DNA of 43,495 nucleotides from an uncultured Eubacteriales bacterium (lineage in GTDB: Bacteria; Bacillota; Clostridia; Lachnospirales; Bianqueaceae). A program made the position numbers and the translations under genes. The notes under the pieces are model-generated. The model searched no databases. It saw nothing but the letters and a program-made list of their open reading frames with translations, and was not told the origin of the DNA. The stretch covers positions 1 through 43,495 of the forward strand of contig CACZRP010000103.1 of NCBI GenBank assembly GCA_902783575.1, given 5' to 3'. This document shows positions 1 to 43,495 of this stretch, in pieces (positions within the stretch are counted from its first letter, which is position 1; each line of letters starts with the position of its first letter).

Positions 1-83
1 CCCATTTCGAACACGACGGTTAAGCCACAGACGGCCGATGGTACTTGGCGGGGGACTGCCTGGGAGAGTAGGAGGTTGCCAGC
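1..83 (+). rRNA. rrf: 5S ribosomal RNA, 3' part
   Basis: The window opens inside a 5S rRNA. The segment CCATTTCGAACACGACGGTTAAGCC and the closing GGAGGTTGCCAGC are the conserved loop B/C region and the 3' strand of 5S rRNA in Firmicutes. The 5' third lies outside the window. It presumably ends an rRNA operon to the left. A Rho-independent terminator follows about 30 bp downstream. The exact 3' end is judged by pairing and could differ by a few bases. Confidence 0.93.
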
Positions 84-115
84 TTTTAAATTTGCCTCGA
101 GTTAGCCACATCAAA

Positions 116-143
116 CCGTCGATTAATCGACGGCTATTTTTAT
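116..143 (+). terminator. Rho-independent terminator of the rRNA operon
   Basis: A perfect palindrome, CCGTCGATTAATCGACGG (116-133), is followed by CTATTTTTAT. A strong stem followed directly by T residues is a standard intrinsic terminator, placed 30 bp after the 5S rRNA. Confidence 0.85.
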
Positions 144-292
144 GAGTATATATCTGCCCAGGTGTTAAGCGTTAAATAATCCGTCGGATTCTATAAGGAT
201 CCGGCTTCATCTATAATAAAGGGGTAAGTAGTTTTTTACTTCAATCAGGCAACGAAGCCTGAAAGGACAAAGGGAAATTTTATTGCATATTA
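144..292. other. Non-coding stretch with small hairpins
   Basis: No credible gene is seen. A TATAAT at 212-217 could be a -10 box, but no good -35 lies 16-18 bp upstream. Downstream of it are two small dyads: AAGTA/TACTT around a T-rich loop near 226-241, and TCAGGC (245-250)/GCCTGA (257-262). If the -10 is real, a short structured transcript would lead into the repeat array that starts near 293. Confidence 0.35.
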
Positions 293-395
293 CCTCCCCT
301 GCGGGGAGGAGAAGTGTATAAAATGGGCATGACTGAAGTGGTTCTCCTCTCTGCTGGGGAGGCAGTCATAAGGATTCTTGAAAAGATCTCCTCCC
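293..395. repeat. Diverged inverted-end units preceding the 36-bp array
   Basis: CCTCCCC (293-299) and GGGGAGG (303-309) form a perfect 7-bp stem with a 3-nt loop. Two longer segments follow whose ends are complementary: GGAGGAGAA (305-313) with TTCTCCTC (342-349), and GGGGAGGCAGTC from 356 with CTCCTCCC ending at 395. They copy the layout of the adjacent 36-bp units, but with GGAGG/CCTCC ends instead of GTAGG/CCTAC and with looser lengths. I read them as diverged members of the same array. Confidence 0.5.
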
Positions 396-399
396 TGTG

Positions 400-733
400 G
401 TAGGCAGTCAGGCCATTTTCCTGATAGTTTCCTACTGGACGGTAGGAACTGCAGCCAATTTCCTGCAGACTTCCTACTGACTTTCTTCTTGATGGTAGGA
501 AGTCTTGTCTAAATACAGATAACTTCCTACTGTAATGGTAGGAAGTCGTGTCTTGTATCTGAATATTTCCTACCCATGGCAAGTAACTGGGTAGGCAGTC
601 AGGCCAAATGCCTGCATATTTCCTACCCAAGAGTAGGAAGTCGTGCCATGTTTGTGTAAACTTCCTACTGTCTGAGGCTGAGGCGTCAGAATGTGAGGTA
701 GAAAATATAGTCAAATGCCTGATAACTTCCTAC
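400..733. repeat. Array A: seven 36-bp units with inverted ends GTAGG...CCTAC
   Basis: Seven units are each exactly 36 bp: 400-435, 442-477, 495-530, 538-573, 591-626, 633-668 and 698-733. Each starts GTAGG (most GTAGGAAGTC or GTAGGCAGTC; the last GTAGAAAATA) and ends TTCCTAC. The inner 20-odd bases vary, often with a weak inner dyad such as CAGGC/GCCTG in unit 5. Spacers are 6, 17, 7, 17, 6 and 29 bp. Within a unit the two ends pair. Across the short spacers the end of one unit also pairs with the start of the next (TTCCTAC-6 nt-GTAGGAA), so two alternative folds exist. No cas gene or transposase is near. The family is not one I recognise. Confidence 0.8.
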
Positions 734-997
734 CATCAGCAGCTGCGTCCAATAGGTTACAGATCGATCTTCCAGTTGTTTTTATAACTTTTTATAAATT
801 CTCCTCTAAACCATACATTAGTGCTAAAGTGTCTAGATCTTATGCCGTATTATACATAGTTCTCATCAATGCTTTTATATGGATATCCTTTTATTTGCTG
901 ATTCTTTGATTCTAATGTTGTTTACCTTTTCATTATAATATTAGATAGAAGGGCTGACCTGATTTGCATGTTTACGCCCGAAACTTTCGAAAAAAGA
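734..997. other. AT-rich non-coding stretch upstream of pilus operon
   Basis: This is AT-rich sequence between the repeat array and the pilus promoter. The only open frame on the plus strand (715-909) starts inside the last repeat unit, has no ribosome-binding site and an unconvincing composition. I see no gene or RNA here. Confidence 0.5.
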
Positions 998-1026
998 TTG
1001 TAACTAAAAGACAGTTGATGTATAAT
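998..1026 (+). promoter_or_regulatory. Promoter of the pilus operon
   Basis: TTGTAA (998-1003), a 17-bp spacer and a perfect TATAAT (1021-1026) form a sigma-A-type promoter. The predicted transcript starts near 1033, about 50 nt before the adhesin start codon. A ribosome-binding site AAAGGTGG lies at 1071-1078. Confidence 0.75.
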
Positions 1027-1083
1027 CTAGTTTGAGTTAGTGTCCTCTTCAGTTTTATAAATTTATTCAGAAAGGTGGTGAGC

Positions 1084-4000
1084 ATGTTGAAGAGAGCAAA
1101 ACAGTTGGTTTCTATTCTTCTTATCTTTGTTCTTATTATCAGCAACTTCAATGTGCTTACTGCGTTCGCTGATACAAATATCAATGAAGAGCTTTCTACT
1201 CAGGAATCTTCTTATGAGGAAAGCTCTGAATCCGAATATTTTGAATCCAGCGCCCCTGAGCAGAATTCTGATTCTCAGGAGAGCTCTACAAGTGATGAAT
1301 CTACCACAGTGCCAGATGAGCAGACGGAAGAAAGCTTTACGATAGAAGAATCTTCCCAAGCAACCGAATCTTCTGTCACGGATTCGTCTGTCAATAACGA
1401 ATCCAGCAATTCTGCTTCCAGCACTACCGAATCCAGTGCTCTGAACTCTGAAGAAAATTCTTCTGAAGTGTCTGAAGCTGTGGATTCAACGATCTCAGAA
1501 AATTCTACCACCCCTGCGCAGGATCAGAATTCTTCCGTGCCGGAAGAAGCTACGAACGCAAACAATTCTAGCCAGGCTGTTTCCGAACCCACAGAATCTT
1601 CTCAGACGACTACTGAGCAGGATTCCATTGCCCAGACAGCTGAACCTGCACCCTTTGAGCAGGAACTGAAGGCCGAGCTTAAGGACAAGCAGGAAAACGT
1701 CTTCTTCACTGCCAAAGTGAAGTCGATTCTCCCTCAGGGCGCAGCGCTCAGTGTGAAGCAGGAGAAGAGCGAAAAGCAAGATACTGTTCTCGCTTTTTCT
1801 CTTAATCTTACCAAGGCCAATTCCACTGCTATCACCGAGGGCATCTTCCAACTGACCTTTGAAAGCAAGCTTTTCGAGAATTCCGCTAAAAAGCTTGAGG
1901 TATGGACTGTTGAAAAGGAAGGCCAGCACAAGGAAACAAAGATCGAAGCAGCTGCCTTCAAAGACAACAAATTCACCCTGACCGTATCTTCTCTCAATGT
2001 TCGTTTTGAAGTACGTCCCGAAGAAGATCATCAGCAGGACGAGCAGGCAGGAGCCGCCGCACAGAACCCGACCAATGCCCAGCCCGCCGCAGATACTCAA
2101 AATTCTCAGCCGACATCGGAGGCTCAGACTTCACAGCCGGCAGCAGAGTCAGAAAACGTCCAGGGCGCCACAGCAGCCCAGTCCTCACAGTCCGAAACCA
2201 AAGAAAACAACACACCCGAATCGTCTGCAGCAGAAACTGCACTGGCACTTGCTCAGCAGAAAGCCATCGCTCCCGAAGACAGAGCTCTTACCGAAGATCC
2301 TGCCAACGAGTATCTTCCCGAAAATGCCATCTGGGCCAACGGTGATCTTTATCTGACAGGAAAGATGCCTCAAAACGCCATCGTCGAAGCAACCCCTGTA
2401 ACGGTAGAGATTGATGGCGAATACGTCATTGACGCTTATGATATCAAAATCTATGCCAACGAAAATCAAAAGGCAAAGGGAGAAACCTGGCAGCCGGCCT
2501 CCAGTGAGGTGACGGTACATTTCTTTGCAGAATCTGCTGACCAGGTTCATGTTTATCACACTCCTGACGGATCCATGACTCCGGAACTGGTGGATACGGT
2601 CGATGTAGAGGACGGATGGGCGGAGTTCGATGCTTCCCATTTCTCCACCTACACATTTTCCTTCTTTGAAGATCTTTACAATCATGCGGTCAATGCCGTA
2701 AGAAATACCCTTTATCCCAATACTGTCTACGAAAACGATGAGATCATCCTTACCGGAAACCTTCCCCGCAACGCTGTGATCGAAGCGGAAAAGGTGGACG
2801 TGCAGATTGAAGGACGTCAGACGCTTGTCGCTTATGATATTACCATTTACCAGAATTCCTTCTTCAAGGCCCTTGGAATCGCATGGCAGCCCAAAGAAGG
2901 AACCGTTAAGGTGGAAATCAAGAGCGATGCCTTTAATGGAATTAAGCATGGACTAACTGTTTATCATCTTGACGACGCTTCCGCCGAAGCCGAGATGATT
3001 CAGGAGGATGTGGCGATTGAAAACGGCAGTGTCTCCTTTGATGCCGACAGCTTTTCCGTATATGCACTGACTGACGAATATCTTCGTACCTACCATTTCA
3101 TTACCTATAACAACAGCACAGATATGCAGTATGTCGAATATCAGATTTTCACTGATCTCGGCACTACTACCTATACCCAAACCATTAAAAACGGTGAAAG
3201 CCTGGTTATCCCTCAGCTTCCTGCTCTGCAGGGAAGTGACACATCAACATTTACCGGATGGTTTGTGGCGTCCGGCGTTACCCTTGCGAATGGAGTATAT
3301 ACATACACCACTCTATCCGATACGCCCTTTGACTTTGAAAACATACCTGAAATTACTCATACCGAGACGGTCTATCTGTTTGCTAAATTTGCTGACTATG
3401 CCTATGTGATTTTCCATGATCAGTATAACGGATCTATTCAAGGTTTCCCTGTGGCATCAACCCGCAGAGGAGAAAAGATAAATGGTGAACCTGCTGCCAC
3501 TGCCACCATTCGTATTGATGATTTTGCTGTCAGCTATGATGACAACTCAGATGAGAATACTGCTCCCAGCATGTCGTTCCATGGATGGTCTTATACGCCT
3601 ATCACCGAACCGGGTGCTGCTGTAGATGATAATGGCGATCCTGTTCAAAGAATCGAAGCGGAAAGCATAACTATTGAAGAAAATACTCATCTGTATCCTA
3701 TTTTCAGTTCTATCTACTGGCTGAATTACTATTCCGGTCCCGCCGGTTCCGGTGCATCCTATATTCCTTCCGCATATTATTACGCAGGTGAAGGTAAAGA
3801 AGGAAATTCTCTGCAGGTGCCTGTACGCAGCGGTTACAATTTTGACGGATGGTATACAGGATCAGTTACCACAACAGACAATGGTGATGGTACTACTACC
3901 GAAACCGTCAATTATGAAACTAAAATTGCAAATGCTGATGGAACTCTAGTGGTGGGAGCCAGTGCTGCCGGTATCAGTGTTACAAATGGAAGACTGCTGC

Positions 4001-7000
4001 TGACTCAGAATACGACCATTTATGCCAAATGGCGAGAGAGTGCGGTTCATTATGCTGTAGTAATCTGGAGACAGAAAGCGACGGATACCCCGAACCTTGC
4101 GAATACGGCCAAATCCTATGACTATGCCGAAAGCATTTCATTATCCGGAACCACTGGCGAAATGGTCAGTGTCGCCAATGCGTACAAACAGTATGGAGGC
4201 AGTGGGGACTATTTCGGCTTCTCTTACAGCCGCTGCGATAACAGCAAGACCATCGCTAGTGATGGTTCCACTGTACTGAATGTCTACTACGATAGAAATG
4301 TACATACGCTTACGTTTAGAGTTAGAAATAGCACAGTTAGGACTATCACGGCTCTTTATGGTGCTAGCATTCAACACTATTTTCCCATCGTTGGAACCAA
4401 TGGAACCAGTTATAATGGTTATTCATGGACTGCAGACATGGTATATTCTTATGAATTAGCAACCATTGAAACCATGCCCGACGCTAATGTAACATTTACT
4501 TCACGGTATAGAGGTACTGCAAAAACTATTTACTACTATGTAGAGATTGGAGATGTGTCGGAGAGCCTCGGAACTACCCGGAGATTTAACGAAAAATTAT
4601 ATACACTTTATAAAACAGTCAACCATAACTTTAATTATTTAACTTATGATGAGGAATATCATCCCATTGAAGGTTATGTCCGAAGCCATACCAATGCGGA
4701 GCCTGCTTTTGGCAACAATAATCAGGCCAACATCGGCTATGGAAATACCAACTATCTTTACTATGACCGTGATGCATTCACAATTACATTCCTGGATTCT
4801 TATACCAGCAGTAACGTATATGTGAATGGAAACCAGTTGGAAGAGCAGACAGTTCTCTTCAGTGAAAAAATCAAAAATCACCTTCCAGCTAATCCTTCTG
4901 CCGTACAGATTATTGACAATGATCCTCTGCCGAGGGAGGGCTACGAGTTCACCGGCTGGTACACGGATGCTGCCTGCACCACCAGAGCATTCTTCGAAGA
5001 TAATGAGGAATACCGGAATTACACGGGAAGCAAGGCTCTTTATGAGAAGATGCCGGCCTATAACCTTCGATTCTATGCTGGCTGGGATACCATCTGGTAT
5101 CTGATCGAGATTGACCCCAACTACGGTACTATGAACAGCGGCGCCAGCGATTCCACCTGGTTCTGGGAGCCCTACAACGGTGAACCCATTGAAGAGTATA
5201 CCTGGGTAAGAAGAGATTACGAAGAATCTGTCACCGGTACCTACTATTATGTTAAACATGACCGTGCCTATTATGGTTATGGGGATGAATATGTCAACGG
5301 TGAAAACCAGGAACGTCATACCTACTACACTACAAATCCCGGCGAGGCCACAGACCTGACAACTTACAAATATGCCAGCAACGCCTATCGTTATGCCGGA
5401 TGGTACGAGGTTCATGAAGATGGTACGGAAACTCTGTATCATTTTGGCGAGCCGGTTACCCATAATATCAAGCTGATTCTTCACTGGAAGAAGATTGGCA
5501 CCTATTATGTCAGGTACAACGCAGTGGTAGAGCAGGATGGCAAGCTTATCAATGGTGTTATCGATAATGGTGATGCCAATGACCAGCTCTTCGTTGAACT
5601 GGATGAAGCAGACTATGCCGACAACGCGGACGTGGTAATCTCCCGTTCAGTCAAGGCACCGGAAAGCTACAACTTTATCGGCTGGAAGATTCGAGGTGAT
5701 GAGAGCGGAAAAATCTATTATCCCGGCCAATCCTTTGAATTCCATTCCACTTATGCAGTGACCATCACCGAGCAAGGCAACCCACATGAAACCATTTTCC
5801 TGGATGCGGTTTACAGCTACATCGATACAGCTAAAATTGTCTATGATGCCAATGGCGGTATCATTAATCCAGATACTGTTAATTATGGCGGACCCACAGG
5901 AGAAAGTACGGTAGAGCCGAGAAAAAGCTGCGACACGGAAGCAGGTACTGCTACCATCTCCAATCTGGTGAATAACAGCAGTGTTATCCTGAGTGATGGC
6001 ACAGGTTTTACCAGAGCAGGTGCAGTGCTGACTGGATGGAATACTGAGCCCGATGCCAGCGGTACTCATTATGAACTTGGAAGTTCCGATTACTATGTAG
6101 ACAATAAGGAACCGATTAAGCTTTACGCTGAATGGCAGGTTAAGGTTTACTTCCACCTGAATAAGCCTTCTGCAGAAGCAAACTTCGGAGGGACTTGGGA
6201 TCCGAGAGTCTATACTCTGGGACCAGATGACCCCCCCATTTACTCTCGAATGGCCTATATCGGAGCACCGATTGAAAAGCCTGAGCTGGATCCAGAGTAT
6301 ACTGGAGAAGAAAATCTATTCTTCCATTACTGGGGAACCCAACGCTATGGTGATGATACTGCGATTGAGGAGTATGATTTTACTAAGCCCATCAACGGAG
6401 AACTTCATCTGTATGCCTACTGGGCAGGCCCAATCGAGGTACCGGTTCATGCAGTAGACAGTTCCAGTCAGACCCTGGTGAATAAAGACAGTGTATGGCT
6501 TGGTAAAACGGTCATTGAAGTAGGCGCAGACCCCATTCGTTTGGTGACAAAGGAAAACGCGAAGGTGTATGCTTCGGATGTTCCTGACGGTTACGAATAT
6601 GCCTTTGCGGCAGTACATAGCAGTACAGCCGGAATTCAAAGCATTTCCGAAGATGAGGCCATCACAGAGCTTTTCTACAACTCTTCCGAAAAAAAGGTAT
6701 ACGTTCGGTACACTGATGGAAGTACGGCTCCTCTTGCTGATGAGGATGAGGTTTACCTGGTTTTCTATCAGCAGAAGGAACTGCCCATCGGATATAAGCT
6801 TGCAGAAATGGGCGGTGCCCTGACTACAAAGACTGTGAGCGGATCGGCTCCCACTGGAACGGGCTCTCTGGGCAGTTACAGCATGAGCAGTAATGTGATC
6901 TCGCCTCTTAACTGGGCAAATTACAACAGTAACGGCTCCAACTATTATGCGTATGCTATTGGCCCGGAGAATGCTTCGGCAACGGAACAATTGCAGATTA

Positions 7001-8901
7001 TAACAAGCTCCAACAACCAGGATACCAACCGGCCGACTCTGCAGATCCGTAATACCTGGAGAGGTTTTGAGTATTCTCTCACTGGAAGCGAGTGGATTCA
7101 CTGCGGATATGAAAATCTCCAGCTTTATGTGATTTATTTCGAATCTCATCCCACTATCATTACTTTGACCGAAAAGACCATCGGTACAGAGCTTGATATG
7201 GGAGAAGAATTTGAATATACCATTACCATTGAAACCACGACCACGACTAAAGAAACTCAAGAGTACTGGATTCTTGGCAATTGGGTAAGCTGGGAAGAGC
7301 CTACAATTGAATCGACTTCGAGTACAGAAACACAAACAATCTCCTTATCTGATGGATTACAAAAATCAGAGACACTGTTTTATACTTATAGTAATTCATC
7401 TACACAGCCAACGACACATTTTGGTTATCAAACAAGATCCACCACGACAACAGAAGTCACCCAAACCATCACCATCACCCAGACGCCCAAGACCGGCTTT
7501 GTCACCGATCACGATGGAACGGGCAGCAGTCATGTCAGCCGGTATGTATATACCTATACAACATCGGCTGACAGTACAGACCAATCGGTAACCTATACCA
7601 ACACCCATACGCCCCTTACATTGGACGTGCATGTGGCTTTGGTTGGCGCTAACGGAATCATCCTGGACGATAACGACCGAGCCTCCAGTGGATATACTAT
7701 CTCGCTGGCGCTGGGAGAGGAAAAGACCTTCCTGACGGAGATTAGTCCGGAAGCTCTGTTCAAAGGGGATGCCAGTCTCTACAGCTTCGCCGGAGTGATT
7801 TACGGCACCAGCGGCGATACTCAGGGCGATCCGGTTACGGTACTTGACTCTGATGTCAGCAAGATTGGATACAAGCAGCTGACACCGCCCGACGGCAACA
7901 TTTATGAGCTTTGTCTTGATGGCGATACAGCATCAAGACTGGGTGTCGGAAAGATTTATTATCTCTTCTATCCCATGCCTAAGCTGGTATATGTGAAGGA
8001 AGCGGCTGGAGGACAGCTGGAACGGATTACAGGAGCCGACGGCGGTGACATCACTTATAATGGTGCGGTAATCCAGCTCAACGGCGTTGATGTCAAACAG
8101 GATCAGAAACTTCATATAAGTAACAGCGCATTCATGATCTCCCAGACTGTGGGCAGCGGCAACTTCAATATGCCGCCTCATCTTGATGATGGAAATGAAA
8201 AGCTGTTCCTGAATTATGTGAAGCTTGGTGCTGGTCGTGAAGATGCAACTCAGATAGAAAATCTGGACGGCTGGACCGACACGAAGGCCATGCAGCTGAA
8301 GGTGATTGACAACCAGGTGAAATGGAGTCTGGATGGCGAAACCTGGAATACCTTCAGCGGAGCCCCCACCATATACGCCATCTATCATGAGATCGGATAT
8401 GATCTGACCATCAAGAAGACGGTGGAAAATGGAAACGGTTCGCAAACCTTTGGACTTACCATCTCATCGTTTGCGATTACAGAAACAAGCTATGCAGTCA
8501 CTGGAACCGGAACGGCTACGGTAGCCGCAATACCTGCGACAAGTACCGAACCGGGAACCATTCATCTGACGGTGCGACACGGAAGTGAAATCACTATCAG
8601 TGGACTGGGAAGAGGAGAATATACTCTGATTGAAACCGGTGAGTGCTTTGAGTTAATCAATGCGTCAGTTGCCAAAGAGGGTATTACTGAGCCGGAGAAA
8701 CCGGGTATTGCTGACAACAGTATCACCTTTGATCTGGACAAGAATTCCACTGCGGAACTGACCAACAAGCTTGTGACCCCGGCGCCGACAGGTCTGCATA
8801 CAGATCTGACGCCTTATCTCTGGATGGTTCTGACGGGAGGCCTGATGGCTCTCCTGGGCATCCTGATCCGGCATCGCCGGAGAAAGGAGGAAGAGCTATG
8901 A
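1084..8901 (+). CDS. Giant cell-wall-anchored pilus adhesin with InlB-type repeats
   Basis: A surface protein of 2605 residues. Residues 1-29 are a signal peptide (hydrophobic core, cleavage after AFA). A Ser/Glu/Thr-rich stalk follows to about residue 200. Near nt 2300-3080 two related domains occur in tandem, each with an 'ENxxxLTGxxPxNAxxEA' start and a YDIxIY core. From about nt 3080 to 6430 there are roughly eight InlB/Listeria-Bacteroides-type repeats marked by GW(Y/F/N) cores, for example near 3256, 3847, 4951, 5398, 5680 and 6036. The end is APTG (residues 2567-2570), a hydrophobic helix and RHRRRKEEEL, a sortase signal with an xPTG motif in place of LPXTG. The start is set at ATG 1084 because AAAGGTGG ends 5 nt upstream; an in-frame GTG at 1075 lies inside that site. 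It probably caps the pilus, as Cpa does in streptococcal FCT loci; this is inferred from position. Confidence 0.85.
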   Translation: MLKRAKQLVSILLIFVLIISNFNVLTAFADTNINEELSTQESSYEESSESEYFESSAPEQNSDSQESSTSDESTTVPDEQTEESFTIEESSQATESSVTDSSVNNESSNSASSTTESSALNSEENSSEVSEAVDSTISENSTTPAQDQNSSVPEEATNANNSSQAVSEPTESSQTTTEQDSIAQTAEPAPFEQELKAELKDKQENVFFTAKVKSILPQGAALSVKQEKSEKQDTVLAFSLNLTKANSTAITEGIFQLTFESKLFENSAKKLEVWTVEKEGQHKETKIEAAAFKDNKFTLTVSSLNVRFEVRPEEDHQQDEQAGAAAQNPTNAQPAADTQNSQPTSEAQTSQPAAESENVQGATAAQSSQSETKENNTPESSAAETALALAQQKAIAPEDRALTEDPANEYLPENAIWANGDLYLTGKMPQNAIVEATPVTVEIDGEYVIDAYDIKIYANENQKAKGETWQPASSEVTVHFFAESADQVHVYHTPDGSMTPELVDTVDVEDGWAEFDASHFSTYTFSFFEDLYNHAVNAVRNTLYPNTVYENDEIILTGNLPRNAVIEAEKVDVQIEGRQTLVAYDITIYQNSFFKALGIAWQPKEGTVKVEIKSDAFNGIKHGLTVYHLDDASAEAEMIQEDVAIENGSVSFDADSFSVYALTDEYLRTYHFITYNNSTDMQYVEYQIFTDLGTTTYTQTIKNGESLVIPQLPALQGSDTSTFTGWFVASGVTLANGVYTYTTLSDTPFDFENIPEITHTETVYLFAKFADYAYVIFHDQYNGSIQGFPVASTRRGEKINGEPAATATIRIDDFAVSYDDNSDENTAPSMSFHGWSYTPITEPGAAVDDNGDPVQRIEAESITIEENTHLYPIFSSIYWLNYYSGPAGSGASYIPSAYYYAGEGKEGNSLQVPVRSGYNFDGWYTGSVTTTDNGDGTTTETVNYETKIANADGTLVVGASAAGISVTNGRLLLTQNTTIYAKWRESAVHYAVVIWRQKATDTPNLANTAKSYDYAESISLSGTTGEMVSVANAYKQYGGSGDYFGFSYSRCDNSKTIASDGSTVLNVYYDRNVHTLTFRVRNSTVRTITALYGASIQHYFPIVGTNGTSYNGYSWTADMVYSYELATIETMPDANVTFTSRYRGTAKTIYYYVEIGDVSESLGTTRRFNEKLYTLYKTVNHNFNYLTYDEEYHPIEGYVRSHTNAEPAFGNNNQANIGYGNTNYLYYDRDAFTITFLDSYTSSNVYVNGNQLEEQTVLFSEKIKNHLPANPSAVQIIDNDPLPREGYEFTGWYTDAACTTRAFFEDNEEYRNYTGSKALYEKMPAYNLRFYAGWDTIWYLIEIDPNYGTMNSGASDSTWFWEPYNGEPIEEYTWVRRDYEESVTGTYYYVKHDRAYYGYGDEYVNGENQERHTYYTTNPGEATDLTTYKYASNAYRYAGWYEVHEDGTETLYHFGEPVTHNIKLILHWKKIGTYYVRYNAVVEQDGKLINGVIDNGDANDQLFVELDEADYADNADVVISRSVKAPESYNFIGWKIRGDESGKIYYPGQSFEFHSTYAVTITEQGNPHETIFLDAVYSYIDTAKIVYDANGGIINPDTVNYGGPTGESTVEPRKSCDTEAGTATISNLVNNSSVILSDGTGFTRAGAVLTGWNTEPDASGTHYELGSSDYYVDNKEPIKLYAEWQVKVYFHLNKPSAEANFGGTWDPRVYTLGPDDPPIYSRMAYIGAPIEKPELDPEYTGEENLFFHYWGTQRYGDDTAIEEYDFTKPINGELHLYAYWAGPIEVPVHAVDSSSQTLVNKDSVWLGKTVIEVGADPIRLVTKENAKVYASDVPDGYEYAFAAVHSSTAGIQSISEDEAITELFYNSSEKKVYVRYTDGSTAPLADEDEVYLVFYQQKELPIGYKLAEMGGALTTKTVSGSAPTGTGSLGSYSMSSNVISPLNWANYNSNGSNYYAYAIGPENASATEQLQIITSSNNQDTNRPTLQIRNTWRGFEYSLTGSEWIHCGYENLQLYVIYFESHPTIITLTEKTIGTELDMGEEFEYTITIETTTTTKETQEYWILGNWVSWEEPTIESTSSTETQTISLSDGLQKSETLFYTYSNSSTQPTTHFGYQTRSTTTTEVTQTITITQTPKTGFVTDHDGTGSSHVSRYVYTYTTSADSTDQSVTYTNTHTPLTLDVHVALVGANGIILDDNDRASSGYTISLALGEEKTFLTEISPEALFKGDASLYSFAGVIYGTSGDTQGDPVTVLDSDVSKIGYKQLTPPDGNIYELCLDGDTASRLGVGKIYYLFYPMPKLVYVKEAAGGQLERITGADGGDITYNGAVIQLNGVDVKQDQKLHISNSAFMISQTVGSGNFNMPPHLDDGNEKLFLNYVKLGAGREDATQIENLDGWTDTKAMQLKVIDNQVKWSLDGETWNTFSGAPTIYAIYHEIGYDLTIKKTVENGNGSQTFGLTISSFAITETSYAVTGTGTATVAAIPATSTEPGTIHLTVRHGSEITISGLGRGEYTLIETGECFELINASVAKEGITEPEKPGIADNSITFDLDKNSTAELTNKLVTPAPTGLHTDLTPYLWMVLTGGLMALLGILIRHRRRKEEEL

Positions 8902-9026
8902 AATTAATCTTCCTGCCTCAGGGACCGCCCGGAAAGAGGTATCTGACCCCGGAATCATTTTTCCGAAGGCATGGCCCCAAGGATGCTTCAACTGAAGGGA
9001 GGTGCGTGTGTGACGAGCCCCCTTAA
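8898..9026 (+). CDS. Small ORF (42 aa) coupled to the adhesin gene
   Basis: An ATG at 8898 overlaps the adhesin stop as ATGA. It is preceded by a strong AAAGGAGG seven nt upstream. The frame encodes 42 residues starting MKLIFLPQGPPGKRY and ending RCVCDEPP, then TAA at 9024-9026. The start signal is better than that of many longer genes here, and the overlap implies coupled translation. It has no membrane helix, and its Cys-x-Cys near the end is the only notable feature. No family is recognised. Alternatively it is a leader that simply keeps ribosomes moving toward the pilin gene, or a relic of a longer gene. Confidence 0.45.
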   Translation: MKLIFLPQGPPGKRYLTPESFFRRHGPKDASTEGRCVCDEPP

Positions 9027-9096
9027 GATAAGCAAATTACCAGATGTTAATTGTTACTATCAGAATAGAACAGGTTTAATGAAAGGAAAAACGAAA

Positions 9097-10452
9097 ATGA
9101 AAAACACATTCAAGAAACTGAGCGCCCTGCTCCTGGTTCTCGTGATGGTTCTGGCCATGAGCGCCAATGCATTTGCGGCGGATTTCCCAGGAGATGAGGA
9201 AGGCGTTGTTGGAACTTGGACTCAACCTGACAAAGAGATAGTTCAGGGTAAGTCCATTAATATTCAAAAAGAAATTATTGCTTTTAACGCTAATAGCACA
9301 ACAGTTCATGCCCCTGTGGTTACCTATACTTATAAAGTAACCCCGGCTGCAGTTGATAATCTGACCGTGACAGATGAGGCTCGTGACCATGCCGAAGGTG
9401 TAGGAGCAGTAACAGCTCCTGTCAAACCCGGTATCACGACTGGTCTTGTGGTCACTGGCGCAGATGCCTCCGGCACACCTGTGGCAGGCAGTGCAGGCAG
9501 TGCCACTGAAGCACAGGCAACACTGGTATTTGATAACAATTCTACCTGGAAAACTGCAGATGATGGTGATACTAATAGCTATAATATCGGCCTTGACTTC
9601 ACCAATGTTGTATTTGCTCAGCCCGGTGTTTATCGTTATCAGATTGCTGAAACCATCTCTGCGGCCTCTTATGATGTCATTGCTATGAAAGATGGCGCTT
9701 TCGATACTGTTTATCTGGATGTTTATGTGGATGGCAATCATGCAATCTACGGTTATGTTTGCATGAAAGACAACAACTCCGTAACCCCTGATACGAAGAA
9801 GATTAACGGTTTTGTCAACAGCACTACCGCGAGTTCTGACGGCGCTGATAAGTATTACACTTATGATCTTGTGCTGAGCAAGGATGTCGTCAACGATACT
9901 TATGCGGAAAGCAACATTGCTTTCCCCTTCACTGTAATCTTTAACAATCCTGAAGGTTATACCTCTACTTTTACCATTGGACAGACTGTAGTCGAGGGCT
10001 CTACCGGCCTTTCCACGCTGACTGGTCTTCCGACAGAGTGGAATGGTGTTGTGAGAGTAAAAGATGGTGCTAATATTACTCTTACCGGTATTCCTGCTGG
10101 TGTGGATGTCGATGTATATGAAACTAACATCGCAACTGGTGCAACCTACAATGTCGCGACTACAGTCAATGGCGGAGCTCCTGCTACTGATGCTAATGTA
10201 ACCTGGGGAACCACACCGGCATCGGCTGTTGCTCAGGCCGCTAACAAGGCGGAGTATGAATCCACCAAGGCCACAATTGATACACCTAAAATTGCAGAAG
10301 TTGCTGCTAAACAGACCCTGGCAATTACCAACACCCTTGTACTGATCTCTCCCACCGGTATTGTGATGAGAGTTGCGCCTTATGTGCTGATTCTGGCAGC
10401 TGGTGTGGCCCTGCTGGTGCTGAGCCGCAGACGCCGTGAAGATGAAGTCTGA
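9097..10452 (+). CDS. Major pilin, FctA/Spy0128-like, sortase-anchored
   Basis: A 451-aa shaft protein. Residues 1-27 are a signal peptide (MKNTFKKLSALLLVLVMVLA core, cleavage after AFA). The body has two beta-rich modules: one with 'FTNVVFAQPGVYRYQIAE' and 'YLDVYVDGNHAIYGYVCMKD', the second beginning 'YYTYDLVLSKDVV'. These match the Spy0128-type pilin fold, in which Lys-Asn isopeptide bonds stabilise each module; the bonds are known for the family and not proven here. The C-terminus is SPTG (418-421), a hydrophobic stretch and RRRREDEV. The start is ATG 9097, preceded by GAAAGGA; the open frame upstream has no Shine-Dalgarno site and would block the signal peptide. It lies between the adhesin and the assembly genes, which fits a backbone pilin polymerised by the sortase at 11134. 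Confidence 0.85.
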   Translation: MKNTFKKLSALLLVLVMVLAMSANAFAADFPGDEEGVVGTWTQPDKEIVQGKSINIQKEIIAFNANSTTVHAPVVTYTYKVTPAAVDNLTVTDEARDHAEGVGAVTAPVKPGITTGLVVTGADASGTPVAGSAGSATEAQATLVFDNNSTWKTADDGDTNSYNIGLDFTNVVFAQPGVYRYQIAETISAASYDVIAMKDGAFDTVYLDVYVDGNHAIYGYVCMKDNNSVTPDTKKINGFVNSTTASSDGADKYYTYDLVLSKDVVNDTYAESNIAFPFTVIFNNPEGYTSTFTIGQTVVEGSTGLSTLTGLPTEWNGVVRVKDGANITLTGIPAGVDVDVYETNIATGATYNVATTVNGGAPATDANVTWGTTPASAVAQAANKAEYESTKATIDTPKIAEVAAKQTLAITNTLVLISPTGIVMRVAPYVLILAAGVALLVLSRRRREDEV

Positions 10453-10498
10453 TCTAAGACAAAGTTAAATCAAAGAAATACAGCGGCAGGATAAAAGA

Positions 10499-11095
10499 AT
10501 GAGTGAGAAAGAGCTGAAGACAGAGCCCGAACAGCGGGAAGATGAGAACCAAAAACAGTTGAAAAAACTGAAAAGCGCCGAAAAGCACGTGAAGGGCTAC
10601 CAGTATTTCATCCTTCGGCTCCTCATTCTGCTCCTGGTGCTGTGGATACTGTTTTTCAAAGTCATCGGCCTGACCCACATGCCCAACGGTGATATGTCGC
10701 CCCGGATTGATTTGGGAGATTTCGTGATGTATTACCGGCTCGATCGGGATGCGGGCAAGCAGGATGTGGTGGTTCTGGAGAAGGCAACACCTGACAGCGC
10801 CGGCAAACGGCAGCTTTACATCTGCCGGGTGGTGGCCACCGCCGGAGATACGGTGGATTTCACCGAGAACGGCCAGCTGGTCATCAACGGAACCCCCATG
10901 ATTGAAAGCAACATTTACTCGCTGACGCTGCCCTATGAGGGCTATACCACCTTCCCCCTTACCCTGGGAGAAGGGGAGTGCTTCGTCCTTGCGGATCAGC
11001 GGGACGGGGGCGCCGACAGCCGGTACTTCGGACCGGTTCAGAAAAGCGAGATTATAGGCACAGTCATTACCATTGTACGAAGAAATAATCTGTAA
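10499..11095 (+). CDS. SipA-like signal peptidase I homologue lacking the catalytic dyad
   Basis: A 198-aa S26 signal-peptidase fold with a charged N-terminus, one membrane helix (about 37-55) and an extracytoplasmic domain. The active-site box normally reading SMxPTLxxGD is DMSPRIDLGD (residues 65-74), so the nucleophile Ser is Asp65. The box that carries the general-base Lys (KRVxxxxGD) reads CRVVATAGD (109-117), so Lys is Cys109. The structural box DSRYFGPV (173-180) is intact. Streptococcal pilus SipA likewise lacks both residues and acts as an assembly helper. A chaperone-like role in pilin polymerisation is therefore the best inference. It sits between the pilin and sortase genes, as expected for an FCT-type operon. 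Confidence 0.85.
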   Translation: MSEKELKTEPEQREDENQKQLKKLKSAEKHVKGYQYFILRLLILLLVLWILFFKVIGLTHMPNGDMSPRIDLGDFVMYYRLDRDAGKQDVVVLEKATPDSAGKRQLYICRVVATAGDTVDFTENGQLVINGTPMIESNIYSLTLPYEGYTTFPLTLGEGECFVLADQRDGGADSRYFGPVQKSEIIGTVITIVRRNNL

Positions 11096-11133
11096 ACGGC
11101 AGAAGCCGGATTTCAGGGAAAGGAGGAAGAACC

Positions 11134-13428
11134 ATGGCAGAAACCGGAAGAGACCGCTATACGCCGGAAGAGAGCGCTGAGATGTCCGCAGCCCCATCAA
11201 GGGGACGATTTGAAGCACTGTTGGCGGCTGCCGCATCCGCGGGCAATAGCATCCTGTCGGTTGTGACAGGTCTGCTGGCGGCTTTCCTCATCCTGTATTC
11301 CGGCTATGTGCTCTACGATACCTTCTATACCCAGAACCAGGCTTTTGCAAACAGCGCCGAGCTGATGCAGTACCGGCCTGAGTATCTGACAGAGCTGGAG
11401 GACATGCCCACACCCCTGGCCGGCGGCGACAATCTGGCCGAGGTTACCCAGGATTACCGGGCATGGCTGACAGTCTACGACACAAGGATCGATTATCCCG
11501 TGATGCAGGGCCTGGACGATGTTTATTACGCTGCCCACGATGTGTTCGGCAACGGGAGCATCACCGGCGCCATCTATATGGCGGCGGCCAACAGTCCGGA
11601 TTTTTCCGACAATTACAACATCGTCTACGGTCATCATATGGACAACGGTGCCATGTTTGGCGGGCTGGACAGCTACCGGGATGAAGGATACTTTAACTCC
11701 CATCGGGAGGGTATTCTGGCCACCGAACAGACCATCTATGATCTGAATGTTTTTGCGGTGCTGGATACCGATGCCTATGAGTCCATGGTCTATACCATCG
11801 GAAACCGAAACCTGGAAGAGGTGCTTGGCTATATCGGGCAGAATGCCCGGCTGGCCGACATGGCTTCCGCGGAGGGTGCCCAGAGAATTGTGGGTCTTTC
11901 CACCTGCGGTTCCACCACGGGTACGGAACGTCTGGTGGTGTTCGCCGTGATGACGCCCCGAAGCCTTGAGATTTCCGCCACCGGCTATACCGGCGTCTAC
12001 GATGGAGCGGAGCATACGCTGCAGGTTTCCACCGGATATCCGGCAGGCACGGTGCTTCGTTACAGCATCGACGGCGGTCAGACCTTTACGGATCAGCCTC
12101 CCGTTATCCGGAACGTCGGTGAAATCCGTGTGCTGATTGAAGCGGAGAACAGTCTCTACGGCACAGATTCTGTGGAGGTCATCCTGCGGGTCACGCCCGC
12201 GCCCCTGACCATTACCGTCAATGATGCGGCCAAGATGTTCGGTGAGGCGGATCCTGTGTTCAGTGCGGTGGCGCTGGGCCTGATTCCCTCGGACGGCATT
12301 GCTTCCATGGATCCCTATATTACCCTGGGACGCACCGGCGCTGACGAAGCGGCCGGAACCTACGAGGGCGTGCTCACCGCGACCCTGAATGAGGCGTGGC
12401 TCAGCAGCCCCTATGCCGCCAACTACACGGTGACCATTGTCCCTGGTACCTTTACCATTTCTCCTCTGCCGGTGCTGACACTGACAGCCTTCGGCTATAG
12501 CGGAGTTTATGATGCCCTTTCCCATACGGTGACTGTGAACACAGACCTGCTTCCGGCCGGAACGCTGATCGAGTACAGTACCGACGGCGGAGCTACCTGG
12601 TCCACGAATCCTCCTTACATTACCGACGTGGGACAGATTCAGGTGGCGGTGCGGGCCACCCTGCCCGGCTACACTTCAGCCACGGTGAACGTGCTGCTGG
12701 AGGTAACGCCGGCCCCGGTGACCGTCAGAGCTAATGACGCCTCTAAGGAAGCGGGAACCCCGGATCCGGATTTCGGTGCTGTTGTGACCGGCGTGGTGGA
12801 TGGCTTCAACATTGAATACACCATCGGCCGCCTTGGAAACGAAGAAGCCGCCGGCGTTTACAGCGGAGAGATTGTTCCTTCCGGTGAAGCCGTTCAGGGA
12901 AATTATATTGTTACCTATGTCCCGGGAACCCTGACCATTACGGAGCCCGAGATTGAAGTCATCGTCGACCCGAAGGTGCCCATGGCTGCCTTCATTCCCG
13001 AGGGCAACCGCTATGGAGACCGTGCCTGGGCCCTCGTCAACCTGATTTGTCTGATCATCACCGTCTATCTGTTCCTGCCTCTGCTGCATCTGAAGGACAA
13101 GTTCGGCAGAGCCAAGATGATGAAGAAGGTGAATGAAGCGAAAGCCGCGATTGATGCGGAAAACGCGAACGAAGAACCCTATTATCTTGTGAAGAAATTC
13201 CTGCGCCGATTCCGCGTAGGCCTTGTGCTGGAGCTGATTATTTCCATCGGAGCTATTGTGGCCTTTATCCTCACCGAGGATATGCGCCTCCCCATGATTC
13301 TCATTGATAAGTGGACGCCTCTGATGATCCTGCTGATGGCTGCCTGCTGGGGCACCGATGTGGGACTGATCCGCTACCGCAATAAGGTGCAGGAGGAAGA
13401 AGAGCAGGAAGAAGTTCAGAAATCCTGA
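11134..13428 (+). CDS. Class-B-type sortase fused to MBG-like repeats and a membrane tail
   Basis: 764 residues, about three times a normal sortase. There is a membrane helix at about 40-62. The sortase domain (about 95-272) has His167 in YGHHMDNGAMF, the nucleophile Cys258 in LSTCGS and Arg266 in TGTERLVVF. The YGHxM and LSTC context is that of class B, the class of the Spy0129 sortase that polymerises Spy0128 pilins. From about 273 to 610 come two copies of a paired module: a 'GYxGVYDxxxHT' unit then a 'NDAxKxxGxxDPxF...AGxYxG' unit, like MBG domains of surface proteins. The tail has three further hydrophobic helices (near 632-652, 689-710 and 727-750). AAAGGAGG precedes the ATG. It is the probable pilin polymerase, and its repeats are unusual for an assembly enzyme. 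Confidence 0.85.
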   Translation: MAETGRDRYTPEESAEMSAAPSRGRFEALLAAAASAGNSILSVVTGLLAAFLILYSGYVLYDTFYTQNQAFANSAELMQYRPEYLTELEDMPTPLAGGDNLAEVTQDYRAWLTVYDTRIDYPVMQGLDDVYYAAHDVFGNGSITGAIYMAAANSPDFSDNYNIVYGHHMDNGAMFGGLDSYRDEGYFNSHREGILATEQTIYDLNVFAVLDTDAYESMVYTIGNRNLEEVLGYIGQNARLADMASAEGAQRIVGLSTCGSTTGTERLVVFAVMTPRSLEISATGYTGVYDGAEHTLQVSTGYPAGTVLRYSIDGGQTFTDQPPVIRNVGEIRVLIEAENSLYGTDSVEVILRVTPAPLTITVNDAAKMFGEADPVFSAVALGLIPSDGIASMDPYITLGRTGADEAAGTYEGVLTATLNEAWLSSPYAANYTVTIVPGTFTISPLPVLTLTAFGYSGVYDALSHTVTVNTDLLPAGTLIEYSTDGGATWSTNPPYITDVGQIQVAVRATLPGYTSATVNVLLEVTPAPVTVRANDASKEAGTPDPDFGAVVTGVVDGFNIEYTIGRLGNEEAAGVYSGEIVPSGEAVQGNYIVTYVPGTLTITEPEIEVIVDPKVPMAAFIPEGNRYGDRAWALVNLICLIITVYLFLPLLHLKDKFGRAKMMKKVNEAKAAIDAENANEEPYYLVKKFLRRFRVGLVLELIISIGAIVAFILTEDMRLPMILIDKWTPLMILLMAACWGTDVGLIRYRNKVQEEEEQEEVQKS

Positions 13429-13450
13429 CATTCAAACCTGTAAATATGAA

Positions 13451-13479
13451 GACCCCGATACGCATCGGGGTCTTTTTTT
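13451..13479 (+). terminator. Terminator of the pilus operon
   Basis: GACCCCGAT (13451-13459) and ATCGGGGTC (13464-13472) form a 9-bp stem with a four-base loop, followed by seven T residues. It lies 23 bp after the sortase stop. Confidence 0.92.
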
Positions 13480-13552
13480 GCCATTCTCTCGGCGGCGCCT
13501 GTTTCCAGCGGGTGAAAACTCGCAGCTTTGGCTTTTCTTTGCTGTGCAATCC

Positions 13553-13561
13553 TGCTATAAT
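13553..13561 (+). promoter_or_regulatory. Extended -10 promoter before the hydrolase gene
   Basis: TGCTATAAT (13553-13561) is a perfect -10 with the TGn extension. No good -35 lies at the usual distance. A transcript would start near 13568, about 67 nt before the ATG at 13635, which has AAGGAGG upstream. Confidence 0.5.
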
Positions 13562-13634
13562 CGAAGCATAACTGAATCACTGGCCCTGCTTTGTATTTCT
13601 GCAAGTAAACCTGAGTCCGGCAAGGAGGCGCAAC

Positions 13635-13745
13635 ATGAAAAAACGAATCGTGAAGAATCTCTGCCTGCTGCTTGTTTTACTGATCGGCGCAATGGCGGCG
13701 CTCTCCGGTGCCTGCGGTGCTGCTGCTTCACGGCTATCAGAATGA
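13635..13745 (+). pseudogene. Orphaned N-terminus (signal peptide) of the broken hydrolase gene
   Basis: ATG 13635 has a strong AAGGAGG site and encodes a 36-residue frame: MKKRIVKN, a hydrophobic core, then SGACGAAA, ending at TGA 13743. This is a typical signal or anchor peptide. The frame is lost just where the hydrolase 'VLLLHGY' core begins in the +1 frame. The usual segment of several dozen residues between the anchor and the first catalytic strand is absent. I read it as the 5' end of the gene at 13708, cut off by a deletion that also shifted the frame. Confidence 0.65.
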
Positions 13746-15525
13746 CCACGAGACCAACGCGGCCTACGCCATTGAGCTGGCGAGGCGGGGCGTGGTGGTG
13801 ATGTCCATCGATGAGTACGGCCACGGCGTTTCCCAGCCTGGACTGAAGAACCGGGGCTTTGTGAATCACGTGGTGAAGGTGAATTACGGCGAAGAGAGCG
13901 AGGAGGCCGGCACCTTCAAGAAGATCGGCAGCACGGAGCGCTACCGCCTGCTGATGAACTTTTCGAATCTATCCTTCTTTAATCCCATATATATCACCGA
14001 TGAGGCGGGCAACGTCCTCACTGATTCCTCCTGCGGCGGCATCTATGCCTATGCGGCCCTGTCCGCGATGCCCCAGGTGGATCCGTCCCGCATGGGCATC
14101 AGCGGCCATTCCATGGGTACCTGGGCCGGCTGGAGCGTGGCGGCCGCCTATTCCGGCACGGATATCGAACCGAAGGCCACGGTGCTCCAGTGCGGTGAGC
14201 TGTTCAGAAACAGCGTTTTCAGCGACTCTGTCAGCCTGGCGGGAACGCCCATTCATTTTAACAATGTCCTGCTGCTGCAGGCCAAGTGGGATGAATTCAG
14301 CTACTTCAGGGACTATCAGCGGGTGGTGGATGACCGCCTGCTGAAGTCGGACCTCAGGACGGAGTTTCTGGGCACCAGCCCGGATCAGGCGGCCTGGAAT
14401 ACCACCTATGGCACCTTTATCGACGGTTCGTCCCGGAGAATGGAGCTGCTGTTCACCAATCACCGGCTGACCACCCACAACAGCCAGGGTCTGAAAACCG
14501 CGGTGGAGTGGTTCGAGGAGGCCCTGGGATTCTCCAGCGAAATCCAGAGCACCGATCAGATTGCCATGGGCAAGGAATGGCTGGTGCTGCTGGCTATGCT
14601 GCTGGTGCTGGCGGCAATCCTGCCTCTGTACGAGCTGTTGATGGAAATCCCCTTCTTTGCCAGGATCCGCCAGCCCCTGCCCTCGAAAGCAGGCATCAAA
14701 GGGACGAAGGCCTGGTGGAAGGGCGCGGTGATCACCATGCTGATTGCCGGCCTGACCTATCCCTTCATGACCCAGCTGGGCCACGCCCTGCTGCCCCTGC
14801 CTGAGAATATTTTCAGCATGACGGTGGGCAATGGCTTTATCGGATGGTACAGCCTGCTGATCCTGGTGATGATCATCACCACCGCCATCGGCTGGAAGAA
14901 AGCAAAAACCGCCCAGGGCTTCGAGGCCTGGTATGATATCGGCCTGGGCCGGGCGGAGAAGAAAGAAAAGCTCAGCTGGGAACTGCTGGGAAGATCCCTG
15001 GTGCTGATGCTTCTGCTGGTGGGAATGGTGTATCTCATGACGGCCATCGCCGGCTGGTGCTTTGGCCTGGATCTGCGGTTCATCTGGCCCTTCTTCAAGA
15101 CCTTTACCCTGCGGAGGCTGGGTCAGTTCTGTGTCTATTATCCCATCTTTGCGGTGTTCTTTATTCTGAATAACTCGAAGATTATGGCATCCATGAGGAC
15201 AGAGGCATCCTATGAGCCCGGTCTGAAGGGCTTCCTGGGCAGCTGGTTGCGAAACGCCCTGCTGATGGTGGGCGGCGTCCTGCTGATTGTGCTCATCGAG
15301 TACATTCCCTTCTTCCTGAATATCGGGCCGGGAGCGGATGTGCTGTTTGGTTCCACCTTCGGCGGGCCCTTCATGTCCCTGCTGATTCTGTTTGTGCCCC
15401 AGGTGCTGGTGTTCAGCGTCTTCTGCACCTATTTCTATCGCCGCAGCGGCAGCGTTTATGTGGGCGCCCTGACGGTGGCGGCACTGGCGGCCTGGATCGT
15501 GACGGGAGGCTCTTCCATTCTGTAA
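13708..15525 (+). CDS. Alpha/beta hydrolase with polytopic membrane domain (5' end disrupted)
   Basis: The open frame encodes 605 residues from a GTG with no ribosome-binding site of its own. The first third is a serine hydrolase: oxyanion motif LLHGYQND at the very start, then the nucleophile elbow GHSMG (Ser135) and a late His in TNHRLTTHNSQG. From about residue 290 to the end there are roughly eight membrane helices. The family probably acts on a small ester or peptide at the membrane; substrate is unknown. The true start seems to be ATG 13635 in another frame, so either the gene is a pseudogene through a small deletion with frameshift, or the sequence has an error near 13700. The C-terminal membrane part is intact, and the next gene follows 33 bp later in the same direction. 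Confidence 0.7.
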   Translation: MPAVLLLHGYQNDHETNAAYAIELARRGVVVMSIDEYGHGVSQPGLKNRGFVNHVVKVNYGEESEEAGTFKKIGSTERYRLLMNFSNLSFFNPIYITDEAGNVLTDSSCGGIYAYAALSAMPQVDPSRMGISGHSMGTWAGWSVAAAYSGTDIEPKATVLQCGELFRNSVFSDSVSLAGTPIHFNNVLLLQAKWDEFSYFRDYQRVVDDRLLKSDLRTEFLGTSPDQAAWNTTYGTFIDGSSRRMELLFTNHRLTTHNSQGLKTAVEWFEEALGFSSEIQSTDQIAMGKEWLVLLAMLLVLAAILPLYELLMEIPFFARIRQPLPSKAGIKGTKAWWKGAVITMLIAGLTYPFMTQLGHALLPLPENIFSMTVGNGFIGWYSLLILVMIITTAIGWKKAKTAQGFEAWYDIGLGRAEKKEKLSWELLGRSLVLMLLLVGMVYLMTAIAGWCFGLDLRFIWPFFKTFTLRRLGQFCVYYPIFAVFFILNNSKIMASMRTEASYEPGLKGFLGSWLRNALLMVGGVLLIVLIEYIPFFLNIGPGADVLFGSTFGGPFMSLLILFVPQVLVFSVFCTYFYRRSGSVYVGALTVAALAAWIVTGGSSIL

Positions 15526-15558
15526 AGGAAGAGATGCTGTATAAGGAGATTATAAGCT

Positions 15559-16359
15559 TTGAAAATGTTAGTGACGGGGCCCCGGGGATTTGTGGGGGCC
15601 AGGATCATCAGTCAGATGAGGGCAGCGGGAGTGGAGGCCATTCCCGCCCCCTCGCTGCGGGATTTTTCGGAGGAGGAGATCCGCCGGCTGATATGTGAGA
15701 CGGAGCCCGATGTGGTGGTGCACACGGCAGCCATTTCCGACATCGGTACCTGTGAGCAGAATCCGGAAGCCTCCTACCGGGCCAACGTGGAGATTCCTCT
15801 GTGGATTGCCCGGCGGGGCGTGAAGTCCCTGCTGTTCAGCACGGACCAGGTGTACAGCGGCTGCCGGGGAGAGGGGCCCTACCGGGAAGAGGAAACCGCA
15901 CCGGCGAATACCTATGCCCGGCACAAGCTGGAGATGGAGCAGCGGGTGCTGGAGGCAAATCCGGACTCAGTGCTGCTGCGCGCCACCTGGATGTATGACA
16001 TGCCCATGTACGGCGTGGCCAACCGGGGCAATTTCCTTGTGAACATGCTGCGGCAGCCGGCCCAGTCCTTTTCCGGCACCCAGCACCGGGCGGTGACTTA
16101 TGTGCAGCAGGTGGCGGAGCTGATCAGGCCCGCGGCCTCTCTGCCCGGAGGCATCTACAATTACGGCAGCGAAAATGACCTGACCATGCTCCAGACGGCC
16201 CAGTGGCTGAAGCAGGAGCTAAAGCTGCCGGTGACCCTGTCCGATGCGGGCGAGAGGCACCATCTCTGGATGGACTGTTCTAAGCTGAAGAGCTTCGGCA
16301 TCTGTTTTGACACCACCCTGGAGGGGCTGAAGCGATGCATCCGGGACTACAGCCTGTAA
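15559..16359 (+). CDS. RmlD-like NAD(P)-dependent sugar reductase/epimerase (SDR)
   Basis: 266 residues of an extended short-chain dehydrogenase. The Rossmann motif is GPRGFVG near the N-terminus (a GxxGxxG). The catalytic YxxxK is YARHK, preceded by 'LLFSTDQVYSG', the usual Ser/Thr strand. 'VVHTAAISDIGTCEQNPEASYRANVE' is typical of dTDP-4-dehydrorhamnose reductase relatives. No other nucleotide-sugar genes are nearby, so a rhamnose role is not supported and the substrate stays open. The start is taken as TTG 15559, ten nt after AAGGAG; ATG 15565 is two codons further in. It probably shares a transcript with the hydrolase gene. Confidence 0.75.
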   Translation: MKMLVTGPRGFVGARIISQMRAAGVEAIPAPSLRDFSEEEIRRLICETEPDVVVHTAAISDIGTCEQNPEASYRANVEIPLWIARRGVKSLLFSTDQVYSGCRGEGPYREEETAPANTYARHKLEMEQRVLEANPDSVLLRATWMYDMPMYGVANRGNFLVNMLRQPAQSFSGTQHRAVTYVQQVAELIRPAASLPGGIYNYGSENDLTMLQTAQWLKQELKLPVTLSDAGERHHLWMDCSKLKSFGICFDTTLEGLKRCIRDYSL

Positions 16360-16363
16360 TAAG

Positions 16364-16416
16364 GGGCGGGCAAAACTCAAAAAAGGGTTGACAAGCCCGC
16401 CCAAAAAGGGTAATAT
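16364..16416 (+). promoter_or_regulatory. tRNA-Val promoter with an inverted repeat flanking the -35 box
   Basis: TTGACA (16388-16393), a 17-bp spacer and TAATAT (16411-16416) form a strong promoter whose start would lie about 8 bp before the tRNA. An 8-bp perfect inverted repeat brackets the -35: GGGCGGGC (16364-16371) and GCCCGCCC (16395-16402). It could be an operator or the stem of a terminator for the upstream gene; no T-run follows the right arm. Confidence 0.75.
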
Positions 16417-16430
16417 ATATAAGCACGTAA

Positions 16431-16503
16431 GGAAACGTAGCTCAGCTGGGAGAGCATTCGGGTCACATCCGAAAGGTCGCAGGTTCGAACCCTGTCGTTT
16501 CCA
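16431..16503 (+). tRNA. tRNA-Val (anticodon CAC)
   Basis: A 73-nt cloverleaf. The acceptor is GGAAACG/CGTTTCC, with a D stem GCTC/GAGC and an anticodon stem TTCGG/CCGAA. The loop GTCACAT places U33 before CAC. The T arm is GCAGG-TTCGAAC-CCTGT with one G-T pair. The discriminator is A and CCA is not encoded. It reads GTG codons. Confidence 0.95.
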
Positions 16504-16509
16504 TATTGA

Positions 16510-16531
16510 CCCGCCGGTTCGGCGGGTTTTC
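16510..16531 (+). terminator. Terminator after tRNA-Val
   Basis: CCCGCC (16510-16515), the loop GGTTC and GGCGGG (16521-16526) are followed by TTTTCT. The hairpin ends just before the ribosome-binding site of the next gene, so some read-through may feed that gene. Confidence 0.8.
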
Positions 16532-16551
16532 TGTTATCAGGAGGTATGACC

Positions 16552-17487
16552 ATGAATATTACACCCAGACCGCTGTTCCCGGGCGCCCATGTAGCCATTA
16601 TCGCACCCTCCGGCCCCATCCGGGGTGATGAGGCCCAGCGGGAAGAGGTCATTCATCAGGTGGACGCGAAGCTCCGCTCCTGGGGCATCGAGCCCTATTT
16701 CTATCCCACCACGAAGATGTCCCGGGGATATCTGGCTGGCACCGATGCGGACAGGGCCCGGGATGTCATGGAGGCCTTTAAGGATCCATCCATCGACGGC
16801 ATTTTCTGTATCCGGGGCGGCTACGGGGTGCAGCGGATGCTGGACCTGCTGGATTTTGAGGAGATCGCGAAGCATCCCAAGTGGTTTGCGGGCTACAGCG
16901 ATATCACCGCCCTGCACATTCCCCTGAACCAGAAATGCCATCTGGTGACCTTCCATACCCCCATGCCCTTTGAATTTGTGAAAGATGATTTCGATGCCTA
17001 TACGGAAAAATGGGTAAAGGCGGCCATGTTCGGCGAGCTGACCGGCGGGCTGCTGGATGAGCTGCCTTCCATCCGGCCCACCCATTCCCTCTGGGAGGAG
17101 GGAAGTGTCGCGGAAGGAATATTGGTGGGCGGCAATCTGTCCCTGGTGTCTTCCTCCATCGGCACGGACTATGCCATTGACACCAAAAACAAGATCCTGT
17201 TCCTGGAGGATGTCCACGAGGATGTGTACCGCCTGGACGGCATGCTGAACCACATGCGGCTGGCGGGCCTCTTCGATGACTGCGCGGGCATCGTCATGGG
17301 TTACTACACCGACTGCGGCGCCCCGGAGGAGCTGAAGAAGCTGGAAGAGGTCTGCAGGGAGCTTTTCCCGAAAGACAAGCCGGTGCTGATGGACTATTCC
17401 TGCGGCCACGAGCGGCCCACCATCAGCCTGCCCCTGGGTGCCAACGTGCGGCTGGATACAGCGGCGCGGACCCTCTCTGTTCTGTAA
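16552..17487 (+). CDS. LD-carboxypeptidase, peptidase family S66
   Basis: 311 residues, the normal S66 length. The family cleaves the L,D bond before the terminal D-Ala of murein tetrapeptides (LdcA), or the amide of microcin C-type compounds (MccF). The catalytic triad is visible: Ser116 in FAGYSDIT, Glu219 in LFLEDVHED and His286 in SCGHERP, at nearly the same spacing as in LdcA. 'IIAPSGP' at the start and 'IRGGYG' are also family marks. No signal peptide is present, which fits a cytoplasmic murein-recycling enzyme. The start is ATG 16552, 7 nt after AGGAGG; the in-frame ATG at 16546 is too close to that site. Confidence 0.9.
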   Translation: MNITPRPLFPGAHVAIIAPSGPIRGDEAQREEVIHQVDAKLRSWGIEPYFYPTTKMSRGYLAGTDADRARDVMEAFKDPSIDGIFCIRGGYGVQRMLDLLDFEEIAKHPKWFAGYSDITALHIPLNQKCHLVTFHTPMPFEFVKDDFDAYTEKWVKAAMFGELTGGLLDELPSIRPTHSLWEEGSVAEGILVGGNLSLVSSSIGTDYAIDTKNKILFLEDVHEDVYRLDGMLNHMRLAGLFDDCAGIVMGYYTDCGAPEELKKLEEVCRELFPKDKPVLMDYSCGHERPTISLPLGANVRLDTAARTLSVL

Positions 17488-17491
17488 AAAA

Positions 17492-17524
17492 AGATCGCCT
17501 GATTGATTTCAGGCGATTTTTTTT
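17492..17524. terminator. Bidirectional terminator between S66 peptidase and MFS gene
   Basis: ATCGCCTGA (17494-17502) and TCAGGCGAT (17509-17517) form a 9-bp stem with A residues before and T residues after. It can end transcription from both sides and sits between convergent genes. Confidence 0.88.
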
Positions 17525-17532
17525 CATTGAAT

Positions 17533-18753
17533 TCAGGGCATTTTCTTTTTGAAGACATAGCAGCTGAAGATCAGCCCCATCATAATGACGGTGAGTACCG
17601 CGGCCAGAATCAGGCCTCCGTTGTAGTTGCCGGCGGCATCGTACATGAAGCCCACCAGGGAGGAACCGAAGGCGTTGGCCACTGTGGCAATCATGCTGAC
17701 GGTGGGGTAGACACTGTTGTAGCCCTTCCGGCCGGCCAATTCGCGGGTGGCGGTGACGGTGCCCACGTTGGCGATGGCGTAGCACAGGCCAAAGAGGGCG
17801 GCAGCCTCATACATGAGGCCGGGCACATGGAAGATCATCAGCAGCAGGGCGCCGGCTCCGATCAGCAGGGAGAAAAGCATGATGATTTTCTTGGCTCCGA
17901 ATTTGTCCGCCAGGGCGCCGAAGAGGATTTTACCTCCGGAGTTGGCCACCATACAGATGGACAGCAGGGTGGAGCCCACCGCGGCGGAGAAGCCGTAGCT
18001 GTCCGCAATGCCGGGGAAGTGGGGCGGATAGGAGGCCACATAGGAGGCCAGAATGGCGTAGGCCGTAAGGAGCACCATCAGCGTAATCGGGAACCGGGAA
18101 GGTGCCGCGTCTTCTGCGTTTTCCGCGCTCTTGCCTGCCCCGGCGGCCTTGCCGTAGGGCTCTGCGCCGGCATCCTTGGGGAAGAAGCCGATGGGCAGCA
18201 GGATGGCGGGCAGTTCAAACAGGGCGATGAGACCCGCATCCACCAGGTAGCCGACTCTCCAGCCGGCAGAGGTGATAATGCTGCTGAGGATGGGTGAGAA
18301 AACGGCGCCGGCCAGACCGGAGAAGGCCATGGCAATACTGGTCACCAGGCTGGTGCTTTCCAGGAACCAGTTGTTGATCACGATGGTGATCAGCACCATG
18401 CCGCAGACACCGGCGGCGAAGCCGCGAAGACCATTCAGAATATACAGAGTGATCAAATTCGGAGCTGCTGCCAGAAGAGCCGTGGATCCGGCGAAGACAA
18501 TCATGCTGATCAGCAGCATCAGCTTGAAGTTTTTGGATTTCACCAGCCGGGGACAGACCATACCGCCCAGGGCGAATACCAGGTTGCAGATGGTGAGGGT
18601 CAGGGATACGCTGCCCCGGCCCACGCCCAGATCTTCAGCGATGGGAGTGAAGAACAGGCCAGAGACGTTGACCAAAAGACCCAGCACCGCTCCCGCAAGA
18701 CCGCAGGAAGCGATGAGAACCATCAGGTACTTGCCGCGAAAGAGTTGTTTCAT
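17533..18753 (-). CDS. MFS transporter, oxalate/formate antiporter-like (copy 1)
   Basis: 406 residues with the helix pattern of a 12-TM major facilitator. The N-terminal 'LGLLVNVSGLFFTPIAEDLGVGRGSVSL' and the later 'SYPPHFPGIADSYGFSAAVGSTLLSICMVANSGGKILFGALADKFG' are characteristic of the OFA/monocarboxylate-type branch. The GALADKFG loop is the MFS signature. Substrate cannot be assigned; no oxalate or formate enzymes are nearby. GGAGG lies 6 nt before the ATG. It is a close paralogue of the gene immediately upstream (18825-20063) and is probably co-transcribed with it. Confidence 0.85.
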   Translation of the reverse strand: MKQLFRGKYLMVLIASCGLAGAVLGLLVNVSGLFFTPIAEDLGVGRGSVSLTLTICNLVFALGGMVCPRLVKSKNFKLMLLISMIVFAGSTALLAAAPNLITLYILNGLRGFAAGVCGMVLITIVINNWFLESTSLVTSIAMAFSGLAGAVFSPILSSIITSAGWRVGYLVDAGLIALFELPAILLPIGFFPKDAGAEPYGKAAGAGKSAENAEDAAPSRFPITLMVLLTAYAILASYVASYPPHFPGIADSYGFSAAVGSTLLSICMVANSGGKILFGALADKFGAKKIIMLFSLLIGAGALLLMIFHVPGLMYEAAALFGLCYAIANVGTVTATRELAGRKGYNSVYPTVSMIATVANAFGSSLVGFMYDAAGNYNGGLILAAVLTVIMMGLIFSCYVFKKKMP

Positions 18754-18824
18754 GGAAACCTCCTGTAAATATGAAAAGACTGTTTAAGTACGTCGGATGG
18801 TCAAAGATTAGATTCGCCAGCGGC

Positions 18825-20063
18825 TCAAAGCTTAGTGCGTCTGCCATTCATGGCGGACAGCCTCCTCTGCCGGATCCGGTAGGCCGGAATCAGTACCGCG
18901 AACATAATCAGCAGGAAGGCCAGCGAGAAGGTCAGGGCAATGCGGTAGGATTTGAACAGGTCATACATAAAGCCGATGGCAGATCCGGAGATGGCGTTGA
19001 CAATGATGGCCACCGTATAAACCTTGGGATAGACCCGGTTGTAATTGTTCAGTCCCACCAGGTCCCGGGTGGCCAGCACGATGGCGACGCTGCCCAGGGT
19101 GTAGACCAGTCCCACCAGTCCGGAGCCCAGGTAGAGGGCCCAGGGAACGGGGAAAAGGAAAATCAGCAGAAAACCGGCCAGGCTGAGGGCGGCATAGAGA
19201 AGGATGGAAGGCTTGTTGCCAAGCTTCTCAGAAAGGATGCCAAACAGCAGCTTGCCGCCGGAGTTGGTGAACATGCAGATGGACAGCATGGTGGCTCCCA
19301 CGGCGGTGGAGAAGCCGTAGCTCCCCGCCATACCGGGAAAATGGGGCGGATAGGCGGTGCACAGGGGCCCCATGGCGGCGAAGACGGTCAGCAGCACCAC
19401 CAGGATGGGAATGAGAGGCATGTCGTCCTGCTGATGAGAAGCGGCATTTTTCCCGGAGGAAGCGCCGTAGGGCTTCAGACCCTGGCTCTCGGGAATGTAG
19501 CCCACGGGCAGCAGGATGATGGGCAGATAGAAGATCAGGATCAGGCCAGCCACCACCAGGGTTGCGATTCTCCAGTCGGCCGATCCGATGATGCCGGTGA
19601 GAACCGGCGAGAGCAGTGCGCCCACCAGGCCGGAGAAGCCCATGGCGATGCTGTTGATGAGGCCGCTCTTTTCGTAGAACCAGTTGTTGACCAGGATGCT
19701 CATGAGCACCGGGCCGGTGAAGCCCGCGAAGAAGCCGCGGATGGCGCTGAAGAGGTATAGGAAAAAGAGGTTTTTCGAGAAGGCCATTCCCACGGTGGTC
19801 AGGGTCACAATCCCGGCGCAGAGGACGACCCATCGGCGGTAGGTGCTGACGCGGACCCATTTGGGAGCCACCAGCCCGCCCACCGCGAAAACCAGCGTGG
19901 CAATGGTGTTGGAGAGGGAGATGCTGCCCCGGCCGACACCCAGATCCTCCGCCATGGGAGTGAAGAAAACCCCGATGACATTTACCAGAAGGCCGATGGA
20001 GGCCCCTACCATCAGGCAGGCGCAGACCGCGGCCATTATATGTTTTCCATGGATTTTTTCCAT
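18825..20063 (-). CDS. MFS transporter, oxalate/formate antiporter-like (copy 2)
   Basis: 412 residues, twelve predicted membrane helices. It shares with its downstream neighbour the blocks 'GLLVNVIGVFFTPMAEDLGVGRGSISL', 'YPPHFPGMAGSYGFSTAVGATMLSICMFTNSGGKLLFGILSEKLG' and the same C-terminal organisation, so the pair arose by tandem duplication. AAAGGAG precedes the ATG. It is transcribed leftward from a promoter that diverges from the Nudix operon. The 71-bp gap to copy 1 has no terminator, suggesting one transcript. Substrate unknown; an organic-anion or monocarboxylate role is the family-based guess. Confidence 0.85.
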   Translation of the reverse strand: MEKIHGKHIMAAVCACLMVGASIGLLVNVIGVFFTPMAEDLGVGRGSISLSNTIATLVFAVGGLVAPKWVRVSTYRRWVVLCAGIVTLTTVGMAFSKNLFFLYLFSAIRGFFAGFTGPVLMSILVNNWFYEKSGLINSIAMGFSGLVGALLSPVLTGIIGSADWRIATLVVAGLILIFYLPIILLPVGYIPESQGLKPYGASSGKNAASHQQDDMPLIPILVVLLTVFAAMGPLCTAYPPHFPGMAGSYGFSTAVGATMLSICMFTNSGGKLLFGILSEKLGNKPSILLYAALSLAGFLLIFLFPVPWALYLGSGLVGLVYTLGSVAIVLATRDLVGLNNYNRVYPKVYTVAIIVNAISGSAIGFMYDLFKSYRIALTFSLAFLLIMFAVLIPAYRIRQRRLSAMNGRRTKL

Positions 20064-20096
20064 GTGCGCGCTCCTTTAAAGTCCAAAATCCTTTAT

Positions 20097-20125
20097 ATGA
20101 TAGCTTATTTTGCCTTTTTGCACAA
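20097..20125 (-). promoter_or_regulatory. Promoter of the tandem MFS genes
   Basis: On the minus strand TTGTGC (complement of 20120-20125) and TATCAT (complement of 20097-20102) are 17 bp apart. The start would lie about 30 nt before the ATG of the 412-aa transporter. It is back to back with the Nudix promoter. Confidence 0.5.
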
Positions 20126-20138
20126 GAGAAACTTCCCC

Positions 20139-20167
20139 TTGCGGGATGAAATCTCAACGTCTATAAT
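20139..20167 (+). promoter_or_regulatory. Promoter of the Nudix operon
   Basis: TTGCGG (20139-20144), a 17-bp spacer and TATAAT (20162-20167). The leader is about 25 nt, with AAAAGGA before the ATG at 20200. Confidence 0.65.
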
Positions 20168-20199
20168 AGTTGTATTCTTTTTGAAAAGGACTTTTATCA

Positions 20200-20697
20200 A
20201 TGGCAATTCGAATTTCCTCTAAGGCGCTGATTCTCAAGGATCAGATGGTGCTGCTGGGTCACGGAGCCTGGTATCATGGCGACGACTACGATCTTCCCGG
20301 CGGCGGACAGCATATTTACGAAACCATGAAGGAAGCTCTGGTGCGGGAAGTACTGGAAGAGACCGGCTACATGGTGATTCCGGGAAGACTGGCGGCCGTG
20401 AAGGAGGAGATCTTTACGGATCTGAGGCTGCGGGAGAAATGGCCGGAGTACACTCACCGGGTCAATCATGTATTTTTGTGTGAGCTGGCGGATGTGCCCC
20501 GGCAGAAGCCCACGGAGATGGATCAGGGCTCGGAGGGCGTTTTCTGGTATCCGGTGGAGAAACTGCCGGAGATTGCCGATAAGCTTTTTCCCAGGGGTCT
20601 GGTGGATGCGCTGCCCCGGATTTTGGCGGGCGAATGCGTGGTGCTGGACACCCAGTATCTGGAGGATTCCCTGGAATGGATGGAGGAGCAAAAGTGA
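20200..20697 (+). CDS. Nudix hydrolase
   Basis: 165 residues. The Nudix box GX5EX7REUXEEXGU spans residues 35-57 (Gly35, Glu41, REVLEETG 49-56) and is complete. The enzyme should hydrolyse a nucleoside diphosphate linked to another moiety, using Mg2+ bound by the box glutamates. Substrate cannot be told from sequence. It is the first gene of an operon with a two-domain Nudix protein, a FrlD-like kinase and a HAD phosphatase. Its last residues EWMEEQK are repeated by a small frame just downstream. Confidence 0.9.
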   Translation: MAIRISSKALILKDQMVLLGHGAWYHGDDYDLPGGGQHIYETMKEALVREVLEETGYMVIPGRLAAVKEEIFTDLRLREKWPEYTHRVNHVFLCELADVPRQKPTEMDQGSEGVFWYPVEKLPEIADKLFPRGLVDALPRILAGECVVLDTQYLEDSLEWMEEQK

Positions 20698-20741
20698 GAA
20701 ATCGCGCAGCTTCCGTGGAGTGGATGGAGGAGCAGAAATGA
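20694..20741 (+). pseudogene. 15-codon remnant from a 44-bp tandem duplication between the Nudix genes
   Basis: A GTG overlapping the stop of Nudix 1 opens a frame reading MRNRAASVEWMEEQK, then TGA overlapping the ATG of Nudix 2. Its start copies the start of Nudix 2 (MRNRAA) and its end copies the end of Nudix 1 (EWMEEQK). The DNA around 20676-20711 and 20720-20755 is a diverged direct repeat with a 44-bp period. It is either an old tandem duplication of the gene junction or the collapsed relic of a middle Nudix gene. It may still couple translation. Confidence 0.55.
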
Positions 20742-21601
20742 GAAACCGGGCGGCGGTGGTGATGTGGTGCCAGACGGAGGACAAGGTCCTTCTGATGCAC
20801 CGGATTAAAAATGGAGACAGCTACTATGTGGTTCCCGGCGGCGGACTGGAGGGCGAAGAAAGCTTCCAGCAGGCCGCGGTGCGGGAACTGTTCGAAGAGG
20901 TCGGGGTTGCCGTTACGGAAAAGCAACTGCGGCCCATCTGCTACCACGAGGATGACCAGGGCAGGAACTGGTTTTATTATGTGATCTGTGACAGTCTGCT
21001 GCCCACCCGGGTGGGCGGCCCCGAGGCCCTTCGCATGAGCGAGACCAATATTTATGAGCCTACCTGGATTCCGGTGAAGGAGGTGGCGGATCTGCCCCTT
21101 TGGCCACCCTATATGAAAAAGGAAATCACCAAGCACTGCGCCAAGCAGGATCCCCGCATTGAGCAGGTGGAGCTGACCACCATGTGTCTGGTGACCGACG
21201 GGGACCGGATCCTGCTGCAGGACCGGCATAAGGACAGCTGGAGCGGCTATGCTCTTCCCGGCGGTCATGTGGAGCGGGGAGAGTCCTTTGTGGATGCCGT
21301 GAAACGGGAGATTCTCGAGGAAACAGGGCTGAGCATTGAAGAGCCGAGGCTCATCGGTGTGAAGCAGTTTCCCATCGAAGGCGGACGCTATATCGTCTTT
21401 CTGTTTCAGGCTGATCGGTTCAGCGGTACGCTGGTTTCCTCCGATGAGGGCCATATGGAATGGGTCCGCCGGGAGGACGTGGCCGCACTGAAAACGGTCA
21501 ATGATTTCGCCGAACTGATGGAGGTCTACGACCGCGAGGACCTGACAGAATTTCAGTATACCATCGAGCCCGACGGCCGATGGGTAATTCATTTGAAGTG
21601 A
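20738..21601 (+). CDS. Tandem-domain Nudix hydrolase
   Basis: 287 residues containing two complete Nudix domains. Box 1 spans residues 35-57 (REL FEEVG) and box 2 residues 176-198 (REILEETG), each with all conserved glutamates. The linker (about 110-145) includes 'EPTWIPVKEVADLPLWPPYMKKEI', a normal Nudix C-terminal helix, so this is a true head-to-tail fusion. The start ATG 20738 overlaps the TGA of the upstream mini-frame, with GGAGGAGCAGAA before it. The open frame extends further upstream without a start signal. Function is hydrolysis of two possibly different nucleotide-linked substrates, or one with two sites; not determined. Confidence 0.85.
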   Translation: MRNRAAVVMWCQTEDKVLLMHRIKNGDSYYVVPGGGLEGEESFQQAAVRELFEEVGVAVTEKQLRPICYHEDDQGRNWFYYVICDSLLPTRVGGPEALRMSETNIYEPTWIPVKEVADLPLWPPYMKKEITKHCAKQDPRIEQVELTTMCLVTDGDRILLQDRHKDSWSGYALPGGHVERGESFVDAVKREILEETGLSIEEPRLIGVKQFPIEGGRYIVFLFQADRFSGTLVSSDEGHMEWVRREDVAALKTVNDFAELMEVYDREDLTEFQYTIEPDGRWVIHLK

Positions 21602-21692
21602 TACACGCCGCAGATGTGGCATCGATAAGGCCGCGAAGGCGGCATCAAAAATGCCGTAAAGGCGGCTAACGGCTGCGGATGCGGCAAAGGAG
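21602..21692 (+). other. GC-rich hairpin-forming spacer in the Nudix operon
   Basis: 91 bp rich in GGC/GCC triplets. Short dyads include GGCAT-CAAAA-ATGCC and GCCGC-GAAG-GCGGC. No T-run follows. It may adjust translation or mRNA stability between the Nudix and kinase genes; no known motif is recognised. Confidence 0.35.
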
Positions 21693-21698
21693 ATGAAA

Positions 21699-22523
21699 AT
21701 GAGACTGCTGGCGCTGGGCGAGAATGTCTGCGATCTGTATTTGTCCCGGGGAATGATGTATCCCGGTGGGCAGTGCGCCAATACCGCTGTTTATGCTGCC
21801 ATGCGGGGCGTCTTTTCCGCCTATATGGGCGTTTTCGGGTCCGACCGCTATGCCGAAGTCTGCCGCGGCGGGCTGGAGGCTTTCGGCGTGGATCTCAGCC
21901 ATTGCCGCAGCGTCGAGGGAGAAAACGGATACTGCCGTATTGAGCATCGGGGAACGGACCGGGTCTTCGCCGGCTCCAACCGCTTTGGCGTCAACCGTAC
22001 CCAACCCCTGGAACTGACGGTGGCGGACTGGGATTATATCCGGACCTTTGATGTGATCTATACCGACTGCAACGGCCAGGTGGACCGTTATCTGCCGGAG
22101 CTGGCCAAAACCGGTATCCCGGTGGCCTATGATTTTTCCGCAAAGATCGAGGACGAGGATCTGGTTCGGGTGGCACCTTATGTGGCAATGGCATCCCTGT
22201 CCTGCGCGGATATTTCAGCTGAAGAACGGGAGCGGAAGATGCATTTGATGACTTCCCATGGCACCCCCATGGTGCTGGCCACGGTGGGGGAGGCAGGTTC
22301 CTATCTTCTTTCCGGAGGTCAGCTGCTTTATGCCCCGGCGGCTCCCGCGGATCTGGTGGTGGATACCCTGGGAGCGGGAGACGCATACTTCGCTGCTCTG
22401 ATCTGTGAAGTGATTCAGGGCCAGCTGCTGCAGGAGGCCATGGAAAAAGCCGCTGCTTTCGCGGCTGATATACTCAAAGTGGAAGGAGCCTACGGACATG
22501 GAATACCAATGGATGCTGTTTGA
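21699..22523 (+). CDS. PfkB-family sugar kinase, fructoselysine 6-kinase (FrlD)-like
   Basis: 274 residues of a ribokinase-fold kinase. The N-terminal 'ALGENVCDLYLSRGMMYPGGQCANTAVYAA' and 'GVDLSH' resemble E. coli FrlD (GDNCVDIYPQ, GGNAVNVAVY, GVDISH). The PfkB signature DTLGAGD is at 222-228, with Asp228 the catalytic base. FrlD phosphorylates fructoselysine, a Maillard product used by gut bacteria. No FrlB deglycase is present here, so the assignment rests on sequence resemblance and another sugar is possible. The start is ATG 21699, six nt after AAAGGAG; the ATG at 21693 touches that site. Its 3' end overlaps the next gene by 26 bp. Confidence 0.75.
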   Translation: MRLLALGENVCDLYLSRGMMYPGGQCANTAVYAAMRGVFSAYMGVFGSDRYAEVCRGGLEAFGVDLSHCRSVEGENGYCRIEHRGTDRVFAGSNRFGVNRTQPLELTVADWDYIRTFDVIYTDCNGQVDRYLPELAKTGIPVAYDFSAKIEDEDLVRVAPYVAMASLSCADISAEERERKMHLMTSHGTPMVLATVGEAGSYLLSGGQLLYAPAAPADLVVDTLGAGDAYFAALICEVIQGQLLQEAMEKAAAFAADILKVEGAYGHGIPMDAV

Positions 22524-23313
22524 TCTGGACGGCACACTGCTCCGGACAGATAAAACCATCTCTGCCCGAACACTGGAGGCTCTGGAGCAAAGCCGGCAGC
22601 AGGGATGGAAGATTGGCGTTATCACATCCCGTGCCCAGCAGAACTGCGAAGATTTTCTTTCTGCGCTAAGGCCCGATGCCCTGATTTCCAGCGCGGGAGC
22701 GCTGATTCGCCTGGGAGGGAGCTATATTTACAAGGGAGAATTCTCTGGGGAAGAGACCTGGCAGGTGATTCAAAAAGCCCGGGAAATTGCCGGGGATCTG
22801 GAGATCACTGTGGATACTCTGGAAGAGCATTTCTGGAACTATCATACGGATCCATTAACCTGGGATGCCACCTGGGGCAGCACTACTTACGATAACTTTG
22901 CTTCCTGGGATCAGCCATCCCTGAAGATCTGTCTGGAGCTTTTTGATGAGGATCAGGCGCGGCGGGTGGCAGAGAGCTTCCCTGACGCTGACATGATTAA
23001 GTTTTCCGAGAGCAGCTGGTACAAGCTGACAAAGAAGGAAGCCACCAAGGAATCCGCCATCGACCGCCTGTGCGCTGCGGCAGAGATTTCCCGGGAGCAG
23101 ATCATAGCCTTCGGCGATGATCTGCCGGATATCAATATGCTGAAAAGCTGTGGCTGCGGGGTGGCCATGGGCAACGCGATCCCTGAGGTGAAGGCCGCAG
23201 CGGATCTGGTCATCGGCACCAACGACGAGGATGGCATTGCTGTTTTCATAGAGAAACAGCTGGATAAGAAGAGCAGACAGGACCAAACGAAAAAAGTTAA
23301 CATGCTAAACTAA
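22498..23313 (+). CDS. Cof-type HAD-superfamily phosphatase
   Basis: 271 residues. Motif I is FDLDGT with nucleophile Asp9 and Asp11. Motif III Lys lies in KLTKKEATKESAI, and motif IV is AFGDDLPDINML. The large inserted cap (about 80-190) makes it a class IIB (Cof) enzyme. These dephosphorylate sugar phosphates or related small molecules in the cytoplasm. It overlaps the FrlD-like kinase gene by 26 bp, so the two are translated together, which suggests a phosphosugar substrate from that pathway; that link is inference. Confidence 0.88.
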   Translation: MEYQWMLFDLDGTLLRTDKTISARTLEALEQSRQQGWKIGVITSRAQQNCEDFLSALRPDALISSAGALIRLGGSYIYKGEFSGEETWQVIQKAREIAGDLEITVDTLEEHFWNYHTDPLTWDATWGSTTYDNFASWDQPSLKICLELFDEDQARRVAESFPDADMIKFSESSWYKLTKKEATKESAIDRLCAAAEISREQIIAFGDDLPDINMLKSCGCGVAMGNAIPEVKAAADLVIGTNDEDGIAVFIEKQLDKKSRQDQTKKVNMLN

Positions 23314-23318
23314 TCGAT

Positions 23319-23363
23319 TCCGGAAAAAATAGTGTTTTTCTGTATTTTTGCCGGAGTTTTTTT
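23319..23363 (+). terminator. Terminator of the Nudix-kinase-HAD operon
   Basis: TCCGGAAAAAATA (23319-23331) pairs with TATTTTTGCCGGA (23343-23355) at 12 of 13 positions around an 11-nt loop. GTTTTTTTG follows immediately. It lies 5 bp after the HAD stop. Confidence 0.75.
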
Positions 23364-23488
23364 GACTTCAGCAAAAAAGGCTTTCCGGCCAGATGCAGAA
23401 AAAAGGACGATCTTGCCGAAAGTACTTTTACGGAAGACGAGAATGGTGTATAATTGACAGACTTGCGTTAAGAAAGGAAGCACTGAAG

Positions 23489-23701
23489 ATGGCTGAAAAG
23501 AAAAAATCATCTCATCCAGTGAGAAAAGAATCTCGGTGTGAAGAGTGCATGCATTTCACCTATGACGATGAATTCGATGCCTACGTGTGTGAGATGGATC
23601 TGGATCAGGATGAGATGGAAAGCTTCCTCCGGGGACAGACCTATGCCTGTGTGATGTTTGAAGCCGGGGATGAATATAAGATTGTCCGGCACCAAATGTA
23701 A
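23489..23701 (+). CDS. Small four-cysteine protein, DUF6472-like
   Basis: 70 residues. Cys17, Cys20, Cys34 and Cys54 occur in 'RCEECMHFTYDDEFDAYVCEMDLDQDEM' and 'YACVMF'. The pattern, with the conserved ending 'GDEYKIVR', fits the clostridial DUF6472 family, and the cysteines suggest a metal-binding site. Function is unknown. AAAGGAAG lies 10 nt before the ATG. A -10 box TATAAT is at 23449-23454 with a weak -35. An in-frame upstream extension to 23393 has no start signal. Confidence 0.8.
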   Translation: MAEKKKSSHPVRKESRCEECMHFTYDDEFDAYVCEMDLDQDEMESFLRGQTYACVMFEAGDEYKIVRHQM

Positions 23702-23762
23702 CTCGGGGCTTGATAATTGTCTCAATAATACCCGCACCCCGAGCCGAATCGCTGCGCGATTC
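23702..23762 (+). promoter_or_regulatory. Two hairpins in the leader of the MFS gene
   Basis: CTCGGGG (23702-23708) pairs with CCCCGAG (23737-23743) around an AT-rich 28-nt interior. GAATCGC (23746-23752) then pairs with GCGATTC (23756-23762) around TGC. No T-run follows either stem. They lie between the DUF6472-like stop and the MFS ribosome-binding site, so they could stabilise or attenuate the transcript. Confidence 0.45.
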
Positions 23763-23785
23763 TATATGTTACCTTTGGAGGATTT

Positions 23786-25003
23786 ATGAAACCAAATTAT
23801 TCAACGACACGGCTTGCGAATTATGTAAGCTCAGTCATGCAGGCCGTCAGCGTCAATGTCCCACCTGTGCTGTTTATTATTTTCCAGGAAGAATTTGGAG
23901 TTACCTACGGACAGCTGGGCTTTCTTGTCATGCTGACCTTCTTTATCCAGATCGGCGTGGATTTTCTGCTGGCCAGGATCTCTCATAAGCTGAACCTTCG
24001 GGCCCTGATGGTGGGCTGCGGGGCTTTTACTCTTGTGGGGTATATATTGCTGGCCGCGGCGCCCCATCTGTTCCCGGTTCATACCTTCTATGGACTGATT
24101 TTTGCCTGTTTCTTCTATTCCGCAGGATCGGGAATCCTGGAGGTTATGAGCAGCCCTGTGAATGACGCCATCCCATCCAGCGACAAGGGAGCTTCCATGG
24201 GTCTTCTGCATTCCTTTTACTGCTGGGGACAGCTGGCCGCGGTGCTGCTTACGACCCTGCTGCTGAGGATTGTGGGCAGAGAAAACTGGACCTGGATTAT
24301 TGTCTTCTGGATGGCGGTGCCCATTTTCGACATGATTCTTTACATCATCTGTCCCCTGCCTCCCATGGTCAGCGGAAACGAGAACGGTGGTGTGAAGCTC
24401 AGCCGGATGAGTCTGTTTTGGGTAGCTTTGCTGGTAATGATCTGCTCCGGCGCCTCCGAGCAGGCCATGGCTCAGTGGGCGTCCATGTTTGCCCAGAAGG
24501 GTCTGGGAGTCAGCAAAACCCTGGGCGACATCGCCGGTCCCTGCTTCTTCGCCTTGCTGATGGGAAGCGGACGTCTGATTTATGGAATCAAGGGAGATAA
24601 GCTGCGCATCGGTCGGGTGCTGGTGCTGCTGGGCGGCCTTTGCATCTTCAGTTATCTGCTGACTATTTTCTCGCCGTCCCCGGTGCTTTCGCTGATCGGC
24701 GTGGGCGTCTGCGGATTCTCCGTTTCCATGATGTGGCCGGGCACCCTGGTGCTGGCCAGCAAGTCCATGCCTGAGGGAGGAACGAAGCTCTTTGCCATGC
24801 TGGCCATGGGCGGTGATATCGGCTGTTCTCTGGGACCGTGGATTTCGGGCATTGTTTCCGACACCGCGACCCGTCAGTTCCCTGCAGGACATTTTGGGCT
24901 GGCCGTGGATCAGTTTGCCCTGCGCTGCGGTATGTTTACCGCAATCATTTTCCCTCTGTTGCTGATGTTTTTTGTGCCCCGGCTGAAGAAAAAAGATGAG
25001 TAA
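23786..25003 (+). CDS. MFS transporter, sugar/unknown substrate
   Basis: 405 residues, about twelve membrane helices. 'QEEFGVTYGQLGFLVMLTFFIQIGVDFLLARISHKLNLRALM' is the first MFS half with the loop-2/3 motif in a changed form. 'SAGSGILEVMSSPVNDAIPSSDKGASMGLLHSFYCWGQLAAVLL' and 'GASEQAMAQWASMFAQKGLGVSKTLGDIAGPCFFALLMGSGRLIYG' belong to the FucP/LacY-like 'fucose permease' branch seen in Firmicutes. GGAGG precedes the ATG by 7 nt. It is followed at 25080 by beta-phosphoglucomutase under its own promoter, so maltose- or trehalose-type sugar metabolism is a weak contextual hint. It is not closely related to the two OFA-type transporters. Confidence 0.85.
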   Translation: MKPNYSTTRLANYVSSVMQAVSVNVPPVLFIIFQEEFGVTYGQLGFLVMLTFFIQIGVDFLLARISHKLNLRALMVGCGAFTLVGYILLAAAPHLFPVHTFYGLIFACFFYSAGSGILEVMSSPVNDAIPSSDKGASMGLLHSFYCWGQLAAVLLTTLLLRIVGRENWTWIIVFWMAVPIFDMILYIICPLPPMVSGNENGGVKLSRMSLFWVALLVMICSGASEQAMAQWASMFAQKGLGVSKTLGDIAGPCFFALLMGSGRLIYGIKGDKLRIGRVLVLLGGLCIFSYLLTIFSPSPVLSLIGVGVCGFSVSMMWPGTLVLASKSMPEGGTKLFAMLAMGGDIGCSLGPWISGIVSDTATRQFPAGHFGLAVDQFALRCGMFTAIIFPLLLMFFVPRLKKKDE

Positions 25004-25016
25004 TGCGGTTCGATAC

Positions 25017-25045
25017 TTGCAAGATTCTGATCTCTAACGTATAAT
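25017..25045 (+). promoter_or_regulatory. Promoter of pgmB
   Basis: TTGCAA (25017-25022), a 17-bp spacer and TATAAT (25040-25045). The transcript start lies near 25052 and AAAGGA at 25062-25067 serves ATG 25080. Confidence 0.75.
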
Positions 25046-25079
25046 AAAATTAATCAATTCGAAAGGACGGTACCCTTTG

Positions 25080-25721
25080 ATGTCAAAAGAGTTTGAAGCT
25101 GTCATTTTTGATCTGGATGGAGTTATCTGCTTTACAGATGAATACCACTATCAGGCATGGAAAGCCATGGCTGACGGAATCGGCGTTTATTTTGATCGCG
25201 AAATCAACAACCGCCTGAGAGGCGTAAGCCGTATGGCCAGCCTGGAGATTATTCTGGAGCGCTGCGATGAGAAGCTCTCCGATGAGCGCAAAGAAGAGCT
25301 GGCTGCTCAGAAGAATGAACTTTACAAGAAGCTGCTGGTGCAGATGTCTCCGGCGGACCTGTCCGATGAAGTCAGAAACGGTCTGAACGAGCTGCGAGCC
25401 CGGGGCTATAAACTGGCCATTGGTTCTTCTTCCAAGAACACGCCTTTCATTCTTAAGCAGATCGGACTGGATGGATTCTTTGATGCCGTTTCTGACGGAA
25501 ACAATATCACCAAATCCAAACCGGATCCGGAAGTCTTCCTGAAAGCTGCCGAAATGCTGGGCATTGCCCCTGAAAAATGCCTGGTAGTGGAGGACGCCAT
25601 CGCAGGAGCAGACGCAGCCCATGCCGGCGGTATGAAAGCTGCCTGCCTGGGAGATGCCGCAAAAGCCGGCGCCGGCGATTACAATATGACAACCTTCGGA
25701 GACCTTCTGAACATTCTGTAA
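25080..25721 (+). CDS. pgmB: Beta-phosphoglucomutase
   Basis: 213 residues. It interconverts beta-glucose 1-phosphate and glucose 6-phosphate, usually after maltose or trehalose phosphorolysis. Motif I is FDLDGV with Asp11 (phosphorylated) and Asp13 (acid/base). 'ICFTDEYHYQAWKAMA' and 'RLRGVSRMASLEIIL' are diagnostic of the subfamily (substrate-specificity loop with RGVSR). Motif II is GSSS, motif III Lys lies in KSKPDPE and motif IV is VVEDAIAG. No phosphorylase gene is next to it. The start is ATG 25080 rather than TTG 25077. It has its own promoter and terminator and is thus monocistronic. Confidence 0.92.
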   Translation: MSKEFEAVIFDLDGVICFTDEYHYQAWKAMADGIGVYFDREINNRLRGVSRMASLEIILERCDEKLSDERKEELAAQKNELYKKLLVQMSPADLSDEVRNGLNELRARGYKLAIGSSSKNTPFILKQIGLDGFFDAVSDGNNITKSKPDPEVFLKAAEMLGIAPEKCLVVEDAIAGADAAHAGGMKAACLGDAAKAGAGDYNMTTFGDLLNIL

Positions 25722-25726
25722 GATGA

Positions 25727-25760
25727 AGCCCTGACCGCCAAGGTCAGGGCTTTACTTTTC
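25727..25760 (+). terminator. Terminator of pgmB
   Basis: AGCCCTGACC (25727-25736) and GGTCAGGGCT (25742-25751) are a perfect 10-bp stem with a five-base loop, followed by TTACTTTT. Confidence 0.9.
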
Positions 25761-25828
25761 CTAAAAGGATCATGCGGACGGGGATTGTCTTATGAATCAA
25801 AGCCGGACCGCCTGAACTAAAAAAGGCA

Positions 25829-26153
25829 TAATGAATTTTTCCTGATATAAGGATTTTTTCATTATCGCTCTTTTTTTGTCATGAATAATTCATCGCAGAG
25901 GCAGTTTTTCACTACAAAAAGAATTAGAGTAATGATTATTTCAGCCAGCAGGCAGTTTTTCATTATCATTGGTTTTCGAATGTCCTGGTCTTGTCATGAA
26001 AATATACATGTATCATGAAAATATCATTGTTGCAGCCTGACTGGTCATTGATCGATAATGAGAAAATACAAATAGCGAGAATTATTCATTACGAAAAAGA
26101 GTAGAAAAATGTCAAAATAATGAAATAATGCTTCTATGGAGATTATTTCATTG
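25829..26153. repeat. Array B: six 36-bp units with inverted ends TAATGA...TCATTA
   Basis: Six units are each exactly 36 bp: 25829-25864, 25879-25914, 25930-25965, 25994-26029, 26056-26091 and 26118-26153. Ends are TAATGA or TCATGA on the left and TCATTA, TCACTA or TCATTG on the right. Interiors differ; some carry a second dyad (TCCT/AGGA in unit 1, GCC/GGC in unit 3, ATACATGTAT in unit 4), and unit 6 has an 11-bp perfect stem. Units 2 and 3 share the tail GGCAGTTTTTCA. Spacers are 14, 15, 28, 26 and 26 bp. The design equals that of the array at 400-733, but the end sequence is different. The 460-bp interval between pgmB and ogt contains nothing else that I can name. Confidence 0.75.
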
Positions 26154-26184
26154 TTTGCTGCGATGTAAGCTTTTGATGGATGGA

Positions 26185-26787
26185 TTATCTGACCCCGGAA
26201 CTTGAGCTGCCTGCTAAAAGCCCTTTCTTTTCCAGTGCCAGCAGGGTTTCCTTACGCCAGAGACCGCCGCCATAGCCGGTAAGTTTGCCGCCGGCACCCA
26301 TGACCCGGTGGCAGGGGACGATGATGGAAACGGGATTCCGGCCCACAGCGCCGCCGACGGCATGGCCCCCATTGTTTCTCGCTGAGGCTGTGCCGACAGA
26401 ATACTTTTTCCAAAGCCCGCCGTAGGTGATGGTCTCGCCATAGGGAATTTCCAGCAGCAGATTCCAGATTTTCAGCTGGAAGGGCGTACCCATCAGGTGG
26501 AGGGCAGGAGTGAAATCCGGGATCCCGCCGGAGAAATAGATATCCAGCCAGCGGCGGGCCGCCTCAAGATGAAGGGATTGGCGGCCTTCCTCAGAACGAA
26601 GAGACTCACGGCCATCCGAGTTCACAGAAGTTTCCTGGGCATCCTGCGGAAAATATCGCTGATTCAGAAACCAGATTCCCGTAAGACCGGTCTCATCAGC
26701 CCTGATCAGCATATCGCCCAGGGAAACGCCCAGGGATTTGCTCAAAGGATCGCCAAGAGGCGGGGTATATATCATATCAACTTCCAT
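26185..26787 (-). CDS. ogt: Methylated-DNA--protein-cysteine methyltransferase
   Basis: 200 residues. It moves the alkyl group from O6-alkylguanine (and O4-alkylthymine) in DNA to its own cysteine in a suicide reaction. The acceptor is Cys159 in IVPCHRVMGAGG, the family signature. 'GTPFQLKIWNLLLEIPYGETITYGGLWKKYSV' is the DNA-binding helix region with the arginine-finger segment 'ARNNGGHAVGGAVGRNP'. The N-terminal half is a variable RNase-H-like domain. AAGGAG lies 10 nt before the ATG. It diverges from the serpin gene. The gene's stop lies about 30 bp from repeat array B. Confidence 0.93.
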   Translation of the reverse strand: MEVDMIYTPPLGDPLSKSLGVSLGDMLIRADETGLTGIWFLNQRYFPQDAQETSVNSDGRESLRSEEGRQSLHLEAARRWLDIYFSGGIPDFTPALHLMGTPFQLKIWNLLLEIPYGETITYGGLWKKYSVGTASARNNGGHAVGGAVGRNPVSIIVPCHRVMGAGGKLTGYGGGLWRKETLLALEKKGLLAGSSSSGVR

Positions 26788-26929
26788 AGAGATAAAACTC
26801 CTTTACGCATCATTAATCTGAGTATATCATACTTTCTTTTTCCTGTGAAATGTCTGATTAACTGAAACCGCAGACAGGCTTTTTCCGTGTATAGAGATAT
26901 AAAGACAGACACTGAAAGGAGAAGATTAA

Positions 26930-28261
26930 ATGCGTAAAATAATGATCGGACTGTTGGTCCTGACACTGCTGCTAAGCGGCTGCCAGGGGACGGGACAAAC
27001 GACGGGAAAGCAGGAAATCCGGCAGGAAGGGCTGGCACTGGCCAAGGCGGTTTACCCCGAACAGGTTCCCTTTCCTTCCTATTCAGACATGAGCTATGAA
27101 GCCTACGATGCGAAATATAAAGAATGGGCAGACAGCAGGAAAGTCCGGAGAGAGCAGATCCAGCAGGAGGCTTCCATGGAAGTTTTTTATCGGCAAGCCC
27201 TGGGCACGCTGCTCCTTTCCGGAGATGACGAAGAAAACAAAGTGGTTTCGCCTCTGAATATTTATCTGGCCCTTTCCCTGTTGGCGGAGAGCACTCAGGG
27301 GGAGAGCAGGCAGCAGATTCTCGACCTTTTAGGCCGCGCCGATGCCAATGAAACGAGGCAGCAGGCAAAGCTCCTGTGGAATGCAAATTATGCGGATGAT
27401 GGCTCCGTCACCAGCATTTTGGCGAACTCTGTCTGGCTGGATCAGGATCTGCCCGTTAAAAACAAGTGGCTGGAAGGGATGGTTTCAGATTACATGGCCA
27501 GTGTCTATCAGGGTGACCTGGATTCCGAAGAAATGCAGCAGGCCCTGAAGGATTGGCTGAATGAACAGACCGGAGGACTGCTGAAGGATACCATTCAGAA
27601 CATAGAGCTGTCCCCCGAATCGCTGCTGGCGCTCTGTTCAACGATCTATTATAAGGCCCGCTGGTCCGAGGAGTTCAACAAAAATCTGACCACTGATGAA
27701 ATCTTCCACGGCACCGCCGGCGATGTGACCTGCCGGATGATGCACCAGTCAACCACCGAGACCTATTATTTCGGCAGCCGTTTCAGCTCCGTCAGCCGTT
27801 CCCTGGTTCATTCGGGCTATATGACCCTGATTCTGCCTGATGAGGGCACCACTCCGGAGGAGCTCCTGGCCGATGAGGAAGCTCTGACTTACATGATTAC
27901 CGGCGAGGCGGAAAACCGGTTCCTGATTGTCAATCAGTCGGTGCCTCAGTTTGATGTGACCTCCAATATGCAGCTGAAAGACAGCCTGAATCAGCTGGGC
28001 GTGACGGATGTTTTCACCGCGGATGCTGATTTCAGCCCTGTGACAGAGGAGGCTATTTTCCTGGACAAGGTGCAGCATGCCGCCCGAGTGACCATCGATG
28101 AGGAGGGCGTGGAGGCCGCTGCCTTTACCATGGAAGTCCTGGCCGGAGACGCCGCGCCGCCGGAAGAGGAAGTGGATTTTGTTCTGGATCGGCCCTTTAT
28201 CTTCCTGATCAAGGGAGAAGACGGACAGATCCTGTTCGCCGGCATCGTGAATCAGATCTGA
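26930..28261 (+). CDS. Serpin (serine protease inhibitor), lipoprotein
   Basis: 443 residues. Residues 1-18 form a lipoprotein signal peptide with lipobox LLSGC (Cys18 acylated), so the protein is held on the outer face of the membrane. A linker to about residue 85 precedes the serpin fold: 'VSPLNIYLALSLLAESTQGESRQQILDLLG', 'ANSVWLDQDLPVKN', 'CSTIYYKARWSEEFN'. The hinge DEEGVEAAAF (390-399) has the small residues needed for loop insertion, so it should be inhibitory. The predicted P1 lies around GDA (406-408) but cannot be fixed by eye. 'DRPFIFLI' and a C-terminal beta strand close the fold. It likely protects the cell against host or microbial proteases. GAAAGGAG precedes the ATG. Confidence 0.9.
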   Translation: MRKIMIGLLVLTLLLSGCQGTGQTTGKQEIRQEGLALAKAVYPEQVPFPSYSDMSYEAYDAKYKEWADSRKVRREQIQQEASMEVFYRQALGTLLLSGDDEENKVVSPLNIYLALSLLAESTQGESRQQILDLLGRADANETRQQAKLLWNANYADDGSVTSILANSVWLDQDLPVKNKWLEGMVSDYMASVYQGDLDSEEMQQALKDWLNEQTGGLLKDTIQNIELSPESLLALCSTIYYKARWSEEFNKNLTTDEIFHGTAGDVTCRMMHQSTTETYYFGSRFSSVSRSLVHSGYMTLILPDEGTTPEELLADEEALTYMITGEAENRFLIVNQSVPQFDVTSNMQLKDSLNQLGVTDVFTADADFSPVTEEAIFLDKVQHAARVTIDEEGVEAAAFTMEVLAGDAAPPEEEVDFVLDRPFIFLIKGEDGQILFAGIVNQI

Positions 28262-28288
28262 GAGGAGAACATCGTCAATCAGATCTAA
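28244..28288 (+). repeat. In-frame 27-bp duplication at the serpin 3' end
   Basis: ATCGTGAATCAGATCTGA (28244-28261, the serpin end IVNQI-stop) recurs as ATCGTCAATCAGATCTAA (28271-28288). The offset of 27 bp keeps the frame, so read-through of the TGA would add EENIVNQI and stop again. Confidence 0.7.
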
Positions 28289-28310
28289 AGGCCCAAATCC
28301 TTCGGACATG

Positions 28311-28340
28311 AATCACCCTTGCGTGCAGGGGTGATTTTTA
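28311..28340 (+). terminator. Terminator of the serpin gene
   Basis: AATCACCC (28311-28318) and GGGGTGATT (28328-28336) form the stem; a T-run TTTTTA overlaps its end. The loop contains the -35 box of the next operon. Confidence 0.75.
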
Positions 28341-28347
28341 CTATAAT
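28319..28347 (+). promoter_or_regulatory. Promoter of the 28463-31952 operon, nested in the serpin terminator
   Basis: TTGCGT (28319-28324) lies in the loop of the terminator hairpin. It is followed by a 17-bp spacer and TATAAT (28342-28347). The start would be near 28354, giving a leader of about 110 nt with a GAGGCA-TT-TGCCTC hairpin near 28374. Confidence 0.6.
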
Positions 28348-28462
28348 GAAACTGTATGGCTGATCCTATGGAGAGGCATTTGCCTCACTCCCGCAACTTT
28401 AGTCAGGGAAGATTTCAGGTCATGCTAAAAGTAAATAATAGTTTTCAAAGGAGCAAGTATAG

Positions 28463-28693
28463 ATGGGATTCAATCCTGCAGTGTTAATGCGTATCGTAAG
28501 TGAAGTAAAGGAATTCGGGAAAAATCATCCCAAAATGGCGAAGTTTATCGATCAGGAGTTTCTGACGGACCTGCCCGAGGGCTCCGTGGTGGAAATCACC
28601 GTCACCCGGCCGGGCAAGGCGCCGGTGACCGGCAATTTCAAAACCCTGCCCTCCGACGGCCGCCTTCTGAAGGATTTAAAGGAGATCATGTGA
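28463..28693 (+). CDS. Small protein of unknown function (76 aa)
   Basis: A 76-residue cytoplasmic-looking protein (MGFNPAVLMRIVSEVKEFGKNH...). The N-terminal half is an amphipathic helix rich in Lys/Glu, and the C-terminal half is beta-like with 'SVVEITVTRPGKAPVTGNFKTLPSDG'. No signal peptide, cysteine cluster or membrane helix. I do not recognise the family. AAAGGAG precedes the ATG by 7 nt. Its stop overlaps the GTG start of the next gene (ATGTGA), so it is translated together with the beta-lactamase-like fusion. Confidence 0.8.
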   Translation: MGFNPAVLMRIVSEVKEFGKNHPKMAKFIDQEFLTDLPEGSVVEITVTRPGKAPVTGNFKTLPSDGRLLKDLKEIM

Positions 28694-30171
28694 GCAAAGA
28701 ATCATTCGAAAAACAGATGGAGGACCTGCTCCGCCAGGCGGATGGCACCATCGGCATCAGTATCCGTCAGATTGGCGGCGGGTTCAGCTATGCCCATCAG
28801 GAGGACGTGCTTCTTTCCACTGCCAGCACCATGAAGCTGATGGTGCTGGGGGCCCTGCTGGAAAAATGCCAGCAGGGAAACGAAGACCTCCAGCGGTTTA
28901 TTGAATACAAAAAAGAAGAAAGAATCGGCGGCTCCGGCATTCTCTGCGACCTGACGCCGGGGCTTCGGCTCACGGTGCGGGACGCGGCAGTGCTGATGAT
29001 CGTTCTGTCCGATAACACCGCCACCAACATGTGCATCGATCTTTGCGGCGGCGTGGAGACGGTGAATGACCATATCCGGCGGCTGGGAGTGAAAAACTGC
29101 TCCATCAACCGGAAGTTGGGAGACTCATCCTCCGATCCCCTGAAGCGGAATCTCTCCGACACTTCGGCCCGGGGATTCGTGGACTATTTGACGGTGGTGC
29201 GCACCGAACAGGCCCTGAACGGGGCAATGACGAAGGAATTCTTTGACATCCTCCGGCTCCAGCGCTACAAGGATATGTTCGGCCGGTACCTGCCGCTGGA
29301 GGATTATTTCGAGGAAGAGGCCGAGGGTCCCTATCCCGTGCTGATGAACAAAACCGGATTCATGCTGGGGGTCCGCACCGACGCGGGCATCCTGGCGCTG
29401 CCGGACGGCCGGGAGTTCGCCTACGCCTTTATGCTGAACGATGTTCAGGATCCCACCTATGCCGTGACCAACGAGGCGGCGGTGCTGATTGCCGAAGCGG
29501 GAAAACTCTTCTATGAGTACATCCAGAGCCTCAGTGGGACGAGCCAAAAAGAAAGCCAGGCAACCCCCAAAGCGAATGGCATCAACTGGACGATCCGAAA
29601 AGCAAGATACGAGGATCTGCCTGAAATGCTGCGGATCTACGCCGCGGCCAGACAATTCATGAGGGAAACCGGTAACCCGACCCAGTGGGTGGGACCCGAT
29701 GGAACGGAAAAGCCCACCCGGGAAACCCTGGAGGAGGATATCCGACAGGAAAAAAGCTACGTCCTGGAAACCCTCGCCCCCGGAGAGAAACCGGAAACCC
29801 CCAGCCCCGGCGACGAGAGGGAAACCCTCGCCCCCGGCGCCGAACCGGAACCCCGAATCCGGGCTGTCTTCTACTACGATGAAGGCCTGCGGATCGAGCC
29901 CACCTATGCCCGGATTGAGGGCGCGTGGATCGGGGACGACCGCTACGGAGTGGTGCACCGGATCGCTTCGGACGGCTCCCTGAAGGGAGCCGGAAGGATC
30001 TGCCTCCGATGGGCCATGGAAAAGTCCGGCCATCTGAGAATCGATACCCACGAGAACAACCATTCCATGCAGCATGTGCTGGAGCAGCAGGGATTTGACT
30101 ATTGCGGCACCATCTGGCTGGAAGACGGTGACCCGCGCAGAGCTTATGAATGGACAGGGGAAAAGTCATGA
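28690..30171 (+). CDS. Beta-lactamase-like serine hydrolase fused to a GNAT acetyltransferase
   Basis: 493 residues in two parts. Residues 1-280 resemble class A beta-lactamases: SxxK at Ser46-Lys49 (STMK), SDN at 107-109 and KTG at 221-223. There is no signal peptide, and the omega-loop stretch 'RKLGDSSSDPLKRNLSD' lacks the deacylating Glu166 equivalent, so classical resistance activity is doubtful. Residues 298-493 are a GNAT fold ('WTIRKARYEDLPEMLRIYAAAR', ending 'RIDTHENNHSMQHVLEQQGFDYCGTI'). A repeat of the type ETLAPGxxPExPxPGDER is inserted at about 362-391. The start is GTG 28690, five nt after AAAGGAG. The GH2 gene follows with ATGA overlap. Confidence 0.85.
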   Translation: MSKESFEKQMEDLLRQADGTIGISIRQIGGGFSYAHQEDVLLSTASTMKLMVLGALLEKCQQGNEDLQRFIEYKKEERIGGSGILCDLTPGLRLTVRDAAVLMIVLSDNTATNMCIDLCGGVETVNDHIRRLGVKNCSINRKLGDSSSDPLKRNLSDTSARGFVDYLTVVRTEQALNGAMTKEFFDILRLQRYKDMFGRYLPLEDYFEEEAEGPYPVLMNKTGFMLGVRTDAGILALPDGREFAYAFMLNDVQDPTYAVTNEAAVLIAEAGKLFYEYIQSLSGTSQKESQATPKANGINWTIRKARYEDLPEMLRIYAAARQFMRETGNPTQWVGPDGTEKPTRETLEEDIRQEKSYVLETLAPGEKPETPSPGDERETLAPGAEPEPRIRAVFYYDEGLRIEPTYARIEGAWIGDDRYGVVHRIASDGSLKGAGRICLRWAMEKSGHLRIDTHENNHSMQHVLEQQGFDYCGTIWLEDGDPRRAYEWTGEKS

Positions 30172-31952
30172 GTGATCAGACGAAACTAAAGGACCTGTGG
30201 ACCAGGGAGGGAGAACTGCTCCAGGCGTCCGACGAGACGCCCTGGGATGTTTATCCCAGGCCCCGGATGGTCAGAGATTCCTTCATCAATCTGAACGGCT
30301 GGTGGGATTTTGCCGCCACCGAGGATGTGCGGCCGCCCCTGAGATTTGACAGGAAGATCCGGGTGCCCTTCATGCCGGAAAGCCTCCTTTCAGGCATTCA
30401 CGAGCCCATCCGGGATGGCAGCTGGCTGTGGTACCGAAGAGAGGTCAAAGCCCTGCTGAAGGAAGGAGAGCGCCTCATTCTGCATGTGGGCGCGGCGGAC
30501 CAGGAAGCCACCCTTTGGATTGACAGCAAGCGGGTGGAGCTAAGCTCGGGCTATGCCCCCAACCGCTACACCCATGTGGGAGGCTATGAGGCCTTCAGCG
30601 CGGATATCACCGACTATCTGAAGCCCTCGGCCCAGGGCGTGGAAATGGAATATGAAGCAGAGCTGCTGATTCAGGTCCACGATCAGCTGGAGGGAGGCAA
30701 GCATCCCTACGGCAAGCAGTCCCTGAACCGGGGCGGCATCTGGTATACTCCCTGCAGCGGCATCTGGCAGACCGTGTGGGCAGAAGTGGTGCCGGAGTTT
30801 TATATTCAGGATATTTCCGTGGAAACCATCCCGGAGGATGGGATTCCCGCGGGCACGGTGACCCCCGACGGCCCCTGGCTGGTGCGGATCCACAGCACGC
30901 TTTCCAACGGCGAGACTCTGGACCGGGAGGAGAGGATCGAAGAGCCCCATCTGTGGTCACCGGAGGATCCCTACCTGTATCAGACTTCGGTGGAAGTCGG
31001 AGAAGACAGAGTAGAAACCTACTATGCTCTGCGCACCATCACCAGTGCCAAGGTGGGTCATTACTGGCGGCTTCTGCTGAACGGCAGACCCTATTTCTTC
31101 CACGGCCTGCTGGATCAGGGCTACTGGTCCGACGGCCTGTTTACACCAGCCTGCCCGGAGCAGATGACGGAGGAAATCGCCAGGCTGAAGGAGCTGGGCT
31201 TTAACATGCTGAGAAAGCATATCAAGGTGGAGCCGGAACTCTTCTACTACGAATGCGACCGCCAGGGCATGGCGGTGTTCCAGGACTGCGTTCAGAACGG
31301 CATCTACAATTTCAGGCACGATACGGCCCTGCCCACCCTGGGACTGCTGAAGCTGAACGACCAGAAGTGGCAGCCGGATCCCGAAAGCCGAGAGAACTTC
31401 GTGGAGGGCATGCTGGCGATGGTCCGGCAGCTGAAGGAGCATCCCTCGGTGGTTTACTGGACCATCTTCAACGAGGGCTGGGGCCAGTTTTCCGGCACCC
31501 AGATGTATATGCAGCTGAAACATGAGGACGAGACCCGTCCCATTGATACCGCCTCCGGATGGTTCCATTACAGCACGTTGAAAACGGATGTGGAATCAAG
31601 GCATGTGTATTTCCGCCGGGTGCGGCCGCTGAGGACGGGCAGACCCTGGGTGCTGTCGGAGTTCGGCGGTTACGGCTATATGATGCCGGAGCATGCCGCC
31701 AACCCGGATCATGCCTTCGGCTACCGGCGGTACGGCAGCCGGGAGGACCTGGCGAAGGCGCTCCGAAAGCTTTACGAACAGGAAATCATCCCCCTGGTGG
31801 GAAGAGGCCTGTGCGCCTCGGTCTATACCCAGGTGTCCGATGTGGAGGACGAGACCAACGGCCTCTTCACCTACGACCGGAGGGTGCAGAAAATCCGGCC
31901 GGAGGATCTTTCCGGGATATGGCCGGAAATTCAAAGAATGCTTGAACAATAG
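30168..31952 (+). CDS. Glycoside hydrolase family 2 protein
   Basis: 594 residues, shorter than typical LacZ. The fold order is a jelly-roll N-domain ('FINLNGWWDF', 'WYRREV', 'LHVGAADQEATLWIDSKRV'), an Ig-like domain and a TIM barrel. The acid/base is Glu436 in FNEGWGQF and the nucleophile Glu498 in LSEFGGYG. The family includes beta-galactosidases, beta-glucuronidases and beta-mannosidases; the specificity cannot be told. No signal peptide, so intracellular. The start is ATG 30168, whose ATGA overlaps the previous stop. The last gene of its operon; the hfq promoter lies inside its 3' end. Confidence 0.88.
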   Translation: MSDQTKLKDLWTREGELLQASDETPWDVYPRPRMVRDSFINLNGWWDFAATEDVRPPLRFDRKIRVPFMPESLLSGIHEPIRDGSWLWYRREVKALLKEGERLILHVGAADQEATLWIDSKRVELSSGYAPNRYTHVGGYEAFSADITDYLKPSAQGVEMEYEAELLIQVHDQLEGGKHPYGKQSLNRGGIWYTPCSGIWQTVWAEVVPEFYIQDISVETIPEDGIPAGTVTPDGPWLVRIHSTLSNGETLDREERIEEPHLWSPEDPYLYQTSVEVGEDRVETYYALRTITSAKVGHYWRLLLNGRPYFFHGLLDQGYWSDGLFTPACPEQMTEEIARLKELGFNMLRKHIKVEPELFYYECDRQGMAVFQDCVQNGIYNFRHDTALPTLGLLKLNDQKWQPDPESRENFVEGMLAMVRQLKEHPSVVYWTIFNEGWGQFSGTQMYMQLKHEDETRPIDTASGWFHYSTLKTDVESRHVYFRRVRPLRTGRPWVLSEFGGYGYMMPEHAANPDHAFGYRRYGSREDLAKALRKLYEQEIIPLVGRGLCASVYTQVSDVEDETNGLFTYDRRVQKIRPEDLSGIWPEIQRMLEQ

Positions 31953-31970
31953 CGTTAAAATTGGTATAAT
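31942..31970 (+). promoter_or_regulatory. Promoter of hfq
   Basis: TTGAAC (31942-31947), inside the last codons of the GH2 gene, is followed by a 17-bp spacer and TATAAT (31965-31970). The leader is about 65 nt, with AAAGGAGG before ATG 32041. Confidence 0.8.
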
Positions 31971-32040
31971 TAGGGTTACTACCTCGTCCGGCTTAAAAAC
32001 CGGAGCAGACATAGATAGAGAGATATAAAGGAGGTTCCCA

Positions 32041-32292
32041 ATGACCAAACAGATCAATCTGCAGGATGTATTTCTGAACACACTGCGCAAGGATCGGATT
32101 GAATGCACCGTCTTCCTGATGAACGGTTATCAGATTAAGGGCGTCATTCGCGGCTACGACAATTATGTGATTATGGTGGAGTCCGACGGCCGCCAGCAGG
32201 TGGTGTTTAAGCATGCTGTTTCCACCATCAGCCCCATTCGTCCGGTTCAGATCAATGTAACTAAAGAAGAATCCGAGGGCAGTGAAGAGTGA
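32041..32292 (+). CDS. hfq: RNA chaperone Hfq
   Basis: 83 residues. Hfq forms a hexameric Sm-like ring that binds small RNAs and mRNAs. 'INLQDVFLNTLRKDRIECTVFLMNGYQIKGVIRGYDNYVIMVE' is the Sm1 motif and 'QQVVFKHAVSTISP' the Sm2 motif with the KHA residues of the proximal site. The short tail 'NVTKEESEGSEE' is acidic, as in Gram-positive Hfq. In many Firmicutes hfq follows miaA; here miaA is absent and a dedicated promoter lies in the GH2 gene. Its stop overlaps the GTG start of the Alum_res-type gene, as seen in related genomes. Confidence 0.97.
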   Translation: MTKQINLQDVFLNTLRKDRIECTVFLMNGYQIKGVIRGYDNYVIMVESDGRQQVVFKHAVSTISPIRPVQINVTKEESEGSEE

Positions 32293-33581
32293 ACGAAGAA
32301 AAAATAACGCTGCTTGAAGCGATGGAAATCAGCCCGGCGGTGTCCGCCTTCTGCGAAAAGCAGGAAGCCTCCGTCCGGGCTAAATTTGCTGAAATCGATG
32401 AGATCTGCGAATATAACCAGTGGAAGGTTCTGGACGCTTTTCAGAAGGAAAGAGTCTCCGACCAGCATTTTGAAACCACGTCCGGCTATGGCTATACCGA
32501 CATCGGACGGGACACCCTGGAGCGGGTTTTTGCCCGGGTTTTCCACACGGAAGACGCCCTGGTGAGACCTCAGATTATTTCCGGCACCCATGCCCTGGCG
32601 GTGACGGTGTTCGGACTGCTGCGTCCCGGCGATGAGATTGTTTTCGCCGTGGGCACACCCTACGATACCATGCAGGGCGTGGTGGGCATCCGCCCCGAGA
32701 AGGGCAACCTGACCGAATTCGGCGTGACCTACAAGATCGTTCCCCTGAACGAGCAGGGTCTGCCGGATATCGAAGCACTGAAGAAGGCCATCGGCCCCAA
32801 GACCCGGGTGGTGGAGATCCAGCGCTCCAAGGGCTATGATTACCGCAAAACCCTGTCTCCCAGGGAGATCGGCGAGATTATCAAGGCTGCCAAAGAGGTG
32901 AAGCCGGATGTCATCGCTATGGTGGACAACTGCTACGGTGAGTTTGTCCAGACCATCGAGCCCACCGACGTGGGCGCGGATATCGCCGTGGGATCCCTGA
33001 TCAAAAACGCCGGCGGCGGCCTGGCCCCCATCGGCGGATATATTGTGGGAAAGAAGGAGCTGGTGGAGCTTTGCGCCATCCGCCTGACTTCTCCCGGCCT
33101 CGGCAAGGAAGCCGGCGCCACCCTGGGCGTAACGAAGTCACTGTATCAGGGCCTTTTCTTCGCCCCCACCGTGACCGCAGCCGCGGTGAAGACCGCTGTG
33201 TTTGCCGCCGCTGTTTTCAAGGCCCTGGGCTTCAAGGTGCTGCCCGAGCCCGATGAAGAGCGCTGCGACATTGTGGAAGCCATCACCCTGAACAGCGAGC
33301 AGGGCATCTTAAGCTTCTGCAAGGGCGTACAGTTCGCTGCCCCCGTGGACAGCTATGTCACGCCCATTCCGTGGGATATGCCCGGATACGGCTGCCCCAT
33401 CATCATGGCGGCGGGGTCCTTCAACTCCGGCGCTTCCATTGAGCTTTCCGCCGACGCGCCCATCACGCCTCCCTACAATGTTTTCTTCCAGGGCGGCCTG
33501 ACCTACGGCCATGGCAAATATGGCGTCATGAGAGCCGTCATGGAAATGGTCCGGGACGGCGTCATCAAGATTCCCGAATAA
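32289..33581 (+). CDS. Methionine gamma-lyase/aluminium-resistance-family PLP enzyme (YnbB-like)
   Basis: 430 residues. A PLP-dependent enzyme of the Cys/Met-metabolism fold, of the branch called aluminium resistance protein. The Schiff-base lysine is likely Lys239 in VGSLIKNAGGGLAP. 'SGTHALAVTVFGLLRPGDEIVFAVGTPYDTMQGVVG' and 'RSKGYDYRKTLSPREIGEI' are typical. A lyase activity on sulfur amino acids is inferred from the family; a link to aluminium is historical. GTG 32289 overlaps the hfq TGA. It is co-transcribed with hfq. Confidence 0.9.
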   Translation: MNEEKITLLEAMEISPAVSAFCEKQEASVRAKFAEIDEICEYNQWKVLDAFQKERVSDQHFETTSGYGYTDIGRDTLERVFARVFHTEDALVRPQIISGTHALAVTVFGLLRPGDEIVFAVGTPYDTMQGVVGIRPEKGNLTEFGVTYKIVPLNEQGLPDIEALKKAIGPKTRVVEIQRSKGYDYRKTLSPREIGEIIKAAKEVKPDVIAMVDNCYGEFVQTIEPTDVGADIAVGSLIKNAGGGLAPIGGYIVGKKELVELCAIRLTSPGLGKEAGATLGVTKSLYQGLFFAPTVTAAAVKTAVFAAAVFKALGFKVLPEPDEERCDIVEAITLNSEQGILSFCKGVQFAAPVDSYVTPIPWDMPGYGCPIIMAAGSFNSGASIELSADAPITPPYNVFFQGGLTYGHGKYGVMRAVMEMVRDGVIKIPE

Positions 33582-33605
33582 TCATCCAGTCCGGAGGTGA
33601 CAGGC

Positions 33606-35063
33606 ATGCCCCAGTTTCCGAAACAGTATGAAGAGAATATGAAAGCGCTCCTCACCGAGGAGGGCTTCTGTTCGTATGCCGCCACCTTCGAACATGAATA
33701 CCGCCAGGGCCTGCGGGTGAATACCCTGAAGATTTCCCCGGAGGATTTTCTGAAGCGGAGATCGGATCTTTCGCTTCGTCCCGTGCCCTGGTGTCCGGAG
33801 GGATTTTATTTCTCCGGCGAAACCTCCGCTTTTTCCAAGCATCCCGACTACGCGGCGGGACTCTACTACCTCCAGGAGCCCAGCGCCATGGCGCCGGCGG
33901 CCATTCTTCCCATCGAAAAGGGAGATGTGGTGCTGGATCTCTGCGCGGCTCCCGGCGGAAAGAGCACCTACCTGGCGGCGAAGCTGGGCCGAAGCGGCGT
34001 GCTGTTTTCCAATGACATTTCTCCCTCCCGGGCGAAGGCGCTGCTGAAGAATCTGGAGCTCACCGGCACTACCCAGGCGGTGGTGATTTCCGAGGCTCCC
34101 TACGCCCTGTCCCGGAGATTTCCGGAGCTTTTCGACAAGATCCTGGTGGACGCTCCCTGCTCCGGCGAAGGCATGTTCCACAAGGAGCCGGCCATCATGA
34201 AAAACTGGGAGCAGTACGGCAACGAATACTATGCCAAGCTCCAGCGGGAGATTCTCGAATCCGCCTGGCAGATGCTGAAAAAAGGCGGCATGCTGCTGTA
34301 TTCCACCTGCACCTTCTCCCCCATGGAGGACGAGCAGATGGTCATGAGCTTCCTGGAGGCCCATCCGGATATGTCCCTGCGTCCCATTGATAAGGTGGGC
34401 GGTATGGAGGACGGTCATCCCGAATGGACCGATCAAAAAGACGAGAACCTGCGGATGACGGCCCGCTTCTGGCCCCAGAAGCTGGAAGGGCAGGGGCATT
34501 TTGCGGCCCTTTTCTACAAGAGTGAAGAGGGCAGCGGACTGTCTGCCGCCGCGGAGAAGAGGAACGCTGCCCGTCAGAAGGCGGCCAATCCCTTCGGCCT
34601 TGAAAGCGCGGATCAGCGAGGCGCTTTTTCCAGCGCGGATCTGAAGCTGTTTGAGGCCTGGTGCGGTGAAAACCTGACTGCGTCCTGGAGAAAGATTCTT
34701 CCGGAGGGCGGCTACCTTTCCAAGATCGGCACCAGCCTGTATTACAGCCCGGTGCCCCAAGGAGCCCTGAAGGGGCTGCGGGTTTTAAGATGCGGCCTGC
34801 TGCTGGGTGAGCTGAAGAAGGATCGCTTTGAGCCTTCCCAGGCTTTTGCCATGGCCCTGAAGGCCTCCGATGTGAAGCAGACCCTGGAGCTTCCCGTTGC
34901 CTCCGGAGAGGTGCAGCGGTATCTGAAGGGAGAAACCCTCACCGGCGAAATGAAGGACGGATGGAACCTGGTCCTTACCGGCGGCTATCCCCTGGGATGG
35001 GGCAAAGCCGTGAGGGGCCTCTTAAAGAATAAATACCTGAAAGGATGGATTCAGAACGGATGA
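33606..35063 (+). CDS. RsmF/NOL1-like 16S rRNA m5C methyltransferase
   Basis: 485 residues. A SAM-dependent RNA cytosine-5 methyltransferase. The SAM site is 'VVLDLCAAPGGKSTYLAAKL'. The two catalytic cysteines are Cys185 in DAPCSGEGMF and Cys235 in STCTFSPMEDEQ, the usual pair of the NOL1/NOP2/Sun family. The C-terminal part (from about 320) has 'WRKILPEGGYLSKIGTSLYYSP' and 'GYPLGWGKAVRGLLKNKYLKGW', the RNA-binding domain of the RsmF/YebU group. GGAGG lies 9 nt before ATG 33606; the upstream GTG at 33597 is within that site. Its end overlaps the flavoprotein gene by ATGA. Confidence 0.9.
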   Translation: MPQFPKQYEENMKALLTEEGFCSYAATFEHEYRQGLRVNTLKISPEDFLKRRSDLSLRPVPWCPEGFYFSGETSAFSKHPDYAAGLYYLQEPSAMAPAAILPIEKGDVVLDLCAAPGGKSTYLAAKLGRSGVLFSNDISPSRAKALLKNLELTGTTQAVVISEAPYALSRRFPELFDKILVDAPCSGEGMFHKEPAIMKNWEQYGNEYYAKLQREILESAWQMLKKGGMLLYSTCTFSPMEDEQMVMSFLEAHPDMSLRPIDKVGGMEDGHPEWTDQKDENLRMTARFWPQKLEGQGHFAALFYKSEEGSGLSAAAEKRNAARQKAANPFGLESADQRGAFSSADLKLFEAWCGENLTASWRKILPEGGYLSKIGTSLYYSPVPQGALKGLRVLRCGLLLGELKKDRFEPSQAFAMALKASDVKQTLELPVASGEVQRYLKGETLTGEMKDGWNLVLTGGYPLGWGKAVRGLLKNKYLKGWIQNG

Positions 35064-36241
35064 GAGCCGATGTAATTATAGTCGGCGGGGGACCGGCCGG
35101 TGCTGTGCTTGCCTGGAAACTCAGCAGGAAGCTGAGGGTTCTGGTCATCGATAAACGTCATCTTCTGCAGGAAGACAGAATCCATGCCGAAGAAAAATGC
35201 TGCGGCGGCATGCTGGATCATTCCGCCCAGAAGGAGCTGGCCCATCTGGGCCTGCCGCTGCCTCAGAAGATCGTGATGGATCCCCAGATCTTCACGGTGC
35301 GGGCCATCGATTTTGACGGCCGGATGGAGCGGTACTATCAGAGAAATTATATGAATATTGACCGGGCCGAATTTGACAGCTGGCTGCTGAAGCTGGCGGC
35401 CGCCCGGAAAAATGTAAAGGTGCTGGAGGGTGCCAGCGCCTACAGCTTTGAAGCCTCTTCTGAAGAAGTTATTGTGAAGGTCAGACTGGAAGACGGCAGT
35501 CAGGAGGAGATTCACGGATCCTTCCTGGTGGGCGCCGACGGCGCTTCCTCGGCCGTGAAGAAATATGTGGTCAAACGCTGGAATCCCAAGTTCCGGGAGC
35601 CGAAGGTCTATGCCAGCATCCAGGAATGGCATCCCGTGAAGGAGCCTTTGCCCTATTACGGAGCGATGTTTGACCGTCAGGTGACGGACTATTATTCCTG
35701 GATTATTCCCAAGACCGTAAAAGAGGGCGGCGTTCTGCCCGCCGGCAATTATTTCCTGATGGGCAGCGCCATTCCTGCTGACAGCAGGGAAACGGCAGGC
35801 GGCAGCGTCAAGGAGCGGTTTGAACGCATGCGTTGGGATATGACTTCCCGGGGCTTTGACGTGGATCATCCCGCGAAAACCTCCGGAGCCATGATCCTAA
35901 GGCCCCATATGTTCGGAAGCATTCTCACAGGCAGGGAAAGAGTTTTTCTCTGCGGTGAGGCGGCGGGACTCATCAGTCCCAGCTCCTCCGAGGGCATCAG
36001 CTTCGCCATGAGGAGCGGCGAAGCCCTGGCCAGAAGCTTTAAAAACGTGTCCCCTGCGGATTCGGAGGCTCCGGCTGCTGTGAGAAAGAAATACGAAAAG
36101 AATCTCGCTCCTCTGAAGCTTAGTATTGCGATCAAATGTTTGAAATCACCCATTATGTATGGAAAGCTGCCCCGGGGACTGGTGTTTAGGTCCAGGGCGC
36201 TGTCCATGAAGGTTTTGAAAAAAACTGAAAGGTGGAACTGA
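35060..36241 (+). CDS. Geranylgeranyl-reductase-family FAD-dependent oxidoreductase
   Basis: 393 residues. The N-terminal FAD-binding Rossmann motif 'VIIVGGGPAGAVLAWKLSRKLRVLVIDK' is complete. 'EEKCCGGMLDHSAQKELA' and 'SFLVGADGASSAVKKYV' (the second FAD motif) and 'ERVFLCGEAAGLISPSSSEGISFAMRSGEALARSF' belong to the geranylgeranyl-reductase/UbiH-like flavoproteins. In bacteria these often reduce isoprenoid chains; the substrate here is unknown. The start is taken as ATG 35060, which overlaps the previous stop (ATGA); ATG 35045 is an alternative. Its own stop overlaps ATG 36241 (TGATG), so the next gene is translationally coupled. Confidence 0.82.
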   Translation: MRADVIIVGGGPAGAVLAWKLSRKLRVLVIDKRHLLQEDRIHAEEKCCGGMLDHSAQKELAHLGLPLPQKIVMDPQIFTVRAIDFDGRMERYYQRNYMNIDRAEFDSWLLKLAAARKNVKVLEGASAYSFEASSEEVIVKVRLEDGSQEEIHGSFLVGADGASSAVKKYVVKRWNPKFREPKVYASIQEWHPVKEPLPYYGAMFDRQVTDYYSWIIPKTVKEGGVLPAGNYFLMGSAIPADSRETAGGSVKERFERMRWDMTSRGFDVDHPAKTSGAMILRPHMFGSILTGRERVFLCGEAAGLISPSSSEGISFAMRSGEALARSFKNVSPADSEAPAAVRKKYEKNLAPLKLSIAIKCLKSPIMYGKLPRGLVFRSRALSMKVLKKTERWN

Positions 36242-37455
36242 TGTCAAATTACCGATATAACGGCCGGCAAAGGCCGGGAGGCGCACCTCCGGGCCGTTCC
36301 GGTTCAGGGCCGGGCAGGCGGCGGACCCGCTCCCGATACCGGCTCAAATACCCGGGCAGGCTCATTGTCATCGTCCTGCTGATTCTGGTGATCGTGGTGG
36401 TTTCCATCAGCTGCGGTCTGAAAAACCGGCCGGCAGCCCAGGAGGAGAGCAGCGCGCCCATCGAGACCATCACCGGGCACAAGGAGGTGGAGACGGGCAC
36501 CATCAAGTCGGTGGCTTCCGTGACCCTGGATGGCGTGGGAACCCAGATCACCACCTACATGGCCTCGATGATCTATTCCAATCCCACCAACTATAAGCGG
36601 ACCTCGGCCAAGCCCAATGAGGAAACGCCGGAGCAGGATGTGGATCTTTCCCAGTACAGGTATGTGGTGGCCATCAATCCTGCCGCGGGCGGCGCCAATA
36701 ACGGCTGGTCCGTGGGAGACGCGGTGGAGAAAACCATCACCCTTTCCGTGGCGAAATATCTGGTGGATTATCTGAACAACAACTCCACCGGTTACTATTT
36801 CTTCCTGGTGCGGACCGCGGACACCACTATGACCGATTCCGCCCGCCTGTCCCGCATCAACAACTATGAATCCGATCTGGTGATTAACCTCGCCTGCAAC
36901 GGTTCGGATATCGAGCTGGGCGGCGTCATTGCCACTTACTTTGCTCAGCCCACCGAATACGATGAAGATGACGAGCCCAAGCCCAAGTCTCATCGGGATC
37001 AGATCACGGCGGAGCTGGCGGAGAAGCTGATGGAGGAATGCGCCGACGGTCTCAAGATGTGGTACCGCGAGACCCAGATTGAAGAAGAGAATCCTCTGCT
37101 GGAGATGGAAATCCCCGCAGTCAAGGTTTACATGGGCTTCCTGACCTACGAGCACGACAATATCCTGGTGCTGGATGAGGTCAATCAGATGGCCGCCGCG
37201 GAGAAGATGGGCAAGGTAATCCTGGACTTCTGCGACGCCAACGCCCCGGAGAAGACCCGCGGACAGAGAGCCGGCGAAGCCCTGATGAACAGCGGCTCCG
37301 AGAGCTCCGGCAGCGAGAGCAGCGAATCTTCCGCCGCTTATCAGAACAGCGTAGTTCCCGCCTACAGGGATTATCAGGATTCCAGTGAAGAGACAGACGA
37401 CGAAGGCTGGGACGACGAGGATTATGACGAAGATACCGAGTATGATGAAGAATGA
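36241..37455 (+). CDS. Membrane-anchored amidase_3-like protein lacking zinc ligands
   Basis: 404 residues. A basic N-terminus (RRRTRSRYR), one membrane helix (about 41-58), a linker and an extracytoplasmic domain that follows the N-acetylmuramoyl-L-alanine amidase (Amidase_3) pattern: 'YVVAINPAAGG', 'DAVEKTITLSVAKYLVDYL', 'FFLVRTADTTMTDSARLSRINNYESDLVINLACNGS', 'IPAVKVYMGFLTYEHDN'. Active members have His in the first (DPGHGG) and third (SIHAN) blocks and Glu in the last (VExGF). Here these are Ala, Leu and Tyr, while the Glu in the second block remains. It is probably a non-catalytic cell-wall-binding paralogue. The tail is Ser/Glu/Asp-rich and ends in a very acidic stretch. ATG overlaps the upstream stop. 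Confidence 0.75.
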   Translation: MSNYRYNGRQRPGGAPPGRSGSGPGRRRTRSRYRLKYPGRLIVIVLLILVIVVVSISCGLKNRPAAQEESSAPIETITGHKEVETGTIKSVASVTLDGVGTQITTYMASMIYSNPTNYKRTSAKPNEETPEQDVDLSQYRYVVAINPAAGGANNGWSVGDAVEKTITLSVAKYLVDYLNNNSTGYYFFLVRTADTTMTDSARLSRINNYESDLVINLACNGSDIELGGVIATYFAQPTEYDEDDEPKPKSHRDQITAELAEKLMEECADGLKMWYRETQIEEENPLLEMEIPAVKVYMGFLTYEHDNILVLDEVNQMAAAEKMGKVILDFCDANAPEKTRGQRAGEALMNSGSESSGSESSESSAAYQNSVVPAYRDYQDSSEETDDEGWDDEDYDEDTEYDEE

Positions 37456-37482
37456 TCAACATATACTTTCAGGAGGAATGAA

Positions 37483-38943
37483 ATGAAACTTAAAGCTGAC
37501 ATTGTCATTGTTGGCGGCGGCGTGGTAGGCGCTACCATTGCCAGAGAGCTCTCACGCTTCAATGTGAAGACGGTACTGGTGGAGCGCCGCGAGGACCTGG
37601 CCAGAGGCTCTTCCGGAGCCAACTCCGGTATTGTGCATGCGGGATACGATCCCGAGCCCAAGACCCTGATGGCCAAATACAACGTCAAAGGCTGCGCCAT
37701 GTACCCCGTACTGGCAGAAGAGCTGGGATTTCCCTACAAGCCCGTGGGTTCTCTGGTCATCGCCTTCGATGAAGGCGGCATGGAGACCGTAAGAAAGCTT
37801 TATGCCCGGGGCCTGAAGAACGGTGTGCCGGATATGGAAATCATCGACGGCGATAAGGCGAGAGAAATCGAGCCCAACCTCTCCCAGGAGGTGGTGGGTG
37901 CCCTCTGGGCCAGAAGCGCGGGAATTATTTCTCCCTATGAGGCCACCATTGCCTTTGCCGAGAACGCGGCAGTGAACGGCGTCCAGTTCCTGCTGGAGCA
38001 GCCGGTGAAGGCCATCGCCAAAGAGAACGGTCTCTTCACCGTCACCACCAAAGATTACGAAATTACCGCTGAAGTTGTCATCAACTGCGCCGGCATCGCT
38101 GCCGGAGAGGTCAGTGCCATGGCTGGCGCGGAGGAGATCACCATTTCCCAGAGAAAGGGTGAATATACCCTCTACGACCGCAACCTGGGCGGCTTCGCGA
38201 AAACCGTTATTTTCCAGACCCCCGATGCCGCCGGCAAGGGCGTCCTGGTAACGCCCACCGCAGAGGGCAATCTGCTGCTGGGCCCCAGCTCCGATCCCAT
38301 CGCTGAGGACGATCCGGCTCCCACCGCCACCACCCAGGAGGGTCAGGACAAGATCTTTGCCATGGGCAGAAAATCCACTCCGAATCTTCCCTTCGGCGGC
38401 GCCATCACCGGCTTTGCCGGCATCCGTGCCGTTTTCGGTTCTGATTTCTATATTGCTCCCTCCGAGAAGGTGGAGAATTTCATCCAGGTGGCAGGCATCT
38501 GCTCTCCCGGTCTGACCTCCGCCCCGGCCATTGCCGAGGATGTGGCTCAGATGGCCGCGGACCTGCTGAAAAAGCAGGGCGTGGAAGTGACGAAGAAGGA
38601 AAACTGGATTTCCACCAGAGAGGCTATTCCCTCTGTCCGGGAAATGTCCTGGGACGAGAGAGCCGCTCTCTGCAAGGAAGATCCCGCTTACGGCAGAATC
38701 GTATGCCGCTGCGAGACCGTCACCGAGGGCCAGATCAGAAAAGCTCTTCGTTCCCCGATTCCGGTATATACCATTGACGGCGTGAAACGCCGCTGCCGGG
38801 CCGGCATGGGCCGCTGCCAGGGCAGCTTCTGCACTCCGGTCGTAATGAAGATTATTTCCGAAGAGTCCGGCATTCCCTTTGACCAGATCCGCAAGGCCGG
38901 CGAGGGAACCACCATCGCACAGGGAAAGTTAAAGGAGATCTGA
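37483..38943 (+). CDS. GlpA-like FAD-dependent oxidoreductase with [2Fe-2S] BFD domain
   Basis: 486 residues. A DAO-type flavoprotein with 'IVIVGGGVVGATIARELSRFNVKTVLVERRED' at the start, 'SSGANSGIVHAGYDPEPKTLMAKYNVKG' and a C-terminal BFD-like module holding the cysteines CRCE and CRAGMGRCQGSFC (about residues 407-452), ligands for a [2Fe-2S] cluster. The family includes anaerobic glycerol-3-phosphate dehydrogenase subunit A and L-2-hydroxyglutarate oxidase relatives. AGGAGG lies 6 nt before the ATG. The next gene encodes the partner flavoprotein 5 bp downstream. No glycerol kinase or third subunit is nearby. Confidence 0.9.
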   Translation: MKLKADIVIVGGGVVGATIARELSRFNVKTVLVERREDLARGSSGANSGIVHAGYDPEPKTLMAKYNVKGCAMYPVLAEELGFPYKPVGSLVIAFDEGGMETVRKLYARGLKNGVPDMEIIDGDKAREIEPNLSQEVVGALWARSAGIISPYEATIAFAENAAVNGVQFLLEQPVKAIAKENGLFTVTTKDYEITAEVVINCAGIAAGEVSAMAGAEEITISQRKGEYTLYDRNLGGFAKTVIFQTPDAAGKGVLVTPTAEGNLLLGPSSDPIAEDDPAPTATTQEGQDKIFAMGRKSTPNLPFGGAITGFAGIRAVFGSDFYIAPSEKVENFIQVAGICSPGLTSAPAIAEDVAQMAADLLKKQGVEVTKKENWISTREAIPSVREMSWDERAALCKEDPAYGRIVCRCETVTEGQIRKALRSPIPVYTIDGVKRRCRAGMGRCQGSFCTPVVMKIISEESGIPFDQIRKAGEGTTIAQGKLKEI

Positions 38944-38947
38944 AACC

Positions 38948-40288
38948 ATGGAAGATAAACATATGATCAAACAAGTCAATGTTGCCGTTGTGGGCGGCGG
39001 CCCCGCCGGTCTGGCTGCAGCCGTGGCTGCCTACGACTCGGGTGAGAGATCTCTGATTGTCATCGAGCGTGACAAGCATCTGGGCGGTATTCTGCAGCAG
39101 TGCATTCACAACGGTTTCGGCCTTCAGTGGTTCAAGAAGGAGCTCACCGGTCCCGAATATGCCCAGCGCTTTATCGATCAGGTGGAGGAGAGAAATATTG
39201 AAAGCATCACCGGCACCATGGTGCTGGAGATCCAGTATCATCCGGAGCAGCCGGAAGGTTATACCAAGTCTGTTTTCTGCCTGTCTCCCTCTTATGGCGT
39301 CATTGAGTATCAGGCCAAGGCTGTGATCCTTTCCATGGGCTGCCGTGAAAGAGTCCGCGGAAACCTGAAGACTCCCGGTACCCGTCCTGTAGGCATTTAC
39401 TCCGCCGGCCTGGCCCAGCGCCTGGTCAATCTGGAGGGCGTAATGCCCGGCAAAGAGGTTGTAATCCTCGGCTCCGGAGACATCGGTCTGATTATGGCAA
39501 GACGTATGAAATGGGAAGGCGCGGATGTGAAGATGGTTTGTGAGATCATGCCTTACTCCGCCGGTCTTGCCAGAAATATCCAGCAGTGCCTGATTGATCA
39601 GGATATTCCGCTGCATCTGTCCACCACCGTCATCAACATCCACGGCAAGGACCGTCTGGAGGGTGTGACCATTGCCCAGGTGGATGAGAAGCGTCAGCCC
39701 ATTCCCGGCACCGAGCGTTATGTCAGCTGTGATACCCTGCTGCTTTCCGTTGGTCTTCTTCCCGAGAATGAGCTCTCTAGAGCTCTGAACGTGGAGATGG
39801 ATCCCGTCACCGGCGGCCCCAAGGTAGACGAAAACCGTCAGACCAGCATCCCCGGCGTATACGCCTGCGGTAATGTGCTGCATGTTCATGACATTGTTGA
39901 CTTCGTCAGCAAGGAAAGCACCATCGCCGGTAATGCCGCCGCAAAGCAGTGCGCTGCGGAAGCTGCTCCCGCGTCAGCGGGTGCATCAGCGGGTGCATCA
40001 GCCGGAGCTGATATCAAGGCCCAGGGCAATGTCCGATATACCGTTCCCCAGCACGCATCCCTTGGCGAGGCCTTCTCGGTTTACTGCCGTGTGGGCCAGC
40101 CCCAGAGCGAAGGCAAGTTTGTGCTGAAGGCCATCCAGGGAGACAAGGAAACTGTCATTCTGGAAAAGAAATTCGTCCGGGCTGTGCCCAGTGAAATGGC
40201 CGAGATTCCCGTACAGGAGAAGCATCTGGCCATGATCCGCGATCTCTTCAAGGATCAGCGTGGCACCCTGGTGCTGACAACAGAATAA
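38948..40288 (+). CDS. GlpB-like NAD(P)/FAD-dependent oxidoreductase
   Basis: 446 residues of a pyridine-nucleotide-disulfide-type flavoprotein without a redox disulfide. FAD motif 'VAVVGGGPAGLAAAVAAYDSG' and NAD motif 'VVILGSGDIGLIMARRMKWEG' are present, and 'GVYACGNVLHVHDIVDFVSKE' is the second FAD motif. A Ser/Ala/Gly linker with a repeated SAGA unit (near 39970-40010, a 12-bp DNA repeat) joins a C-terminal beta-rich domain that appears in other members. It presumably passes electrons from the GlpA-like subunit. In clostridial operons a DUF1667 gene usually follows; here a terminator and a convergent gene follow instead. Confidence 0.85.
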   Translation: MEDKHMIKQVNVAVVGGGPAGLAAAVAAYDSGERSLIVIERDKHLGGILQQCIHNGFGLQWFKKELTGPEYAQRFIDQVEERNIESITGTMVLEIQYHPEQPEGYTKSVFCLSPSYGVIEYQAKAVILSMGCRERVRGNLKTPGTRPVGIYSAGLAQRLVNLEGVMPGKEVVILGSGDIGLIMARRMKWEGADVKMVCEIMPYSAGLARNIQQCLIDQDIPLHLSTTVINIHGKDRLEGVTIAQVDEKRQPIPGTERYVSCDTLLLSVGLLPENELSRALNVEMDPVTGGPKVDENRQTSIPGVYACGNVLHVHDIVDFVSKESTIAGNAAAKQCAAEAAPASAGASAGASAGADIKAQGNVRYTVPQHASLGEAFSVYCRVGQPQSEGKFVLKAIQGDKETVILEKKFVRAVPSEMAEIPVQEKHLAMIRDLFKDQRGTLVLTTE

Positions 40289-40301
40289 TTAGCTTCTGAA
40301 T

Positions 40302-40337
40302 AAAAAGAGGGCCTGTAGCAATGCAGGTCCTATCTTT
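40302..40337. terminator. Bidirectional terminator between the GlpB-like and helicase genes
   Basis: AGGGCCTG (40308-40315) pairs with CAGGTCCT (40324-40331) with one G-T pair. A-rich sequence precedes the stem and ATCTTTT follows, so it can serve both convergent genes. Confidence 0.75.
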
Positions 40338-42517
40338 TACTGTGCGGCCGCTTTTTCACGTCTGCCTGATCGTCTGCGGCTGCGGGAGCGGTCGGAAACA
40401 TCGGCGCTGTGGGGCCCGGAGCTTCTCATCCGTTCAAAGCAGCGGTCGCAGAGACTGGATACAGAGAGGAAGGACAGAGGCCTTCCGCAGCGGCGGCAGG
40501 TCTTGCGGGAATAGTTTTCCTTCTTGAGGATGATAATGATCGTGCTGGCGATCTGATCCTTGAACCGCATGGTGGGCTCCAGATACTGGATGTAGCCGAA
40601 CTTGCGGAAGAAGGCGTAGAGGAGATCGCACTCCTTGTAGGCCAGCTCCAGACGCTCCATGTTGCGGGCGCTGTAATCGCGGAAATCCACATCCGGCTTG
40701 AGATCATAAAAATCAATGGGACGATGGGCGATCTGAAGATCCGCCAGATCCCGCCAGAGGGTCATCAGCTCCATGGAACGGATGTCCACGGGAATGGTGA
40801 CAAAGTCGTAGATCAGCTGCTTGTCCTGGGTCTGGGCCTCCAGCTCCAGCGCCAGCTCAATCTCATCGTCGCACTTCATGATCTGGTAGCCTTCCCGGGG
40901 CGGAATCTCCTTCCACTTGGTCAGGATTTCCGAAACCGGAGCATCGATGGACAGCAGAGAAGTGGGGAAGCCGATGACAGCCTCGCGGATATCCTCCACG
41001 GGATCCTCAGCGCCGGCTTCGATCTGATTCATGTAGGCAAAGGAATTGTAGTAACCGGTTTCATAGAGACCGTAGCGTCCGGCCCGGCCAGCGATCTGCT
41101 GGATCTCCTGGGGACGCAGGGGACGCCGTTCCTTGCCGTCAAATTTTGACTGCTTCAGGAATACCACCCGCTTGATGGGCAGGTTCAGGCCCATGCCGAT
41201 GGCATCGGTGGCGATGAGCACCTGGCTTTCGCCGTTCTGAAATTTTCTGGCCTCCGAATGGCGCACATCGTAGGGCAGGGTGCCGTAGATGATGCTGCAG
41301 GGATAGCGGGAAGCGGAAAGCTCTGCGGCGCAGGCATGGACATCCTTCCGGGAAAACAGAATCAGTGCGTCGCCGGGTTCGATGTCCTGAGGGAAACGGA
41401 AGATCCGCTCATCGGCCTTTAGGGGTACCAGACGGTTCAGGTGTTCCACTTCGTATTCATCGCCGCAGTCGGTGATCATCTGAATGAGTATTTTCTCGGC
41501 ATAGGGCGCGGCACAGACATGGATCTCTTTGGCGCAGAGGCCCAGAATGGCCTGGGACCAGTAGCCGCCCCGTTCCTCATCGGTGAGCATCTGAGCCTCG
41601 TCGATAACGGCAATATCGAAGGTGTCTCTGATGTTCACCATCTCAATGGTGGAGGCCTGAACCCGGGCAAAGGGAACGGAGATCTCCTCCTCACCCGTCA
41701 GCAGGTTGCAGGGGCAGCCGTCGTAGTTCATGGTTTCGTACTGCTCGTAGGCCAGCAGTCTCAGGGGCCCCAGATAAACGCCGTGCTGGGCGTTTTCCAG
41801 GGCCTTAATGGCCTGATAGGTCTTGCCGGAGTTGGTGGGGCCGATGTGCAGATAAAACTTTCTTTTCATCAGCCGGGCGGCTGGATAAAGATCGATATAG
41901 TTGTCAGGAATGGACTGAAGCATGTTCTGCCGCAGCATCCGCATGGACCGGACCTGATCGTCCACCATGGCGCTGAACCTGGCAAGCTTCTGATTCTGCT
42001 TCAGCAGCTCAAAGGCCTTTTCCCAGGGATAGCGTTCATCCAGGGCCGCCTGCAGCCGCTCGGCGATGCCGCTGACATTCACCCGCTTGGCCAGGGTATC
42101 CGTGGCGTCGTTGCGGTAACGGGGAGAGAAGTCCCGGATCAGCCGGCGGTCCTCCGCAAAATCCGGCTGGGCGCTGGTTAAGAGGCGCAGAAGAAAGTTG
42201 GGGCGCTTGACGCCCAGCACCAGCTTGAAAATATAAGGCAGGTTGATGAAGGTGCCGCTGCCGGGATCCTCCGCCAGATACTCGGCAAAGGACCGGACGC
42301 TCTGTTCATCCAGAATATCGTACAGGCCGTCGGGGGTGGGAACGGGCAGCGTGGGGGTTTCCTTCAGAAAGACATCCACCAGATGGAAGATGTCTTCAAA
42401 AACCTCCGCCTGCTGGGATTCCATGAGATGATCCACATAGGTCTGGGGATACTTCTTCAGGATTTTTCCCGCGGCTTCCCGGTCTCCGCTTTTGGCTTTT
42501 TTCTTTTTTTCGGACAT
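40337..42517 (-). CDS. SUV3-like DExH RNA helicase with C-terminal zinc ribbon
   Basis: 726 residues. Helicase motifs in order: Walker A GPTNSGKT with 'YLGPLRLLAYE', DEAQ box in 'VIDEAQMLTDEERGGYW', 'LILFSRKDV', 'IIYGTLPYDVRHSEARKFQNGESQVLIATDAIGMGLNLPIKRVVF' and motif VI QIAGRAGR. These match SUV3, the ATP-dependent helicase of the mitochondrial degradosome, of which bacterial relatives exist. The C-terminus adds CRRCGRP...CDRC (four cysteines, a zinc ribbon) and a basic Arg/Ser-rich tail. The start is ATG 42517, with GGAG 11 nt upstream; an ATG eight codons earlier (42541) is possible. It is probably in one operon behind mutY. RNA unwinding or turnover is the likely role, inferred. Confidence 0.88.
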   Translation of the reverse strand: MSEKKKKAKSGDREAAGKILKKYPQTYVDHLMESQQAEVFEDIFHLVDVFLKETPTLPVPTPDGLYDILDEQSVRSFAEYLAEDPGSGTFINLPYIFKLVLGVKRPNFLLRLLTSAQPDFAEDRRLIRDFSPRYRNDATDTLAKRVNVSGIAERLQAALDERYPWEKAFELLKQNQKLARFSAMVDDQVRSMRMLRQNMLQSIPDNYIDLYPAARLMKRKFYLHIGPTNSGKTYQAIKALENAQHGVYLGPLRLLAYEQYETMNYDGCPCNLLTGEEEISVPFARVQASTIEMVNIRDTFDIAVIDEAQMLTDEERGGYWSQAILGLCAKEIHVCAAPYAEKILIQMITDCGDEYEVEHLNRLVPLKADERIFRFPQDIEPGDALILFSRKDVHACAAELSASRYPCSIIYGTLPYDVRHSEARKFQNGESQVLIATDAIGMGLNLPIKRVVFLKQSKFDGKERRPLRPQEIQQIAGRAGRYGLYETGYYNSFAYMNQIEAGAEDPVEDIREAVIGFPTSLLSIDAPVSEILTKWKEIPPREGYQIMKCDDEIELALELEAQTQDKQLIYDFVTIPVDIRSMELMTLWRDLADLQIAHRPIDFYDLKPDVDFRDYSARNMERLELAYKECDLLYAFFRKFGYIQYLEPTMRFKDQIASTIIIILKKENYSRKTCRRCGRPLSFLSVSSLCDRCFERMRSSGPHSADVSDRSRSRRRSGRREKAAAQ

Positions 42518-42563
42518 AAGGGTATTAACTCCAATAGTCATTTTCCGGCATAGCCGGGTTTCA

Positions 42564-43495
42564 TCAGGGGCTGAGTATTTTCCGGAAGGCTGTGGGCAGC
42601 ATGATCCTGGTTTTCAGATCCTCTTCGCTGGCGAAGAGCCAGCCTTCGGGCAGCGGATCACCGTCTTTTCCTTCCCAGCAGGCCTCGAATACCTGCATGT
42701 TCCAGGTGATGTGGGTAAACACATGCCGGGTTTCCATCAGCAGGACGCCGGGCACAAGGGGCAGACCCAGCACCGCGGAGGGATCCGCGCCGGAGGGTAC
42801 ATTGGGCAGCTCGTAAAGACCGCCCAGCACACCGGCCCCGTCCCGCTGATGCAGGAGAAGACGGCCCCGGGCGTCCCGGACCAGATAGACATCCAGCTTT
42901 TCGGTTTTGTGTTTGGTCTTGGGAATCCGCACGGGAATCTCCGCTGTCAGGTTCTGTTCCCGGGCGAGACATTCAGTTTTTAATGGACAGCTTTCACAAC
43001 GAGGTGACTGAGGAAGACAGATCAGCTCGCCAAGCTCCATCAGGCCCTGGACAAAGGCGCCCGGGGTCTCGGCAGGATAATTATCCATCAGCAGGGCTTT
43101 CACATTTTTGCGGGAGGATTCCAGCATGACATCGTCTTTGAGGGCGTAGAGCCGGCTCACCACCCGCATGACATTGCCGTCAATGGCGGTCACCGGCAGA
43201 TGAAAAGCGATGGCGCCGATGGCGCCGGCAGTGTATTCTCCGATGCCTGGCAGGGCTTTAATGGATTCAAAATCCGAGGGGAAACCATGACTTTCAGGGT
43301 AGAGGCCCTGATCCTGATTGGCGGCAATGATCCCGGCTGCCTTGAAGAGGTTTCTGGCCCGGCTGTAATACCCGAGGCCTTCCCAGTGCTTGAGCACATC
43401 CTCCAGAGGAGCCCCGGCCAGATCTCTGACGGTGGGGTAGTCTTCCATAAAACGGCGGTAATAGGACAAAACGGTTTCGATTCTTGTCTGCTGAA
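42564..43495 (-). CDS. mutY: A/G-specific adenine glycosylase MutY (5' end beyond the window)
   Basis: About 310 residues are visible, continuing off the right edge. Reading backward from the edge gives 'QQTRIETVLSYYRRFMEDYPTV', the conserved start region of the glycosylase domain. The helix-hairpin-helix is 'LPGIGEYTAGAIGAIAFHLPVTAIDGNVMRVVSRL' with the catalytic Asp in AIDGNV. The [4Fe-4S] cysteines are in 'CLPQSPRCESCPLKTEC'. The C-terminal third is a MutT-like domain that reads 8-oxoG. It removes adenine paired with 8-oxoguanine. The stop is 47 bp upstream of the helicase start, so one transcript is likely. Confidence 0.95.
   Translation of the reverse strand, partial: QQTRIETVLSYYRRFMEDYPTVRDLAGAPLEDVLKHWEGLGYYSRARNLFKAAGIIAANQDQGLYPESHGFPSDFESIKALPGIGEYTAGAIGAIAFHLPVTAIDGNVMRVVSRLYALKDDVMLESSRKNVKALLMDNYPAETPGAFVQGLMELGELICLPQSPRCESCPLKTECLAREQNLTAEIPVRIPKTKHKTEKLDVYLVRDARGRLLLHQRDGAGVLGGLYELPNVPSGADPSAVLGLPLVPGVLLMETRHVFTHITWNMQVFEACWEGKDGDPLPEGWLFASEEDLKTRIMLPTAFRKILSP

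Follow-up and report, generated by a model that had tools for sequence, protein, structure and literature searches.

In type III toxin-antitoxin systems (ToxIN), an array of ~36-nt repeats adjoins the gene for a nuclease. In the so-called REPtrons, REP/BIME sequences are associated with a RAYT (TnpA-REP) transposase; their small palindromic units are clustered between genes and are species-specific in sequence, many copies are unlinked to the enzyme gene, and the repeats of an enzyme often lie on both sides of its gene (PMC8266576). The homing endonuclease I-Bth0305I is described as a dimer whose DNA target is long, near 60 bp (PMC3943268). The arrays described here share features with each of these systems. 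The initial annotation knew of no element class that fits them, and our search of the available literature on repeats likewise turned up neither a description of such arrays nor one of the nuclease gene family that adjoins them, so that the repeat-enzyme pair is apparently undescribed.

The window analysed is the whole stretch of 43,495 nucleotides, and the array under study occupies positions 25829 to 26153. The six units of exactly 36 bp that had been proposed there were confirmed, with starts at 25829, 25879, 25930, 25994, 26056 and 26118. Unit 1 (25829..25864), unit 3 (25930..25965) and unit 5 (26056..26091), all read on the + strand as are the others, carry the ends TAATGA...TCATTA that had been assigned to all six, but unit 2 (25879..25914, TCATGA...TCACTA), unit 4 (25994..26029, TCATGA...TCATTG) and unit 6 (26118..26153, TAATGA...TCATTG) depart from them by one or two bases; given these departures, the true unit end is TMATGA, and the consensus of the array is TMATGA-N24-TCATKA. 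The pattern TMATGA-N24-TCAYTR has 9 matches on the two strands of the window against 0.04 expected, and none of 100 shuffles reached 9. The whole element (25829..26153, + strand, 325 bp here) is a divergent member of a dispersed set of six-unit arrays of ~334 bp that carry the TMATGA address, and is 10 bp short, or about one helical turn, between units 4 and 5. A gene for a HAD-family hydrolase (25077..25721, + strand) ends upstream of it, and a convergent gene for O6-methylguanine-DNA methyltransferase (26185..26787, - strand) lies on its other flank. In the window, Rfam matches over the gathering score are confined to tRNA and 5S, and the arrays match no Rfam family. Elsewhere in the window (positions 1075-8901), a protein of 2608 aa that contains Listeria-Bacteroides repeats is encoded where GC is lower, 42-51% as compared with mostly 53-60% further on.

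The genome to which the window belongs (G000) is a 2.5-Mb draft of 126 contigs with 86% completeness; this and the other genomes were sampled by stretches, so the numbers of arrays given for each genome are minimum values. A BLAST search with the array region found copies on at least 10 other contigs of G000, whereas further genomes from its genus or family gave none by this search, and a model of units 1-3 located 28 full-length elements in G000. All copies have six units, with start-to-start distances that are nearly always 50, 51, 63, 72 and 62 bp. About half of them have every end swapped for TCGAGGA/TCCTCGA in an unchanged layout, and copies with the two addresses often lie side by side in the same orientation. 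Perfect TCGAGGA units number 96 in G000; a reversed-pattern control gave 0, as did 18 further genomes from the family. Because the TMATGA and TCGAGGA sets align across the entire ~334 bp, including the spacers, they represent one element in which all twelve ends have been exchanged, in agreement with the earlier suggestion that ends are array-specific; the flanks of the copies do not align. One further copy is 11 bp short between units 4 and 5, which, like the 10-bp loss in the window, is close to one helical turn.

The arrays sit between genes, often between convergent pairs. No target-site duplication was detected, as words common to the left and right flanks amounted to 5.3 against 5.3 in permuted pairs, and a two-unit TCGAGG pattern had no match in viral contigs or plasmids. 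Addresses and layouts change so fast that a covariance model (R1) found relatives in genome G012 only. Near several arrays and nuclease genes of G000 (L016:5600-5760, L148:1200-1370, L149:2440-2580 and L026 near 17000), another, separate family of long inverted repeats recurs, TTTGCCTGGCTTAAT ... CAAGTCTTCCGCCTGTCAAGG ... CCTTGACAG ... TTAAGCCAGGCAAAGGA.

A second element, distinct from the TMATGA/TCGAGGA one, is represented near the start of the contig by array A (400..733, + strand). As had been noted earlier, its seven units are also 36 bp long and end in GTAGG...CCTAC (starts 400, 442, 495, 538, 591, 633 and 698). Array A is a variant of an 8-unit element, several copies of which elsewhere in G000 show the mirror-symmetric spacing 42,53,42,64,42,53,42. 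A short stretch of GGGGAGG/CCTCCCC sites (292..398) bears the address that adjoins a nuclease gene on contig C85. The contig end itself is occupied by a 5S rRNA gene (window 1-84), and the GGGGAGG sites and array A (together 292-733) start a few hundred bases later.

The design of the units was examined by a scan of ~0.5 Mb of G000 for at least three units with identical 6-bp inverted ends within 450 bp, at unit lengths from 24 to 60. Clusters pile up at 36 (17 clusters), as the initial annotation had anticipated; the 16 clusters at 34 are mostly the same arrays counted inward, other lengths gave 0-2 clusters, and shuffled sequence gave 0 at every length. Unit length is constant within an array family and differs among families, from 33 to 42 bp and, in one genome, 51 bp. 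Examples from other genomes are the TCAAGG and TGGGTC arrays of G012 (36 bp), the TACATC array of G004 (37 bp) and the TTATAC array of G010 (51 bp); samples of 0.2 Mb each from G007, G039 and G043 contained no arrays. At five loci of G010 (L094, L096, L099, L101 and L102), arrays of 51-53 bp units were observed (TTATACGCA, TTCTCA). The suggestion of a process that measures 36 bp thus holds insofar as 36 bp is the commonest unit length, but not as a universal ruler. The more general measured quantity is the helical phase of 10.5 bp between units: across 39 array families from many genomes (an extension of an initial computation on 19), unit spacings follow a period of 10.5 bp with a phase of 0.1 and a mean resultant of 0.72, a value that was reached in 0 of 5000 trials in which each family was shifted randomly by up to 5 bp.

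The alternative part of that suggestion, namely two half-sites at a fixed distance, fits the data. Among 61 distinct TMATGA units, pairing of the ends was 0.43 observed against 0.50 expected at positions 2/35 and 0.70 against 0.73 at positions 3/34, so that no covariation of the variable end positions with their partners was found beyond independence. Because the ends vary independently of their partners, the units look like duplex half-sites and not like RNA stems. Inside the unit, two half-site flavours, with TTC or TGC near positions 11-14, are usually present once each, and self-complementarity of the central four bases exceeds chance expectation. CRISPR arrays combine near-identical direct repeats and unique spacers; here, the units differ internally and the spacers are conserved between copies.

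Genes for homologous proteins of ~265 residues adjoin several of the arrays. Six of the seven paralogs in G000 adjoin an array with its own ends, namely TCGAGGA on contig C66, GGGGAGG on C85, TGTACAC on C21, GGTGC on C84, TGTCACA on C90 and, as judged by eye, a GCAC/CCG-type array on C83. The seventh (C70), in which PSF replaces the catalytic PDF with loss of the D, has no array beside it. Four of the six linked addresses (TCGAGGA, GGGGAGG, TGTCACA and GGTGC) recur in G000 at arrays far from the gene, including the GGGGAGG sites at window 292-398, and more than 20 array copies have no nuclease gene nearby. The 86%-complete draft of G000 shows no such gene next to arrays with the TMATGA or GTAGG address.

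Linkage of gene and array was evaluated on homologs from Clostridia and Fibrobacter. An alignment of eight members contained no stretch of sufficient conservation for the contig search, for which three sequences served as queries. At the first 37 homolog loci, in which two genes are counted twice, a strict detector finds arrays at 14, compared with 8 of 581 control windows; in an independent homolog set from the class, arrays occur at 12 of 20 loci against the same 8 of 581 (P = 3e-15). Among homologs in named genomes, arrays adjoin 16 of the 44 that are full-length, as against none of 23 loci that share the nuclease domain only (P = 5e-4) and 0 of 67 shuffled sequences. The linked homologs include those of Butyrivibrio sp. 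VCD2006 and INlla16 and of four Fibrobacter MAGs that share one common layout; the strict detector registers no array at over half of the full-length homologs. In Butyrivibrio VCD2006, inverted arrays flank the gene on both sides and more copies are present elsewhere; in G045, where one homolog was scored, arrays lie on both sides (31 heptamer copies against 0.6 expected) and two further arrays are remote. A more divergent branch of the nuclease family reaches up to 17 copies in G010, and the gene at L102 adjoins an array. Presence within the class is patchy (29 of 393 genomes). Full-length matches to the nuclease were absent from viral contigs and plasmids, and a phage or plasmid origin was rejected for that reason. 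A trans-acting gene common to array-bearing genomes had been predicted; since this nuclease-like family adjoins arrays in many genomes, that gene is probably the one for the ~265-aa protein with the PD-(D/E)XK domain. Two nuclease-domain matches (G120:C6:36843 and G083:C25:2158) lie inside open frames of ~1230 residues, which are probably large proteins resembling PDC-S68.

Pfam and NCBIfam contain no family for the ~265-aa protein, and the PADLOC match is to the C-terminal nuclease domain of PDC-S68 proteins (E 1e-28). An AlphaFold model based on 40 homologs (pLDDT 88.7) is built from one helix, a three-stranded sheet, a second, long helix and the C-terminal domain. The last of these matches the catalytic domain of I-Bth0305I (Z 8.5, rmsd 2.7 over 89 residues), followed by Bax1 (Z 7.9) and Vsr (Z 7.1); a sequence search against solved structures gave a chance-level match only. 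In the 40 homologs, D192, E207 and H208 do not vary, and 39 of the 40 have E162. According to the model, which has the core fold together with the catalytic residues, the protein is a member of the PD-(D/E)XK / EDxHD nuclease superfamily, and cleavage is predicted. The N-terminal arm gave no specific match: it resembles integrase arm-binding or AP2-like domains only weakly (Foldseek E 0.5), and coiled-coil or prefoldin shapes in an unspecific way.

We consider it probable that the arrays are the cognate targets of the ~265-aa nuclease and have spread in a manner resembling REP/RAYT. The units, their phasing, the independence of the half-sites, the linkage of gene and array and the address common to linked and unlinked arrays are computed features, as are the conserved catalytic residues, the dispersal and the selection on addresses described below; binding, cleavage and the copying step are what we infer from them. 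The array at 25829-26153 would then be a non-autonomous copy of the dispersed element and a duplex target array for two-domain nucleases. Each 36-bp unit would be an inverted pair of half-sites, composed of an outer array-specific address of 6-7 bp and a more conserved inner part, and would bind two nuclease subunits, one per address, as the linkage and the site structure suggest. Because of the phasing, units would lie on one face of the helix, where several bound pairs may assemble into a larger complex. The nuclease gene would be embedded beside or between arrays of its own address, with gene-less copies scattered between genes, and its product would probably act on its own arrays and, together with host repair, drive their copying, as RAYT is thought to do for REPs; it is the dispersal and the flanking arrangement that point to this last step. 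In general terms, and with moderate confidence, the pair may constitute a new class, selfish or domesticated, in which a two-domain nuclease gene with its own address-coded arrays spreads phased copies of several units over the chromosome, a genome harbours several independent enzyme-address pairs, and addresses change in concert across all sites of an array.

Two species of one genus (G350 and G518) provide evidence on how the arrays are maintained. Three arrays occupy orthologous sites in both, and G518 has more. In the orthologous arrays, address bases are 93.5% identical, compared with 78.6% elsewhere in the arrays (P = 3e-8), and the same excess is seen in the gene-linked array (P = 0.0004) and in each of the two unlinked ones (P = 0.009 and 0.004). 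Because address bases are conserved above the rest, the addresses have been kept, which on this comparison would fit two readings, that the nuclease still uses them or that they serve the host. Given the retention of three arrays at orthologous sites, array movement appears not to be frequent in these species. Orthologous arrays at L301 and L303 (G350 and G518) differ by a whole unit-sized block that was gained or lost; growth and shrinkage of arrays by unit duplication is suggested.

The main alternative is a domesticated function for the host, as scaffold or in regulation. The arrays would serve as chromosomal scaffolds or regulatory sites for insulation, compaction or transcription end points, the nuclease family would be a resident DNA-binding protein, and spread would be a side effect. 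Purifying selection on addresses at unlinked arrays in the two species, retention at orthologous sites, positions between often convergent genes and a helical phasing that suggests an assembled complex all agree with such a role. However, the catalytic residues are nearly invariant, addresses change wholesale between species and among the paralogs of one genome, presence within the class is patchy and one element occurs with two address sets, so that we regard a domesticated host function as possible but unlikely.

Much less probable is a structured RNA, in which the transcribed array would fold into hairpins; one example would be an RNA antitoxin against a nuclease toxin, in the manner of type III systems. 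Single strands of the arrays do fold well because of the inverted repeats (z -3.8 and -3.2 for the two strands), and a nuclease gene is adjacent. Nevertheless, the variable end positions do not covary, spacing follows the helical repeat of DNA, no Rfam family reaches threshold here, more than 20 copies are at a distance from any nuclease gene, and the arrays consist of inverted pairs with conserved spacers and not of tandem direct repeats. The RNA stem reading was set aside as first choice after the covariation test.

Movement of REP/BIME elements by a Y1 (RAYT) transposase would account for dispersed, clustered intergenic palindromic units and for the GTAG with which array A starts, but appears very improbable, since the four Y1 genes of G000 (C81, C11, C119 and C32) have no adjoining arrays, the array-linked genes are PD-(D/E)XK-like, the half-sites look like duplex sites, and GTAG is confined to array A and absent from most addresses, including TMATGA, TCGAGGA, TGTCACA and GGTGC. 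A chance pattern of AT-rich intergenic DNA, suggested by the AT-richness of the window copy, has a negligible probability and is refuted by the expected number of matches, by the array-free shuffled sequence and by GC-rich addresses of the same design.

If the cognate-target reading is correct, bacteria of gut and rumen carry a widespread kind of repeat-enzyme pair, which was found here in Clostridia, cultured Butyrivibrio among them, and in Fibrobacter, and many long intergenic regions of such genomes would be accounted for. Dozens of natural pairs would become available in which related DNA-binding proteins are matched with distinct addresses of 6-7 bp, and a concerted change of specificity across a dozen sites would become testable. 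The fixed phasing suggests that the nucleoprotein assembly is a defined one.

Among known systems, ToxIN differs from the present arrays in having another nuclease fold, and here the units are inverted and spaced, RNA covariation is absent and gene-less arrays are scattered; Pfam gave no ToxN-type match to the array-linked nuclease. The PDC-S68 candidate defence proteins (PADLOC) have the C-terminal nuclease domain in common with it, but their profiles exceed 1200 residues and match at the C-terminus only, and the domain-only loci examined are without arrays. Homing endonucleases cut an empty allele and become copied into it. The EDxHD homing endonuclease I-Bth0305I is the nearest solved catalytic fold; here, in contrast, the N-terminal arm differs and a stand-alone bacterial gene lies beside its own target arrays, instead of an intron gene homing into the gene it cuts. 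REPtrons share with the present arrays the clustered intergenic palindromic units, the unlinked copies and an enzyme gene flanked by repeats. REP/RAYT recognition involves a single-stranded hairpin; here, the ends without covariation and the helical phasing are more in line with duplex. The linked enzyme is PD-(D/E)XK-like and not a Y1 HUH transposase, most families are without the foot (GTAG or a similar tetranucleotide) that precedes the REP palindrome, phased and probably duplex half-sites stand in a fixed layout, and several enzyme-address pairs are found in a single genome.
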